Source of the DNA: Gemmatimonadota bacterium
Lineage (GTDB): Bacteria; Gemmatimonadota; Gemmatimonadetes; Longimicrobiales; Gaopeijiaceae
Length of the DNA stretch: 61,871 nt
Reading direction: 5' to 3'
Assembly: GCA_003248075.1 (NCBI GenBank)
Contig: QJYK01000265.1
Span: 1 to 61,871 of the forward strand
The translations under genes and the position numbers were made by a program. Below the pieces are notes generated by a model. The model had not been told where the DNA came from. It was given only the letters and a program-made list of their open reading frames with translations, and did no database searches. Positions 1-61,871 of the stretch are shown piece after piece (positions within the stretch are counted from its first letter, which is position 1; the number at the start of each line of letters is the position of its first letter).

Positions 1-319
1 TGCCGGCCGGCAAGGGGCCGGGGAGCGTCACACGGATCTCGGTACCGTCGGTTCCCGGCACCGCCTCCACGGCCCCGGTCTCGACCCTGGCCGCCGATGT
101 CCGGATCACGATCGAGCTCAGGGCCGGCTGCACCACGGTGGAGAACCGCAGGCGCACCTCCAGGATCGCCGTGGTGTGGGCCGAGTCCGCCGCCGGATAG
201 GCGCCCGTCAGCTCGGTATGGAATGGACGGGCATCCGCGTCCACTCTCTTCGGCGCGGCGAACAGCGCCAGGACCGGTAGTATTGCGACCGCCCCCAGGA
301 GGCGTCGCAGCACGTTCAC
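1..319 (-). CDS. CopC-domain exported protein, 3' end outside the window
   Basis: The reading frame starts with GTG at 319 and stays open to the window edge, giving 106 codons. An N-terminal hydrophobic stretch (about residues 8-24, rich in Leu, Val and Ala) is followed by a segment resembling the CopC/YobA fold. A His opens the mature part, a Pro-Ala-Asp-Ser turn follows, and the strand LEVRLRFSTVV matches the typical EVxLxFSxPV of CopC. CopC proteins are periplasmic copper-binding beta-sandwiches, often fused to CopD membrane domains, and the missing 3' part could carry one. The GTG start overlaps the TGA of the upstream aminotransferase gene by four bases (GTGA), so the two are probably co-transcribed and translationally coupled. 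Function is assigned by fold resemblance only. Confidence 0.6.
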   Translation of the reverse strand, partial: MNVLRRLLGAVAILPVLALFAAPKRVDADARPFHTELTGAYPAADSAHTTAILEVRLRFSTVVQPALSSIVIRTSAARVETGAVEAVPGTDGTEIRVTLPGPLPAG

Positions 320-1626
320 GCGGGGAGACCCTTCTTCACCACACCCGTCATCGCATCCACGAATCGGTCGAGCTCCTCGGGCCGGGTGTAGACCGAGGGC
401 GAGACCCGGATCCCCTGGAACTCGTCGTGCTTGATGGCCACCGAGATGATCCGATGCCGGTCCCACAGGTGCGCGATCAGCTGGGCCGGATCGATCCCGT
501 CGATCTGCACGTTCGCGATGCCGCATGCGAAGCCGGGTCTCAGACTCGTGTGCAGGCGAACGCGGTCGTGCTCCAGGAGAGGCTTCGCCCAATAGTCCCT
601 CAGGTACACGAGCCGGGCGTCCTTCCGGGCGGCCCCGATGCCCTGGTGGAAGGTCAGGGCTTCGCCGATGGCGAGGTAGTTCGCTGCGGGATGCGTGCCG
701 ATCTCCTCGAACTTCCGGATGTTGTCGTCCATCGCGTCGGGAGCGGCCATCAGGGGCCACACGTCCCGGATCTTCTCACGGCGCACGTAGAGGAGCCCCG
801 TCCCGTGCGGTGCGAAGAGCCACTTGTGCAGGCTCGTCGAGTAGTTGTCCACGTCGAGCTCACCGAGATCGAAGTCGAAGTGGGCGAGGGCGTGTGCGCC
901 GTCGACGATGAGGGGAATGCCGTGTCGGCGGGCCATGGCGTTGAGCTGTGTGACGGGAAGAATCTGGCCCGTCAGGTTGATCATGTGGCACGCCAGGATG
1001 GCCTTGGTCCTGGGGGTGATCGCGGACTCGAAGCGCCGCACGACCTCTGCGGGATCCTCGGCCGGCACCGGGATCTTGATCTGTCGGAGCACGATCCCCT
1101 CGCGGCGCTCCCTTTGCTTGAAGGTCGTGATCATCCGACCGTAGTCCTGCGTGGTGGTGAGCACCTCGTCACCCCGCCGCAGGTCGATCCCCAGCTGCAT
1201 CGTCTGCAGGCTCTCGGACGCATTGCGTGTGAAGGCGATCTCCTCCTTGTCGACCCCCCACTCCAGGGCCATTCGCTCGCGGACCCCCTCCCGCTGGGGC
1301 TCGAGCACCCCCCACATCGTGTAGGACGGAGCCAGGTTCGAGTAGTCGAGGTGCCGCTTCATGGCCTCCTGAACCCAACCGGGCGACGGGCTGACGCCCC
1401 CGTTGTTCAGGTTCACCAACGTCCGATCGACGGTGAAGGCCCGCCCGACCTCGAACCAGAAGTCCTCGTCGCGAGCCACCTCGGCCGGCGCCCCGGCATG
1501 GCGCCTCAGGGCTTCCGCCACGTCGCGAGCCGAAGCCCGCAGCTTCGCGGGTCGGAGCGGCAGACCGGCGGCGGCAGCTGCGGCCGGAAGCGTGATGGTG
1601 CCCATGAAGCTGCGACGCGTGTGCAT
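316..1626 (-). CDS. Tat-exported class V (PLP-dependent) aminotransferase-like protein
   Basis: 436 residues from the ATG at 1626, which has GGAG seven bases upstream. A longer open frame runs to 1689 but lacks this support. The N-terminus carries a twin-arginine motif (TRRSFMG, residues 3-9) and an Ala-rich hydrophobic core, so export by the Tat pathway is predicted. The body is a class V aminotransferase/isopenicillin N epimerase-like fold: VDGAHA near residue 241 supplies the Asp that binds the PLP ring nitrogen, and Lys268 in TSLHKWL is the expected Schiff-base lysine. The substrate is unknown; relatives include cysteine desulfurase-like and epimerase-like enzymes. It sits immediately upstream of, and overlaps, a CopC-domain gene. 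A PLP enzyme folded in the cytoplasm and then exported is consistent with Tat use. Confidence 0.85.
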   Translation of the reverse strand: MHTRRSFMGTITLPAAAAAAGLPLRPAKLRASARDVAEALRRHAGAPAEVARDEDFWFEVGRAFTVDRTLVNLNNGGVSPSPGWVQEAMKRHLDYSNLAPSYTMWGVLEPQREGVRERMALEWGVDKEEIAFTRNASESLQTMQLGIDLRRGDEVLTTTQDYGRMITTFKQRERREGIVLRQIKIPVPAEDPAEVVRRFESAITPRTKAILACHMINLTGQILPVTQLNAMARRHGIPLIVDGAHALAHFDFDLGELDVDNYSTSLHKWLFAPHGTGLLYVRREKIRDVWPLMAAPDAMDDNIRKFEEIGTHPAANYLAIGEALTFHQGIGAARKDARLVYLRDYWAKPLLEHDRVRLHTSLRPGFACGIANVQIDGIDPAQLIAHLWDRHRIISVAIKHDEFQGIRVSPSVYTRPEELDRFVDAMTGVVKKGLPA

Positions 1627-1739
1627 TTGAGAGCTCCGTGCGGGGGAAGCGCTGACCTCAGGATACGTGCGCACGGGTCCGGTGTCCAACGTCGAAAACG
1701 CCCTGCGGGCGGGCGTTCCCGAGCGGGAGCGGCCCCCGC

Positions 1740-1768
1740 TTGGACGGGTCCACCCGGTTGGCTACCTT
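1740..1768 (+). promoter_or_regulatory. Predicted promoter for the rnz-tyrA-aroA-cmk run
   Basis: TTGGAC at 1740-1745, a 17-nt spacer and TACCTT at 1763-1768, about 50 bases before the rnz start and reading away from the divergent aminotransferase gene. The -10 element has the TAnCTT form seen at six other predicted promoters in this window. Confidence 0.5.
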
Positions 1769-1818
1769 GCCGGTGCGGGGGGTAGCGCTCCCCGTGCCAC
1801 CGAATCCAGGTCGCGCGC

Positions 1819-2775
1819 ATGATCCGCCTCACCTTCCTCGGCACCGCCGCCTCAAGGCCGACCGTAGGGCGCAACGTGAGCGGCGTGGCGGTGCAGCGGG
1901 AGGGCGACCTGATGCTCTTCGACTGCGGTGAGGGGACGCAGCGCCAGATGATGCGCTTCGGGACCGGCTTCGGAGTCCGGGACATCTTCGTGACCCATCT
2001 CCACGCGGATCATTTCCTGGGGATCATCGGTCTGCTGCGCACGATGGCGCTACAGGGACGCACGGAGCCGATCTATCTCCACGGCCCCGCCCGCTGCAGG
2101 AAGGTCCTGGGCGATGCCGTCCTCCTGGGCGTGGAGCGCGTGCCCTTCGCCGTCGAGATCGCGGAGTACGCCGCGAGCGACCGGGTTTCGTTCGGCGCGT
2201 ATGCGGTCGAGGCCTTCGCGGTCGATCATGGGGTCGCCGCGCTGGGGTGGGCCCTCGTGGAAGAGGCCCGCCTGGGCCGCTTCGACGTGGAGCGGGCCCG
2301 TGAGCTCGGCGTGCCACCAGGACCCCTCTTCGGCGTGCTCCATCGGGGACAACCGGTCGAGGTGGAGGGCCGCGTCGTTCGTCCCGAAGAGGTCGTGGGC
2401 CCCCCACGACCCGGGCGTACGGTCGTGTACACGGGAGACACGAGGCCGTGCGCGACGACGGTGGCCAGGGCCCGTGGGGCGGACATCCTGATCCATGAAG
2501 CGACGTTCGGCGACGACGAGGCGGACCGCGCCCGCGAGACCGGGCACTCGACCGCTTCGGAGGCCGCGAGCGTTGCCCGGGATGCCCGGGTCGGCAAGCT
2601 TCTGATCACGCACCTTTCGGCCCGGTATTCCGACCAACCGAAGCCGCTCCAGGCGGAGGCGCGCGCGATCTTCCCGCGCACCCAGGTGGCGCACGACGGC
2701 CTCGTTCTGGAGGTGGGCCTCCAGGAGAGGCCCGAAGGTGCCCCGTCGACCGAGGCGACGCAGGTCCAGTCGTGA
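1819..2775 (+). CDS. rnz: Ribonuclease Z (tRNA 3' endonuclease)
   Basis: 318 residues, the usual length of short-form bacterial RNase Z. It removes 3' trailers from pre-tRNAs in the cytoplasm. The metallo-beta-lactamase signature THLHADH gives H60, H62, D64 and H65. Further zinc ligands or catalytic residues are H137 (VDHG), D207 (YTGDTRP), H243 (TGHST) and H265 (ITHLS). The start ATG follows a short leader from the predicted promoter at 1740-1768. The next gene begins with a GTG that overlaps the rnz stop codon. tRNAs that lack an encoded CCA would need this enzyme, and the tRNA-Arg in this window lacks one. Confidence 0.95.
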
Positions 2776-3125
2776 GCCTCCTTCCCCTCCGTCCATGGGG
2801 TGGCTCGGAGCGTTCTGACCGCCCGGACACGACCCTCACGGTGCGGCTCTCCGAGGAAGAGCGGCGTTTCCGGCTCGAGGTCCAGGCGGCGCGCTGGCGC
2901 GCGATGGAGCTTGCGCGCGCGAACTTCGGTGAGGAGGCCCGAGGGTCGCTCATCGGCGTTCGGGCGGGGGCGCCCTGGCGCGGGCTCCTGCGCCTCGCGG
3001 TTCCGTTCGAGGGGATCGACCGACAGCGCAGCCGCGAGGCTCGATTCCTGGCGATGGCCGCCGCGGACCCCGTGCTCATCCGAGTGCCTCTGTTGTTCGT
3101 GTTCTCGGCTACCGATGAACGCTGA
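2772..3125 (+). CDS. Small conserved-looking protein of unknown function
   Basis: 117 residues from a GTG that overlaps the rnz stop (GTGA). The protein has no signal peptide or membrane segment. It begins with a short basic/Pro segment, then an amphipathic, Glu/Arg-rich middle ([13 protein letters not shown], residues 24-36) likely to form a helix, and ends in a hydrophobic beta-like stretch ([11 protein letters not shown]). I do not recognise the family. The coding frame is supported by tight packing: its 5' end overlaps rnz and its 3' end overlaps the tyrA start by 11 bases. Position between rnz and the aromatic amino acid genes suggests co-transcription but not a specific role. Confidence 0.6.
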
Positions 3126-3966
3126 GGGTGACGGCGGCTTCCGTCGCATCGCCCTCGTAGGTCTCGGGGTCATGGGCGGAAGCCTCGCTCGGGCGCTGGG
3201 CGCGCTCCGGCACCCGCCGACGCGCGTCGGGTGGTCTCCGGTACGCGGCGAATCCCTGGAAGCGCGGTCCCAGGGAGCCCTGGACGAGGCTCCCGAGCGA
3301 CTGGAAGTCGCGATCGCCGATGCGGAGCTCGTGATCCTGGCGGTTCCCCTGGGCGCCACGGTCCGCCTTATGGACACGCTGGTTGAGGGCACGCGAGGGG
3401 ACGCCGTGGTGACGGACGTCGCCAGCCTCAAGGCCCCGGTGGCGAGGGCAGCGAGCGTCGCGGGCCTGGACGCGAGGTGGGTGGGGAGCCATCCCCTCTG
3501 CGGCAGCGCGGAGTCGGGATTCAGGGCTTCCAGCGCCGACCTGTACCGAGGTGCTCGGGTCTACCTGGTCTCGCACGCCCCCGCCGAAGCCGCGCTCGAC
3601 CGCGTGGCCGCTATGTGGCGGACCTTGGGAGCGATCCCTGAACACGTCGACGCAGCGGCGCACGACGCGAATATGGCGGCGGTCAGCCACCTGCCGCAGC
3701 TCACCGCCAACGCGTTGGCAGCGGTCCTCTCCGCGGCGGCTGTGGCCCCCGGAGCGTTGGGGCCCGGAGGAGCGGACATGACCCGCCTGGCCGGATCGTC
3801 TCCTGAGATGTGGCGCGAGATCCTGGCGGCGGAGGCCGGGGTCGGAACCTATCTGCGTGCGCTCTCCCGTGCCCTCGACGACATCGCCGGGGACCTGGAC
3901 GCCGGGGACCTGGATGCCGTGACCGCGCTCATGCGACGCACCCGGGAATGGAGGCGGGGCTCGTGA
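3115..3966 (+). CDS. tyrA: Prephenate dehydrogenase
   Basis: 283 residues from ATG 3115. An upstream extension of the frame is a shadow of the preceding gene. It catalyses NAD(P)-dependent oxidative decarboxylation of prephenate to 4-hydroxyphenylpyruvate in tyrosine synthesis. The N-terminal Rossmann loop GLGVMGGS is at residues 16-23, followed by the family's conserved GSHPLCGS segment (prephenate-binding His in SHPLCG) and a helical C-terminal dimerisation domain with SHLPQLTANAL. No ACT or chorismate mutase domain is attached, so feedback control by tyrosine through an ACT domain is not visible. It is followed by aroA with a GTGA overlap, forming a shikimate/tyrosine mini-operon. Confidence 0.9.
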   Translation: MNAEGDGGFRRIALVGLGVMGGSLARALGALRHPPTRVGWSPVRGESLEARSQGALDEAPERLEVAIADAELVILAVPLGATVRLMDTLVEGTRGDAVVTDVASLKAPVARAASVAGLDARWVGSHPLCGSAESGFRASSADLYRGARVYLVSHAPAEAALDRVAAMWRTLGAIPEHVDAAAHDANMAAVSHLPQLTANALAAVLSAAAVAPGALGPGGADMTRLAGSSPEMWREILAAEAGVGTYLRALSRALDDIAGDLDAGDLDAVTALMRRTREWRRGS

Positions 3967-5258
3967 GGATCCGGGTTCCCGGCGACAAGTCCATCACCCA
4001 GCGAGCCCTGATCCTGGCTTCGCTCGCCGACGGCACGAGCCGCCTCTCCGGCCTCCTCCATGGTGGCGACGCCGAGTCGACCGCCGGAGCGCTCCGGGCC
4101 CTCGGGGTCCCGATCGCAGGACTCCCCGTTGGCGGGGGAGAGCTCCTCGTTCCGGGGGTCGGCCTGCGGGGCCTGCGCGCCCCGGCGAGCGCGCTGGACA
4201 TGGGGAACTCGGGCACCGGCACCCGACTCCTGATGGGTGTGGTCGCGGGCACGGGCCTGAAGGCCACCTTCACCGGTGACGCCTCGCTGCGCTCCCGTCC
4301 GATGACGAGGGTGGGAGCGCCGCTCTCGGCCATGGGCGCCGCAATCCACTGGATCGAGACCGAGGACCGGCTTCCGCTCGAGATCGACGGATGCCATCCG
4401 TTGCGGCCCATCGACTGGCGGAGCCCCGTGGCCAGCGCCCAGATCAAGAGCGCGATCCTGCTCGCGGGGCTCACAGGGACGGCTTTCGCGGGGGTGACCG
4501 AGCCACGGCGCTCGCGCGACCACACCGAGCGCATGCTCGGGATCGTCGGGGCCCGCGTGGTGAGCCACCCCGGCTCCGGCGGATGGAGGGTCGAGCTACG
4601 CGACCCCCCGGAGCGGCTCGAGCCATTGGATTTCCGGGTCCCAGGCGACATCTCGTCCGCGGCGTTTCCGCTCGCCCTCGCCGCCCTGGGAGGCGCGGGG
4701 GAGGGAGTGGAGGTCACGGGGGTTGGCCTCAACCGGACGCGAACGGCCTTTCTGGACGTCCTCGCCCGCATGGGTGCCGAGGTGAGCCGCACGGTGGCCG
4801 ACAACGGCGCTTCGGGCGAGCCGATCGGGGACGTGACGGTCCGGGCCGGGGCGCTTCGGGCCGTTTCCGTCGACGAGGAGGAGGTCCCCGCACTCATCGA
4901 CGAGCTCCCTCTGGTGGCGGTGCTCGCGGCCCGCGCGGAGGGCGAGTCCTACATTCGTGGCGCCGCGGAGCTGCGTCACAAGGAATCGGACCGCATCGCC
5001 ACGGTCGTCCGGAACCTGCGCGCCCTGGGCGTCGAGGCCGACGAGCTCCCCGATGGGCTGGCGGTGAGGGGCTCCCGGCAACCGCTCGTGGGGATGGTCG
5101 AGACCCGGGGCGACCACCGGATCGCCATGGCCTTCGGGGTGCTCGCGGCGCTTCCCGGCGCGCGGATCGAGGTCGATGATCCAGGTGCCGCCAGCGTGAG
5201 CTTTCCGGGGTTCTGGGAGCTGATGGGCTCCCTGGGGGACGCCGCCCATGGCGTCTGA
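3963..5258 (+). CDS. aroA: 3-phosphoshikimate 1-carboxyvinyltransferase (EPSP synthase)
   Basis: 431 residues. I chose GTG 3963 because GGAGG lies eight bases upstream and the codon overlaps the tyrA stop (GTGA). ATG 3948 is in frame but has no good ribosome site. The enzyme transfers the enolpyruvyl group of PEP to shikimate 3-phosphate. Family motifs are present: VPGDKSITQRA near the N-terminus (phosphate/shikimate binding), LDMGNSGTGTRL (PEP loop), DELPLVAV (catalytic Asp), RHKESDR (catalytic Glu/Lys) and GDHRIAMA. The NSGTGTR loop has Thr-Gly-Thr where many enzymes have the glyphosate-contacting Gly-Thr-Ala/Thr. The 3' end overlaps cmk by 11 bases. Confidence 0.95.
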   Translation: MRIRVPGDKSITQRALILASLADGTSRLSGLLHGGDAESTAGALRALGVPIAGLPVGGGELLVPGVGLRGLRAPASALDMGNSGTGTRLLMGVVAGTGLKATFTGDASLRSRPMTRVGAPLSAMGAAIHWIETEDRLPLEIDGCHPLRPIDWRSPVASAQIKSAILLAGLTGTAFAGVTEPRRSRDHTERMLGIVGARVVSHPGSGGWRVELRDPPERLEPLDFRVPGDISSAAFPLALAALGGAGEGVEVTGVGLNRTRTAFLDVLARMGAEVSRTVADNGASGEPIGDVTVRAGALRAVSVDEEEVPALIDELPLVAVLAARAEGESYIRGAAELRHKESDRIATVVRNLRALGVEADELPDGLAVRGSRQPLVGMVETRGDHRIAMAFGVLAALPGARIEVDDPGAASVSFPGFWELMGSLGDAAHGV

Positions 5259-5952
5259 GGACGTGAGGGGTCCGGTCGTCACCCTCGACGGACCCGCGGG
5301 TTCGGGGAAGTCCACCACCGCTCGAGAGGTCGCCCGCCGGCTAGGATTCCGACACCTCGACTCGGGTGCCCTCTACCGGGCCCTCACGTTGGCGCTCCTG
5401 GACTCGGGACGCCCCGAGACGGAGTGGCCGACGATGACCGCCAGCGCCCTCCGACGGCTCGACGTCCGCATCGAGCCCGTCGGGGGAGGCTTCCGCATCC
5501 GGATCGGGGGGCGGGAGGTGGAGGACGAGCTGCGCTCCGAACGGGTCACGCGACGTGTGTCCACGCTGGCCCGGGTCCCCGCGGCGCGGGAAGCGCTGCT
5601 CGGCCTTCAGCGCGAGGCCGGCCGGGCAGGATCGCTGGTCGCCGACGGCCGGGACATGGGCACCGTCGTCTTTCCGGACGCGGAGGTGAAGATCTTCCTC
5701 GTGGCCGACCTCTCGGAGCGCGCTCGTCGACGGCTCGTCGAGCGGACCGGCCTGGAGCCCGGCCCGGCCGAGGTGGCGGCCGAGGCCGAGGCCATCGCCG
5801 AGCGTGACCGAGCCGATACGGAGCGCGCCGCGTCACCGCTGCGTCGACCGACCGGCGCCCTCGGCCTGGACACCACCGGTCTCGACTTCGAGGAGCAGGT
5901 GGAGGCCGTGGTGGCCGCCGTCCGCGCAGCGGGATCGTCGGGGAAGCGTTGA
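5248..5952 (+). CDS. cmk: Cytidylate kinase
   Basis: 234 residues from ATG 5248. It phosphorylates CMP/dCMP with ATP. The P-loop GPAGSGKST is at residues 15-23, followed by the HLDSGALYRA substrate motif and LVADGRDMGTVVFP, the typical cmk NMP-binding signature. Overlap with aroA and placement upstream of rpsA repeat the widespread aroA-cmk-rpsA order. CMP recycling matters for CMP-Kdo use, whose synthesis genes lie about 6 kb downstream. The stop codon overlaps the predicted rpsA -35 element. Confidence 0.95.
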   Translation: MASEDVRGPVVTLDGPAGSGKSTTAREVARRLGFRHLDSGALYRALTLALLDSGRPETEWPTMTASALRRLDVRIEPVGGGFRIRIGGREVEDELRSERVTRRVSTLARVPAAREALLGLQREAGRAGSLVADGRDMGTVVFPDAEVKIFLVADLSERARRRLVERTGLEPGPAEVAAEAEAIAERDRADTERAASPLRRPTGALGLDTTGLDFEEQVEAVVAAVRAAGSSGKR

Positions 5953-5978
5953 CGCCACCCCCCCGAGTCCCGTAGCTT
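5949..5978 (+). promoter_or_regulatory. Predicted rpsA promoter
   Basis: TTGACG at 5949-5954 (overlapping the cmk stop), an 18-nt spacer and TAGCTT at 5973-5978 followed by TG. A start site near 5985 would leave a leader of roughly 160 nt before rpsA. The -10 form TAnCTT recurs in the window. Confidence 0.55.
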
Positions 5979-5985
5979 TGCGGGT

Positions 5986-6006
5986 CTCGGAAGCAGGCGT
6001 TCCGAG
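5986..6006 (+). other. Hairpin at the predicted 5' end of the rpsA leader
   Basis: CTCGGAA and TTCCGAG form a perfect 7-bp stem around a 7-nt loop, placed right at the expected transcription start of rpsA. It could stabilise the 5' end or take part in S1 autoregulation. No known leader family is recognised. Confidence 0.35.
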
Positions 6007-6143
6007 TTCGTTCGCCGAGAGGCCAGGGAGGCCGCCAGCAGAGCGGATTCCGGCCTTTCTTCGTTTCACCTGTGCCCGGACGTTCCGTCCTCGGAATTCC
6101 GGCAAATCCAAAGCGGTCGCGCTCGCGCGGGCCCGAGACCGAG

Positions 6144-8093
6144 ATGTCCGACATCCAAACCCCCAACGAATCCGACCTGACTCCCGAGGATCTCACCGAG
6201 GAGGAGGGCGTGGCGATCGACGCACTCACCGGCGAGATCGTCACCGTGCTCGACGACGAGATCGAGGAGGCGCTCAACGGCATCTCGCCGGAGCTCCTCA
6301 ACGATCCGTACGGAGAGGAGCCCCTGTCGACCTCCCGAGCCGAGTTCGAGGCGCTCCTTTCCGAGTTCAACGAGGACTTCCAGGACATTCGCGAAGGCGA
6401 GATCGTGCAGGCGAGGGTCCTCCGCGTGACCGACGCCTCGGTGATCCTGGAATTCGGATTCAAGAGCGAGGGGTCCGTCGCACTCGACGAGTTCAAGGAG
6501 CCCCCGGCCGCCGGTGAGGAGGTCGAGGTTCTCCTGGAGAGCCTCGAGGACGACGACGGCGTGGTGGTGCTGTCGAAGAAGAAGGCCGACTTCCTCAGGG
6601 TCTGGGAGAAGATCCGGGAGGCTCACGAGGCCGACCGACCTGTGAAGGGAACCCTCGTTCGCAAGATCAAGGGCGGCGTCACGGTCGACCTGATGGGTGT
6701 GGACGCCTTCCTTCCGGGTTCGCAGATCGCGCTCCGTCGGGTCCCGAACATCGAGGATCTCATCGGCGAGACCTACCGCTTCAAGATCATCAAGCTCAAC
6801 AAGCGCCGGCGGAACATCGTGGTGTCCCGCCGCGTGATCCTCGAAGCCGAGCGCGAGAAGAAGCGCGAGACCCTGGTGAAGGAGCTGCTCGTCGGTCAGG
6901 TCCGCGAAGGCGTGGTCAAGAACATCACCGATTTCGGGGCGTTCATCGACCTGGGCGGTCTGGACGGCCTGCTCCACATCACCGACATGTCGTGGGGTCG
7001 CGTCGGTCATCCGACGGAGGTCGTGGAGATCGGCCAGTCGCTGGACGTCAAGGTCCTGGACATCGATTGGAACCGCGAGCGCATCTCGCTGGGGATGAAG
7101 CAGCTCCTGCCTTACCCGTGGACGGACATCGACAAGAAGTACCCGGTGGGTTCGCGTGTCCGCGGCAAGGTCGTGTCGATCACGAACTACGGCGCGTTCG
7201 TGGAGCTGGAGAAGGGTGTGGAGGGCCTCGTCCACATATCCGAGATGAGCTGGACCCGCAACGTGCGTCACCCCTCCAAGGTCGTTTCGATCGGGGAGGA
7301 GATCGAAGCCGTCGTCCTCAAGGTCGACCCGAACGACGAGAAGATCTCCCTCGGGATGAAGCAGATCGAGGAGGATCCGTGGCTGGCGCTGCCCGTAAAG
7401 TACCCGACCGGCACGAAGCTCAACGGCGTCGTCCGGAACCTGACCTCGTTCGGCGCGTTCGTGGAGATCGAGCCTGGCATCGACGGGTTGGTCCACGTCT
7501 CCGACATGAGCTGGACCAAGCGGGTGGAGCACCCTTCCGAGGTCGTCCAGAAGGGGCAGGACGTCGACGTCATGGTCCTCGATGTGGATTCCGAGAACAA
7601 GCGCATCAGTCTGGGAATCAAGCAGCTCCAGGACGATCCGTGGCCGGTCATCTCCGAGCGGTTCGCCCCCGGTGTCGAGGGTGACGCCTCGGTGGTGCGG
7701 GTCCAGGACAAGGGTGTGGTGGTTGACCTGGGCGACGACATCGAGGGCTTCGTCCCGTCATCGCACTCCGGAGTGGACGACGCCACGCGCCTCGAAGAGT
7801 ACTATGGTCCCGGAGATTCGGTGCCGGTGCGGATCATCGAGTCCGACGCAGCCAACAGGCGCATCGTCGCGGAGGTGACCGAGACGCCCCAGAGGAAGTC
7901 TCCCGAGGAGATCGCCGCCGCCAAGGCCGCGCGCGAGGCCGAGGAGGCCCGTGCGCGCAGGGCCGAGGAAGACGACGACTCTCGCCCCGTTCGAAAGCCC
8001 GCCCCGCCACCGACAGGTGATGCGCCGTCGGCGCCGGCTCCGGCCGCCAGCCCCCCCGTGGAGGAGGCTGGCACGTCGTCCGACGAGGGCTGA
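6144..8093 (+). CDS. rpsA: 30S ribosomal protein S1, six S1 domains
   Basis: 649 residues from ATG 6144; the open frame extends further upstream but without S1-like sequence. An acidic N-terminal extension of about 75 residues precedes six S1/OB repeats. The first two are divergent (VQARVLRV and VKGTLVRK), repeats 3-5 are canonical with GAFV/GAFI and GLxHxxDMSW cores and the linker ISLGMKQ or ISLGIKQ, and the sixth is degenerate. The C-terminus is an Ala/Glu/Pro-rich tail of about 70 residues, probably disordered. S1 unwinds and delivers structured mRNA to the 30S subunit. The acidic N-terminus is longer than in E. coli S1. Confidence 0.95.
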
Positions 8094-8104
8094 GGTCGGA
8101 CCCT

Positions 8105-10015
8105 ATGCCCACGGCTCTGCGGTCACCAGGGAAGGGCATGACCTGCCGGAGGTTCACCGCCCGGATGCGCTCTGCGTCCGGGCGGTTCGTCTTCCTCGGG
8201 TCGCTGATGATCCCCACGATGCACGGATGTGCTTCGGCCCCGATGGAGACAGCTCCACCCGTCGTCGAGCAGTCCTACCCGGACCCGGTGATCGAGCCGG
8301 GCCCCGTGGGTGCCGGACAGGAGGAGCGGGCCGCACTCCTGTACTCGCGCGCCAGAGACGCGCTGCAGTCGGGCCGAGCACCCGAGGCACGCGTGTTGGC
8401 CACGGAGATCGTGGAATCCTATCCGTCTTCGTCGGTGTCCGGCCGTGGGCTTTGGCTCCTTGCCCAGTCGGCGCTGGCGGAGGGCCAGCACGCGGTCGCA
8501 GATCAGGCTGCGGAGCGTTGGGCCGGCCTGCTCCGGCCCGACGACCCCCGTATGGACGAGGCTCGGCTCCTGCAGGCAGAGGCCATGTCGGGCGCGGGGG
8601 ACCAGGCGGCGCGAATGCGTCGACTCCTGTCCATCGGGCCCGACGCCCGAGGCGAACTCCGCGCGGCTGCGTTGGCGGCTGCCCGACAGGCTGCCAGTGA
8701 GCTCAGGAGCTCCGAGCTGGAATCGGTGCTCGACGGCGCCAGGATGGACGGGCTGATCCGACCGGTCGTCATGGTGAGGCTCGCAGGACTGTTGGCGTCG
8801 GCGGGGCGGGAGCCCGAGGCCCGGGCGATCGCGGGCGACGCCCTGGCTGCCGGAGCCACCGGGGTCGACGCGCTGGTGGCCGAGGACATCCTCGGCGGGG
8901 GGGACCCGGGGTTCCGTGAGCCCTATGGCGATTTCCGTTTCGCGACGGTCCTGCCGGAGGGGGGATCTCCGACCTTCCGCGACTTTTCCATGCTGATCGC
9001 CGAAGGCGTGGAGGTGGCCGCGGCGACCTGGCTGGGAGAGGAGGCTTCGGTCGGCGTCGACGCCCGCGACGACGCGGGTGATCCCCTGCTGGCCGCGGAA
9101 TTGGTCCGGGAGCTCGACACCGGAGACGTCCTGGGTGCCGTCGGCTTCCTGGAGGAGGGCGCGCTCGAGGCCGCGGGCGCCGAGCGTTCGGGTCCGTTCC
9201 CCCTGGTCTCTCCCACCGCGCGTACCGCGGTCGGAGAGGGGCTCTACACGCTCGCCGGCGCCGATCCCCAGGCGGCCATGGAGGTCGCCCGATACGTGGC
9301 CCGCTCGGGGTTCCGGCGCGTCGCCGTCCTCCACTCGCAGGCCCCCGAGTCGGCGGAGGAGGCGCTGGCGTTCCAGACCGCCGTGCAGGAGCTCGGCGTC
9401 CCGGTCGACGGCGTCTATTCCTATCCCGCGGGCGCCACGTTCTTCGGCGCCGAGATCCGCTCTGCCCGCGACGGCCTGCGAGCCGCCGAGATCCGGGCGC
9501 TCGGCCTGGGGCCCGAGGACACCCTGCACGTGGAGGACCTGGACAAGGTCGCCCTCTTCCTACCCGTTCCCGCCGAGGACGTGGAGCTCCTGGCCCCGCA
9601 GGTGACGTTCTACGGGCTGGATACGCTCGCGATCGAGGTGCTGGGGACCTCGGGATGGACCGACCCAGAAACCCTCGAAGCGGTGGACAATCGTCACACC
9701 ACGGGCGTCGTGGCGACCGCGCCTGTCGGTGGCGAAGCGGACTCACCCGGCTTCCAGCGGTTTCGCGAGGCCTACGAGAGCCACTTCCAGCGCTCCCTCA
9801 CGAGCCGGGTGCCCGCCCTGGGCTACGACGCGGCGATCCTGCTTCTAGAGGCGGCCCGGGAGGGAGGAAACTCGCGCAGCAGACTGTGGGCGGCGCTGGA
9901 GCGCATCGAAGGCCTCGAGGGAGCGACCGGCGTGTACTCGGTTCGCGAAGGTCGCGTATTGCGCCAGACCCGGCTCGTCCTCATCGAGCACGGCGCGCTC
10001 CTTCCCATCGGATAG
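8105..10015 (+). CDS. LpoA-like periplasmic lipoprotein: TPR-type repeats plus type 1 periplasmic-binding fold
   Basis: 636 residues from ATG 8105, which has GAGG nine bases upstream. A basic N-terminus and hydrophobic segment end at Cys42 in a weak lipobox (TMHGC). Residues about 70-270 look like helical TPR-type repeats ([34 protein letters not shown]). Residues about 275-636 resemble a type 1 periplasmic-binding (Leu/Ile/Val-binding) fold, with [10 protein letters not shown] and [15 protein letters not shown] as typical elements. This two-part plan is that of LpoA, the outer-membrane activator of penicillin-binding protein 1A, so a role in peptidoglycan synthesis is likely. A branched-chain amino acid binding protein is less likely because no transporter genes are nearby. 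Confidence 0.7.
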
Positions 10016-10025
10016 CTCAGGAGCC

Positions 10026-11576
10026 ATGTCCATCCACGAGAAGCTCGAGCGCCTGGCCGAGCTGCGCCGCGCCTCCGAGCAGGGAGGCGGAGCAGACCGC
10101 ATCAAGGCCCAGCACGAGCGGGGTAAGCTGTCGGCCCGGGAGCGGATCGACCTTTTGCTCGACGAAGGCTCCTTCGTGGAGTTGGATCGGTTCGTCACCC
10201 ATCGCTCCACGGACTTCGGCCTGGAGGACAAGAAGGTGCTGGGCGACGGCGTGGTGACGGGCTACGGGACCATCCACGGGCGCCTCGTCTACGTATTCAG
10301 CCAGGACTTCACGGTGTTCGGCGGTTCCCTGTCCGAGGCCCACGCGGAAAAGATCGTCAAGCTCCAGGAGATGGCCCTGAAGAACGGAGCTCCCCTCGTG
10401 GGCCTGAACGACTCGGGAGGGGCCCGCATCCAGGAAGGGGTCGTGAGCCTCGGGGGCTACGCCGACATCTTCCTTCGGAACACGCTCGCCTCCGGGGTCG
10501 TCCCGCAGGTCAGCGTGATCCTCGGCCCGTGCGCTGGCGGCGCCGTCTACTCGCCCGCGATCACCGACTTCGTGTACATGGTCCGCGGGACGAGCTACAT
10601 GTTCGTGACGGGCCCGAATGTCGTGAAGACGGTGACCCACGAGGACATCGACATGGAGGCGCTCGGGGGGGCGGACGTCCACGCCTCCAGGTCGGGCGTC
10701 GCCCACTTCGCGTGTGACTCGGAGCCCGCGTGCCTTTCCTCCGTCCGGGAGCTGTTCGAGTTCCTCCCGCAGAACAACGCCGAGCTCCCGCGCCCGGGGA
10801 GGAACGACGATCCTCCGGACCGGCAGGACGAGAGATTGCTCGAGGTCGTTCCGGACAACCCCAATCGCCCGTATGACATGCACGAAGTCATCGGGGCCGT
10901 GATGGATGGGGGCCGCTTCTACGAGGTCCACGCGCGCTTCGCCGCCAACATCCTGGTCGGCTTCGCCCACCTCGGGGGCCACGCGGTCGGCATCGTGGCG
11001 AACCAGCCGGCCGTTCTGGCGGGTGTGCTCGACATCGACTCGTCGGACAAGGGGGCGCGCTTCGTCCGCTTCTGTGACGCCTTCAACATCCCGCTCGTCG
11101 TGTTCGAGGACGTACCCGGCTTCCTGCCCGGGGTGGCCCAGGAGCACGGCGGCATCATCCGTCATGGCGCCAAGCTTCTGTATGCCTTCAGCGAGGCGAC
11201 CGTCCCCAAGGTGACCGTCATCACCCGCAAGGCCTACGGCGGCGCCTACGACGTGATGAACTCCAAACACATTCGCGGAGACGTCAACCTGGCGTGGCCG
11301 CAGGCCGAGATCGCGGTGATGGGGCCCAAGGGCGCGGTGGAGATCCTGTTCCGGAAGGAGATCGCCGAGGCCGACGACCCGGAGTCGGCCGTGGACCAGC
11401 GCATCGAGGAGTATCGTCACAAGTTCGCTCATCCGTACGTGGCGGCAGCCCGCGGGTACGTCGACGACGTCATCGATCCGCGTGAAACGCGCCCGAGGCT
11501 GATCAGCGCCCTCGACATGCTCCGGAACAAGCGCGACTCGAATCCGGCGCGGAAGCACGGCAACATCCCGCTCTGA
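10026..11576 (+). CDS. pccB: Acyl-CoA carboxylase beta (carboxyltransferase) subunit, propionyl-CoA type
   Basis: 516 residues from ATG 10026, the normal length. It transfers CO2 from carboxybiotin to propionyl-CoA (or acetyl-CoA). Two crotonase-like halves are visible: the N-terminal one with [15 protein letters not shown] and [12 protein letters not shown] (acyl-CoA oxyanion loop), and the C-terminal one with [24 protein letters not shown] and [13 protein letters not shown]. The biotin carboxylase/BCCP partner is not in this window. It follows the LpoA-like gene after a 10-base gap and is followed by a 164-base intergenic region with a promoter, so it probably ends the rpsA transcript. Confidence 0.93.
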
Positions 11577-11656
11577 TCCCCGGCTCCGGAGGTCTCGCCC
11601 CGGGGCACGGACCCGGCGGCGCGACCGCCCCGGAAGGGTCCGACACGGGGCACGCC

Positions 11657-11686
11657 TTGACCCCTGCGCCATGCTCTGGGTACCTT
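11657..11686 (+). promoter_or_regulatory. Predicted promoter of the kdsB-pyrG-kds-lpt-rpoN operon
   Basis: TTGACC at 11657-11662, an 18-nt spacer and TACCTT at 11681-11686, in the only sizeable gap (164 nt) before a nine-gene overlapping series. The -10 follows the TAnCTT form found elsewhere in the window. Confidence 0.5.
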
Positions 11687-11740
11687 ACGTGGCGTGAAAA
11701 TTGCATGGAAACCACGCTCGCTCGGCCCTGAGAGGGCCTT

Positions 11741-14235
<2,495 letters not shown>

Positions 14236-14256
14236 GGAACGCCGCTCCTCCGGGCC

Positions 14257-15051
14257 ATGTTCGAGCGCTTCACGCTCATCGCCGGACCGTGTGTCCTCGA
14301 GGACGACGCGCTGAACGTCCGCGTCGGCCGGGAGCTCGCGCGCCTGTCTGCGACGCTCGGCCTACCTGTGGTCTTCAAGGCCTCGTTCGACAAGGCCAAC
14401 CGTTCCAAGCTCGAGGCCCCTCGGGGTCCCGGGCTGGAGGTGGGCCTCGAAGCGCTCGAGCGTGTGCGCGGAGAGACGGGCCTGCCGGTCCTGACGGACG
14501 TGCACGAGCCGTGGCAAGCGGAGCGCGCGGGAGCGGTGGTCGACGTGCTCCAGATTCCGGCGTTCCTGTGCAGACAGACGGATCTGCTGGTCGCGGCCGG
14601 CGCAACGGGCCGCATCGTAAACGTCAAGAAGGGACAGTGGATGGCCCCGGAGGAGATGTCGCACGCGGTGGGGAAGGCACGCGCCGCGGGAGCGTCCGAG
14701 GTTTGTGTCACCGAGCGGGGCACGTTCTTCGGATACGGCAACCTGGTGGTGGACATGCGCTCGTTCGCCCGGATCCGGGCAGCCTGTGGAGTACCGGCCA
14801 TCTTCGACGGAACCCACTCGGTGCAGCGCCCGGGCCTGGCCGACGGAGCCAGCGGCGGCGATCCGGAGCACATCCCGTCCCTGGTGGCCGCGGCGGTCGC
14901 GGCGGGCTGTGACGGCCTCTTCCTGGAGACCCACCCCGAGCCGACACGGGCCCCGTCCGACGGCCCGAACATGCTTCCGCTGGACCGCCTTCCAGAGCTC
15001 CTCGAGCGCGTGCTGGCGCTGCGGGCCACGGCCGGGGTGGTGACACCATGA
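14257..15051 (+). CDS. kdsA: 3-deoxy-8-phosphooctulonate synthase (Kdo-8-P synthase)
   Basis: 264 residues from ATG 14257. It condenses PEP with arabinose 5-phosphate. Motifs match the family: IAGPCVLE near the N-terminus, VFKASFDKANRSK (PEP/A5P-binding lysines), TDVHEPWQA, IPAFLCRQTDL, NVKKGQWMAPEEM and FDGTHSVQRPG. The stretch NVKKGQ keeps the Asn and lacks the metal-ligand Cys at the CRQTD-adjacent N-terminal position, so whether it is metal-dependent cannot be settled by eye. The stop overlaps kdsC (ATGA). Confidence 0.95.
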   Translation: MFERFTLIAGPCVLEDDALNVRVGRELARLSATLGLPVVFKASFDKANRSKLEAPRGPGLEVGLEALERVRGETGLPVLTDVHEPWQAERAGAVVDVLQIPAFLCRQTDLLVAAGATGRIVNVKKGQWMAPEEMSHAVGKARAAGASEVCVTERGTFFGYGNLVVDMRSFARIRAACGVPAIFDGTHSVQRPGLADGASGGDPEHIPSLVAAAVAAGCDGLFLETHPEPTRAPSDGPNMLPLDRLPELLERVLALRATAGVVTP

Positions 15052-15623
15052 GCTCGAAGACGCCCCCGGGCCGGGCCCTTCCGGCAGAGCTCGCCCGACG
15101 GATCAAGCTCGTCGTATTCGACGTGGATGGCGTGCTGACCGATGCGGGCGTCTACATGGGCAGGACCGAGTCCGGCGAGCCGGTCGAGCTCAAGCGCTTC
15201 GACATCCAGGACGGTCTCGGGCTGAAGATGCTCCAGTGGGCGGGTCTGGAGGTGGCGCTGGTCTCGGGGCGCGTATCTGCGGCAACGGAGCTGCGTGCAC
15301 GGGAGCTCGGGATCACCTGCTACCAGGACGCGTCGGCCCACAAGCTCCCGCCGGTCCGCGGCCTCCTGGAGCGGCATGGACTGGAGTGGTCCGAGGTGGC
15401 CATGCTCGCGGACGACCTCCCGGACCTGTCGGTGTTCCGCCTGGTGGGGCTGAAGGCGGCGGTGGCGAATGCGACCCCGCCGATCGCCTCGATCGCCGAC
15501 TGGCGCGCGTCGAAGGCGGGCGGACGTGGCGCCGCTCGGGAGTTCTGTGACGCATTGCTCACGGCCCGGGGCGAGCTGGACGGGGTCGTGGAGCGCTACG
15601 TGACCGAGAGGAGCGGCGCTTGA
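15048..15623 (+). CDS. kdsC: 3-deoxy-manno-octulosonate-8-phosphatase
   Basis: 191 residues, a typical length. It is a HAD-superfamily class C0 phosphatase that removes phosphate from Kdo-8-P. Motif I is FDVDGVLTDAGVY (residues about 24-36, nucleophile and acid Asp), motif II is VSGRVSAAT, and motif III is LADDLPDLSVF. The tetramer-type C-terminal tail extends further than usual (about 30 residues). It starts within the kdsA stop (ATGA) and ends within the kdsD start (TTGA). Confidence 0.92.
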   Translation: MSSKTPPGRALPAELARRIKLVVFDVDGVLTDAGVYMGRTESGEPVELKRFDIQDGLGLKMLQWAGLEVALVSGRVSAATELRARELGITCYQDASAHKLPPVRGLLERHGLEWSEVAMLADDLPDLSVFRLVGLKAAVANATPPIASIADWRASKAGGRGAAREFCDALLTARGELDGVVERYVTERSGA

Positions 15624-16660
15624 GCGCGCGGTGGCAGGTCCGGTGGCGCCTGACGGCCCCCCTTGCCGCCGAGGTGGGCGGAGAGGGATCCGCGCCGGAG
15701 CAGGACCGGGCGCTCGTCGCGGAAGCCCGCCGGGTGCTGCGCCTGGAGGCCCGGGCCGTGTCGGACCTCGAGGACCGCCTGGGACCCGAGTTCGTCCGTG
15801 CATGCCGGCTCATCCATCGCGCCGAGGGACGGGTCATCGTCTCCGGCATCGGGAAGAGCGGGCACGTGGCCCGCAAGCTGGCAGCCACGCTGACGTCGAC
15901 CGGCACCCCGGCCATATTCCTGCATCCCGTCGAGGGGCTGCACGGCGACATGGGGATCGTGGGTCGGGAGGACGTCGCGATCCTGATCTCGAAGTCCGGA
16001 GACACGCCCGAAACCGAGGGCCTGATCGCGTACCTCTCCCGCATGGGCGTCCCCATCATCGCCCTGACCGGACGCCGGGACTCGCCGCTCGCGCGTCATG
16101 CCCAGGCCTGCCTCGACTGCTCGGTGGCCGAGGAGGCCTGTCCCATGGATCTGGCGCCGACGTCCTCTACGACCGCGGCGCTGGCCATGGGCGATGCCCT
16201 GGCACTCGTCGTGCTCCAGCTCAAGGGCTTCCGCGAAGAGGACTTCGCCGTGCTGCACCCCGGAGGAGCACTGGGACGAAAGCTCACGCTGCGGGTAGCC
16301 GACGTGATGGTCTCCGACGCTCCATGGCTGGGGACGGAGGCCAGCGTGCGGGCGTGCATCGTACCGCTGGCCGAGCAGAGGGGCACCGTCGCGATCGTGG
16401 ATGCCGACCGGCGGGTGGTCGGCGTCCTCACCGCGGGGGATCTCACGAGGCTCATGGAACGCGACCCCGATTTCCTCAACCGACCGGTGGCAGAAGTGAT
16501 GACGAGGGACCCCAAGGTCGCCCATCCGGAGGAGCTCGGCTCCGCAGCCGTGCACCGCATGGAGCGTCACGGCATCATGGCTCTGCCCGTGAAGGCCGAG
16601 GACGGCCGGCTCCTCGGCATGGTCCACCTCCACGATCTTCTCCGAGCGGGGGCCGCATGA
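15620..16660 (+). CDS. kdsD: Arabinose-5-phosphate isomerase (KdsD/KpsF family)
   Basis: 346 residues from a TTG that overlaps the kdsC stop (TTGA). It converts ribulose 5-phosphate to arabinose 5-phosphate, the first step to Kdo. A SIS domain (residues about 55-190) contains VSGIGKSGHVARKLAAT, HPVEGLHGDMG, ISKSGDTPE and the PTSSTTAALAMGDALA segment. It is followed by LHPGGALG and two CBS domains (about 220-280 and 290-346). With kdsA, kdsB and kdsC this completes the cytoplasmic Kdo pathway in one operon. Confidence 0.93.
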   Translation: MSARWQVRWRLTAPLAAEVGGEGSAPEQDRALVAEARRVLRLEARAVSDLEDRLGPEFVRACRLIHRAEGRVIVSGIGKSGHVARKLAATLTSTGTPAIFLHPVEGLHGDMGIVGREDVAILISKSGDTPETEGLIAYLSRMGVPIIALTGRRDSPLARHAQACLDCSVAEEACPMDLAPTSSTTAALAMGDALALVVLQLKGFREEDFAVLHPGGALGRKLTLRVADVMVSDAPWLGTEASVRACIVPLAEQRGTVAIVDADRRVVGVLTAGDLTRLMERDPDFLNRPVAEVMTRDPKVAHPEELGSAAVHRMERHGIMALPVKAEDGRLLGMVHLHDLLRAGAA

Positions 16661-17208
16661 CGCGGGCGAAAGGGTATCTGACGGCGATGTGCTGCGTGGC
16701 CTGGCTGACGCTGGGGGCGTGCCGGGACGAGCTCCAGACGCCGGTCGCACCCGGCGAGCTCCTCGAGCTCGGCGCCGATCTCGTGCAGTTCGGCATGGTC
16801 ATGTTTCTCACCACGTCCGGGGTCCGCGAGGGCCGCGTCCAGGCCGACACCGCGTATGCCTGGAACGACTCGTCCAGGGTGCTCCTGCGCGGCATGCAGG
16901 TCGTGTTCTACGACGAGAATGGCCGCCCGCGCGCGACCGTCACCGCCCGGGGTGGCCAGATGAACGAGCGGACCGAAGAGATGGTGGCGCGGGGTGACGT
17001 GGTCCTGATTGTCCACTCGGACGGTCGGCGCATCGAGAGCCCCGAGCTGCACTACGATCCCAACCGTGACCGCATCTGGAGCGACTCGACCACCGTGCAG
17101 ACGCTGGACGGGCAGGTGACCCGGGGTACCTCGTTCCAGTCGGACCTCGAGTTCAAGAACTTCCAGATCGCAAACCCACGCGGCGACATCGGCCGAATCG
17201 TCTTCTGA
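16657..17208 (+). CDS. lptC: LPS export protein LptC, predicted lipoprotein
   Basis: 183 residues from ATG 16657, which overlaps the kdsD stop (ATGA). The frame is open far upstream but only as a shadow of kdsD. The N-terminus carries a lipobox, LGAC at residues 19-22, so the protein may be lipid-anchored. E. coli LptC instead has a transmembrane helix. The rest is a beta-rich LptC/DUF1239 domain with the repeated pattern VTARGGQMNERTEEMVARGDV and PELHYDPNRDRIWSD typical of the family. LptC passes LPS from LptB2FG to LptA. Sited directly before lptA and lptB. Confidence 0.85.
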   Translation: MTRAKGYLTAMCCVAWLTLGACRDELQTPVAPGELLELGADLVQFGMVMFLTTSGVREGRVQADTAYAWNDSSRVLLRGMQVVFYDENGRPRATVTARGGQMNERTEEMVARGDVVLIVHSDGRRIESPELHYDPNRDRIWSDSTTVQTLDGQVTRGTSFQSDLEFKNFQIANPRGDIGRIVF

Positions 17209-17215
17209 TACGACC

Positions 17216-18940
17216 ATGCGCCCACCGTCCACCGCTAACCGAGTCCGCGCCGCGCTCCTCGTGGCGACCTGGGGATGCGTGTGCGTGCCCGGGGCGTCGG
17301 CACAGCGTAGCTGCCGCTTCGTGGAGCCCACCGCCAACGTCCAGGGCGTCACGATCGCCGGGCTCGGACAGGTCTTCTACGTGAGCCGCCCGAATATCCG
17401 CTGCGCGGACGGCGTCTACATGCGGGCCGACTCGGCGGTCGCGTATCCGTCGCAAAACCGGACAGAGCTCATCGGGAACGTCCGCTTCCGCGACGAGTTC
17501 AGGGAGCTCCGCTCCGACCAGGCACGCTACTTCAGCCAGCAGGCACGCCTCCAGGCAGACGGCCATCTGTTCGTGCTCGACACGATCCGGGGCAGCCAGA
17601 TCGAGAACGGCAGCCTGGTGCTGCTCCGCCGGACCGAGTTCCGGAGCGAGGAGGAGATGACGGTGACCCGCAGCGGAGGCGTACGCCCGCGGGCCCGCCT
17701 CTACCTGCAGCCGGCCAGCGACACCGCCGCGGCGGAGACCCGCCCGATGGTGGTCGACTCCTTGCCTCCGGACTCCGCGCAGGCGCTCGACTCCCTGGCG
17801 GCGCGGCCGGACAGCGTCCCGGTCGAGCCCCCACGCCCTCCGGAACCGGACACGGTGCCGTTCCTGGTGGAAGCCGAACGGTTGTTCCTGCGGGGCGAGG
17901 GGACGTTCCAGGCCTACGGCACCGTGGAGATCACGCGCGACTCGCTACGGGCCTTCTCCGACTCGACACGCTACGACCAGGAAGCGGGCGTGATCCTGCT
18001 CCAGGGCTCGGCCCGAGTCGAAGGGGATGGATACGATCTGAGCGGGCGTGACATCGACCTGGGGGTGCCGGAAGGCTCGGTGCGGAGCGTGCGGGCCGTG
18101 CGGGACGGCGTTCTCACCGGAGACCGTCTGCACCTGACGTCACCGGTCATCGAGGTCTTCCTCACGGACGGGGCGATGGACCGCCTCATCGCCGTGCCCC
18201 TGAGGCCTCTACCCGGCGCCACGACCCCCCTCGACGAGTCCGAGCGCACAAGACCCGTCGCCGAGGCCGAGGAGTTCACGCTCACTGCCGACTCGATCGA
18301 GGTGGTCGCTCCGGGACAGGCGCTGGATCACATAACGGCCGTGGGCGGCGCGAAGGGCGTGTCGAGCGCGCGGGACTCGCTGAACGTGGAGGATCTCCCC
18401 GAGATCGCCCGCCACGACTGGCTCGAGGGGGACACCGTGGTCGCGACCTTCGTCCGGGTCCAGCCGGGCCCCGAGGAGCCCGACAGCGCGGCCGCGCGAT
18501 ACCAGCTCGACAGACTCGTGGCCAACGGGACGGCGCGCAGCCTCTATCGGCTGGATCCGTCCGACACCACGGCCCAGGCCGGTGCCGCCAGGCCCGCGGT
18601 CCACTACGTCACCGGGGCGATCATCGTGATCGTGCTGGCCGACGGCCAGGTGGAGCGGATGGAGGTGGAGGGCCCGACCCACGGCTGGCATCTGGAGCCG
18701 GTCGTGCGGACGGTCCCCGGCGACTCGCTCGCTCCGGGGGACAGCGCCGCGGTGCGAGATACCGCGGCGGTGCGGGCCGACACGAGCCGTGCGGTCCCCG
18801 ACACCGGTCGGGTGGGCGGCGCGCAGCCAAGCCGTCCCGGCCGGCGTGGGCCACCGAAGCGAACGCCGGTCGACCAACTCACGCCTCCGCTCGCCACCGA
18901 CCCGTCGCGCGGACACCGACGCCCGAGGAGCCGGAGATGA
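17216..18940 (+). CDS. Oversized LptA/OstA-domain protein
   Basis: 574 residues, about three times E. coli LptA. A signal peptide ends at GASAQ (about residue 30). The first OstA-like domain covers about 35-165 ([44 protein letters not shown]). A Pro/Asp/Ser-rich linker at about 170-210 follows. A second OstA-like domain runs from about 215 to 320 ([32 protein letters not shown]), a third repeat-like region from about 340 to 490, then a Pro/Arg-rich tail. LptA bridges the periplasm for LPS; this protein may combine several jellyroll units into one chain. It lies 7 bases after lptC and overlaps lptB (ATGA). Confidence 0.75.
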
Positions 18941-20163
18941 GCCAGGATCCGCTTACAGGCTTCCTCGACGGCCTGAGCGGCCACGACCTCTCGGTCGCCG
19001 TCGGCCTCCGCGAGCTGGTCCGACGGGGCGACCGGGAGGGTCGTGTCGAGCGGGGTGTCTGGATCGCGTCCGTGCGCGAGACCTTGGCCATGTTGGCGGA
19101 CGAGCTCGGCAGCCACGGCGCGGCCATGCTGCGCTCCGAGGGTGAGGAGCTCACGCGCTTCCTCGAGCAGCGTGTCATCCCACGGCTCGAAGAGGCCGGC
19201 CTGGTCATGCGCGACGAGCCCGACGAGGCCTGGACGGCCTTGTCGGCGGCTCCGGAGCTGTGGTCGCAAGTATCTGCAGACAAAGAGGATGCGATCGCGC
19301 GCATGACCCAGGTCATGAACCGTCTCGAGGTGGAACGGGCTCGCGCCTTCCGGACCGACGAGACCCCGTCCAACGTCCTCGTGGACGGTAGTCGCCTGTA
19401 CGCCGAGGGTCTGACGAAGATCTACCGACGCAGGAAGGTGGTGGCCGAGGTGGATATCTCGGTTCGCCAGGGTGAGACGGTGGGCCTTCTGGGGCCCAAC
19501 GGGGCTGGAAAGACGACGACGTTCTACATGATGGTCGGCCTCATCCCGCCCGACGGCGGATGCGTGTATCTGGACGGAGCCGACCTCACGGACGTACCCA
19601 TGTACAAGCGGGCAAGGAAGGGCGTCGGCTACCTCGCGCAGGAGCCGTCGATCTTCCGGAAGCTCACCGTCGAGGACAACGTTCGGGCCATCCTCGAGAC
19701 GCTGAAGCTTCCGCGCGCCCAGGAGAGGGAGCGCCTCGAGCAGCTGCTGCAGGAGCTATCCCTGCAGGGTCTCCGAAAGAACAAAGCGTATTCGCTGTCG
19801 GGCGGCGAGCGTCGCCGTCTCGAGATCACCAGGGCGTTGGTACAGCGCCCCAAGTTCATGCTGTTGGACGAGCCGTTCGCGGGGATCGACCCGATCGCCG
19901 TGAACGACATCCAGCAGATCGTGCGGGGGCTCAAGTCGCGCGGCATCGGAGTGATCATCTCGGACCACAACGTGGAGCAGACGCTGGAAATCGTCGATCG
20001 CGCCTACATCATGTACGAGGGCCGGATCCGAGTGAGTGGAACGGTCTCCGAGCTCGTCTGGAACGACGAGGTCGCCGAGATCTATCTGGGCCCGGCACTC
20101 ACGCAGAGGATGCGCGGACGCTATGCGCGACCGGAGCCCGTCAACGCGGGGGTCGACGCTTGA
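18937..20163 (+). CDS. lptB: LPS export ATPase LptB with an extra N-terminal domain
   Basis: 408 residues, where LptB is normally about 240. The ABC ATPase starts near residue 152 ([16 protein letters not shown]). It has Walker [11 protein letters not shown]-loop YLAQEPSIF, signature [12 protein letters not shown], Walker [14 protein letters not shown] and the H-loop [10 protein letters not shown]. The preceding 150 residues are helical and acidic, with no family I recognise. They are not an annotation artefact, because ATG 18937 overlaps the stop of the lptA-like gene and the frame has normal codon use throughout. LptB energises LPS extraction from the inner membrane with LptF/LptG, which are not in this window. 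rpoN follows 23 bases downstream, the classic lptB-rpoN order. Confidence 0.92.
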
Positions 20164-20186
20164 CCCCCGGGACACGGTAGGCTCCG

Positions 20187-21692
20187 ATGAGCGCCTTCAA
20201 TACGAAGCTGTACCAGAGCACGCAGCTCCGGCAGGAGATGCGCATCAATCCGCGCCTGTATCAGGCGATGGAGCTCCTGTACATGCCGCTGCTCGATCTC
20301 CAGCAGCATCTCAAGCAGGAGATGGCGGAGAACCCCTTCCTGGAGATGTCGGAGGCGGACGACGCGCAGGAAGTCGAGTTGAAGGAGGACGTCAAGGACG
20401 AGCCGCTCGGCGACGACGTCGATTGGGAGGAGATCCTCCTGGATGGATTCGACGTCGGTGGGCGGCGCGCACAGCACGAAGAGCGCGACTACTTCGAGCC
20501 GACGCCGGTCGAATCGCACGACCTGCACGATCATCTGAACGAACAGCTGCGGCTGCTACCGCTCGACGAGCGACAGCTGCGCCTCGGCGAGGAGATCATC
20601 GGGGACATCGACGACCAGGGCACGCTGTCGTGCGGGCTCTCCGACGTTCTCGACGGCGTGAACACGTGGCTCGACGAGGTGCGGCCCATCGCCCTCGAGC
20701 GGGCCAACGCACTGCCGGACGAGCGGGAACGCGAGGAAGAGCTGAGCACGATCGAAGAGCTCTTCAGGCCCTACGAGATGGCCGAGGTCGAGGCCATGCT
20801 CAGAGTGATTCAGAGCTTCGACCCCCCTGGTGTCGGCGCCCGGGACGTGCGCGAGTCGATCCTGATTCAGCTCCGGCAGAGGGACGCCGAGGACACCGTC
20901 ACCTATCGGATCGTCGAGGACCATTTCGACGCGCTGATCAACCATCGCTGGAACGACATCGCGCGGGCCCTTGGCATCACGCCCAAGGAGGTCCAGAACG
21001 CGGCCGACCGGATCAGCCAGCTGGATCCCAAGCCGGGAATGAAGTACTCCGCAGATCCCGAGCACTACGTGATCCCGGACCTCATCGTCGAGAAGATCGA
21101 CGGCGAGTACATGGTTTTCGCCAACGACACGAATCTTCCGCGGCTGCGCATCTCGAAGGCGTATCGAGAGGTGGCGCGGGACAAGAACAAGTTCAGCGGT
21201 GAGAACAAGGACTTCATCGCGACCAAGCTGAATTCCGCCAACTGGATGATCCAGGCCATCGAGCAGCGCCGTCAGACGATGCTGAAGGTGATGAACTTCA
21301 TCGTGGATCGTCAGCGGGACTTCTTCGAGCGGGGCGTCCAATACCTCAAGCCACTCACCCTGCGCGAGGTTGCGGACCACATCGAGATGCACGAGTCGAC
21401 CGTGTCCCGGGTCACCAACCAGAAGTACTGCCAGACGCCGAGGGGCGTGTTCTCGCTGAAGTACTTCTTCTCGAGCGGGCTCAGCACCACCAGCGGCGAG
21501 GACATCTCGGCGAGGGGCGTCAAGGACAAGATCAAGAGCATGGTCTCGGACGAGGATCCCAAGAAGCCTCTCACCGACCAGGCGATTGTGAAGCTACTCA
21601 AGACCGACGGTGTCAACATCGCCAGGCGGACCGTGGCCAAGTACCGCGACCAACTCGGCATCCTGCCCGCCCGCATGCGGAAGCGCGTGTGA
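20187..21692 (+). CDS. rpoN: RNA polymerase sigma-54 factor
   Basis: 501 residues from ATG 20187. It directs polymerase to -24/-12 promoters that need AAA+ activators. Region I (residues 1-50) is Gln/Leu-rich with LRQEMRINPRLYQAMELL; an acidic region II spans about 55-110. The core-binding domain follows with FDPPGVGARDVRESILIQL, then the DNA-binding part with TLREVADHIEMHESTVSRV and the RpoN box ARRTVAKYRDQLG near the C-terminus. No enhancer-binding activator gene is in the window. The stop overlaps the next glycosyltransferase start (GTGA), linking it to the surface-glycan genes. Confidence 0.96.
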   Translation: MSAFNTKLYQSTQLRQEMRINPRLYQAMELLYMPLLDLQQHLKQEMAENPFLEMSEADDAQEVELKEDVKDEPLGDDVDWEEILLDGFDVGGRRAQHEERDYFEPTPVESHDLHDHLNEQLRLLPLDERQLRLGEEIIGDIDDQGTLSCGLSDVLDGVNTWLDEVRPIALERANALPDEREREEELSTIEELFRPYEMAEVEAMLRVIQSFDPPGVGARDVRESILIQLRQRDAEDTVTYRIVEDHFDALINHRWNDIARALGITPKEVQNAADRISQLDPKPGMKYSADPEHYVIPDLIVEKIDGEYMVFANDTNLPRLRISKAYREVARDKNKFSGENKDFIATKLNSANWMIQAIEQRRQTMLKVMNFIVDRQRDFFERGVQYLKPLTLREVADHIEMHESTVSRVTNQKYCQTPRGVFSLKYFFSSGLSTTSGEDISARGVKDKIKSMVSDEDPKKPLTDQAIVKLLKTDGVNIARRTVAKYRDQLGILPARMRKRV

Positions 21693-22702
21693 GTGCGGAG
21701 GCGTCCGTCGGCTCGCGGACGCTGGACGCGACCGAGGCGGCGCGGACCCTCTCGCCCGAGACCCGACGCGACTTCGCCGTCGTCGTTCCTGCCTTCAACG
21801 AGGCCCCGGTCGTTCCGGATCTGGTGCGGGAGCTACGCGAAGCCTTCGATCGCTACGAGCTTGCCGGACAGGTCATCTTCGTCGACGACGGCTCCACCGA
21901 CGGTACGGCCGACGTCGCCCGTCGCGAGGCCCAGGGGTGGGGCGCGTTCACCGTGGCGCGGCATCGATCGAACCTCGGCAAGACCGAGGCGATGGTGACG
22001 GCGGCCGCCATGACCGAAAGGTCCGTTCTCGTGCTGTTCGACGCGGATCTGCAGCATCGCCCCGACGAGATCCCCAGATTCCTGGCACGATTGCAGGATG
22101 GGTGGGACGTGGTGACCGGCAGGAAGGTCGGCGCGTACGACAAGCGCGGCGTGTCGTCCGTCTACAACCGGCTGTCGCGCGCCATCTTCAAGGTACCGGT
22201 CAGCGATCTCAACTCCATGAAGGCGTTCCGCCGCGAGATCCTGGACGAGCTGGTTCTTCGGCACGATTGGCACCGATTCTTCGTCGTGCTGGCCCACGCC
22301 CGCGGGTACAGGGTCACGGAGATCGACGTCGAGCTGTTGCCGCGCAGGGCAGGGGAGTCGAAGTACCGCGGCCCCTTCAGGATCCTCATCGGCGTGATGG
22401 ACCTGCTCTCGGTCTGGTTCCTGCTGATCTTCTCCCGAAAGCCGCTCATGCTCTTCGGCGCCACGGGCTTCGGGATGGTGGCGCTGGGGGTGCTGATCGG
22501 CCTGCTGGCCTTCTACCTGCGCTTCCTGCATCCGTTGCTGGGCTTCGCGCCGTACATCCCCCCCATGGGATACCGGCCGCTCCTGACCCTGGTCCTGATG
22601 CTGGAGACCCTCGGGTTTCTGCTCGTCGGCGTAGGATTGGTGTCGGAGCAGGTGGCGCAGGTGCGGGCCGAGCTCGACGAGCTCCGGCGCCGAGGACCCT
22701 GA
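21689..22702 (+). CDS. GT2 glycosyltransferase with two C-terminal membrane helices (polyprenyl-phosphate type)
   Basis: 337 residues from a GTG overlapping the rpoN stop. A GT-A domain (residues about 28-230) carries VVVPAFNEAPVVPDL, VDDGSTDGT and the DXD-like FDADLQHRP. Two hydrophobic helices follow, at about 255-285 and 295-320. This is the plan of DPM1/GtrB/ArnC-type enzymes that move a sugar from a nucleotide donor onto undecaprenyl phosphate. A short N-terminal extension of about 27 residues is likely disordered. The donor sugar cannot be told. It begins a run of envelope glycan genes that continues through wecB and GT4. Confidence 0.85.
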   Translation: MSAEASVGSRTLDATEAARTLSPETRRDFAVVVPAFNEAPVVPDLVRELREAFDRYELAGQVIFVDDGSTDGTADVARREAQGWGAFTVARHRSNLGKTEAMVTAAAMTERSVLVLFDADLQHRPDEIPRFLARLQDGWDVVTGRKVGAYDKRGVSSVYNRLSRAIFKVPVSDLNSMKAFRREILDELVLRHDWHRFFVVLAHARGYRVTEIDVELLPRRAGESKYRGPFRILIGVMDLLSVWFLLIFSRKPLMLFGATGFGMVALGVLIGLLAFYLRFLHPLLGFAPYIPPMGYRPLLTLVLMLETLGFLLVGVGLVSEQVAQVRAELDELRRRGP

Positions 22703-22706
22703 CTCC

Positions 22707-23846
22707 GTGTCCCCCCGCGTTCTGATCGTCGTCGGCACCAGGCCCGAGGCGATCAAGATGGCCCCGGTCGTCGACGCCCTGCGCGCCCGCGGGGAGGTGG
22801 AGGTGCGCGTCTGCCTCACGGGGCAGCACACGGCGCTCGTCGATCAGGTCCTGGATGCCTTCGCGCTCCGTCCGGATTTCGACCTCGGGATCATGAGGGA
22901 GGGACAGTCCCTCTACGACGTGGTGCACGCCGCGTTGGACGGGCTGGGAGAGGTGGTTCGATCCTGGAGCCCGGACGTCGTCCTCGTCCAGGGCGACACG
23001 GCCACCGTCTTCGTCGGCGCCCTGGTCGGCTTCTTCGAGCACGTGCGCGTGGGGCACGTAGAGGCCGGGCTGCGCAGCCACGAGAAATGGGCCCCCTTTC
23101 CAGAAGAGATCTTCCGACGGCTCGCGGACGTGTTGTCGGACTATTACTTCGCGCCCACTCCCCTCGCCCGCGAGGCTTTGCTCAGGGAGGGCGTCCCGGC
23201 GGACCGCGTCCACGTCACGGGCAACACGGTCGTGGACGCGCTCCTCACGGTCGGCACCCACCGGCGCCCGGTCCGCGATCCGGCTCTGGCCACCGTCCTG
23301 TCGGGTCCGCGGCGCCTGGTGCTGCTCACGGCGCATCGGCGTGAGTCATTCGGCGCACCGCTCCGCGAGGTTTTCGGCGCGGTTGTCGATCTGGTGAGCT
23401 CCGTTCCCGACATCGAGGTGGTCTACCCCGTCCATCCGAACCCGAACGTGCGCGAGCCGGCCCAGGAGCTCCTCGCGGGACACGAGCGCGTGCACCTCAC
23501 GCGCCCGCTCGACTACCTCGACCTGGTGGCGGCGCTCCGGGCCGCCTCCCTGGTGCTCACCGACTCGGGCGGTATCCAGGAGGAGGCGCCGACCTTCGGG
23601 GTCCCCGTCCTGGTGCTTCGCGAGGTCACCGAGCGCCCCGAAGGAATCGAGGCGGGGGTGGCCGTGCTGGTGGGGACCGATCGTCGGCGCATCGTGGCAC
23701 GAAGCGTCGAGGCCCTCGGGCGCGGGGCGAACCGCGCCACCCCGCCGAATCCCTACGGTGACGGCCAGGCCGGCGTACGGATCGCCGACATCCTGATCTC
23801 AGACCTTACGGGAGCGAAGCGCCGGACCGAGGACTGGATGTCGTGA
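22707..23846 (+). CDS. wecB: UDP-N-acetylglucosamine 2-epimerase (non-hydrolysing)
   Basis: 379 residues from GTG 22707, four bases after the previous stop. It interconverts UDP-GlcNAc and UDP-ManNAc. Motifs are VGTRPEAIKMAPVV at the N-terminus, TGQHTALV, VQGDTATVFVGALVGFF, VGHVEAGLRS, TGNTVVDAL, LTAHRRES, YPVHPNPNV and LTDSGGIQEEAPTFG. All match WecB/MnaA. UDP-ManNAc or its oxidised form probably feeds the surrounding glycosyltransferases. The next gene overlaps its stop (GTGA). Confidence 0.94.
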   Translation: MSPRVLIVVGTRPEAIKMAPVVDALRARGEVEVRVCLTGQHTALVDQVLDAFALRPDFDLGIMREGQSLYDVVHAALDGLGEVVRSWSPDVVLVQGDTATVFVGALVGFFEHVRVGHVEAGLRSHEKWAPFPEEIFRRLADVLSDYYFAPTPLAREALLREGVPADRVHVTGNTVVDALLTVGTHRRPVRDPALATVLSGPRRLVLLTAHRRESFGAPLREVFGAVVDLVSSVPDIEVVYPVHPNPNVREPAQELLAGHERVHLTRPLDYLDLVAALRAASLVLTDSGGIQEEAPTFGVPVLVLREVTERPEGIEAGVAVLVGTDRRRIVARSVEALGRGANRATPPNPYGDGQAGVRIADILISDLTGAKRRTEDWMS

Positions 23847-24961
23847 GGATCCTGATGCACTGCGTGTATTTCCCGCCGGAGGTGGGCGGGCTGGAGAGTC
23901 ATGTCTTCTACCTGTGCCGCGCACTCGCAGAGAAGGGACACCGCGTGGACGTCGTGACGTCGCGCTCCCGCAGGGGACTGCCCACCCGGGACATCATGGA
24001 CGGGGTCCACGTCTGGCGCACCTGGCTTCCGGCCCGGAACAAGGTGGGTTGGGCCGCGCATGCCGCCGGCTCCATCCCGCGATCGGTCGCCCTGGCGCGG
24101 GGCGCGGACGTCCTGCACGCGCAGGCCTTTCAATCGGTGCCCCCACTGCAGGTCGCGCGCGCCGCGACCTCGGCTCCTCTGGTCGCGACCTTCCACACGT
24201 CGCACTTCCTGCGACTCGCTGAAAAACCTGCCTGGCGACCCGTCCTCGGCCGCATCGTCGGGGCTCCGGACCACGCCCTGGCCGCGTCGGTCGAGATCGC
24301 GCAGGTGGCCGAATCGCTCTCGCCGGGGCAGGAGGTGGAGCCTCTGACCAACGGAGTGGAAACGTCGATGTTCCGTCGCGTTCCACCCTCGCTGCCCCCT
24401 GTGGCCCCCGGCCGCCGCCGCATCATCGTCCCTCGCCGCCTCTTCGCCAAGAATGGGGTCGAATACTTCGTACGGGCGTTGCCCCGCATCGTCCAACGCC
24501 TCGACGTGGAGGCCGTGCTGGTGGGTGACGGACCCGAGCGGTCGCGCCTGGAGGCCCTGGCCCGGTCGGTGGGCGTCCGGGATCGGGTGTGCTTTCTCGG
24601 AGCGCGTCCCAACGCCGACATGCCGGGGCTCTTGTCGTCGGCGGAGCTCGCGGTCTTCCCGTCCCTCATGGAGGCGACTTCCGTGGCGGCGCTCGAGTGC
24701 ATGGCGTGCGAGCTCCCGGTCGCGGCGTCCCGGGTCGGGGGGCTCCCCGAGATCGTGGACGATGCCACTGGGGCGCTCTTCGAGCCGGCGGACCCCGACA
24801 GCATCGCGCAAGTGGTTTCGTCTCTGCTGGAGCGTGACGATCTTCCAGCCCTCGGGGCGAGGGCCCGGGCGCGCGTGGTCGATCGCTGGAGCAACGAGCG
24901 CCTGGCCCTGCGGCATCTCGAGATCTATGAAGAGCTGATCCGGCGGCGCGGCGCCGTCTGA
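23843..24961 (+). CDS. GT4-family glycosyltransferase
   Basis: 372 residues from a GTG overlapping the wecB stop. It has the two Rossmann-like halves of GT-B enzymes: the N-terminal HCVYFPPEVGGLESHVFYL with the Gly-Gly acceptor loop, and the C-terminal donor-binding half with VLVGDGPERSRLEALA, SLMEATSVAALECMACELPV (E-x7-E motif) and AASRVGGLPEIVDD. No signal or membrane segment is seen, so it is probably a peripheral cytoplasmic enzyme extending a lipid-linked glycan. Donor and acceptor are unknown. Confidence 0.9.
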   Translation: MRILMHCVYFPPEVGGLESHVFYLCRALAEKGHRVDVVTSRSRRGLPTRDIMDGVHVWRTWLPARNKVGWAAHAAGSIPRSVALARGADVLHAQAFQSVPPLQVARAATSAPLVATFHTSHFLRLAEKPAWRPVLGRIVGAPDHALAASVEIAQVAESLSPGQEVEPLTNGVETSMFRRVPPSLPPVAPGRRRIIVPRRLFAKNGVEYFVRALPRIVQRLDVEAVLVGDGPERSRLEALARSVGVRDRVCFLGARPNADMPGLLSSAELAVFPSLMEATSVAALECMACELPVAASRVGGLPEIVDDATGALFEPADPDSIAQVVSSLLERDDLPALGARARARVVDRWSNERLALRHLEIYEELIRRRGAV

Positions 24962-24974
24962 TCCCGGACGAGCG

Positions 24975-27464
24975 ATGGCCAGGAAGCAACGAAACAGCAA
25001 GGTGGAGCGCGCCGGAGGCGCACCGACTCCCACCGACACCAACGTGCCACGGGTGCCGCCTTGGCTACCCGCCGTGGTGTTCGCCGCCCTGACGCTCTGG
25101 CTCTTCCGGATCTTCGTGTTCGGCGACGGGATGCTGCTGGGCGGCGACACGTTGGGCCTGGGATACGTGGCCAGGGCCTTCTATGCCGCGTCGATCAAGG
25201 GGTCGACGGGCTTCCCCTTCTGGAATCCGCAGATCCTCGGAGGCACGCCGTTCCTGGAAGCCCTCTCCGGCGGAGACTCCCTCTACCCGCCATCCGCGCT
25301 GCTCCTGCTGATCCTGGAGCCGTACCGCGCCCTGGGTTGGAAGCTCGTCCTGCACGTCCTCGCGGCGGGCTTCTTCATGTTCGGGTGGGTCCGGGCCATC
25401 GGCGCTTCACGCCCCGCGGCCCTGGTGGCCGGCGTCGGCTACCTCCTGTCGCCCATGCTGGTGAGCTTCGTCCGTCCGGGTCACGACGGGAAGCTCTTCG
25501 TCATGGCGCTGGCGCCACTCCTCTTCTGGGCCGTCGAGCGCCACTTCGTCCGACCGAGGGCAGCCACCTTCGCCGGGGTCGGGCTCGTCGTGACGCTCGT
25601 GATGCTCACGACCCACTTCCAGATGGCCTACTTCCTTTTCGGCGCGGTGGGTGCGTTCGCCCTGTTCCGGACGTTCCAGGTCGGCCGGGCTCCTCAGGCC
25701 GAGGGGACCGAGGAGGGCGCGAGACAGTCCGCGGGTCCGCGGGCCGCCAGCCTCCGCTTCGCGGCCTTCCTGGCCGCCTCCTTCGTGGGCGCGGGGGGCG
25801 CGGCCGTCCAGTTCGTGCCGGCGGTGGAGTATGTCACCGAGTACTCCCGCCGGGTCCAGACCACGGCGGAGCACGCCGGTGAGTCGGGTCGGGCCTGGTC
25901 GAGCTCCTGGTCCCTCCACCCCGAGGAGGCCATGGGGCTCCTGATCCCCGAGTTCGCGGGGAACAACGCCGGCGGCGCCGCGTGGAGCACCGGGACCTAT
26001 TGGGGCCGCAACGCCACACGGGACAACCTCCCGGTGCCGGGCGTCGTGCTCCTGGTGCTGGCCGCGGTCGCGTTCGCAGGAGGAGCGCGACGCGGACTCC
26101 GCCGGTTCCTGGCCGGGCTCGGCGCGGTGGCGCTGCTCTTCGCGCTCGGCACCCATACGCCGGTCTGGGGACTGTTCTATGCCCTCCTGCCGGGGATCCG
26201 ACTCTTCCGAGCGCCGGACATGGTGATGTTCCTCCTCGTGTTCTCCGCCGCCACCCTGGCCGCCCTGGGTGTGGACCGGCTCCTGCAGGTCCCCGGGCGG
26301 GGCGGGGGAGACGCGTGGAGGGGTCCAGGACGGGTCCTGCTGGGTGCGACGGCCCTTCTGTCGGCCCTGGCCCTGTTGGCCTCGTCCGGGGGACTCCTCT
26401 CGTTCTGGACCTCCGTCGTGTACCGGAGTGCCGACCCCGGCCTCGTGGCCCGAGCGGAGCCGTTCGTGGCTCGGGGCGCCTTCCTGTCGGCGGCCCTCGT
26501 CGGCGCCCTGACCGCGCTTGCATACGCCTGGCGCAGGTCCCGACTGGCGGCTGGCGCCTTGCTCGGGGGTCTGGTGCTCCTGGTCTCCCTCGACGCGCTG
26601 CGCGTGGACGGGTCCTTCATCCAGATCCTGTCGTTCCAGGATTGGTCCCGGCCGGATCCGAACATCCGCGCGCTCCTCGATCGTGAGGCTGGGAGTACGG
26701 AGCCCTATCGCCTGATCTCCTTCGCCGAGAGCGGGCAGGACGTGATGCCCGCGATGCACGGCATCGAGCTGGCCGGAGGGCACCACCCCAACGACCTCTC
26801 CCGGTATCGAGAGCTCATCGGGATGGTGGGCTCGGGGATGCCGGAGAACCTGTTCGATCCGCGCATCCGGCGCCTCCTGAACGTCCGCTACCTGCTGTGG
26901 CCGGACTACGAGGCCGGCGGCTCTCTCCAGGGAGACCCCATCTCGCGCACACAGCTCCAGAGCGGCCAACCGTACCAATCCCTCTATGCCGAGCCGGGCC
27001 TGCCCCGGGCTCGGCTCGTGGCGAACGCCGTGGTCCGCTCGGACACCGACGCCGTGCCCTACATGCTGTCGCCCGACTTCGATCCGGCGACCGAGGTCGT
27101 CCTTCCCGAGGCGCTTCCCGGCATCACCCTGGACGGGGGTCCGGTTTCGGGGTCCGTCCGCTGGGAGGCCCGGACGCCCAACCGACTTCGCCTGGGGGTC
27201 ACGTCGGACCGGCCGGCGCTTCTCGTCATCGCCGACAACTGGTTTCCCGCTTGGCACGCCACCGTGGACGGAGAGGCCGCCCCGGTGCTGCGAGCCTACC
27301 ACACCTTGCGCGCCGTCCCGGTGGGGGCGGGCACGCACACCGTCGACATGTGGTATCGGTCCGGAACCGTGGCGCGCAGCTTCTGGGTGAGCCTGGCGGT
27401 GGTGGTCGTCCTCCTGGGCCTTTGGGGCGCAGGACTCAGGCCCGAGCGCGGGAGGCCGGCCTGA
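24975..27464 (+). CDS. YfhO-family multi-span membrane protein (GT-C-like)
   Basis: 829 residues with about a dozen hydrophobic helices spread from residue 28 to 550 and one more at the C-terminus, around a large extracytoplasmic segment (about 555-790). Features shared with YfhO proteins are the GGDTLGLGY loop after the first helix, FWNPQILGGTPFLE, ATHFQMAYFLF-like Thr-His in the fourth or fifth helix, and the near C-terminal NWFPAWHATVDGEAAPV motif. YfhO in Gram-positives adds sugars from undecaprenyl phosphate carriers to lipoteichoic acid outside the membrane. Here it would use carriers from the two neighbouring polyprenyl-phosphate transferases. That substrate link is inference. Confidence 0.85.
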   Translation: MARKQRNSKVERAGGAPTPTDTNVPRVPPWLPAVVFAALTLWLFRIFVFGDGMLLGGDTLGLGYVARAFYAASIKGSTGFPFWNPQILGGTPFLEALSGGDSLYPPSALLLLILEPYRALGWKLVLHVLAAGFFMFGWVRAIGASRPAALVAGVGYLLSPMLVSFVRPGHDGKLFVMALAPLLFWAVERHFVRPRAATFAGVGLVVTLVMLTTHFQMAYFLFGAVGAFALFRTFQVGRAPQAEGTEEGARQSAGPRAASLRFAAFLAASFVGAGGAAVQFVPAVEYVTEYSRRVQTTAEHAGESGRAWSSSWSLHPEEAMGLLIPEFAGNNAGGAAWSTGTYWGRNATRDNLPVPGVVLLVLAAVAFAGGARRGLRRFLAGLGAVALLFALGTHTPVWGLFYALLPGIRLFRAPDMVMFLLVFSAATLAALGVDRLLQVPGRGGGDAWRGPGRVLLGATALLSALALLASSGGLLSFWTSVVYRSADPGLVARAEPFVARGAFLSAALVGALTALAYAWRRSRLAAGALLGGLVLLVSLDALRVDGSFIQILSFQDWSRPDPNIRALLDREAGSTEPYRLISFAESGQDVMPAMHGIELAGGHHPNDLSRYRELIGMVGSGMPENLFDPRIRRLLNVRYLLWPDYEAGGSLQGDPISRTQLQSGQPYQSLYAEPGLPRARLVANAVVRSDTDAVPYMLSPDFDPATEVVLPEALPGITLDGGPVSGSVRWEARTPNRLRLGVTSDRPALLVIADNWFPAWHATVDGEAAPVLRAYHTLRAVPVGAGTHTVDMWYRSGTVARSFWVSLAVVVVLLGLWGAGLRPERGRPA

Positions 27465-28405
27465 AGAGGCTCGCGGTTCGGGGCGGCCAGCTGATCCTGA
27501 CCGTGTCGGTGACGTGGTTCATCCTCCAGCGCGTGGGCCTAGGGGTCGAGCAGCTGGCCGCGGTGGACGCCGGCGAATGGGTTCCGAACCTCCCGCTGTT
27601 GCTCGCGTCGAGCCTGCTGCTGCTCGGCGGGTACCTCGCGTCGGCGGCGCTGTGGGGACGGTTGGTGCTGGACCTCGGAGGGCCGGCCGTCGCCGCCGGA
27701 GACGCGATCCGGATCTTCATGGTCGCCAACCTCGGACGCTACATCCCCGGCAAGGTGTGGCAGATCGCCGGGCTGTCGCTGCTCGCTCGGCGCAGGGGCG
27801 TTCCGGCTGCCACTGCCACGGGCGCGGCGGTGCTCGGCCAGGGAATCGGGCTCGCAGCAGCCTGCATCGTGGGCCTCGGGGCGCTCCTGGCCGCGCCGGC
27901 GGACGTCCGGGGCTGGGCCGTTCCCCTGGCCCTGTCGCTGCTCGTGGCCGTGGCCGTCGGGCTCGCGCCACCGGTCTTCCGCGGCCTCGCGCAGGCCTGG
28001 TTCCGGCTGATCCGGCGGGAGCCCCCCGAGGGCCTGGCCAGCGTCCATGCGTTGCGGTGGCTCCTGCTGTACACGGCCAACTGGATGCTGTACGCCTTTT
28101 CGTTCTGGCTGTTGGCCGTCAGCTTCGGCCGGGTCGGAGCGATCGTGCCGGTCGCTTCGGCGTTTGCGGCGGCCTATGTGCTCGGTTACCTGATGCTGTT
28201 CGCTCCAGCCGGTGTCGGGGTCCGCGAAGGGTTTCTGGTGTTGTTCCTCGGACCGCATCTGGGGGTCGGTCCAGCCGGTGTCCTCGCCGTGATCGCGCGG
28301 CTGTGGACCACGGTGGTCGAGCTCCTCCCGGCCGGTATCTTCTGGCTTCGTGCCGTAGCGCTCGGCAAGGACGGCGATGCAGAATCGGAGGCGTCCCTTG
28401 AGTGA
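27461..28405 (+). CDS. Flippase-like integral membrane protein (LPG synthase transmembrane/AglD family)
   Basis: About 314 residues with eight or so hydrophobic helices. It matches the UPF0104/lysylphosphatidylglycerol-synthase transmembrane family by NLGRYIPGKVWQIAG, the hallmark N-x-x-R-Y-I-P-G-K segment, and by FAPAGVGVREG. Such proteins lie next to dolichol/undecaprenol sugar genes and are suspected flippases. The start is unusual. No ATG or GTG fits before the first helix, but CTG 27461 has GGGAGG five bases upstream and overlaps the YfhO stop as CTGA, like the other tetranucleotide overlaps here. TTG 27422 and GTG 27503 are the alternatives. Confidence 0.8.
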   Translation: MKRLAVRGGQLILTVSVTWFILQRVGLGVEQLAAVDAGEWVPNLPLLLASSLLLLGGYLASAALWGRLVLDLGGPAVAAGDAIRIFMVANLGRYIPGKVWQIAGLSLLARRRGVPAATATGAAVLGQGIGLAAACIVGLGALLAAPADVRGWAVPLALSLLVAVAVGLAPPVFRGLAQAWFRLIRREPPEGLASVHALRWLLLYTANWMLYAFSFWLLAVSFGRVGAIVPVASAFAAAYVLGYLMLFAPAGVGVREGFLVLFLGPHLGVGPAGVLAVIARLWTTVVELLPAGIFWLRAVALGKDGDAESEASLE

Positions 28406-29123
28406 GGGTCGGTACCTGGTCATCGTTCCCACGTACAACGAGCGAGACAACCTTCCCAGGAAGGTCCCCCTGATCCTGGGGCAGGACCCGCGCCTGGACG
28501 TGCTGGTCGTGGATGACGCTTCACCGGATGGAACGGGTGCCCTCGCGGACGAGATGGCGGCCGCCGACGCGCGCGTCCACGTGCTGCACCGCGACTCCAA
28601 GGATGGACTGGGGAAAGCCTATCTCGCGGGCTTCGCCTGGGGGCTCGAGCGTGCCTACGACGTTCTCTTCGAGATGGACGCCGATGTCTCGCACCCGCCC
28701 GCTTCGCTCCCGCTGTTTCTCGAGAAGATCGACGAATACGACGTCGTCATCGGATCCAGATACGTCGGAGGCCGCGTCACGGTCGTGAACTGGCCCATGA
28801 GCCGGCTCCTGGTGAGCTACTTCGGATCCTGGTACGCCCGGACCATCACGCGCATGCCGGTGCGCGATGCCACGGGGGGCTTCAACTGCTGGCGTAGGAA
28901 GGTGTTGGAGACCGTCGGCCTCGAGCGGGTCCGATCCAACGGCTACGCCTTCCAGATCGAGCTCAAGTTCAGGGCGTGGAGGGCAGGGTACCGGCTGGTC
29001 GAGATCCCGATTCTGTTCACCGAGCGCGACAGCGGCGAGTCCAAGATGTCGAAGAAGATCGTGCGGGAGGCCGTGTGGAGGGTCTGGTGGCTGAAGCTCG
29101 GCGCGCTCTTCGGGCGTCTGTGA
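28377..29123 (+). CDS. Polyprenol-phosphate mannose synthase-like GT2 enzyme
   Basis: 248 residues from ATG 28377, with AAGGA five bases upstream; it overlaps the flippase-like gene by 29 bases. It is a soluble-type GT-A domain with IVPTYNERDNLP, VVDDASPDGTG, EMDADVSHPP (DXD motif), VIGSRYVGGR and the C-terminal FTERDSGESKMS typical of dolichol/polyprenol monophosphomannose synthases (DPM1/Ppm1). It lacks the membrane helices of the GT2 at 21689. It would charge polyprenyl phosphate with mannose or a related sugar for use outside by a GT-C enzyme such as the YfhO protein upstream. Confidence 0.88.
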   Translation: MQNRRRPLSEGRYLVIVPTYNERDNLPRKVPLILGQDPRLDVLVVDDASPDGTGALADEMAAADARVHVLHRDSKDGLGKAYLAGFAWGLERAYDVLFEMDADVSHPPASLPLFLEKIDEYDVVIGSRYVGGRVTVVNWPMSRLLVSYFGSWYARTITRMPVRDATGGFNCWRRKVLETVGLERVRSNGYAFQIELKFRAWRAGYRLVEIPILFTERDSGESKMSKKIVREAVWRVWWLKLGALFGRL

Positions 29124-29139
29124 GAGCGGTTCGACCGGT

Positions 29140-29847
29140 ATGAGCGACCCCACGCGCATCGGGAAGGAATACTACGACACGAGCGCCTATTTCGAGGATC
29201 CGACGCACCTGACGGACCACGACAGCCGCTTCCAGAGATACCGGATTTCGAAGGTCCTGGAGCTGCACAGGCCGTCCTCACGGGACCGGATCGTGGACCT
29301 GGGCTGCGGCTGGGGCACGTTCAGCTTCGCGTTGGCCGACCTCGCGCAGGAGGTCGTAGGCATCGACTTCAGCGCCAAGAGCATCCAGCTGTGCAACCGG
29401 CGACTCGAGCGAGACCCCCACGACAACCTGCGCTTCGTGTGTGCAGACGCCGGAGAGACGGGCTTGGAGGCCGGGGCGTGGGACCTGGTGGTCGCTGCCG
29501 ACCTGTTCGAGCATCTCTATCCGGACGACTCGATGCGTGTGGTTCGAGAGGCGTTCCGCCTGCTTCAGCCCGGGGGACGCCTGAGCATCTGGACCCCCCA
29601 TCGCGGGCACGTCCTCGAGGTCCTCAAGAACCACGACATCCTGCTGAAGCGTGATGTGAGCCACGTCGACTACAAGTCCATGGCACGCATCACCGGCATG
29701 CTGCTCGACGCGGGGTTCCGGATCGAGCGCGCCTACTACGCCGAGTCCCATCTCCCGGGGCTCCGCCTCGTGGAGCGCCTGCTCATGGGGGTCGCGCCCA
29801 TGCTGAGACGCAGGATCGCGGTCGTAGGCCAGAAGCCCGAGCGCTGA
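29140..29847 (+). CDS. Class I SAM-dependent methyltransferase
   Basis: 235 residues from ATG 29140. The SAM-binding fold is clear: motif I VDLGCGWGTFSFALA (residues about 48-62), acidic end of strand 2 VVGIDFS, motif II near VCADAGE and DLVVAADLFEHL, then LLQPGGRLSIWTPHRG. The class resembles UbiG-like methyltransferases that act on small molecules, lipids or sugars. Position after the glycan genes suggests modification of a glycan or lipid carrier, but the substrate is not evident. Confidence 0.85.
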   Translation: MSDPTRIGKEYYDTSAYFEDPTHLTDHDSRFQRYRISKVLELHRPSSRDRIVDLGCGWGTFSFALADLAQEVVGIDFSAKSIQLCNRRLERDPHDNLRFVCADAGETGLEAGAWDLVVAADLFEHLYPDDSMRVVREAFRLLQPGGRLSIWTPHRGHVLEVLKNHDILLKRDVSHVDYKSMARITGMLLDAGFRIERAYYAESHLPGLRLVERLLMGVAPMLRRRIAVVGQKPER

Positions 29848-29848
29848 C

Positions 29849-30361
29849 ATGGGAGAGGCGGGTTGGGAGATCGAGCGGCGTTTCCTGGTTCGGACCGACG
29901 CCAGGTTGGCCGCGAGCCTCGGAGCCGGCGCGCGCTACACGCAGGGATACGTGAAGGCCGGCGACCCGTCGGTGCGCATCCGCATCGGCGAGGAGCGGGG
30001 GCCGGTGCTCACGCTCAAGCGGGGAAAGGGGATCAAGCGGCGCGAGGTCGAGACCCTCGTGCCTCGCGAGGTCGCCGAAGAGCTCCTCGCCGCCGCCGGC
30101 GACTGGGTGGTTCGGAAGACGCGCTGGCGGGTCGGCCGCTGGGATCTCGATCGCTTCGAGGGCCCGTTGGAGGGTCTCGAGCTCATGGAGGTCGAGCTCG
30201 GGCGGGTCGACGAAGAGCTGCCGGACGCGCCGACGGGGATTTGGATCCTTCGAGAGGTCACCGACGATAAGCGCTTCACCAGCAGTGCTTTAGCTCGCTT
30301 GCAGCCCGACGATCAGGAACGCCTCGTGCGAACGGTTTACCGGGAGCCCGGATCCGAATGA
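29849..30361 (+). CDS. CYTH-domain protein (triphosphate-binding tunnel fold)
   Basis: 170 residues from ATG 29849, right after the methyltransferase stop. The N-terminal EIERRFLV is the signature acidic motif (ExExR/K) that binds divalent metal in CYTH enzymes. Alternating charged strands follow: VRIRIG, LTLKRGKG, REVETLVP, WDLDRF and LELMEVELG. Members hydrolyse tripolyphosphate or thiamine triphosphate or make cAMP; short bacterial single-domain forms like this are mostly inorganic triphosphatases. Exact activity is undetermined. Its stop overlaps rlpA (ATGA). Confidence 0.85.
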   Translation: MGEAGWEIERRFLVRTDARLAASLGAGARYTQGYVKAGDPSVRIRIGEERGPVLTLKRGKGIKRREVETLVPREVAEELLAAAGDWVVRKTRWRVGRWDLDRFEGPLEGLELMEVELGRVDEELPDAPTGIWILREVTDDKRFTSSALARLQPDDQERLVRTVYREPGSE

Positions 30362-30870
30362 GGCGGTCGGCAGCGGTCCTGGCGGCGGTCTTGGTCCTGA
30401 CCGGGTGCGGTGTCTTCGGCTATCCCGGACAGGCGCCAGCTCCAACCGCGGCGCCGTCCGGCACGGCGCCGTCGGCCCCGGCCCGCGAACCTCGCCCGAC
30501 CCGAGGAAACCGACCGGAATACGAGGTATTCGGGGTCCGATACCGGGTCCTCGACAGCGCGGAGGGGTACGACGAGACCGGCGTGGCGTCCTGGTACGGC
30601 GAGGAGTTCCACGGTCGCTCCACCAGCTCCGGCGAGCCGTACGACATGAACGCGATGACGGCTGCACACCGCACGCTTCCGCTCCCGACGTACGTCGAGG
30701 TCACGAACCTGGAAAACGGTCGGGTGATCGTGGTGCGCGTCAACGACCGGGGACCGTTCCACGGAGATCGCCTGATCGACCTGTCGTATGCCGCGGCGCG
30801 TGAGCTGGAGATCGTGGCCAACGGCACGGCACGTGTGCGTGTGCGCGCCCTGAGCCGTGTTTCCGGGTGA
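30358..30870 (+). CDS. rlpA: RlpA-type septal ring lytic transglycosylase lipoprotein
   Basis: 170 residues from an ATG overlapping the CYTH gene stop. The signal peptide ends in a lipobox (LTGC, residues 14-17). A Pro/Ala-rich linker precedes the double-psi beta-barrel: GVASWYGEEFHGRSTSSGE with the conserved Tyr-Gly and His-Gly, then MTAAHRTLPLPTYVEVTNLENG and VRVNDRGPFHGDRLIDLSYAAA containing the catalytic-type Asp. There is no SPOR domain. RlpA cleaves denuded glycan strands during division. It is the last plus-strand gene before the dif-like site. Confidence 0.93.
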   Translation: MRRSAAVLAAVLVLTGCGVFGYPGQAPAPTAAPSGTAPSAPAREPRPTRGNRPEYEVFGVRYRVLDSAEGYDETGVASWYGEEFHGRSTSSGEPYDMNAMTAAHRTLPLPTYVEVTNLENGRVIVVRVNDRGPFHGDRLIDLSYAAARELEIVANGTARVRVRALSRVSG

Positions 30871-30904
30871 AGGCGTGGCCAGGAGGGGGGTTTCGACAAG
30901 CGTA

Positions 30905-30932
30905 ACTTAACATAATACATATTATACGAAGT
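30905..30932 (-). other. dif: dif site: XerC/XerD chromosome dimer resolution site
   Basis: Read on the minus strand the 28 bp divide exactly into an 11-bp XerC half-site ACTTCGTATAA, a 6-bp centre TATGTA and an 11-bp XerD half-site TTATGTTAAGT. The XerD half differs from E. coli dif at one position of eleven and the XerC half keeps the inner CGnATAA. The site is an AT-rich patch in GC-rich DNA, within a 147-bp gap between convergent genes. Genes to the left all point right and most of those to the right point left, which is the arrangement expected at a replication terminus. Not confirmed by genome-wide skew, which cannot be seen here. Confidence 0.85.
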
Positions 30933-31017
30933 TAATGTGGGACCCCCCCGGTGGGACTGGGTAGCGCGCAGAAGACCGGATGATGTCGTGGGAGAGAAGA
31001 TGCCGCGGGAGAAGCGC

Positions 31018-31713
31018 TCAGGTCGTGGCCTGGCGGAGCTCGGCGAGCCGCATCTCGTAGAGGCCACGTTCCGGTGCGTTCTCGCCCAGCTCGGCGAGGA
31101 TCCGCTCGTAGAGGGCCACCGCTCCGGCGGTGTCGCCCCTCTGGGCCCGGATGCGCGCCGCCGAGGCCAGCGCATCCCGAACCTGGAAGTCCAGGTCGGA
31201 GCGATCCGCGATGCGCATGTAGGTGGCGATGGCGTCGTCCCAACGCCCTTCCTGCTCGTAGGCGGCCCCCAGCAGCGAAGCCGCCTGGAGCTCGAGGGGC
31301 TCCCGGGGCGACGCGGCCATCGGCTCGAGGACGGCCAGGGCCTGCTGCGACTCCCCGGCGGCGAGGTAGAGCTCCCCGAGGAGCATCCTGGCCTCGCCGG
31401 CGTACGGGGTCCCGCCGAACCGCTCCAGGAAGACCGCCAGCTGGCTCTTGGCGCCCTCCGGGTCCCCGAGAGCCACGCTCTGGTGGATCGACTCGAGCTC
31501 GTTGGAGGCCTGCTGGATCATCGAGTCCCGGAAGTTCCTGTAGTACAGCCAGGCGCCCACCGCGAGCACGATCGCGACACCCAGCGCCGTCAGGAGCTGT
31601 TGGTTCCGACGACCCCAGTTGGCGATCTCCAGGATCTTGGCGATGAAGACGTCGTCTTCGTGCTCCTCGTGCTCTTGGGTCAGCCTGCGCTGACCCGGAT
31701 GGCGCTTCGACAT
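31018..31713 (-). CDS. YfgM-like membrane-anchored TPR protein
   Basis: 231 residues from ATG 31713; a TTG at 31770 would add 19 residues but is less likely. A charged N-terminus (residues 1-40) precedes one transmembrane helix (about 43-60, ALGVAIVLAVGAWLYY), then TPR-type repeats (AKSQLAVFLERFGGTPYAGEA, ARMLLGELYLAAGESQQALAVL, AIATYMRIADRSDL). This matches the YfgM/DUF2133 family, which tethers periplasmic chaperone function to the Sec translocon in proteobacteria. It has its own predicted promoter at 31771-31799. Confidence 0.75.
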   Translation of the reverse strand: MSKRHPGQRRLTQEHEEHEDDVFIAKILEIANWGRRNQQLLTALGVAIVLAVGAWLYYRNFRDSMIQQASNELESIHQSVALGDPEGAKSQLAVFLERFGGTPYAGEARMLLGELYLAAGESQQALAVLEPMAASPREPLELQAASLLGAAYEQEGRWDDAIATYMRIADRSDLDFQVRDALASAARIRAQRGDTAGAVALYERILAELGENAPERGLYEMRLAELRQATT

Positions 31714-31770
31714 CGACGCGGATCCAGCCCGGAGTGTGAGGGTGTTGCGGGGTACGGAATCGAGCCTCAA

Positions 31771-31799
31771 AAGCTAGGCGCCACAGGGATTTCGGTCAA
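31771..31799 (-). promoter_or_regulatory. Predicted promoter of the YfgM-like gene
   Basis: On the minus strand TTGACC (31799-31794), a 17-nt spacer and TAGCTT (31776-31771) followed by TTG. It overlaps the stop codon of the upstream Crp/Fnr gene and lies about 57 bases before the start codon. It is one of the best matches to the TTGAC/TAnCTT pattern of this window. Confidence 0.6.
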
Positions 31800-32503
31800 C
31801 GTGGTGGGGGCGCGGCCAGAGGATCGATCTCGGGCGGATGGTACCCGGCCCGGGACCAGAGCCCCGTCGGACGTGCGAGCACCAGACGCCCCGCGGGATC
31901 GGCCTGAAGGACACCCTCGTACAGCCAGTCGTTCAGGAGGGTCGTGACGGTCGCGCGGTGCGCGCCCGCAAGGTCCGCCAGTACCTGGTGCGTGAGGCGC
32001 TCGCCTAGGCGAATGCCGCGGCCCACGGGCTCTCCGCACCGCTCCCCGAGGTCGAGCAGAACCTCCGCGAGGCGCTGGGCGGCGCTCGGCCCGCGCGACC
32101 CGCCCTGAGCATGCCGCAAGCGGTGCAGCTCGCGCTCCACCCCCTCGAGGTACGCGTCGAGGCTCCGACGCGCCGTCTTGAGCCCGCTCAGGAAGCGACC
32201 CGCCGGCAGCGGGTGGACCAGACACCGCGACCCCGCGACCGCCCCGTACCGCCGGTGCCCCTCCGTTAGGGCCTCGTCTCCGAACACCTCGGACGGCAGG
32301 GCCACCCCGACCGTGCGCGCGCCCCTGCCCCGTTCCATGCCGGGCAGCACCAGCCGAACGTGCCCCTCGCGCACGAGCCAGACCTCGGGCGCCGGATCAC
32401 CGGCCGAGTACAAGGAGGCACCTTTACGCAGCCGGACCTGGTCCGCCTGCTTGACGAGACGATTCAGCTTCCGGTCGCGCACCGGCTCGAAGCGGAAGGG
32501 CAC
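31796..32503 (-). CDS. Crp/Fnr-family transcription regulator
   Basis: 235 residues from GTG 32503. A cyclic-nucleotide-binding beta-roll covers about 15-120 (GASLYSAGDPAPEVWLVREG, GVALPSEVFGDEAL), then a long dimer helix and a winged helix with LTHQVLADLAGAHRATVTTLLNDW, the typical recognition helix of Crp/Fnr. The usual cAMP-contacting RxS pair is not obvious, so the ligand is unknown. No Cys cluster for an Fe-S centre is seen. The gene shares a strand with, and lies four bases after, the MFS gene, which it may control. Confidence 0.88.
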   Translation of the reverse strand: MPFRFEPVRDRKLNRLVKQADQVRLRKGASLYSAGDPAPEVWLVREGHVRLVLPGMERGRGARTVGVALPSEVFGDEALTEGHRRYGAVAGSRCLVHPLPAGRFLSGLKTARRSLDAYLEGVERELHRLRHAQGGSRGPSAAQRLAEVLLDLGERCGEPVGRGIRLGERLTHQVLADLAGAHRATVTTLLNDWLYEGVLQADPAGRLVLARPTGLWSRAGYHPPEIDPLAAPPPR

Positions 32504-32506
32504 GGC

Positions 32507-33709
32507 TCAGGCCTCCACCACCCGGTGCTGGCCGAGCACCGGGTGGGACGCGAAGGCCACCGCGACCAGGATGACCGGCATGCTGAGCAGGGTGGCCCGG
32601 AGTGGACCGATCGCATCGGCCAGCGCGCCGGTCGCCAGCACCCCGACCGACCCCGTGGCCCAGGCCAGCCCCATGACGATCCCCGAACCCACCCCGGCTC
32701 CGCCCGGGATGAGCTCCTGCGCCGTGACCACGATCCCCGGAAGCGTCGCCATCGCCATGAACCCCGCGAACGCGGCCCCCGCGAAGGCGCCCGGCGTACC
32801 GACCGGGAGGCCGACGGCGGCCAGATGTGCGGGAAGCGCCAGCCCGCACAGCATCATCAGCATGCGCCGACGATCCATGCGGTCCGTCAGGAAGCCGCCA
32901 GCGACGGTCCCGAACGCTTGCGAGCCCAGATAGACGCTGAGCATCACCGCTCCGGCGGTCTCGCTGCCCCCGGCCTGGGCCACGATGATGGGCACCATGG
33001 TGAGAAACGCCCTCTGCGCCCAGGCCATCGCGGCGCTCACGCCGAACACGAGTCCCAGCGGTCCGGCGAGCTGGCGAAGGACGGTTCCCGGCGAGGGAGG
33101 CGGCCGGGCCGGCGACTCGCTGCGCGCGGTGGGCAGGCTGACGTAGAGCAGCGGGCTCAATGCCACGATCGGGATCATGGCGACCCACAGCCCCTCGAGC
33201 CCGCGTGCCTGCACGATCCACACGGCCGCCAGCGGCCCGATCGCGTACCCCGCCGTGCCCCCGAACGCGAAGACGGAATAGCGCATCCCGCTCCCCCGGC
33301 CTTCGGACACGCGCGCAGCATACGAGGCCCCCGGCGGATGGAAGGCCGCGCTTCCGAGCCCGGCGAGGAGGAGGACGAGGACCAGAGTCGCGAAGGTCGG
33401 GGCCAGGCCGAGCATGGACGAGAAGCAGCCCGCGGCCAGGGCGCCTCCCACGAGGAAGAGGCGACGACCGTATCGGTCGGCCAGGTATCCCAGCAGGGGC
33501 TGGAAGGCCGAAGAGGCGATCGAGAACGCCATCGCCAGGGTCGCGGCCATGACGATGGAGAGCCCGAACCTGCCCATGAGGCGCGGAAGCAGAGGATGCA
33601 CGAACGCGGCATAGGCGTCGTTGAACCCGTGTGCCACGGCGACCACGAGGGCCACGCGTCCTGGGCTCGGGAAACCTCGCGGCGAGGTGTCGGACGGGCG
33701 GACGGGCAT
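32507..33709 (-). CDS. MFS transporter, fosmidomycin-resistance-like
   Basis: 400 residues from ATG 33709; upstream extension of the frame is not supported. Twelve hydrophobic segments are visible. HGFNDAYAAFVHPLLP in the first helix loop and the DRYGRR loop after helix 2 are typical of the Fsr subgroup of the major facilitator superfamily, as is GTVAGGFLTDRMDRRR in the second half. These export drugs or metabolites by proton antiport; the substrate is not predicted. It is followed by the Crp/Fnr gene. Confidence 0.85.
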   Translation of the reverse strand: MPVRPSDTSPRGFPSPGRVALVVAVAHGFNDAYAAFVHPLLPRLMGRFGLSIVMAATLAMAFSIASSAFQPLLGYLADRYGRRLFLVGGALAAGCFSSMLGLAPTFATLVLVLLLAGLGSAAFHPPGASYAARVSEGRGSGMRYSVFAFGGTAGYAIGPLAAVWIVQARGLEGLWVAMIPIVALSPLLYVSLPTARSESPARPPPSPGTVLRQLAGPLGLVFGVSAAMAWAQRAFLTMVPIIVAQAGGSETAGAVMLSVYLGSQAFGTVAGGFLTDRMDRRRMLMMLCGLALPAHLAAVGLPVGTPGAFAGAAFAGFMAMATLPGIVVTAQELIPGGAGVGSGIVMGLAWATGSVGVLATGALADAIGPLRATLLSMPVILVAVAFASHPVLGQHRVVEA

Positions 33710-33857
33710 CGGGGGACGAGGATCGTGTTCGGCTCGGGTGCGCGGCGCTCCGAGCACGATAACCGGAGCACACTCGGCGGGCCAACGCCCCTGGCGCCTC
33801 GGGGGTGCCACCGTCAAGCTGTGGGGAGCCCTCGCTGCCAACACCCCGGAGGAAGGC

Positions 33858-35588
33858 ATGCACTGGCTTTCGGGTCCCATCTCGTCCCTCGGGGGCGCCG
33901 TCCTGGCCCTACCGTTGCTGCTCACGGCGTGCGAGTCGCCGCCGCCGCCCGAGCCGGCTGCGGACGCCTTCTACCCCGCCGCGAACCGACCGGACGTCCG
34001 GGGCACCCTGGGCGCGGTGTCTTCGGACCACCCGCTTGCGACGCAGGCCGGGCTGCGGGTCCTGCAGGAGGGTGGCAACGCGGTCGACGCGGCCCTCACG
34101 ATGGCCGCCGTGCTCGCCGTGGTGCGCCCGCACATGAACGGGGTGGGAGGCGATGCGTTCGTGCTCGTGTACGAGGGCGCGACGGGGCGGATCCACGCCC
34201 TGAACGGAAGCGGTCGGGCCGGCGCACTGGCCACCCCCGCCTTCTTCCGTGAGCGAGGGCTGGACGCGGTCCCCGAGACCGGCCCGCTCTCGGTGAGCGT
34301 CCCCGGTGCGGTCGCCGCGTGGGTGGACGTGCACGAGCGCTTCGGCACACGGCCGTTCGCCACCCTTCTCGAGCCCGCCATCGGATACGCGCGGGACGGC
34401 TTTCCGGTCTCCACCCGGCTTGCGGCGGACTTCCGAGACCAGGGCGGCAGCCTCAACGACGCCGGCCAGCGCCAGTACCTGCCCGGTGGAGCCCCCCCGC
34501 ACGTAGGCGCCCTGCTGCGGAACCCCGCCCTCGCGGAGACCCTCGAGGGCATCCAGCGCGGCGGAAAGAACGCTTTCTACCGGGGACCCGTCGCCCAGCG
34601 CCTCGCGGCCTTCCTGGAAGCCGAGGGAGGGTACCTCCGGGCCCCGGACTTCGCGTCGCACACCTCGGCCTGGGTCGAGCCGATGCGGGGAAGCTACGAG
34701 GGTCACGAGGTCTTCGTGTTCCCACCGAACAGCCAGGGCCTGGCGCAACTCCAGCTCTTCGAGATGGCCAAGTCGTTCGACCTCAAGACGATGGGCCACA
34801 ACACCTCCAGCTATCTCCATACGCTGATCGAGCTCAAGAAGCTCGCCTTCGCGGACCGCGATCGGTGGGTCGCCGACCCCGAGCTGGCCGACCTTCCGAT
34901 CCAGGACCTCCTCGACCCGGACTACCTGGCGGGGCGGGCCCGGATCGTCGACCCGGCTCGGGCGTCGGAGGGCTTCGAGCCGGGGATCGGCGCGGACGGG
35001 CTCGGCGACCGTTCCGAGACCGACGATTCCGGGGACACCGTCTACCTCACCGCCGTGGACCGGTGGGGCAACGCCGTTTCCTGGATCCAGAGCCTCTATG
35101 CCGGCTTCGGGTCCGGACTCTTCGAGCCCGAGACCGGGGTCATGCTGCAGAACCGGGGTGCCCTCTTCACGCTCCAGCCGGGACACCCGAACGAGGTCGC
35201 GCCGGGGAAGCGCCCCTACCATACCCTGACCCCGATGCTCGCCACCCGCGACGGGCACCTGGCGTTCACCCTCGGGACACCCGGCGGCGACAGCCAACCC
35301 CAGTCCCTTCTCCAGATCGTGAACAACCTCCTGCTCTTCGGCATGACCCCGCAGGAGGCGATCGAGGCGCCGCGCTTCCGCTCCAACCGGGGGCTCAACC
35401 TCTCCATCGAGCACAGGGTGGCGCCCGAAACCCTCGAGGAGCTTCGGGCCCTCGGCCACGACGTCCGCCTGGTGCGAGGCTGGACCGCCACCTTCGGCGG
35501 GGCGCAGATGATCCTGGTCGAGCCCGGGTCCGGCACGCTGGCTGCGGGCTCGGACCCCCGGCGAGAGGCCTACGGGCTGGCCTACTGA
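33858..35588 (+). CDS. ggt: Gamma-glutamyltransferase, lipid-anchored
   Basis: 576 residues from ATG 33858, preceded by a strong GGAGGAAGG site. A signal peptide with lipobox LTAC (about residues 22-25) predicts a lipoprotein. The large-subunit part has SSDHPLATQAGLRVLQEGGNAVDAA and RPHMNGVGGDAFVLVY. The expected autoprocessing/nucleophile Thr lies in SGDTVYLTAVDRWGNAVS near residue 396, and the small subunit has GKRPYHTLTPML and the GTPGGDSQPQ oxyanion segment. The enzyme hydrolyses or transfers the gamma-glutamyl group of glutathione-like compounds outside the membrane. The next gene overlaps as TGATG. Confidence 0.92.
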   Translation: MHWLSGPISSLGGAVLALPLLLTACESPPPPEPAADAFYPAANRPDVRGTLGAVSSDHPLATQAGLRVLQEGGNAVDAALTMAAVLAVVRPHMNGVGGDAFVLVYEGATGRIHALNGSGRAGALATPAFFRERGLDAVPETGPLSVSVPGAVAAWVDVHERFGTRPFATLLEPAIGYARDGFPVSTRLAADFRDQGGSLNDAGQRQYLPGGAPPHVGALLRNPALAETLEGIQRGGKNAFYRGPVAQRLAAFLEAEGGYLRAPDFASHTSAWVEPMRGSYEGHEVFVFPPNSQGLAQLQLFEMAKSFDLKTMGHNTSSYLHTLIELKKLAFADRDRWVADPELADLPIQDLLDPDYLAGRARIVDPARASEGFEPGIGADGLGDRSETDDSGDTVYLTAVDRWGNAVSWIQSLYAGFGSGLFEPETGVMLQNRGALFTLQPGHPNEVAPGKRPYHTLTPMLATRDGHLAFTLGTPGGDSQPQSLLQIVNNLLLFGMTPQEAIEAPRFRSNRGLNLSIEHRVAPETLEELRALGHDVRLVRGWTATFGGAQMILVEPGSGTLAAGSDPRREAYGLAY

Positions 35589-35956
35589 TGGAGCGTACGT
35601 TCTTCGCCCTGGGCGCGCTCCTGGCGCTCCTGGGTGTCGGGCTGGGAGCGTTCGGAGCCCACGGGTTGCGTGGGTCGCTCTCGGCCGCCGACCTCGCCAC
35701 GTTCGAGACCGCGGTGCGGTACCAGATGTATCACGCCCTCGGACTCCTTGCGGTCGCGGGCGCCACCGCTCGATGGCCGACGCCCGCGACCCACGTCGCG
35801 GGCTGGGCCTTCCTGGCGGGCGTGGTGCTCTTCTCCGGGAGCCTCTACGTGCTGGTGCTCTCCGGGCAGCGCTGGTGGGGCGCCGTCACCCCCCTGGGAG
35901 GACTGTGCTTCCTGGTCGGCTGGGCGGCTCTGGCCTGGGCGGCGCTGAGGAGTTGA
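35588..35956 (+). CDS. DUF423 small membrane protein
   Basis: 122 residues from ATG 35588, whose A is the last base of the ggt stop. Four hydrophobic helices are evident. FGAHGLRGSLSAADLATFETAVRYQMYHALGLL is the hallmark of DUF423 (YwdK/YgdD), whose function is unknown. It overlaps the sirtuin gene (TTGA) and so appears to be the middle cistron of ggt-DUF423-sir2. Confidence 0.9.
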   Translation: MERTFFALGALLALLGVGLGAFGAHGLRGSLSAADLATFETAVRYQMYHALGLLAVAGATARWPTPATHVAGWAFLAGVVLFSGSLYVLVLSGQRWWGAVTPLGGLCFLVGWAALAWAALRS

Positions 35957-36708
35957 CGACGGAGCTGTCCAGGGCGCGTGCGATCGTGGACGCGGCCCAT
36001 CGCATCGTCGTCCTCTCCGGCGCGGGACTGTCGGCGGAGTCCGGCGTCCCCGTTTTCCGGGGCGCTCAGGGGTTGTGGAAGACGCACCGGCCGGAGGATC
36101 TTGCCACTCCTGAGGCCTTCCGCAGGGACCCACGCCTGGTCTGGGAATGGTATGCCTGGCGACGCCAGGTCGTGTTCGCGTGCGCACCCAACGAGGGACA
36201 CCGGGCCATCGCCAGGCGCGCGGCACAGGGCCGCTTCGCGGTCGTCACCCAGAACGTGGACGGGCTCCACGCCCGGGCCCGCGCCGAGCTGGCAGCGCAG
36301 GAGGTCGTCGGCTACCCCCTGCTCGAGCTGCACGGAGCGCTTCAGCGCGACCGGTGCTCGGGGTGCGGGGCTCGTTCCGAGGCGGTGGCGGTCGACGGCA
36401 CGTCCACCGCGACGTTGCCCCGCTGCGTTCGCTGCGGGTCCCTGCTCCGCCCGGACGTCGTCTGGTTCGGCGAGTCCCTGGACCTCTCGGTGTTGGATAC
36501 TTCTTTCCGACTGGCGTCGGAGGCCGACGTGTGCCTCGTGGTGGGAACCAGCGCTGTCGTCCATCCCGCCGCCTCCATCCCTCTCGCGACCCGGCAGGCC
36601 GGCGGCGTGATCGTCGAGGTGAACCCGGAGCCGACGCCGTTATCCCGGCATGCGGCCGTTTCCATCGCGGGGCGGGCTGCGGACGTCCTACCTCGGCTCC
36701 TCGACTGA
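35953..36708 (+). CDS. NAD-dependent protein deacylase, sirtuin class III
   Basis: 251 residues. TTG 35953 overlaps the DUF423 stop and has GAGG just upstream. Motifs are GAGLSAESGVPVFRG (NAD loop), TQNVDGLH, the catalytic His in LELHG, a zinc pair CSGC...CVRC, PDVVWFGES and the VVGTSAVVHPAA segment. The helix WEWYAWRR contains the Tyr-x-x-Arg pair that marks class III sirtuins acting on succinyl or malonyl lysine (SIRT5/CobB-like). It would remove acyl groups from cytoplasmic proteins with NAD. Confidence 0.92.
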   Translation: MTTELSRARAIVDAAHRIVVLSGAGLSAESGVPVFRGAQGLWKTHRPEDLATPEAFRRDPRLVWEWYAWRRQVVFACAPNEGHRAIARRAAQGRFAVVTQNVDGLHARARAELAAQEVVGYPLLELHGALQRDRCSGCGARSEAVAVDGTSTATLPRCVRCGSLLRPDVVWFGESLDLSVLDTSFRLASEADVCLVVGTSAVVHPAASIPLATRQAGGVIVEVNPEPTPLSRHAAVSIAGRAADVLPRLLD

Positions 36709-36822
36709 CAGGAACTCCCGGAGGCTCTTCGGGTTATCTGCGGCCCTCAGGCACCGTCCTTGCACGACACCCGGCCGAGCGGCGCCGCGGCGAGCCGCAT
36801 CCACCTCAGCCCCCTCCCCCGA

Positions 36823-38835
36823 ATGCACAGGCTTCGTCACCTCACGGCCGCAGCGGCCGCGCTCACCCTCGCGGCGTGCACTGGAGACTCCCCGACCGGG
36901 CCGGAGGTGACGTCGGTGGCGGTGACCCCCTCCTCCGCCACGCTACCTGCGGTCGGCGCCACACAGCAGTTCTCCGCCGTGGCCACCGACGCGAGCGGGA
37001 AGGCCGTCACCGGCCAGACGGTGGCGTGGTCCACCTCCAACGCGTCGGTCGCCACCGTCTCCACGACAGGCCTGGTCACCGCCGTCGCCGTGGGCGCGGC
37101 GACGATCACCGCCACGGTGGGCGGCGCCGCGGGATCGGCCAACGTGAGCGTGGCGCAACCGTGCGCGAACCAGACGACCGTGACCCTCGCCCCCGGCGAG
37201 GCGCAGTCCTTCGCGGTGACGGATTGCCTCCTGCTCCCGTCCGGCGCGGCGGGAAGTCGCTACCGGATCGCCGTCCTGCGGCCGACCGAGACCGCCAGCC
37301 GCTCAGACGTCCAGACCGTGACGCTGTACGTCTCGGGGGTCGGCGTCACCGCCGCGGCGGCCCCGCCCACGGCCGCGCTCCGGGCTCCGGCGCTCGCGCT
37401 GCCGCGGATGACGTCGGCACAGACGGCCGCGCTGCGCCGTGGGGCGTCGCTGGCTGAGTCCACCGCGCGGGTCCACGCCCGGCTCCGTGAGCAGGAGCGG
37501 GAGCTCGTGGCGGGTATGGACCCCGACGCGATCCTGCGGGCGGCGGGTCCGCGCCTCCAGACCGCGCCGGCGCAGGTGGATTCTCCGGAGAAGATGACGT
37601 TCGACATCTCGACGGACGCGCAGTGCTCGACGACGGCAGCCAAGAAGGTCACCGGGATCCGCGTCCACGAGAACGACGACCTGGTCGTCTATCAGGACAG
37701 CGCCCAGCGGGCCACCAAGCCGGTCTCCGTCGGCCTGGCCCAGCAGATGGTCAACTACTACAGCGCGTACGGCAAGCCGGTGGTCGAAAGCTACTTCGGC
37801 GCGCCCACCGACCTCGACGGAAACGGAAAGCTGGTGCTGTTCGCGTCGCCCGTGGCGTCGGACACGATCGCCGCCTTTGTGTGGAGCGGGGATTTCTTCG
37901 ACAACACGCTGCCGTACCCCCAGGGCTGTCCGGCCTCCAACCACATGGAGATCATCTACTTCAACACCGACCTGATCCTCGACATGCAGAACGGGGACAG
38001 CTACCAGGCGCTCAGCACCATCGCGCACGAAAGCAAGCACGTCGTCTCGCTCTACAATCGCATCGTCGCATCCACGCGCGCGGGGGCGTCGCGCTTCCAT
38101 CCTTCGTGGATCGAAGAGGGCACGGCCGAGATCGCCGGCGAGATGTCGTCCCGCCGCGGCTGGGCGGCCGCGGGGGGCCCCGCGGTCGGCGCCAAGGTGA
38201 AGGGGTCGGACTTCTACCCGGGCAACCAGCTCAGGCTCACGCCCGAGAACTACGGGGTGCTGCTCAACTTGGCCCGCACTGTCTGGTACCTGTCCAGCCA
38301 GCCCAACGGGATCGTCGTCACGCCCGACGGGGCGGGCGAGAGCCACAGCGTCTATGGAAGCGGGTGGACCTTCATGCGCTGGCTCGGTGATTCCTACGGC
38401 GGGGCGGGCACCACGCCCGAGGGGGACGCTTCCCTCTTCCGGGCGATGACGGACTCGCTCGCCGGGCAGGGAACCACCGGGATCCTCGAGCAGACCGGAA
38501 AGGCGTTCACGACGCTGCTCGACGAGTTCGCCGTCGCCGTGATGCTCCACGAGACCGGTTCCCCTGCGCCGGCGCGGGACTTCGGCACCTACGACTTCCT
38601 GTCGGGGACCGACGTGTTCACGAACCCGGATCCGCCGGGGGTCTTCCCCTGGCCGGTGACCACCACGTCGTCCGACAACGAGAGCGTCTCCTTCCAGACC
38701 GCTCAATACTCGGGACCCATCGGCGCCTCCGGGATCCGCATCCACGACCTGGTCTCCAACGGCACCGGACAGGGTGCCCAGATCCAGCTCACCATGTCGC
38801 TTCCCGGGAAGATGGTGATCACCCGGCTCAGGTAG
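36823..38835 (+). CDS. Lipoprotein with Ig-like (Big_2) domain and a HExxH metalloprotease-like region
   Basis: 670 residues from ATG 36823. The lipobox LAAC is at about residues 16-19. A Big_2 Ig-like domain covers about 28-105 (VTSVAVTPSSATL, VAWSTSNASVATV, GAATITATVGG). After a region of about 170 residues with no clear match, a zinc-peptidase-like core appears: TIAHESKHVVSLYNR (HExxH with Ser-Lys between) and WIEEGTAEIAGE, where the Glu would be the third ligand, as in gluzincins. The C-terminal 200 residues look beta-rich. It is predicted to be outer-membrane or surface bound. Family unnamed; protease activity is inferred from the motif. Confidence 0.7.
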   Translation: MHRLRHLTAAAAALTLAACTGDSPTGPEVTSVAVTPSSATLPAVGATQQFSAVATDASGKAVTGQTVAWSTSNASVATVSTTGLVTAVAVGAATITATVGGAAGSANVSVAQPCANQTTVTLAPGEAQSFAVTDCLLLPSGAAGSRYRIAVLRPTETASRSDVQTVTLYVSGVGVTAAAAPPTAALRAPALALPRMTSAQTAALRRGASLAESTARVHARLREQERELVAGMDPDAILRAAGPRLQTAPAQVDSPEKMTFDISTDAQCSTTAAKKVTGIRVHENDDLVVYQDSAQRATKPVSVGLAQQMVNYYSAYGKPVVESYFGAPTDLDGNGKLVLFASPVASDTIAAFVWSGDFFDNTLPYPQGCPASNHMEIIYFNTDLILDMQNGDSYQALSTIAHESKHVVSLYNRIVASTRAGASRFHPSWIEEGTAEIAGEMSSRRGWAAAGGPAVGAKVKGSDFYPGNQLRLTPENYGVLLNLARTVWYLSSQPNGIVVTPDGAGESHSVYGSGWTFMRWLGDSYGGAGTTPEGDASLFRAMTDSLAGQGTTGILEQTGKAFTTLLDEFAVAVMLHETGSPAPARDFGTYDFLSGTDVFTNPDPPGVFPWPVTTTSSDNESVSFQTAQYSGPIGASGIRIHDLVSNGTGQGAQIQLTMSLPGKMVITRLR

Positions 38836-38876
38836 GCGCCGTCTTTAGGCGGTGGAGTCGAAGCCCTTCCCACCTC

Positions 38877-39896
38877 TCAGGTGACGGGGCCTCGGCCAGT
38901 CAGGACCCCCGCGAGGATGTCGGGCGACACATTTCCACCCGACACCACCACCACGATCGGGCCGGCCGCGCCGTCAGGGGGGTGCCACCGCCCTGCCAGG
39001 ATCGCGGCCACGGCGACCGCTCCCGCGCCCTCCACGACCAGATGTAGGTCGTTGCAGCAGAACGACATGGCATCGGCGATCTCGTCCTCCGTCACGACGA
39101 CGTGCTCCAGGTCCAGATCGCGCACCAGCTGGAAGGAGTGACGGTTGTCGAGGCCGATGCCGCCGGAGAGCGCGCTTGCCAGGGTCGGCTCTTCGGGAAG
39201 CTGAACCGGTCGGCCGGCGACCAGGCTCGCGAGCATGACGGCAGCGCGCTCGGCGGAGACCCCGACCACCGCGGGCGCGTCGTCTCCCAGCTCGGCGCGC
39301 AGCGCGGCCCCGATCCCTCCCAGGAGCCCGCCACCGGAAAGGGGCACCAACACCGCCGAAGGCGGGCTGCGCCGGGTCGCGCGCAGGATCTCGAGCCCGA
39401 GCGTTCCCTGCCCCGCGATCACCCCGGGGTCGTCGAAGGCCGACACGAAGGTACGCCCCGTCTCAGCGGCCAGAGCCTGGGCGTGCTCTTCGGCCCCGTC
39501 GTAGGTCGGCCCGGCCATCACGGCCTCGGCCCCCGCCCGGCGGATTCCCTCCAGCTTGACGGGATCCACCCACTCGGGCACACAGATCGTGGCGGGGATG
39601 CCGAGGTGCCGAGCCACCCACGCCACCGCACGCCCGTGGTTGCCGCTCGAGCACGCGACCACGCCCGCCCGCCGCTCGGCCTTCGACAGCGCGGACAGGC
39701 GCGCGGCGGCCCCGCGGACCTTGAACGAGCCGGTCGCCTGCAGGTTCTCGAGCTTGAGCAGGACCTTCGTGCCGAGCCGCTCCGTCAGCTGCGGGGCCTC
39801 GATGAGCGGCGTCTGGAGTGCGACGCGGGCTACCGCCCGGCGGGCGCGACCGAAATCGATCGCCCCACCCGGGCCGGGGCTCGCCGTTGGGGTCAC
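38877..39896 (-). CDS. Threonine/serine dehydratase (PLP fold type II)
   Basis: 339 residues from GTG 39896. It dehydrates threonine to 2-oxobutanoate or serine to pyruvate. The PLP lysine is in TGSFKVRGA (about residue 58), with CSSGNHGRAVA as the substrate loop and VPLSGGGLLGGIG as the PLP-phosphate loop, plus VVSGGNVSPD near the end. There is no C-terminal ACT regulatory domain, so it is the short, catabolic or housekeeping type rather than long IlvA. It converges on the Big_2 gene with a 41-base gap. Confidence 0.9.
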   Translation of the reverse strand: MTPTASPGPGGAIDFGRARRAVARVALQTPLIEAPQLTERLGTKVLLKLENLQATGSFKVRGAAARLSALSKAERRAGVVACSSGNHGRAVAWVARHLGIPATICVPEWVDPVKLEGIRRAGAEAVMAGPTYDGAEEHAQALAAETGRTFVSAFDDPGVIAGQGTLGLEILRATRRSPPSAVLVPLSGGGLLGGIGAALRAELGDDAPAVVGVSAERAAVMLASLVAGRPVQLPEEPTLASALSGGIGLDNRHSFQLVRDLDLEHVVVTEDEIADAMSFCCNDLHLVVEGAGAVAVAAILAGRWHPPDGAAGPIVVVVSGGNVSPDILAGVLTGRGPVT

Positions 39897-39921
39897 GGGA
39901 CCCGGCGAATGCGCCCGAAGG

Positions 39922-40908
39922 TCATGGAGCCCCGAGCCTGGCCAGCTCCGCCTCCGCGGCCGCGTACCCGAAGGCGGCCCACTGACTCGAGCCGCTCACC
40001 ACGCGCTCGAAGATGTGGCGTGCCGTCGCGGTGTCTCCCCGGATGAGGTACCAGGCGCCGACCCCATAGCCGGCCGTGGTGCTCGCGAGGGTCGCGTCCG
40101 CGCCCCCGGGCCCGAGCAGCTCTTCCGGGCTCCGCTCGCCCCGCTGGAGCATCACGAGGTCGAGGTAGCCGCCGCTCTCGATCACATCCATGCCGTCGTC
40201 CACCGACGCCATGACCTGCCCGGCCTCCTGTTCCCGGCCCAGGCGGCGGAGCGTCATCGTACGCCAGTAGGCGGTGGCCACCTTGCTGTCGTCGTGACGG
40301 GACACCTCGGCGCAGCGCGCGTACGCCCCCGCGGCGCGCTCGAAATCTCCGGACAGGTAGTAGGCCAGGCCCAGATGGTACCAGATGTTGAACTGGAGCG
40401 TGCTCGTGGGGATCCCGCGCGCGTTTGGAAGGCCGTCCGGCTCGACCTCGTCGCGCAGCCCCTCGGTGAGCTCCGCGGCTCTCATGAAATCGGCGATCGC
40501 CCGGTCCATCTCGCGGACCGTGATGTAGCGGTGCCCACGGTGACGATACAGGCGCGGGTCGTCGGGATGCAGCTCGATCGCCCGGCTGTAGATGTCGATG
40601 GCCTCCCGATAGCGTCCGAGGTACGCCGTCCGGCGTCCCATCCAGATGAGCGCCTCCACGTCCTCGGGCGCGGCCTCCAGGGCGACGCGAGCCTCCTCGT
40701 AGCGCGCCTGGTATACGGTCAACACCTCCGCCGGAAGATCGGGCCGGAACAGGAGCTCGCCCCGCAGGGAGCGGGCCTCGGCACCCCGGGGCAGCGGTCC
40801 GTCGGATGCGGGGGTGGCGCCGACGGGAACCGACCCGCCTCGGGCTCCCCCGCAGCCGGGACCGACCAGGAGGAGCGTCACGGCCAGCGCTCGACGTACG
40901 CATTGCAT
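39922..40908 (-). CDS. TPR-repeat lipoprotein-like protein
   Basis: 328 residues from ATG 40908. The N-terminus has a hydrophobic core followed by Cys19 in a non-standard lipobox (GPGC). TPR units are seen at about 60-130 (ARVALEAAPEDVEALIWMG, AIDIYSRAIELHPDDPRLY) and about 165-215 (IWYHLGLAYYLSGDFERAAGAY), and a last one near 285-328. It is probably a periplasmic or outer-membrane scaffold of unknown partner. It precedes the threonine dehydratase gene by 25 bases on the same strand. Confidence 0.75.
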   Translation of the reverse strand: MQCVRRALAVTLLLVGPGCGGARGGSVPVGATPASDGPLPRGAEARSLRGELLFRPDLPAEVLTVYQARYEEARVALEAAPEDVEALIWMGRRTAYLGRYREAIDIYSRAIELHPDDPRLYRHRGHRYITVREMDRAIADFMRAAELTEGLRDEVEPDGLPNARGIPTSTLQFNIWYHLGLAYYLSGDFERAAGAYARCAEVSRHDDSKVATAYWRTMTLRRLGREQEAGQVMASVDDGMDVIESGGYLDLVMLQRGERSPEELLGPGGADATLASTTAGYGVGAWYLIRGDTATARHIFERVVSGSSQWAAFGYAAAEAELARLGAP

Positions 40909-40990
40909 GAGAGGACTTCCCGTTCGGGGGGCTGAAGAAAACGGTTGCGCTCAATTGACGTGCGCCCCGCGGGCCACGCAACGACGAGTC

Positions 40991-41557
40991 CTATCGATCC
41001 CGGGCGAGGTTGATCTCCGGGTAGCTCCCGGGGCGATAGGCACCCTCACCCCTCGCCATGGTGACGTAGATGCGCGCCGTGGACTGATGTCCGTCGGGCC
41101 AGGCCAACCGGTTCCACGTCGACACCACGGTGACGTTCCCAGCTCCGAGCTCGTCCAGGCGCCGTGCCACCGGCACCGGGACCGGGGGCTGGGAGGTGGT
41201 GAGGTATCGGACCACCGCGCTCGACCCGGGCTCCAGCAGATCGGGATAATCCACCCGGAAGCGGGCCACGGGCTGTCCGTAGACGTCGACCAGCAGGAAG
41301 ACGCCGCGGGCCGCTCTCACGGCCCTCGACCCACGGTTCTCGATGCGTACGCCGACGTAGACGGCCGGCTGACCGGGCTCCACACGGAGGTCCACCAGCG
41401 ACAGCGAGACCGAGTCGTGGTACGCCAGGTCCGCGGCCACCTTCGGGTCGACGGACTCCTCGTCCGTCGGAAACCCGGTGCCGCGGCGCTCCGTGCACGC
41501 CGCGAGGCACAGGATCAGGATGCTGGCGGCTGGGCGAGGGAGAACGACTCTCGCCAT
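40991..41557 (-). CDS. Lipoprotein of unknown function
   Basis: 188 residues. The lipobox LAAC is at residues 18-21. The rest is predominantly beta: VSLSLVDLRVEPGQPAVYVG and VRIENRGSRAVRA look like an immunoglobulin-like or FxLYD-like sandwich, as in proteins that comment on strand-to-strand N-R-G loops. No family is firmly recognised. A TACCTT -10 element lies 70 bases upstream. Confidence 0.7.
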   Translation of the reverse strand: MARVVLPRPAASILILCLAACTERRGTGFPTDEESVDPKVAADLAYHDSVSLSLVDLRVEPGQPAVYVGVRIENRGSRAVRAARGVFLLVDVYGQPVARFRVDYPDLLEPGSSAVVRYLTTSQPPVPVPVARRLDELGAGNVTVVSTWNRLAWPDGHQSTARIYVTMARGEGAYRPGSYPEINLARDR

Positions 41558-41626
41558 TCGGCTCTCCTCGGGGAGCGGCCCGGACGGGCGTGTCCCGGCA
41601 AGGTCCGGAGTGCGGGGCGGGTCCGC

Positions 41627-41632
41627 AAGGTA
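41627..41632 (-). promoter_or_regulatory. Possible -10 element of the lipoprotein gene at 40991-41557
   Basis: TACCTT followed by GCG on the minus strand, like the rnz and tRNA-Arg elements. No convincing -35 TTG lies 17-18 bases upstream, so this is a weaker call. Confidence 0.3.
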
Positions 41633-41654
41633 GCCTCGCGGCCCGCCCGGCGCC

Positions 41655-42266
41655 TCAGCCCCCCAGGTGGAATCCGATCCCCGCCTGAAGCGTCCAGCTC
41701 CGGTTCTTGAGATCGCTGACGACTGCGCTGGCGTCGGCCACGTCCTGGAGGCCGAAGTGGTAGCGCGCGTCGGCCCAGAGCGAGGCCGAGCCCAGGTACA
41801 AGGCCAGGTCGGCGCCGGCGATCCCGGAGAGCTCCGTGCCCTTCACCTGGTCTGCGCAGTCCACGCCGCCATTGTCGCAGCCGGTATTGAACCCGAAGCC
41901 GACGCCGCCGAACACGCTCGGCTTCAACACGCCCAGGGGGATTCCCACCTTCAGCACGGCGGGAATCTCCAGGTAGGCCAGATCGAACTCGTGAACGACG
42001 CTTCCGAGGTCCAGATCGACGCCCTTCTTCATGTATTGGGCGCCGGCCTGGAAGCCGATCACCCCGGCCTCGTAGTCCAGGAAGACGCCGCCCGCGAATC
42101 CCGTCCGGTTGCTCTTGTCGAAGGTTTCGGAGCCGATGGACGCGGTAGCCACCGACACGCCACCACGGAACCCGAAATCGACGCCGCTTTGGGCTTCGAC
42201 CCGAGCAGGCGCCCCTGCTGCGACGAGCCCCAGGACTCCAAGGAAGACGGTCCGCGAAGGGTACAT
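41655..42266 (-). CDS. Outer-membrane beta-barrel protein (PorT/OmpW-like)
   Basis: 203 residues from ATG 42266. A signal peptide ends at VEAQS (about residue 26). The mature part alternates short amphipathic strands with Gly and aromatic residues (FGFRGGVSVATASIG, TGFAGGVFLDYEAG, WTLQAGIGFHLGG at the C-terminus), as in eight-stranded barrels of the outer-membrane protein beta-barrel family. Two Cys in TGCDNGGVDC could form a loop disulfide. Role unknown; such barrels are common in FCB-group outer membranes. Confidence 0.8.
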   Translation of the reverse strand: MYPSRTVFLGVLGLVAAGAPARVEAQSGVDFGFRGGVSVATASIGSETFDKSNRTGFAGGVFLDYEAGVIGFQAGAQYMKKGVDLDLGSVVHEFDLAYLEIPAVLKVGIPLGVLKPSVFGGVGFGFNTGCDNGGVDCADQVKGTELSGIAGADLALYLGSASLWADARYHFGLQDVADASAVVSDLKNRSWTLQAGIGFHLGG

Positions 42267-42450
42267 GGCTCACTCCCGGTGTGGGGTCGGAATCGGTAAA
42301 GCTTTAAGGCTAACAGAAACACCCCTCCGGGGAAGCCGGGTGAACCTGCGTCGGGGGGTTGCCGGCGTGGGGTGGCCCGGGTGGACACCGATCTTGCGAG
42401 CGGGGGCTCATACACGTCCTATGTGTTTCCGTCGCCACCGGGAGGGGTGC

Positions 42451-43197
42451 ATGAGAAGGTCGATCGTGGTCGCCTGGCTGTTCGCGCTCACCACCGGCGC
42501 TGCCGCCAAAGCGTCGGCGCAAGGGCCGACGCGGGACGAGGAGTGGACGGCGCTCCGCTGGTGGCACCCCATCGTGGCTGGGGCGGGCGTCGGCGCGCTC
42601 TTCCTCGTCGACGAACCCCTCGCCGAGTTCATCCAGAATCACCGTTCGGAGGGGGTGGACGACTTCGGCACGGTCATGGCCGGGTTCAGCGACGACTGGG
42701 TGATCCGCATCGTCGGTGGCGAGCTCATCGCGGCCGGCCTGGTCACGAAGAGGTATGCGGTAGCCAGCACGGGGCTCCGGGTGATCGCGGGTCACCTCGT
42801 CGGCGGGGGGCTGGTTCGGTCGGGAAAGTGGATGTTCGGACGGGGGCGCCCCTCGGACGACATCGACGACGCATTCGCGTTCGACCTCTTCGACGGCACC
42901 GACGGAAGCTCCTTCCCGTCCGGGGCGGCGGTCCAGAGCTTCGCGTTCGCGACCACGCTCGCCGACGAGATCGACCACCCCGTCGCCTCGATCGTGCTGT
43001 ACTCGGCTGCGGGGCTCAACGCCTGGTCACGGCTGAACTCGAATCGGCACTGGGTCAGCGACGTGGCCTTCGGCGGCATCCTGGGCATGACCCTCGCCAA
43101 GCTCATGAACGGCGAGTGGCGCCTCTTCGGGCTGCGGCCCCCCGAGTTCTGGGCCGGGCCGACGAGCGCGCAGCTCGGCTGGAACTTCAGGTTCTGA
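42451..43197 (+). CDS. PAP2-family phosphatase-like membrane protein with an altered PSGH motif
   Basis: 248 residues from ATG 42451, with GGAGG five bases before the spacer end. A signal peptide ends near ASAQ. PAP2 motif C1 is KWMFGRGRP (K-x6-RP) and C3 is SRLNSNRHWVSD (SR-x5-H-x3-D). Motif C2 reads FPSGAAVQSFA, with Ala where the catalytic PSGH has His. The PAP2 family dephosphorylates undecaprenyl pyrophosphate, phosphatidic acid or similar lipids in the periplasm. With the C2 His missing, activity may be reduced or changed. The gene is divergent from the outer-membrane barrel gene. Confidence 0.82.
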   Translation: MRRSIVVAWLFALTTGAAAKASAQGPTRDEEWTALRWWHPIVAGAGVGALFLVDEPLAEFIQNHRSEGVDDFGTVMAGFSDDWVIRIVGGELIAAGLVTKRYAVASTGLRVIAGHLVGGGLVRSGKWMFGRGRPSDDIDDAFAFDLFDGTDGSSFPSGAAVQSFAFATTLADEIDHPVASIVLYSAAGLNAWSRLNSNRHWVSDVAFGGILGMTLAKLMNGEWRLFGLRPPEFWAGPTSAQLGWNFRF

Positions 43198-43324
43198 TCG
43201 GACGAGCGGGGGACAGACCCAGCCTGGGCGTACCGGAGCCGTCTGACCTGCGGGCCTGAAGGTGGCGGCGGTGCGCTACCGATCGGGTGCCGCCCGGGTG
43301 AGACAGCTCGTCCCGAGCAATCGC

Positions 43325-43801
43325 TTACTGCACGGAAGGAGTGAAGCTGTACGCGACGACGTGCCACGACCCGCCCGCCGGATCACGACCGAAGACGAAA
43401 AGTCCGTTGACCACCACCGGATTCTCGGTCCCGTCCGCAGCGGTCTGCGTTCCGACGATCGCCGCTGTCGCCCAGGCCAGGTCTCCCACGACATGGGTGT
43501 CGGCGACGGCGAACGAGAGATCGAGGGGACTCCGCAGGATGGTGTTCTGGTAGTAGGTCCGAATCGCGTCGATCCCCCGTTGGGCCCGACCACCGGCCGG
43601 CATAAAGACGGCGTCCGGTGAGAAGATCGACACCGATCCGTCGAGGTCGCCGTCGTTGATCGCCTGCTCGTAGTCGGCGACGATGGCCTCGATCTCGGCC
43701 CGGTCCTGCGCGACATCGGACCGAGGGGGTGAGGCTGGCGCGCAGGCGGATACGACGAGCACTGCCGTGGCCAGAGCAAACATCGGGCAAGGAACGGTCA
43801 T
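43325..43801 (-). CDS. SgcJ/EcaC-type NTF2-like lipoprotein
   Basis: 158 residues from ATG 43801 with GGAGG six bases upstream. The lipobox VSAC is at residues about 17-20. The mature domain is a cone-shaped NTF2/DUF4440-type fold: IEAIVADYEQAINDGDLDGSVSIFSPDAVFMPAGG and WHVVAYSFTPSVQ at the end. Such domains bind or isomerise small molecules; the ligand is unknown. It is in the accessory region and is followed on the minus strand by nothing for 127 bases up to the PAP2 gene. Confidence 0.8.
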   Translation of the reverse strand: MTVPCPMFALATAVLVVSACAPASPPRSDVAQDRAEIEAIVADYEQAINDGDLDGSVSIFSPDAVFMPAGGRAQRGIDAIRTYYQNTILRSPLDLSFAVADTHVVGDLAWATAAIVGTQTAADGTENPVVVNGLFVFGRDPAGGSWHVVAYSFTPSVQ

Positions 43802-43890
43802 TTCATGCCTCCAGGAGTTCGGGCGGGAAGGCGCACGCGCGGTCCCAGGGTGTCGGGTCGAAAGCGTGGCCCGGAGTGCCGCCACGCCGG

Positions 43891-44433
43891 TCATCGAACC
43901 CTTTGCCAGGTGTCCACGAATCGCCCCTCCTGGGTGGCGATCAACGTCGTCCCCTCGAACGCGAACATGGGTTCGTCTGGAAGGCGGAATTCGATGCGGT
44001 TCCCGGCCACTGTGACGGGCGAGGTCACGGGTTGAGCCGGTACGTCATAGTCGATCTGTGTACGATCGGGTGGGCTCCCCGAGAGGTTGGAGGCCCGGAG
44101 CAGTACCGTCTCGGTATACTCCGCGGGTGTGAGCGTGTAGGCGGCAACCCTCATGGCGAAGAACTTCCCCGCCGCGTCCTCTCCGGTGACGGTGATGCTT
44201 CGATGTGTCTCCGTGTAGATTTGGAGCCCCATGACCTGTGGCGGCCTCACGATCGTACCGTCTGGCAGCTCGCGGGACACAAGTCTGTACGTGCCCTGGA
44301 TGGTCGGCGAGTCCTCATTCGATGCGGCCGCGCTCTGCTCGGGCTCGCCCGAGGGGCTACAGGAGCCCAGCGCGACGTACGCACCGATAACGATTGCCGG
44401 GCCGAACAGCATCTGGCGTGGGAATGCAGGCAC
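43891..44433 (-). CDS. Lipocalin-like lipoprotein
   Basis: 180 residues from GTG 44433 with GGAGG five bases before. The lipobox LGSC lies at about residues 22-25. The remainder matches the bacterial lipocalin-like domain: GTYRLVSRELPDGTIVRPPQVMG (the G-x-W/Y-R-L-V-S opening), HRSITVTGED, and MFAFEGTTLIATQEGRFVDTW at the end. It probably binds a small hydrophobic ligand at the outer membrane. The ligand is unknown. Confidence 0.75.
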   Translation of the reverse strand: MPAFPRQMLFGPAIVIGAYVALGSCSPSGEPEQSAAASNEDSPTIQGTYRLVSRELPDGTIVRPPQVMGLQIYTETHRSITVTGEDAAGKFFAMRVAAYTLTPAEYTETVLLRASNLSGSPPDRTQIDYDVPAQPVTSPVTVAGNRIEFRLPDEPMFAFEGTTLIATQEGRFVDTWQRVR

Positions 44434-45015
44434 GGAGACCTCCTCGTCTCGACGTCCTCAAAGGACGTTTCATCTGGCAGCGCGTCACCCGCGGGTCGAC
44501 GCATTCTGCCTTCGCGCCTGCTCTCGAGCGGGGTCCGGGCGTTCGCGAACCTACCCCGACTCGGATTCGCGGGGCAAGTGGCTCAGCCGCGGCCGGTACG
44601 TGGACCCGCCGATCGAAGCCGCTTCTTGATCAAGACCCACGTCACGCCGCTCGCGTCCACCTTCAAGCCAGTGATTTGCGATGCCTGACATTGTCGGGTG
44701 CCTTATACGCGACGCGCAGGGGTCCTCACTTGGCGCACGAAGGCGGGACAGCGACACAGAGACGCGGACTGACACAATCCAGGACGGCATTTCTGTCATC
44801 TCCAACACGCATGCTACACGCATTGACTAGCTGACCCACAATGCGGTTGCGCTGCGCAAGCGGACCGACTAGATAGTGCGAAGCGTCGCGATGTCTTCGG
44901 TCCCGACCTCGTCGCTCCTCCGTCCGGGAATCCAGTGGGCGCACGTCCGCTCGGTTGTGTGCCCAAGGTGTGATTGAAGGCGCAGTGATCTCCACTGCCT
45001 CACCCGGAGGATGCC
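44434..45015 (-). other. 582-base stretch without a supportable gene
   Basis: It lies between divergent genes in the accessory region. No reading frame shows convincing protein features. A short minus-strand segment near 44600-44690 (reading ITGLKVDASGVTWVLIKKRL) has a protein-like look and may be a leftover of a decayed gene. ACGTCCT and AGGACGT form a 7-bp hairpin with a 3-nt loop near 44450-44470. The base composition looks less GC-rich between 44690 and 44900 than in the flanking genes. Confidence 0.4.
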
Positions 45016-46257
45016 ATGTGCCGATCTACGCTTCTCCTCGTCTCCGCTCTTCTGCTGCGTCCCTCTGCTGCTGTCGCCCAGGACATCCCTGAGGCGAGCC
45101 CAGACGCGATCGCCGCACACGTTGAGGGTCTGCGCGCCTATCTCGCGGGGAACAACGTTGGAGCGCTGCCCCATTTCTACCGCGCCCACGAGCTCGATCC
45201 CACGTTCGTTGTGCCACTTCTTATGGCCGCCATCGCGTCCGGCAATGCGGCGACGAACAATGGGATTACCGAAATGGTCGCAGTCAGCGACTCTCTCTGG
45301 GCCATCGTGAGGGCGAATCGAGATCGCTTCAGCGACTACTATCAGCGTCGCATTGACATCCAACTGATGCGGAGAGAAGAAGGGCCTTCGCAGGAGTCCG
45401 TGGAGCTGGCCCGGGCTGCGGCCGAGGCGTACCCCGGCACGAAGGCCGTCTACAACTACGGTTTTTGGGCCGTTCAAGACGGAAGGGCGAAGGCGGCCCT
45501 TGAGGCATTCGCGACGCTGGACCCGGATCGCGAGCCGATGAAGGACTGGATCTCCTTCTTCACGCAGTGGTGCAGGACTGCACATTTCGCGGGTGACTTC
45601 GCCCAGGAAGCGGAGTGCGGAAGGAAGGGGTCTGAGCGCTTCCTATCGAACGGGAACTTCGCGTGGTACGTGGCGGACGCCATGGCGGCGCAGGGTCTCG
45701 TCACACAGCTGCAGGCGCCTCTCGAAGAGGCCATGTCTCGCCCCAACGCCGGCGGCTACTACTACGGCAATATTGGCCTCGCACTCCAGGCTCACGGCCA
45801 CTCCGAAGTGCTCGCACGGGAGTACCTCGACAAGGCCGTGAGTTGGTACGATGCGCTCTCGTCCGAGGAGGCTGCACGGCCGGCCATGCGACGGCAGAGG
45901 GCGTACTGGCTCTACGCGGACGGGCGACTTGAGGAGGCGCGCGAAGCCCTCGAGGGCATCGTCGCCGACTTGGGATCCGTATGGGATCGCGGCTACCTCG
46001 GAATCACATCAGGGATCGCGGGTGACCGGGCGGCGGCAATGAGCGCGCTCGACGAATTCCTTACCGGCGAAATGGACTTGACGCCGCCGCAGCGGCACTA
46101 TTGGGCAGGGCTTCTGTGTGCTGCCCTGGATGACCGCGCTTGCGCAGCTGAACACTTCCGCCAGACCTGGTCCGGACCGTGGGACCACCACGAACCCGTC
46201 CTCTACAGGATGCGGGACGACCCGGCCGTCAAAGCGTTCGTGGCGCCGAGAGGCTGA
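45016..46257 (+). CDS. Exported TPR-type repeat protein
   Basis: 413 residues from ATG 45016, with GGAGGA six bases upstream. A signal peptide ends near VAQD (about residue 22). The body is a solenoid of helical repeats such as IAAHVEGLRAYLAGNNVGALPHF, AVYNYGFWAVQDGRAKAALEAFATL, and QRAYWLYADGRLEEAREALEGIV. Several Trp and Tyr positions repeat at TPR spacing. Similar proteins occur next to serine/threonine kinases and adenylate cyclases in Gemmatimonadota, but none is here. Function not known. Confidence 0.8.
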   Translation: MCRSTLLLVSALLLRPSAAVAQDIPEASPDAIAAHVEGLRAYLAGNNVGALPHFYRAHELDPTFVVPLLMAAIASGNAATNNGITEMVAVSDSLWAIVRANRDRFSDYYQRRIDIQLMRREEGPSQESVELARAAAEAYPGTKAVYNYGFWAVQDGRAKAALEAFATLDPDREPMKDWISFFTQWCRTAHFAGDFAQEAECGRKGSERFLSNGNFAWYVADAMAAQGLVTQLQAPLEEAMSRPNAGGYYYGNIGLALQAHGHSEVLAREYLDKAVSWYDALSSEEAARPAMRRQRAYWLYADGRLEEAREALEGIVADLGSVWDRGYLGITSGIAGDRAAAMSALDEFLTGEMDLTPPQRHYWAGLLCAALDDRACAAEHFRQTWSGPWDHHEPVLYRMRDDPAVKAFVAPRG

Positions 46258-46300
46258 AGGCCGATTCGGAGCGCAGATCGATAGGAGAACGTGTGGACTG

Positions 46301-46328
46301 GCCCGGCCACCTGCGGAGGTGGCCGGGC
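46301..46328. terminator. Strong hairpin downstream of the exported TPR gene
   Basis: A perfect 12-bp GC-rich stem (GCCCGGCCACCT with AGGTGGCCGGGC) around a GCGG loop, 43 bases past the stop at 46257 and between convergent genes. No U-run follows, so it may act as a transcript stabiliser or as a factor-assisted terminator in either direction. Confidence 0.5.
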
Positions 46329-46446
46329 GCCGCCCGGATAGGGCGCTGCTTCGGGATCAACTGTCGAGAACGTGCCCGTACGTCCAAGAGGGTGGCCAAA
46401 GTGGCTCACTCGGTCAGGCATTCCCTCAAACCTAGGGGCTGTGTCG

Positions 46447-47640
46447 CTAGTCGCCTTTGATGATCTCGTAGAGCACGACCGCCTGCACGTCCCACTCGTT
46501 CTGCTCGACGCCCAAGAAATAGGAGTCGGTGGTGGCGAGCCAACGGGCACCTGTCGGGACCTCGATGCGACCGAGCCATTCGCCGGATGAGGCGATGACC
46601 GAGTAGCGGGTTGGGGGTTGTAGCGTGAAGCTGTGATCGGCCAGCCATACGTTGCCGGCTGGGTCGGTAACAGCATATTGGAATGCGGGCACCGTCCCAC
46701 CGAAGCTGCCCTTCATGTCAGCCATAATCTCGTTGAAGCGCTCGGGCTGAGCCGCGATCTCGCCGGCGAGCTGGCTTCGGTAGCTCTCCTCGAACGTCCG
46801 CCAGTCCTCTTCGGACGCTTCTCGAAACTCGTGGTCCCACCGGGCGATCTGCACAAGGCGTCCCGCGGTGTCCCACCAGAGGACCTCGGACCGGTCGTTT
46901 CGCCCGTGGACGATCCTATCGCCGGTGATGGTGGTGAATCCGAGGTATCGGACGGTGTTTCTCTGCTGCTGTCTGGGAACGGACTGAAAGTGATCCGCAA
47001 GGACGATCGTGTCGACGGACTCCAGGTCGGGGCTGAGCCGCAGGACGGGAGCCTGATTCCAGGTCGGAGGATCGCTAACCCCCCCGCCCCATGCGCCCGG
47101 CACAAAAAGCAGCTCGCCCTCGTCGGTCCGACCTTCAAGTTGGACGAAAGATCGACCCGTCCTCCAGGCCCACCCCACACGACGATCCACTACGAGGGCG
47201 CGTCCCGCGAACACGGACAGACCGCCGTTGAACCCGTCCTGCGCGATCACCGTGTCGGCGCGGCCTCCGATAACCCCACCCAGTTGCTCGAACTCCCCGG
47301 GGCCCTCCCCAGGTCCGCCAAGCTCATATGTGAGATCCCCGCCGGGTCCAAAGACATAGATGGTATTGGTCGTCGCGTCTGCCACGACCACCGACCCATC
47401 GTCACGGACGAAGCCGTCCATGAGGAACTGGAACATCGGGTCCCCCTCCTCCCATCCCACCCTGAACACGGGCTCCGAGGCCAATCGCCACCCTGACTCC
47501 ACACCTGCCGTGCTTGTGTTGACCACGATTCGCACGCCTGCGGAGTCGGTCACGGTCACTAACGCCCCGTCCTCGCGTGGCCGATCGCATGAGGACAGGC
47601 TCAGGAACACCATCGTTCCGAGCACCTTGCATCGCCTCAC
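46447..47640 (-). CDS. Six-bladed beta-propeller lipoprotein
   Basis: 397 residues from GTG 47640, which has GGAGG six bases upstream. The open frame extends further but without matching features. The lipobox LSSC is at about residues 15-18. Propeller-type repeats follow, for example DGSVVVADATTNTIYVFGPGGDLTYELGGPGEGPGEF, which is the NHL/6-bladed hallmark, and GNVWLADHSF near the end. Such lipoproteins are numerous in Gemmatimonadota and Bacteroidota, with unknown ligands. It is convergent with the TPR gene. Confidence 0.82.
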   Translation of the reverse strand: MRRCKVLGTMVFLSLSSCDRPREDGALVTVTDSAGVRIVVNTSTAGVESGWRLASEPVFRVGWEEGDPMFQFLMDGFVRDDGSVVVADATTNTIYVFGPGGDLTYELGGPGEGPGEFEQLGGVIGGRADTVIAQDGFNGGLSVFAGRALVVDRRVGWAWRTGRSFVQLEGRTDEGELLFVPGAWGGGVSDPPTWNQAPVLRLSPDLESVDTIVLADHFQSVPRQQQRNTVRYLGFTTITGDRIVHGRNDRSEVLWWDTAGRLVQIARWDHEFREASEEDWRTFEESYRSQLAGEIAAQPERFNEIMADMKGSFGGTVPAFQYAVTDPAGNVWLADHSFTLQPPTRYSVIASSGEWLGRIEVPTGARWLATTDSYFLGVEQNEWDVQAVVLYEIIKGD

Positions 47641-48045
47641 TTCATGCCTCCCGGGACCGGATAGGAGACTCCAACCGTCCTGTCGGCTAACGCGTTGATC
47701 GCTCATGCGCCCTCGTTGAAGCGTCAGGGCCGTTGTGCCGTGTAGCCGGGGCATGTCGCAAACCTGCGTCTCCGCGGCGTCAGCGGATAGACCCGCACGA
47801 CAACGCCGGCCGGCTCCCGAGATGACGGCTGGATGAGACGCCCCCATGGTGCGCGTTGCTGCGGTTATGCCACGCTTTCGAACGCGTGCACTATTGCGCT
47901 GCGGCCGATAGGTTTGGCATGCTGCTCGTCCAACCCCTGACGCTACCCGGTGCGGCCTTCGTCGGCTGACCGATGCCATACTGCCCGTGGCTTCGTCCCC
48001 CGCAAGGAGGCGTCGGGTCTGTCCACCCCAGCGTCGGAGGCCACC
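47641..48045. other. 405-base divergent intergenic region, no gene seen
   Basis: It separates the minus-strand propeller gene from the plus-strand lipoprotein gene, so it should hold promoters for both. No clear TTGAC/TAnCTT pair is visible. Small open frames here show no protein-like features. Confidence 0.35.
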
Positions 48046-48513
48046 GTGCATCTGCCCCGCCGGCCCCGTCCCCACGGCCTGCCGCCACCCCGAAGTCCAA
48101 AGTGTCTTCCGGTGATCGCCGCACTCGTCGTGTTGGCTGGATGTGAGTTGAAGGTGTTCGAACTGGACACTGAACCCCACGAAGTCCGAGTAACGGGCAC
48201 GTTGACGATGGGAGGGGAACCGGTGGCCGACAGTTTCAGGGTCCGTCTGCGTTTCAACAGTGTGCTCGGCGACGCCCTACCTGCGAAGGTCTTCGAGGAC
48301 GCCAGTGGTCGATACGAGATGGTCGATACCGTCCAAGGGAGGCGCTGTGACTCACTGTGGATTCAGTTTTTTCTTTTCGAGCCTAGTCAGGACGCCAGGT
48401 TCACACTTGGCCGGTGTGGCGATCACCGGATCGACCACGACTTTCCGGTGATCGCTGGGGAACGGACTCTACGTGGTGCCGGGAGCCGATCGAGCCACTC
48501 GGTGAATCCCTGA
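48046..48513 (+). CDS. Small lipoprotein with a carboxypeptidase-regulatory-like beta domain
   Basis: 155 residues from GTG 48046, which has GGAGG five bases upstream. The N-terminus is basic and Pro-rich, followed by a hydrophobic core and lipobox LAGC (about residues 30-33). The mature part, VRVTGTLTMGGEPVADSFRV and ASGRYEMVDTVQG, resembles the beta-sandwich of regulatory-like domains (CarboxypepD_reg type). Two Cys (RRCDS and GRCGD) could pair. Function unknown. It is the last intact gene before the phage-derived remnants. Confidence 0.6.
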   Translation: MHLPRRPRPHGLPPPRSPKCLPVIAALVVLAGCELKVFELDTEPHEVRVTGTLTMGGEPVADSFRVRLRFNSVLGDALPAKVFEDASGRYEMVDTVQGRRCDSLWIQFFLFEPSQDARFTLGRCGDHRIDHDFPVIAGERTLRGAGSRSSHSVNP

Positions 48514-48626
48514 CTCCTCGCCTCTTCCACAGCGGGCTGCCCGGGCTCTGCCCGGTGCGCCGTTCCCTTCCAACCCTTTCCGCCCGCCGAGCTCGACCTC
48601 ACTTTCAGCACAAAGGGTTCACGATG

Positions 48627-48990
48627 TCAGCCATACAAGTATCCCTGCACCAACTGGAATGTGAACATGGTCGGTGGCCGCACGACGCGACCGACGGTCA
48701 TCGCTAGGCCCATGACGACGGCGTCGTAGTCGATCGGGTGAGCGCCCAAGCGCCCTTCGGATCAGGTCCTTGCCAACGATTTGGATTGCGCCCGACGCCG
48801 TAGTCGTCCACTCGACGGCGAGCGCTTCCTCCTCGAGCTCCGGGTCGCGCGGGAGCGCAATCGCGCCACCGTTGTGGGCGCGTACCGGCCAGCCCTTCGC
48901 TTCCGGGGAATCCGCCACGCCAGCGCCCAGGCCCACGACATCCACCCACGCAAGCGGCCACGTCGGATGACGTCCTGCGCTGCCGAGAGC
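48627..48990 (-). pseudogene. Remnant of a phage terminase large subunit (nuclease domain)
   Basis: The minus-strand frame reads VDVVGLGAGVAD, KGWPVRAHNGG, IALPRDPELEEEALAVEW and IRRALGRSPD, the C-terminal nuclease signature of phage terminases (typically followed by DAxxM/L). Two lesions are visible. A one-base insertion right after the SPD codons near 48732-48736 throws the frame; one frame over it resumes as DYDAVVMGLAMTVGR and ends at TGA 48627-48629. The roughly 30-residue region normally between HNGG and IALP is missing. The N-terminal ATPase is absent. It is a decaying prophage fragment, not a working gene. Confidence 0.65.
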
Positions 48991-49357
48991 CGCGCCGCGG
49001 TTACTCTCGCCGCTTCCTCCGGCGGCACGGGCAGCCCTCGAGGCACACCTCGAGCGCAACCCGCGGGTCGGCGTGGCATGGCTCTTCCCCGCTCCGCGTG
49101 ACGACGGTCAGCCCGTCCGGAAGGACCTAGCGGGGGAATGGCTCGTGAGCGCCGAGAAGCTCGCAGGGCTCCCGAAGCTGGCAGGTGGTCGCTGGCATCC
49201 GTACCGCCGCCTCTTCGACACCGAGCTCAAAGCTATGCCGATCAAGGACGTGGCAGCCGCCGGTGGATGGAAGTCGACCGAGACGGTCCAGCGGACTTAC
49301 CAGCAACCAGAGGCCTCCGGGGTACTGGCCGCGGTGCGTCGTATCGGTCGCCAGTAG
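48971..49357 (+). pseudogene. C-terminal fragment of a tyrosine recombinase (integrase)
   Basis: The open frame begins after the stop at 48968 and reads recognisably from ARAALEAHLERNP to the stop at 49357; GTG 49073 is the first likely start. It holds the C-terminal catalytic boxes: WHPYRRLF gives the HxxR pair, GGWKSTETV gives the Trp of the second box and TYQQP holds the nucleophile Tyr. The first catalytic Arg and the core-binding N-terminal domain are lost. It ends about 115 bases from the 3' end of tRNA-Arg, the usual spot for an integrase of a tRNA-targeting element. Confidence 0.7.
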
Positions 49358-49421
49358 GCCCGATTTTTTGCGCCCGAGCCAGGCACGTTCTAGGCACACT
49401 CGGTTGCCTGGACCGAAATAG

Positions 49422-49461
49422 GCGAAGCCCCACAAGGCCATAAAACCTTGTGGGGCTTCGC
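49422..49461 (-). terminator. Terminator hairpin of tRNA-Arg
   Basis: A perfect 16-bp stem (GCGAAGCCCCACAAGG with its exact complement) closes an 8-nt loop, 11 bases past the tRNA 3' end. On the minus strand it follows the tRNA. On the plus strand it is followed by TTTCTG and could also stop leftover transcription from the integrase fragment. Confidence 0.8.
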
Positions 49462-49471
49462 TTTCTGTCAG

Positions 49472-49545
<74 letters not shown>

Positions 49546-49586
49546 GAGTGGTGAGCGCAGAGCCGCATAGGCCCCCGCGCCGCGGC

Positions 49587-49592
49587 AAGGTA
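49587..49592 (-). promoter_or_regulatory. Possible -10 element of tRNA-Arg
   Basis: TACCTT followed by GCC on the minus strand, about 42 bases upstream of the mature tRNA. The -35 region reads TGCAAA at a 17-base spacing, a poor match to TTGACA. Confidence 0.4.
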
Positions 49593-49686
49593 GCACCACG
49601 GTGCCGACCTTTGCAGGGGCGTCCGGAAGGACGTCACCGACGACGGGAAGGGCACAGCGGGAAGACGGTCTACGCGCGATCGGCCC

Positions 49687-50421
49687 TCAGTTCACGCCCT
49701 CGGTCGCCTGCGGGCTCACCCAGTTGGGATTCGGGATGAGCGCAGTCAAGGCGCTGCACATCCCGAGCACGTAGCTCTCCAGCTGCCAGGGATGCAGGTC
49801 GCACGTCCTCACCGTACCGGCCACCGCGTTGACCAGGGGCCCGGCGATGGCCTTGCCCACGAAGCGCCCCACGTAGGGCCGGGTGGGGCCCGCCTTGCCG
49901 GTGGCGTGCGCGCGAAGATGCGCGTCCCGATAGAAGCGGTCGCAGGTGCGGAGAAGCACCGCCGTGGCCAGCGGAGTGAGACGGTCGTAGCGCCTCAGGT
50001 GCTCCCGGATCCCCTTCTCGAACTCCCACCGAGCCAGGTCCGACTCGTCCCGGGCCCGCTCCCTCCCATGACTGGCGAGGCCGTTCCCGTTGGCGACTCC
50101 GTTGCCGATATCGGCCGCCTCGCCGTTCTCAGCAACGTGGCCGTTCTCTTCTTGCCCGTTGCCGTTCCGGTTCACGCCCACACCCGTGGCCAACCACTCC
50201 AGGTCCACGTCGAAGACCCGGGCGACCTGAACCAGGTATTCCACCGGTGGCTCGCGGTCGTGGTGGTAGTTGCGAACGGCCTCGTAGCTGACTTGGTACG
50301 CGCCGTCCAGCGTGAGCTCACGCCAGAAATCTCTCAGCGTGGTGCAGTTCGAATGGCCACGAACGTACTCGAGTCTCTGCGCGATGTCGATCTCGGGACC
50401 GCGGCGTCTCACGGTCTGCAC
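49687..50421 (-). CDS. Helix-turn-helix (XRE-like) regulator with an Asn/Gly-rich linker
   Basis: 244 residues from ATG 50421. Residues about 10-80 look like an XRE-type helix-turn-helix: TLRDFWRELTLDGAYQVSYEAVRNYHHDREPPVEYLVQVARVFDVDLEWLATG has the usual five-helix order and the closing LxWLxxG. A linker from about 82 to 120 is rich in Asn-Gly pairs (NRNGNGQEENGH, NGVANGNGLA) and is probably disordered. The C-terminal half (about 125-244) is helical with no recognised domain. It may be a DNA-binding regulator; target unknown. The gene follows a 141-base gap after tRNA-Arg. Confidence 0.65.
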   Translation of the reverse strand: MQTVRRRGPEIDIAQRLEYVRGHSNCTTLRDFWRELTLDGAYQVSYEAVRNYHHDREPPVEYLVQVARVFDVDLEWLATGVGVNRNGNGQEENGHVAENGEAADIGNGVANGNGLASHGRERARDESDLARWEFEKGIREHLRRYDRLTPLATAVLLRTCDRFYRDAHLRAHATGKAGPTRPYVGRFVGKAIAGPLVNAVAGTVRTCDLHPWQLESYVLGMCSALTALIPNPNWVSPQATEGVN

Positions 50422-50580
50422 GCCAACCTCCTGCCCGGTTGCGGCTTCGTCGTCCGGTCCCCCACGGACAGAAACATACGTTTTGGGGTGACCAGAATGC
50501 CATGTCCGGGTTCAATGCGCAAGATCGACGTTCGCACAGCCCCCGAAACGGCGGGTCAGGCGCGGGGTGCGCCTACCCTT

Positions 50581-51054
50581 TCACTCCTCCGAATCGCCCG
50601 CCCTGCCTGCCATGTAACCCACGCAGTAAGCGCGCAGCGTGGCCTCGAAGCGCGTCATCCCGGGAGTGACGTGGAGCCCCGCCTTGCCTCGCCTGCGGAT
50701 CCCCTCCGCGAGCTTCTCGAGCGTCTCGAGCACCTCCAGCACGAAGGGGTCACCGCCCGGCAGAAGCTCCAGACGATCGAGGTGTGAGTCGTCTCCGATG
50801 CCCGTTACCACGACGTCCTCCGGATCGATGTCCTCCATCGCGGCCTCCCCAGGGCGGGGTGGCACCGGGTCGTCGGGGGAGATGTACGCCTCCCCCAGCT
50901 GCTCGGACGTCGTCTGGCCGCGGCTCCGCGCCGCACCGCGCCCGCCCACCGAGGGAAAGGCCGGGGGTGGGAGCCTCCGTCCCACGCCGCCACCTTCCCC
51001 GTCGTTGTCGGGAATCGGACGCCCGGGGGCGTCCCGGGTCGGGTCTCCGCTCAT
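50581..51054 (-). CDS. Conserved-looking protein of unknown function
   Basis: 157 residues from ATG 51054; the longer frame has no gene-like sequence upstream. The first 85 residues are Gly/Pro/Asp-rich and probably disordered. The C-terminal 70 (DRLELLPGGDPFVLEVLETLEKLAEGIRRRGKAGL, MTRFEATLRAYCVGYMAGR) are helical and look structured. I do not recognise the family. It is on the same strand as the DedA/YqaA gene, 79 bases downstream of it, so it may belong to that operon. Confidence 0.55.
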   Translation of the reverse strand: MSGDPTRDAPGRPIPDNDGEGGGVGRRLPPPAFPSVGGRGAARSRGQTTSEQLGEAYISPDDPVPPRPGEAAMEDIDPEDVVVTGIGDDSHLDRLELLPGGDPFVLEVLETLEKLAEGIRRRGKAGLHVTPGMTRFEATLRAYCVGYMAGRAGDSEE

Positions 51055-51133
51055 GTGCGGCTCCGGCTGGGGTTGCAGGCGGAACGACCGTTGCGCCCGA
51101 ATATAGGAGCGCACCGGCCGGGCGGAAGGCAGA

Positions 51134-51727
51134 TCATACAGCCAGGCGGATGAGCAGGAAGCCGCCCACCAGGAGGACGCCGAACGCCCAGGCGAGTCGA
51201 TCGAAATGCCGATCGATGAACAGCGCGATGTTCGGTCCGAAGCGGTAGATGAGCCCGGCGATCGCGAAGAACCGTAGGCCACGGGACAGAAGCGACGCGA
51301 AGACGAAGACCGGGAAGTTGATCCGGAATACCCCCGCCGACAGCGTGAAGACCTTGTAGGGAATGGGGGTCAGGCCGGCCAGGAAGACGGCCCAGAAGTC
51401 GTACCGGTCGTAGAGGGCCCGGACGCGCTCGAATGATTCGGGGCTGACCCCGGGCACGTACGCGTAGAACGGGCCCTGCACCAGGTTCCAGGCCCCCGCC
51501 CCGATCAGGTATCCGACGATCCCCCCTGCGACAGACGCGGCCGTGGCGACGGCCGCGAAGCGGAGCGAGCGCGTGGCGGCCCCCAGGCACAGCGCGATCA
51601 GCAGCGGGTCGGGTGGCACCGGGAAGAACGACGACTCCGCCAGCGCCAGGAGGAACAGCGCCGCGGTCCCGTGGGGCGTGTCCGCCCAATGCAGGACCCA
51701 GTCGTAGAGTTTCCGGAGAGGCTTCAC
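51134..51727 (-). CDS. DedA/YqaA-family membrane protein (VTT domain)
   Basis: 197 residues from a GTG that overlaps the pcm stop (GTGA). Five or so hydrophobic helices are visible, with the family marks FFPVPPDPLLIALCLGA near the N-terminus and AGLTPIPYKVFTLSAGVFRI (the G-x-x-P-x-P-x-K re-entrant loop) in the middle. DedA proteins recycle undecaprenyl phosphate or phosphatidylethanolamine across the inner membrane by scramblase or flippase activity. The YqaA subgroup is less studied. Its place beside pcm is conserved in other bacteria, but the link is not understood. Confidence 0.87.
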   Translation of the reverse strand: MKPLRKLYDWVLHWADTPHGTAALFLLALAESSFFPVPPDPLLIALCLGAATRSLRFAAVATAASVAGGIVGYLIGAGAWNLVQGPFYAYVPGVSPESFERVRALYDRYDFWAVFLAGLTPIPYKVFTLSAGVFRINFPVFVFASLLSRGLRFFAIAGLIYRFGPNIALFIDRHFDRLAWAFGVLLVGGFLLIRLAV

Positions 51728-52401
51728 GAGCCGGTCTCACTCTTCCAGGCGAAGCGCCCGAGCAGGGGTACGAAGGTGCATTCGCCCAGGACGGCCTCCC
51801 GGGTGACCCCACCCGACGCGCGCCTGACGAGGACGAGGTCCTGGGTGTCGCGGGACCCGATCGGGATGAGCATCCGTCCGCCTTCGGCCAGTTGGTCTTC
51901 GAGGGCCTGCGGCACCGACGGCGATGCGGCGGACACGACGATCACGTCGAAGGGCGCGTACTTTCGCCAGCCGATCGTCCCGTCCCCCACCATCAACGCC
52001 ACGTTCTTGTATCCGAGGGCATCCAGCGCCTTGCGCGCCTTCTGCGACAGCTCACGCACGCGCTCGATCGAGTACACCCGGTCCGCCATGCGCGCGAGCA
52101 GGGCCGTCAGGTAGCCGCTCCCGGTTCCGATCTCGAGCACTTTTTCATCGCGCCCGGGACGCAGGAGGGTGAGGTAGTACGCCTGAAGCGATGGCTGGGA
52201 TGCCGTCTGCTGGTAGCCGATCGGTACGGGGGCGTCTTCGTAGGCCCTCGGCCACACGCCCTCGGGAAGAAAGAGATGTCGGGGCACCTGATCGAACACC
52301 TGCAGGAGCTCCAGGTCGTCGATCCCGCGAGCCCGGACGTCCTCGATCAGCTTCCTCCGGTATCCGATGAAGCGGGGGTCGTCTACAGGCCCAGGTCCCA
52401 C
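51724..52401 (-). CDS. pcm: Protein-L-isoaspartate O-methyltransferase
   Basis: 225 residues. GTG 52401 has GGAGGAG eight bases upstream and overlaps surE by 19 bases; a longer frame exists but is a shadow of surE. It methylates isoaspartyl residues in aged proteins. Motifs are VPRHLFLPEGVWPRAYEDAPVPIGYQQTASQP, the Pcm/PIMT entry, and the SAM loop VLEIGTGSGYLTALLA, with IVVSAASPSVPQAL after. The pairing surE-pcm is widespread and often linked to stationary-phase survival. Confidence 0.93.
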   Translation of the reverse strand: MGPGPVDDPRFIGYRRKLIEDVRARGIDDLELLQVFDQVPRHLFLPEGVWPRAYEDAPVPIGYQQTASQPSLQAYYLTLLRPGRDEKVLEIGTGSGYLTALLARMADRVYSIERVRELSQKARKALDALGYKNVALMVGDGTIGWRKYAPFDVIVVSAASPSVPQALEDQLAEGGRMLIPIGSRDTQDLVLVRRASGGVTREAVLGECTFVPLLGRFAWKSETGS

Positions 52402-53132
52402 TCTCGGATCTCCTCCAGAAGCCGGTAGTTGGTCAGATCCAGATGGAGGGGGGTGACCGAGACGTAGCCATCCCGGACCGCCTGGAAGTCGGAGTCGCCG
52501 CCTCCGCTCCATGCGGCGACGCCCCCCCCGATCCAGAAGTACTCCCGTCCGGACGGATCGTGCGCCCGCGTGATCGAGTCGGCGTACTGACGTCGCCCCA
52601 GCGAGGTCACCTTGACGCCGCGAACCTGGTCCGCGGGCACCCCTGGCAGGTTCACATTGAACAGCGTGTGATCCGGAAACGACCCGTGGGCGAGGAGCCG
52701 CTCCAGCAGTCCTCCGATGATGCCGCTCCACCCTTCCAGCTCCTCGTAGTGGTCCCCGACGTAGCTGAACGCGATCGACGGAATCCCGATGACCGTCGCC
52801 TCCATCGCTGCAGCCACCGTGCCGGAGTAGAGGACGTCCTCGCCCATGTTGGGGCCGTGATTCACGCCCGACACGCACAGCTCCGGCTTGCCGCGCAGGA
52901 GCTCGTTGACCGCCAGGATCACACAGTCGGTCGGGGTGCCGTCCACGATCCACAGGCCGTCCGGCGTGCGGCGTGCCCGGAGCGGGTGGTGGAGCGTCAG
53001 CGAGTGGCTCGTGGCACTCTGCTCCCGGTCGGGGGCAACCACGGTCACGGCCCCCAGCGAGCGGGCGGCGGTGGCCAGCGTCTGGATCCCGGTGGTCAAG
53101 TACCCGTCGTCGTTGGTGCACAGAATGTTCAT
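52383..53132 (-). CDS. surE: 5'/3'-nucleotidase SurE
   Basis: 249 residues from ATG 53132. It dephosphorylates nucleoside 5'- and 3'-monophosphates and exopolyphosphates. The metal site is LCTNDDGYLTTGI (residues 4-16, with the Asp pair), and SGVNHGPNMGEDVLYSGTVAAA carries the conserved Asn and the Ser. The C-terminal ITRAHDPSGREYFWIGG and GYVSVTPLHLDLT also fit. The 3' end overlaps pcm. Confidence 0.94.
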   Translation of the reverse strand: MNILCTNDDGYLTTGIQTLATAARSLGAVTVVAPDREQSATSHSLTLHHPLRARRTPDGLWIVDGTPTDCVILAVNELLRGKPELCVSGVNHGPNMGEDVLYSGTVAAAMEATVIGIPSIAFSYVGDHYEELEGWSGIIGGLLERLLAHGSFPDHTLFNVNLPGVPADQVRGVKVTSLGRRQYADSITRAHDPSGREYFWIGGGVAAWSGGGDSDFQAVRDGYVSVTPLHLDLTNYRLLEEIREWDLGL

Positions 53133-53164
53133 CGGCCCGCTTTCGAGCCCCCGCGTCGGGTGGA

Positions 53165-53536
53165 TCAGTCTTCCGGGATCGGTTGATCCGTCGACAGGAT
53201 GCGGTGGAGCCGCTCCAGCTCCTCCTTCATGCCGGCCAGGAACTCCGGTGCGACCACCTCCTGGCGCTCTTCCTCCAGCTCGCCGGCTTTCCGCATCTCC
53301 TGGAGCCGGATGCGCGCTCCCTCGATGGTGTACTTCTGCTCGTAGAGGAGGTGGCGTACCAGGAGGATCAGCTCGATCTCCTTCCGACGGAAGACCCGGT
53401 TCCCCGCGCGGTTCTTGGTGGGGTTGAGCACCTCGAACTGCGTTTCCCAGTAACGGAGGACGTGCGGCTTCAGACCGGTGAGGTCGCACACCTCGCCGAT
53501 GGAGTAGTACTCCTTCCTCGCGATCGGATCTTGCAT
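53165..53536 (-). CDS. MerR-family regulator
   Basis: 123 residues from ATG 53536. The N-terminal helix-turn-helix is clear: YYSIGEVCDLTGLKPHVLRYWETQF (residues about 10-34) and NRAGNRVFRRKEIELI (wing). A coiled-coil dimer helix follows (about 70-115). The C-terminus lacks a Cys pair or effector domain, so it is a short MerR of the kind found next to ribosomal and lipid genes; the signal is unknown. It lies between gpsA and surE with gaps of about 34 and 32 bases, so it is probably co-transcribed. Confidence 0.88.
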   Translation of the reverse strand: MQDPIARKEYYSIGEVCDLTGLKPHVLRYWETQFEVLNPTKNRAGNRVFRRKEIELILLVRHLLYEQKYTIEGARIRLQEMRKAGELEEERQEVVAPEFLAGMKEELERLHRILSTDQPIPED

Positions 53537-53570
53537 CCTCACTCCTCGCAGCGGTGGGCGGCCCCACCCC

Positions 53571-54584
53571 TCACGACCATTCCTCGGGCTTGGGATCCCG
53601 CAGCATGAGCGTCCGCAGCGCCTCCGCGGGCGGCCGCCCCTCGTGCACGATCGCGAACACCTGCTCCGCGATGGGCATCTCGACCTGGTGTCGCAGCGCG
53701 AGCTCGTACACGGCCGCCGCGGTCTGAACACCCTCGGCCACCGCGTGCAGGTCGACCAGGACGTCCTCGAGACGCTCGCCGCGACCCAGACGGTACCCGA
53801 CGGTCCGGTTGCGGCTGAGGTCCCCGGTGCAGGTCAGCACGAGGTCGCCCATCCCCGCCAACCCGGAGAAGGTAGCCCTCTCCGCGCCCATGGCGAGCCC
53901 CAGCCGGGTCATCTCCGCGAGCCCACGCGTGATGAGCGCGGCCAGGGTGTTGTGCCCGTATCCGAGGCCCGCGGTCACGCCCGCCGCCAGCGCGATGACG
54001 TTCTTCAGAGCGCCCCCGAGCTCGACCCCGACCACGTCCGGGTTCGTGTAGACGCGGAAATAGCCCGTCTGGAACGCCTCCTGGATGCGTGCCGAGGCGC
54101 TGGTGCTCCCGCTCGCCACCACGACCGCGGTGGGGGCCTCCCGCGCCACCTCCGCCGCGAAGCTCGGGCCGGACAGAACCGAGAAGCGCTCCATGGTCCG
54201 GGCCGGAAGGATCTGCGCGATCACCTGGTCCATGCGCAGCAGCGTCTCGAGCTCGATCCCCTTCGACGCGCTCATCACGAGGGCATCGCCCGCGATGTAG
54301 GGAGCGGCCTCCATCATCACCGTGCGAACGAACTGGGACGGGCTCACCGACACGATCAGCTCGGCGCCGCGGGTGGCAGAGCCGAGATCGTCCGTGGCAT
54401 CGAGAGCCGCCGGAAGCTCGACGCCTTCGAGGTAGGGGTTCACGTGCCGCTCTCGCATGGAGCGCGCCACGTCCGGCTCGTAGGACCACAGCACCACGTC
54501 GTGTCCCCGCTTGGCCAGCAGCAGGGCGAGGGCCGTGCCCCAGCCTCCCGCTCCGAGCACGGCGACGCGCAGGCCGGCGCTCAC
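53571..54584 (-). CDS. gpsA: Glycerol-3-phosphate dehydrogenase [NAD(P)+]
   Basis: 337 residues from a GTG overlapping the plsY stop (GTGA). It reduces dihydroxyacetone phosphate to glycerol-3-phosphate for phospholipid synthesis. Motifs are VAVLGAGGWGTALALLLA at the N-terminus, SASKGIELETLLRMDQV, LSGPSFAAEVA, the catalytic Lys in GGALKNVIALAAG and AGMGDLVLTCTGDLSRNR. Its product is the acceptor used by PlsY, encoded just upstream. Confidence 0.95.
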   Translation of the reverse strand: MSAGLRVAVLGAGGWGTALALLLAKRGHDVVLWSYEPDVARSMRERHVNPYLEGVELPAALDATDDLGSATRGAELIVSVSPSQFVRTVMMEAAPYIAGDALVMSASKGIELETLLRMDQVIAQILPARTMERFSVLSGPSFAAEVAREAPTAVVVASGSTSASARIQEAFQTGYFRVYTNPDVVGVELGGALKNVIALAAGVTAGLGYGHNTLAALITRGLAEMTRLGLAMGAERATFSGLAGMGDLVLTCTGDLSRNRTVGYRLGRGERLEDVLVDLHAVAEGVQTAAAVYELALRHQVEMPIAEQVFAIVHEGRPPAEALRTLMLRDPKPEEWS

Positions 54585-55195
54585 CCGCCGGCCGCTCCCC
54601 GGCGCGCCGAGCCGATGCGGTGTTCCTGCCCCTTGATGAGGCGCCGGAGGTTGGACCGGTGTGCCCACACCACGACGGCGGCGAGCGCGACGGTGAACCC
54701 GAAGAGCCCCTCGCCCGCCCCGCCGGACGAGAGCCGCACGAAGAGCGGGAGGCAGATCGCGGCCGAGATCGAGGCCAGCGACACGTACCGGGTGCCCACG
54801 AGGACGAGGAGCCAGACGACCGCGGCGCCCCCGACCGCGCCGGGCGCCAGCGCGAGGAACACCCCGGCGCTCGTGGCCACACCCTTTCCGCCCCGGAACC
54901 GCACCCAGATCGAGAACATGTGGCCGAGGATCGCGGCGGCACCGAAGGCGAGGGCCCAGGCGAAGCGCGCCCCGACCAGCCCGGGGAACAGCGCCACCGG
55001 CACGAAGCCCTTGGCCACGTCGACGACCATCACCGGGAGCGCGGAGCGCCAGCCCAGGACCCGGAACGCGTTCGTGGCACCGAGGTTCCCGGATCCGTGC
55101 TCCCTCAGGTCGACCCCGTGCAGCGCCTTTCCCACCAAGTAGCTGGTCGGCGTGGCACCGACCAGGTACGAGAGCACGAGGAGGGCGTAGGTCAC
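54581..55195 (-). CDS. plsY: Acyl-phosphate:glycerol-3-phosphate acyltransferase
   Basis: 204 residues from a GTG overlapping the der stop (GTGA). It acylates glycerol-3-phosphate using acyl phosphate in the first step of phospholipid formation. Five hydrophobic helices are seen. The two signature loops are HGSGNLGATNAFRVLG and RFRGGKGVATSAG. It sits between der and gpsA, whose product it consumes. Confidence 0.94.
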   Translation of the reverse strand: MTYALLVLSYLVGATPTSYLVGKALHGVDLREHGSGNLGATNAFRVLGWRSALPVMVVDVAKGFVPVALFPGLVGARFAWALAFGAAAILGHMFSIWVRFRGGKGVATSAGVFLALAPGAVGGAAVVWLLVLVGTRYVSLASISAAICLPLFVRLSSGGAGEGLFGFTVALAAVVVWAHRSNLRRLIKGQEHRIGSARRGAAGG

Positions 55196-56517
55196 GAGTC
55201 GCGGCTTCCCCGGATCCTCAGGCGAATGGGTGAGCCCGCGAACGACCAGCGCTCGCGGAACCCGTTGTGCAGGTAACGAACATAGCTGTCGGGGATCGCC
55301 TTCGGGTAGTTGGCGAAAAGAGCGAACGTCGGCGGCGCGGTTCCGACCTGGGTGGCGTACTTGAGCTTGACCGGTCGTCCCCTGTGATGGGGGGGAGGCT
55401 GTCGCTTGACCAGCGCGCCCAGCGCCTCGTTGACCTCGGGTGTGTCGATGCGTCGGTTCCGCTCGTCCGCCACCTCCACGATCAGGTCCAGCGTGCGACG
55501 CACGCGTTGACCGGTGAGGGCGGACGCGAACACGAACGGCACCCAGGCGAGAAACGGGTACCGCTGACCCGCCTTCTTCTCGAAATGCGCCGCCGTGTTC
55601 GTCTCCTTGTCGACCAGGTCCCACTTGTTGACGACCACGATCAGCCCCGCACCGGCCTCCCAGGCCTGCTCGGCGATGCGCACGTCCTGGTGGTGCAATT
55701 CGCCCTCGGACGCGTCGACCAGAAGCACGCACACGTCCGCGTCCCGAACGACCCGCTCGGTGCGTAGCGCGCTGTAGTATTCCAGGGCGTCGGTCACACG
55801 GGACTGGCGCCGGAGCCCGGCGGTGTCCACGAAGACCAGGTTCCTGCCATGGTAGCGCAGCGGCGTATCGACCGGATCGCGGGTCGTTCCGGGGATCTCG
55901 CTCACCACCACCCGCTCCTCACCGAACAGCCGGTTGACGAAGCTGGACTTACCCACGTTGGGCTTCCCGATCACGGCGACCCGGACGTGGCTCTCGTCCT
56001 CGGAGGGCTCGGCGGACGGCGGGAACGAGGCGACGATGGCGTCGAAGAGGTCCCCGGAGCCCTTGCCGGAGATCGCGCTCACCGGGTGGGGCTCGCCGAG
56101 CCCCAGCGACCAGAAATCGTGGTGGCCCGGGTCTCCGGGGAGGTTGTCCATCTTGTTCACCACCAGCAGAACCGGGCGCCCGGCCCTGCGGAGGACCTCG
56201 GCGAGCTTCTCGTCGAGCGGGTGGGGACCGTCTTTTCCATCGACCAGCAGAAGGATCACGTCGGCCTCCTCGACCGCGGCCATCGCCTGGGTCCGGATGG
56301 CGCGGTCCATGGGCTCGTCGCTCCCCTCGATCACCCCTCCGGTATCGACCACGAAGAAGGTGCGCCCGCCCCATTCGGCCCGCGCGAAATTGCGGTCCCG
56401 CGTGACACCCGGGCGGTCGTCGACGATGGCCTGCCGTCGGCCGATGGCACGGTTGAAGAAGGTGGACTTCCCGACGTTCGGGCGGCCCACGACGGCGACC
56501 ACCGGGAGTCGGCTCAC
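55192..56517 (-). CDS. der: Ribosome biogenesis GTPase Der (two G domains)
   Basis: 441 residues from a GTG overlapping the DUF512 gene stop (GTGA). It assists maturation of the 50S subunit. The first G domain has GRPNVGKSTFFN (residues about 10-21), PGVTRDR, DTGG and NKMD; the second has GKPNVGKSSFVN (about 181), PGTTRDP, DTAG and NKWD. A KH-like C-terminal domain follows, with KYATQVGTAPPTFALFANYP. All G motifs are intact. Confidence 0.96.
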   Translation of the reverse strand: MSRLPVVAVVGRPNVGKSTFFNRAIGRRQAIVDDRPGVTRDRNFARAEWGGRTFFVVDTGGVIEGSDEPMDRAIRTQAMAAVEEADVILLLVDGKDGPHPLDEKLAEVLRRAGRPVLLVVNKMDNLPGDPGHHDFWSLGLGEPHPVSAISGKGSGDLFDAIVASFPPSAEPSEDESHVRVAVIGKPNVGKSSFVNRLFGEERVVVSEIPGTTRDPVDTPLRYHGRNLVFVDTAGLRRQSRVTDALEYYSALRTERVVRDADVCVLLVDASEGELHHQDVRIAEQAWEAGAGLIVVVNKWDLVDKETNTAAHFEKKAGQRYPFLAWVPFVFASALTGQRVRRTLDLIVEVADERNRRIDTPEVNEALGALVKRQPPPHHRGRPVKLKYATQVGTAPPTFALFANYPKAIPDSYVRYLHNGFRERWSFAGSPIRLRIRGSRDS

Positions 56518-57785
56518 AGGGCCCCGAGCGCCTCGGTGACCTCGTAGCCGCGGAGGACCCGTCCGGGCGCGACGGCCGCTTCGATCCGGGCCAGGGGGAA
56601 GCTGTCGATGAAGAGGTCGTCCGCGTTGAGCGCCTCGGCAGGGAGGAGCACGACGTCCCGCTCACGTGACGGGCCAAGCGCCGCCAGGATGTCCTCCCCG
56701 CCCAGGAGCCCGGCGATCGTCACCGTCTCGCCGAAGAAGCGGTTCTCGACGACCACGACCTCGACGTCCGCGCCGGTCGCATGGGCCAGCCGCGGCGCCC
56801 GTTCGCCGAGGAAGGGCGCCATCGATCCTCCGGTGACGAGGCGGACGCGGTGGCCGTCCAACCTCGGGACCCGCCCGAGGCCTTCGTCGAAGGCGTCGAC
56901 GAAGCGTCGGACCGCGCCGACCCCGTTCTCGTACAGCGCGCCGTCGTCGTAGTAGTCCGCTTCCGGGAGTGGAAGCCCCGCCGTCAGGTAGAGCTCGTCC
57001 GCGGCGTACGCCCACCCCTCCCCACGCGCCGGCAAGGCCCGTGCGCGGGCCGCGTCCACCTGCGCCACGGCGGCCCGAGCCTCTTCGCGCGTGAGGTGGC
57101 GCACCGGCCGGTTCAGGTTGTAGCGGGTGAGCCCCACCGGCACCACCGAGAGCGATCGGATGCCCTCGCCGAGCTGCCACAGGTCCGCGATCGTGCGGTC
57201 GAGATGGTGCCCGTCGTTCCAACCGGGGCAGAGCACGACCTGGGTGTGGACCTCGAGGCCACCCCGCAGGAGCCATCCCAGCTGATCCAGGATCAGGCCG
57301 GCCCGCTCGTTCACGAGCAATCGTCTGCGCACCTCGGGGTCGGTCGCGTGCACGCTGACGTACAGAGGGGAGATCCTCTGGTCCACGAGCCGCTGCATGC
57401 CTTTCGGGCCCAGGTTCGTCAAGGTCACGTAGCTGCCGTACGTGAACGACAGCCGGAAGTCGTCGTCGCGCAGCCAGAGCGAGTCGCGCACCCCTTCGGG
57501 GTTGCCGTCGATGAAGCAGAAGACGCACTTGTTCGCGCACTCGCGGATCGCGTCGGGCGCCGGCTGGATCCCCAGGGGCGTCCCCGGGTCCCGCTCGATC
57601 TCGTAGATCACGGCCTCGCCGTTCGGTCCCACCGCTTCGAGCTCGAGCTCGGTGTCCGCGAGCAGGAACGTGAGGTCGATCCCGTCGCGCACGCGCGCTC
57701 CGTTGATCCGGACGATCCTCGTCCCGATCTCCAGCTCCAGCTCTTCGGCGATGCTCCCGGCCTCGATGGCCGCGATCCGGACCAA
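56514..57785 (-). CDS. DUF512 radical SAM protein with a PDZ-like N-terminus
   Basis: 423 residues if TTG 57785 is used (RBS GAGG eight bases upstream); TTG 57815 would add 10 residues but leaves too short a leader from the predicted promoter. A PDZ-like segment (about 1-55, IEAGSIAEELELEIGTRIVRING) precedes the Fe-S motif CANKCVFC (CxxxCxxC) of radical SAM enzymes. The C-terminal DUF512 part follows, with TGGSMAPFLGE and VENRFFGETVTIAGLL. The family is conserved next to der in many bacteria but its reaction is unknown. It leads the 50-58 kb minus-strand operon. Confidence 0.88.
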   Translation of the reverse strand: MVRIAAIEAGSIAEELELEIGTRIVRINGARVRDGIDLTFLLADTELELEAVGPNGEAVIYEIERDPGTPLGIQPAPDAIRECANKCVFCFIDGNPEGVRDSLWLRDDDFRLSFTYGSYVTLTNLGPKGMQRLVDQRISPLYVSVHATDPEVRRRLLVNERAGLILDQLGWLLRGGLEVHTQVVLCPGWNDGHHLDRTIADLWQLGEGIRSLSVVPVGLTRYNLNRPVRHLTREEARAAVAQVDAARARALPARGEGWAYAADELYLTAGLPLPEADYYDDGALYENGVGAVRRFVDAFDEGLGRVPRLDGHRVRLVTGGSMAPFLGERAPRLAHATGADVEVVVVENRFFGETVTIAGLLGGEDILAALGPSRERDVVLLPAEALNADDLFIDSFPLARIEAAVAPGRVLRGYEVTEALGAL

Positions 57786-57823
57786 GACTCCTGCCTCTTC
57801 CCTGGGTGGTGGCAAAGCGCAGA

Positions 57824-57852
57824 AAGCTAACGGCGCGCGGGTGGGCCCTCAA
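57824..57852 (-). promoter_or_regulatory. Predicted promoter of the DUF512-der-plsY-gpsA operon
   Basis: On the minus strand TTGAGG (57852-57847), a 17-nt spacer and TAGCTT (57829-57824). It lies at the head of a run of overlapping genes and supports the downstream TTG start for DUF512. The same -35/-10 form recurs at 1740, 5949, 11657 and 31771. Confidence 0.6.
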
Positions 57853-57964
57853 TTTCGGCAACCGGCGCCTGCCTGCTTGCCCCGTGCCGTCGTCCCGGGA
57901 CAGAATCGGGAACCCAACCGCCCGCGCGACTGTATCGCCAGTCGGACCCAGACCCCAGGATCGC

Positions 57965-59314
57965 ATGACTCGAGGACGCCTCCCTTTCGTGGCCACGCTC
58001 GCCGCTCTGCTGGCGGGGCTTGGCTGCGAGGAGGTCGAGCAGCTTCAGGACCGGTTCCGCGACCTGACGCCGTATGAGGCGTACCTCGCGGCCCTGTCGG
58101 AGGCCGGACTCGACCGCACCGCCCTCGGTCGGGACTGGGTGGCCGCGGGGCATCGGGCCGTGGAGGAAGCCGTCCCCGTGACGATCCCCTTCCAGGAAGA
58201 GGGGTTCATCGCTCCGGAACAGCCGGGCGCCATGGCCTACCGGCTCCGCGTGGGACGCGGACAGCGCCTGGAGGCGTCCGTGGGCCTGGACTCCGACGAG
58301 GACACGCGGGTCTTCGTGGATCTCTTCCGGGTCCCGGAGGACGAGCGAGATCCGATGCGCCCGGTGGTGACCGCCGACTCCGTTCCCGGAGACTTCAGCT
58401 ACGAGCCCTGGCGCGGCGGGGACTTCATCCTCCGCGTCCAGCCCGAGCTCCTCCGCGGGGGGCGTTACCATGTCGTTCTGCGCCTGGAGGCCCAGCTGGC
58501 GTTTCCGGTCCAGGGGATCGACGAGCGCGCGATCCAGAGCGTGTTCGGCGACGAGCGCGAGGGCGGCCGGCGCTCTCACCACGGAATCGACATCTTCGCG
58601 CGGCGTGGCACGCCCGTTGTGGCCACCTCGGACGGGGTCGTAAGGCGGGTCGAGGTCACCAACCTCGGCGGCAAGGTGGTCTGGCTCCGCGACGAGGCCC
58701 GCAACGCGAACATCTATTTCGCCCATCTGGACAGCCAGATGGTGCGTAGCGGCCAGAGCGTCCGGATCGGCGACGTCCTCGGGCTGGTCGGCAATACCGG
58801 CAACGCGCGCACCACGCCGCCCCACCTCCACTTCGGGGTGTATCGGAGGGGCGAGGGGCCCGTCGACCCCGACCCGTTCATCCGCAGACCGCGGGGTAGC
58901 CTCGCCGAGCTCACCGCCGACGTGGGTCAGCTGGGCGCATGGGTTCGCCTGCGCAACGAGGGCATCAGGCTGCGGCCATCGCCCTCCACCCGTTCGGGGG
59001 TGGTGCGCGAGCTCGGACGCTATACACCGCTTCGGGTGCTCGGTGGCTCGGCGGATTGGTATCGGGTGGCGCTGCCCGACGGCAGGCAGGGATACGTCCT
59101 GGCCCGGCTCACCGAGCCGGTCGACCGACCCGTGGAGGTGCGCACGGCCCTCGCCGGAGGCGCGCTCCATGCGGGACCCCGCTCGAATGCCCCGGTCGTC
59201 GTCGAGCTGGCCCCGGGCGCAGAGGTGCCGGTGCTGGGCCGGTTCGACGAGTACCTGTACGTGCGGGCGCCCACGGGTGAGACCGGATGGTTCGGCGAGG
59301 GTGCCCTTCCCTGA
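57965..59314 (+). CDS. M23-family (LytM) peptidase lipoprotein with SH3 domains
   Basis: 449 residues from ATG 57965. A signal peptide leads to Cys21 (LAGLGC). Residues about 60-180 are a beta-rich, unassigned domain. The LytM metallopeptidase domain spans about 200-305 with SHHGIDIFARRGTPVVA (H-x3-D), IYFAHLDSQ and PPHLHFGVY (HxH); all zinc ligands are present. Two SH3-like domains follow (about 315-385 and 390-449). It would cleave peptidoglycan cross-bridges or activate amidases. It is divergent from the DUF512 operon. Confidence 0.9.
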   Translation: MTRGRLPFVATLAALLAGLGCEEVEQLQDRFRDLTPYEAYLAALSEAGLDRTALGRDWVAAGHRAVEEAVPVTIPFQEEGFIAPEQPGAMAYRLRVGRGQRLEASVGLDSDEDTRVFVDLFRVPEDERDPMRPVVTADSVPGDFSYEPWRGGDFILRVQPELLRGGRYHVVLRLEAQLAFPVQGIDERAIQSVFGDEREGGRRSHHGIDIFARRGTPVVATSDGVVRRVEVTNLGGKVVWLRDEARNANIYFAHLDSQMVRSGQSVRIGDVLGLVGNTGNARTTPPHLHFGVYRRGEGPVDPDPFIRRPRGSLAELTADVGQLGAWVRLRNEGIRLRPSPSTRSGVVRELGRYTPLRVLGGSADWYRVALPDGRQGYVLARLTEPVDRPVEVRTALAGGALHAGPRSNAPVVVELAPGAEVPVLGRFDEYLYVRAPTGETGWFGEGALP

Positions 59315-59342
59315 CTCCGGAAGGGTCGCGAGACCCGTTCCC

Positions 59343-60143
59343 TCACGACGATAGCGTGAAGTCGGGGTCGCGGAGCACGTCGGTGCTGAGGAAATGGATC
59401 CCTTCCGCTTTCGCCTGCCTCCAACGGTCGGCGTTCACGATGTTGAACCCCCTTACCACGAAGCCGCGGGTGGAAAGGAAGCCGCCGAGGTCCTGCCAGC
59501 GCGGCTTGCGGTTGGTGACGAGCACGTTGAGGAACAGCCAGTGCCCCCTCTCGGGAGGTGGTCGGTCCCAGCGCGCCCATGAGCGGTCGACGAAGCAAAG
59601 CCGCTCCCGGGGTAGCTGCTCGGCGTAGCGCTGCTTCCGCTTGGGGCGGCCCGAGAGGCAGAAGACCAATTTTCCTCTCATGAGCTCGACAGGTGGCCAC
59701 CCGCCCGCCCGCCCCGCACGGACCAGGTCGGGCGCCCCTCCGATCAGGTCCGCGGGGCCGTAGATGCGGTCGCGGCCGACCGCCCGAGTGAGGTATTCGT
59801 CCAGACCCGCCGCGTATTCGGCATGGCTCGCCCCCCGGGGCGCGTTCTTGAGGTCGAGGTGGATCGTGACGACCTCGTGGTCAGGGTGGCCTTCGGCCCA
59901 TTCCCTCAGCTCGACAAGCCAGTCCGACAGCAGGCGCTTGGCCGGATCGGCCTCGTCGAAGGGCCCCCGGTGCGCCACCTGCCATTCGAGGCGATCCTCG
60001 GCCTGAACCAGATCCAGCTCCAGGCCGCCGCACGGCACGGCCCCGGGGACCTGCGGGTCGCCCTCCAGCTGCTCGGCCAGCGATGCCTGTTTCGAATAGG
60101 AGTTGTGCGAGGCCTTGACCTGGTGCTCGTCGTAACGGGGCAT
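59343..60143 (-). CDS. Calcium-dependent phosphoinositide-specific phospholipase C-like protein
   Basis: 266 residues from ATG 60143. A TIM-barrel PLC-like enzyme: HQVKASHNSYSKQ carries the catalytic His, GLELDLV the metal-binding Glu/Asp, and TIHLDLKNAP a further acidic pair, as in the PI-PLC-C1 family. Later GFVVRGFNIVNADRW resembles the end of glycerophosphodiesterase-type barrels. No signal peptide is seen from this start or the longer frame, so location is unclear. Substrate is unknown, as bacteria without inositol lipids also carry such genes. Confidence 0.75.
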   Translation of the reverse strand: MPRYDEHQVKASHNSYSKQASLAEQLEGDPQVPGAVPCGGLELDLVQAEDRLEWQVAHRGPFDEADPAKRLLSDWLVELREWAEGHPDHEVVTIHLDLKNAPRGASHAEYAAGLDEYLTRAVGRDRIYGPADLIGGAPDLVRAGRAGGWPPVELMRGKLVFCLSGRPKRKQRYAEQLPRERLCFVDRSWARWDRPPPERGHWLFLNVLVTNRKPRWQDLGGFLSTRGFVVRGFNIVNADRWRQAKAEGIHFLSTDVLRDPDFTLSS

Positions 60144-60219
60144 CGATCGGTTGCCGTTACGGTGGATGAGGCGGCTCGGCGGCGATGCCCCCAGCGGCAC
60201 CCAACGGCCGAAGAAACAC

Positions 60220-60255
60220 GCAGCCCCGCAGGGCTCCAAGTCCCTGCGGGGCTGC
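60220..60255 (-). terminator. Terminator hairpin after the PKD-domain gene
   Basis: A perfect 14-bp stem (GCAGCCCCGCAGGG with CCCTGCGGGGCTGC) and 8-nt loop, 37 bases beyond the PKD gene stop on the minus strand. It is followed on that strand by GTGTTTCTTC, a modest T-rich tail, so intrinsic termination is plausible. Confidence 0.75.
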
Positions 60256-60291
60256 CCGTCGAGCCATCACTACGGCTGCCGCACCGGCTGC

Positions 60292-61871
60292 CTAGTTCGT
60301 GTGGATGACGATGCTGCCGCCACCGATGGCCTGACCGCCATTGTCGTAGAGGACGATCTCGTCCTGGCCGTCTTCCTCCCAGATCCTGATGCGGAACGTG
60401 TCGGGATCGGCATCGCCGGCCCACAGCATGAACTTGTATACGCCCGCACCGTTGACGGTGCCCACGCCCTTGAACTGGGCATTCGTGCCGCCCTGATTCA
60501 CCACGAGCCATTCGTAGCTGTCGGAGTGGAAGTCCAGGTCCGCCGCGTGGAACTGGAACTCGGTATTCCCGTCGGGCTCCGTCTGTCCCTTCTTGTACTT
60601 CGCCACGAACCCGAAGACCGCCCGGCCGGAGACCGACTCTTCGGGCATGTACGCCCCTCCAGGCGAGTCGATCCAGCCGCCACCGGTGACGAAGCCGCCG
60701 TCGGGATCGTAGACGACGATGGGCAGATCGGTCGAACGACTACCCGTTCCGCCGTCCTTGTCGGTCACGTGGACCGTGACGGTGTAGACGCCGGGCTCGG
60801 TGTACGTATGGTAGGGGCCGGTGCAAGTCGTGCCGGACACCGTTCCAGCCATCGCGCCCGTCTCGTCGTCGTGGTCGACGGCGCAGCTGTACGGCTCATC
60901 CGCGGCGTTGGCCGGGTCGGTGAACGGAGCGCCTACGCCCAGGGGTTGATCGGAAATGGCGACCGGATCCGTCGGGGCTCCCGTGATGCCACCGACCGTC
61001 GGGGCCACGTTCCGGATCGAAACCCCCGCGTTCAAGGTCGTCGGGTTCGCGCCCGCGTGGATCGGCACCGAGATGTCCGGGAAGAGGTTGCTCAGGTCGA
61101 AGTTCGTGATCGCGATCGGAAATCGATGTGTGTACAAGCTGAAGATGTCGACGGAGAAATAGGCTCCCAACTCGACCATGTATTGCGTGAACACGTATTT
61201 GGAATTCTTGATCTGCAGATTCCCGAGCCCGGGGCCGTCGACCGCCAAGACGGAGCTGAGGATCCGGGGGACCGACGGGTCGGTGTACGTGAGCGAGCCG
61301 CCGCCGGTGAGTCCATTCGACGCCATCCAATCCGCCGTGAACTTGTCCGACCCCACCTTGGGTTTGGCATAGGCTCCGAACTCCGCCGAGGCCTTGGCGA
61401 CACTCTTGGACGCGATGGGGAAGTCGATGGCGGGAAGGGCGAAGACGGCCCCCGGTCCGAAGGGGGTCGGCCCACTCCTGGACTTATTCACGTCGATGTT
61501 CGCGCAACAGCCCAACACTTCGATCTCCGCGACATCGACGTAAGCGCCGAGGAAGAACTTGTAGCGCATGACGAACTCGTTGCCGTTCTCGGCGGCGATC
61601 CCGGCCGCCGTGTAGTCCGCGGCCGACCAGTCCACGCCCTTTGCGAGGCTCATCGGGCTGAACGTGGTACCCTCGTCCACCGCGTCGGCAGCGTCGATGC
61701 TGACGTTCATCGGCAGCCTCGCGCCGAAGCCGTAATCGAACTCGAAGCCGGCCTTGAACTTGTACGCACAAACCTCGACGCCGAAGATGGGGTCAACGGC
61801 GCACGATTCACCACTCACCGTCCAGTCGATATCCGGTCCAGAGATGGTGAAGCCATGGACCAGGTCGTCTT
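60292..61871 (-). CDS. Large secreted PKD-domain protein, 5' end outside the window
   Basis: The frame is open to the window edge (526 codons seen); a GTG at 61818 is not a real start because coding-like sequence (HGFTISGPDIDWTVSG) continues upstream. Cys-containing beta-rich segments come first. A PKD-like domain lies around 240-340 residues from the visible start (HTYTEPGVYTVTVHVTDKDGG). The C-terminal module has GGFVTGGGWIDSPGGAYMP and VFGFVAKYKKG, resembling the post-COAP-1-type domain at the end of many secreted adhesin-like proteins. It is probably a surface or secreted protein; function unknown. A terminator hairpin follows. Confidence 0.75.
   Translation of the reverse strand, partial: DDLVHGFTISGPDIDWTVSGESCAVDPIFGVEVCAYKFKAGFEFDYGFGARLPMNVSIDAADAVDEGTTFSPMSLAKGVDWSAADYTAAGIAAENGNEFVMRYKFFLGAYVDVAEIEVLGCCANIDVNKSRSGPTPFGPGAVFALPAIDFPIASKSVAKASAEFGAYAKPKVGSDKFTADWMASNGLTGGGSLTYTDPSVPRILSSVLAVDGPGLGNLQIKNSKYVFTQYMVELGAYFSVDIFSLYTHRFPIAITNFDLSNLFPDISVPIHAGANPTTLNAGVSIRNVAPTVGGITGAPTDPVAISDQPLGVGAPFTDPANAADEPYSCAVDHDDETGAMAGTVSGTTCTGPYHTYTEPGVYTVTVHVTDKDGGTGSRSTDLPIVVYDPDGGFVTGGGWIDSPGGAYMPEESVSGRAVFGFVAKYKKGQTEPDGNTEFQFHAADLDFHSDSYEWLVVNQGGTNAQFKGVGTVNGAGVYKFMLWAGDADPDTFRIRIWEEDGQDEIVLYDNGGQAIGGGSIVIHTN

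Follow-up and report, generated by a model that had tools for sequence, protein, structure and literature searches.

In this Gemmatimonadota genome, the chromosomal dif site is almost certainly the 28-bp block at positions 30905-30932 of the analysed window. The window is a complete contig (C224, 61,871 bp) from a 5.64-Mb draft assembly of 344 contigs, and the site anchors the replication terminus on this otherwise unanchored contig. Read directly on the minus strand from 30932 to 30905, the block consists of ACTTCGTATAA, TATGTA and TTATGTTAAGT, with the coordinates and letters reported in an earlier sequence-only reading, and its GC content is 21%, versus ~68% in the surrounding region. The same reading had assigned the 11-6-11 layout of XerC/XerD dif sites, which is borne out by comparison of the arms and by 28 conserved columns among relatives, and had counted ten of eleven positions shared between the XerD half and E. 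coli dif, a figure that is reproduced here. Profile score, single copy and conservation agree in confirming the identity of the block as dif, and reading the bare sequence sufficed to find it correctly. The site, its parts and the elements around it are as follows:

30905-30932, minus strand: dif site, 28 bp, 11-6-11 (sequence, shuffles, profile score)
30922-30932, minus strand: predicted XerC-binding arm ACTTCGTATAA (column conservation in 113 sites; arm assigned by analogy with E. coli dif)
30916-30921, minus strand: central region TATGTA, 6 bp, putative region of strand exchange (variable columns 13-16 in 113 sites; role by analogy with E. coli)
30905-30915, minus strand: predicted XerD-binding arm TTATGTTAAGT (10 of 11 positions shared with E. 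coli dif; TTATGT almost unchanged across 113 sites)
30358-30870, plus strand: convergent neighbour, DPBB_1 / RlpA-like (Pfam PF03330, E 3.8e-27)
31018-31770, minus strand: convergent neighbour, TPR protein, stop at 31018 (Pfam PF09976, E 3.8e-14)
28981-28988, plus strand: closest KOPS-type word (GGGNAGGG) beyond the XerD arm, directed at dif (to the left of the site, 5 towards and 0 away)
32323-32330, minus strand: closest KOPS-type word (GGGNAGGG) beyond the XerC arm, directed at dif (to the right of the site, 7 towards and 4 away)

The site lies in the 147-bp intergenic gap separating the DPBB/RlpA-like gene on the plus strand from the TPR gene on the minus strand, in accordance with the placement between convergent genes that had been read from the sequence. 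The accompanying claim of a flip in gene orientation stands in part: a crude GC3 gene call gives ~23 plus- and 3 minus-strand genes on the left and ~8 plus- and 16 minus-strand genes on the right, a switch that is present but not clean (towards the site, 23 of 26 on the left and 16 of 24 on the right). GC skew in the window is +0.027 left of the site and -0.021 right of it, and the cumulative maximum falls at 31,997, 1.1 kb from the site. The distance from dnaA to dif and the whole-genome skew are unmeasurable in this genome because it is a 344-contig draft; both were assessed in three single-contig relatives (G005, G023 and G026), with skew sampled in 20-kb stretches. In these relatives, dif lies roughly opposite dnaA, the two being separated by 44.2% (G005), 50.1% (G023) and 51.3% (G026) of the genome, and the skew across dif passes from +0.023 to -0.069 in G023, from +0.015 to -0.053 in G026 and from -0.007 to -0.040 in G005. 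The switch is inexact in G005, where skew is slightly negative already ~150 kb ahead of dif, and skew in G026 is weak and irregular away from dif. The expected skew extremum is thus matched by the peak in the window and by a drop at dif in all three relatives. The claim that the block marks the replication terminus holds for the terminus region, as indicated by skew, but the meeting of the forks at dif itself is doubted by Kono et al. (PMC3025954), who place dif close to the skew switch yet argue that replication ends at other positions.

At ≤3 mismatches, the core has one match in the draft genome, and the second, better dif that had been named beforehand as a possible objection does not appear among core matches at this threshold. 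The genome encodes three tyrosine recombinase family proteins, which score as XerC, XerD and integron-integrase-like, respectively. XerD reaches 346.9 bits, over its NCBIfam cut-off, and the XerC candidate, whose gene is located between trmFO and hslV, reaches 316.9, slightly short of the 335 that NCBIfam sets for XerC, with XerC still its best equivalog. In addition, an FtsK with a gamma domain is encoded (FtsK_gamma, E 2.3e-24). The third recombinase, at L033:760-2028 (contig C27 of G000), is integron-integrase-like (TIGR02249, below cut-off) and carries ~140 additional N-terminal residues. Its resemblance to integron integrases, together with the use of dif-like sites by integrated elements, could be taken to favour an attachment site that resembles dif and belongs to an integrated element, such as a dif-using phage or a plasmid-type Xer module, in place of chromosomal dif. 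However, this reading is very improbable, since an insertion would normally leave two sites where the genome has a single core match, the skew changes sign at the site, and the Pfam matches found in 15 of the 20 neighbouring reading frames scanned all belong to ordinary chromosomal families, none of them a phage family.

Words of the form GGGNAGGG, the E. coli KOPS word, are oriented predominantly towards the chromosomal dif. The window holds 12 towards and 4 away (left 5/0, right 7/4), and the 113 sites of relatives have 120 towards and 8 away (XerC side 43/5, XerD side 77/3), counts that are not independent because many of the sites come from close relatives. Near 30 phylum-wide sites, the corresponding counts are 8 to 0 and 10 to 1. 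At the 113 sites, words pointing towards dif are crowded into the first 100 bp past the XerD arm, with 21 of 77 there versus 4 of 43 on the XerC side. The plain KOPS word outperformed strand-biased octamers in the window; these octamers, learned from the three single-contig relatives, show no clear switch at the window dif and only a weak cumulative maximum 3.5 kb off.

Nearly all circular bacterial chromosomes can be expected to carry a dif site. In E. coli, XerC and XerD occupy the arms, FtsK is guided by polarised words and activates XerD through its gamma domain, and chromosome dimers are resolved. By analogy, we infer that the 28 bp are bound and recombined by XerC and XerD under FtsK control. 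XerC would bind ACTTCGTATAA and XerD would bind TTATGTTAAGT, as their E. coli counterparts suggest. When sister chromosomes have become joined as a dimer through an odd number of crossovers, septal FtsK would pump DNA towards dif along polarised GGGNAGGG-type words, and its gamma domain, if it acts as in E. coli, would activate XerD. XerD first and then XerC would exchange strands across the 6-bp centre, in the order known from E. coli, yielding two monomers ahead of cell division. Reviews and structural work on the XerCD/dif mechanism include PMC5357621 and PMC5052618.

Conservation had been proposed as a check on the site, and the block proved to be conserved through the order and the class, while its flanks are not. 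A strict core pattern, screened in the first 59 relatives with the reversed pattern as control, has exactly one match in 32 of the 59 and none in the reversed control; the remaining 27 relatives were missed because the pattern was too strict. A less stringent core finds a match in 137 of the 154 genomes from the order, with scattered background matches in some genera and matches of the reversed control in some genomes too. A phylum-wide search found matches in 59 of 61 genomes, including the most distant family, in which controls match about as often as the pattern, so that its matches carry no weight. Alignment of 113 sites reveals 28 conserved columns, in which YATAA and TTATGT are nearly invariant and the central columns 13-16 are variable. 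Most flanking columns hold no more than ~0.1 bit; the strongest departures are at the base directly following the XerD arm (0.5 bit, predominantly T) and at positions -4 and -1 (0.2-0.3 bit). In G001, the second member of the same genus as the window genome, the only core match, L150, is degenerate in its XerC half (AGTAATACTTATATGTATTATGTCAACG); either this match is something other than dif or, perhaps, the G001 genome, which is 89% complete, lacks the real site.

An outer inverted repeat brackets dif in the window, formed by a G-run at 30885-30890 (plus strand) and a C-run at 30943-30949 (window 30885-30957), and two GTGGGAC words lie nearby at 30937 and 30951; neither the bracket nor these words were seen in the flanks of relatives. 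The block, an imperfect palindrome with a flanking G-run and C-run between convergent stops, could also be read as a transcription terminator or a regulatory palindrome. However, the block folds no better than its shuffles (z -0.72), and a terminator would not require 28 bp to be conserved across genomes while the flanks differ, making this reading extremely improbable. Scans of the intergenic stretch found no terminator-like sites and no promoters; the block may end transcription as a side effect.

The assignment as dif is also reflected in how distinct the block is from its surroundings. A position weight matrix built on 96 distinct 28-mers from other genomes, with the window's own site excluded, gives the site 56.8 bits, within the range of the training sites (median 50.3), a comparison that favours the window site because the training sites were chosen by a core pattern modelled on it. 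No place in the window outside the block scores above -16.5, and the gap between 56.8 and -16.5 is independent of that bias. Read on the opposite strand, 30905-30932 scores 27.9 with the same profile, as expected because dif is a near-palindrome. The 9-mer TTATGTTAA at ≤1 mismatch has a chance expectation of just 0.19 per window. AT-rich intergenic DNA is common, but the probability that the block is a chance AT-rich stretch is practically nil given the gap in profile score and the 0 matches at ≤3 mismatches in 100 dinucleotide shuffles; conservation across the class had already refuted it.

Beside the dif sites of relatives, a word [TC]GTGG[AG][AGT]A[AG] resembles, on the opposite strand, the DnaA box of E. 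coli, TTATCCACA. The word was first noticed in a set with eight sites of families f2/f3, and 30 sites of other class families (mostly f4 and f5), obtained later, provide a fresh test. In f2/f3, 22 of 28 sites have it no more than 60 bp from dif, at a density of 9.8 per kb near dif versus 0.14 per kb far from it, and the copies after the XerD arm include 17 at exactly +15 bp, 3 at +16 bp and 8 at +5 or +6. The later sites have the word in 23 of 30 cases, including 20 copies that stand +15 or +16 and 5 that stand +5 or +6 past the XerD arm, and a density of 7.5 per kb near versus 0.17 far. Across L024-L031 and L169-L188 (f2/f3) and L241-L270 (f4, f5), the word stands 5-16 bp past the XerD arm, often as a 10-bp-spaced pair, and is ~40-70x denser than in the far flanks. 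The window's family, f1, has it at only 16 of 95 sites; there, 12 copies lie 9-11 bp before the XerC arm. These XerC-side copies read TTTTCCACA, TTATCCACA or TTCTCCACA (L007, L014, L015, L018, L139-L142, L145, L147, L200 and L201). No DnaA-box-like word is present at the window's own dif.

Clusters of the same word occur just upstream of dnaA in many genomes, and the variable letters of the dif-side boxes may track those of the dnaA-upstream boxes of each genome, a correspondence that is only suggestive. Nine of 15 genomes have a single copy each of the tandem form GTGGRNAANNGTGGRNAA, and the other 6 have none; six of the nine copies lie beside dif, two lie 17-19 kb from dnaA (G174:C2:295056 and G183:C154:18419), and one is on an unplaced contig. 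The dnaA-near pair in G174 and G183 perhaps marks the true oriC. This pattern suits a DnaA-type box without proving one, since another protein could bind it. We propose, with somewhat less than even credence, that dif in this class is more than a bare 28-bp site: in families other than the window's, most sites would have one or two DnaA-box-like words beyond the XerD arm at fixed, helically phased spacings (15-16 and 5-6 bp), placing DnaA, or a protein of like specificity, beside XerD, where it could link replication state with dimer resolution. The window's family would mostly have lost the element or have an XerC-side version of it, the window's own site having none. No description of DnaA boxes beside dif was found in the titles, abstracts and term counts of open-licence papers. 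Should the initiator indeed bind at the dimer-resolution site, the beginning of the chromosome cycle would be tied to its end in a new and testable way. The flank element merits separate study.

The dif site itself is ordinary, a dif having already been predicted in this phylum by Kono et al. 2011 (PMC3025954). That study reported dif sites for 641 organisms from 16 phyla, among them the one Gemmatimonadetes genome of its set, whose site belongs to the same phylum as ours and was predicted by a hidden Markov model; its set does not contain the present genome, and the word "flanking" is absent from the paper (PMC3025954). Compared with B. subtilis dif, the site matches at 9/11 positions in the XerC arm, 5/6 in the centre and 9/11 in the XerD arm. 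The 25-bp sequence ACTTCGTATAATATGTATTATGTNA is found exactly in the Lactobacillaceae Lacticaseibacillus kribbianus and Companilactobacillus versmoldensis, and a Gemmatimonadetes MAG (JAQBQD010000052.1) has the same 25-bp sequence; the B. subtilis and Lactobacillaceae sites differ in belonging to another phylum and in having other flanks. A likeness to loxP is also apparent: TTAACTTCGTATA, on the XerC side within 30905-30935 (minus strand), matches 12/13 positions of the arm of phage P1 loxP, whereas the other arm matches at 9/13 and the spacer differs. This likeness is probably a coincidence of dif-type arms. Relative to E. coli dif, the XerD arm matches at 10/11 positions, the centre at 4/6 and the XerC arm at only 7/11, and the two systems share a 28-bp site of 11-6-11 layout, present in single copy at the terminus, with GGGNAGGG polarity around it and XerC, XerD and FtsK-gamma.
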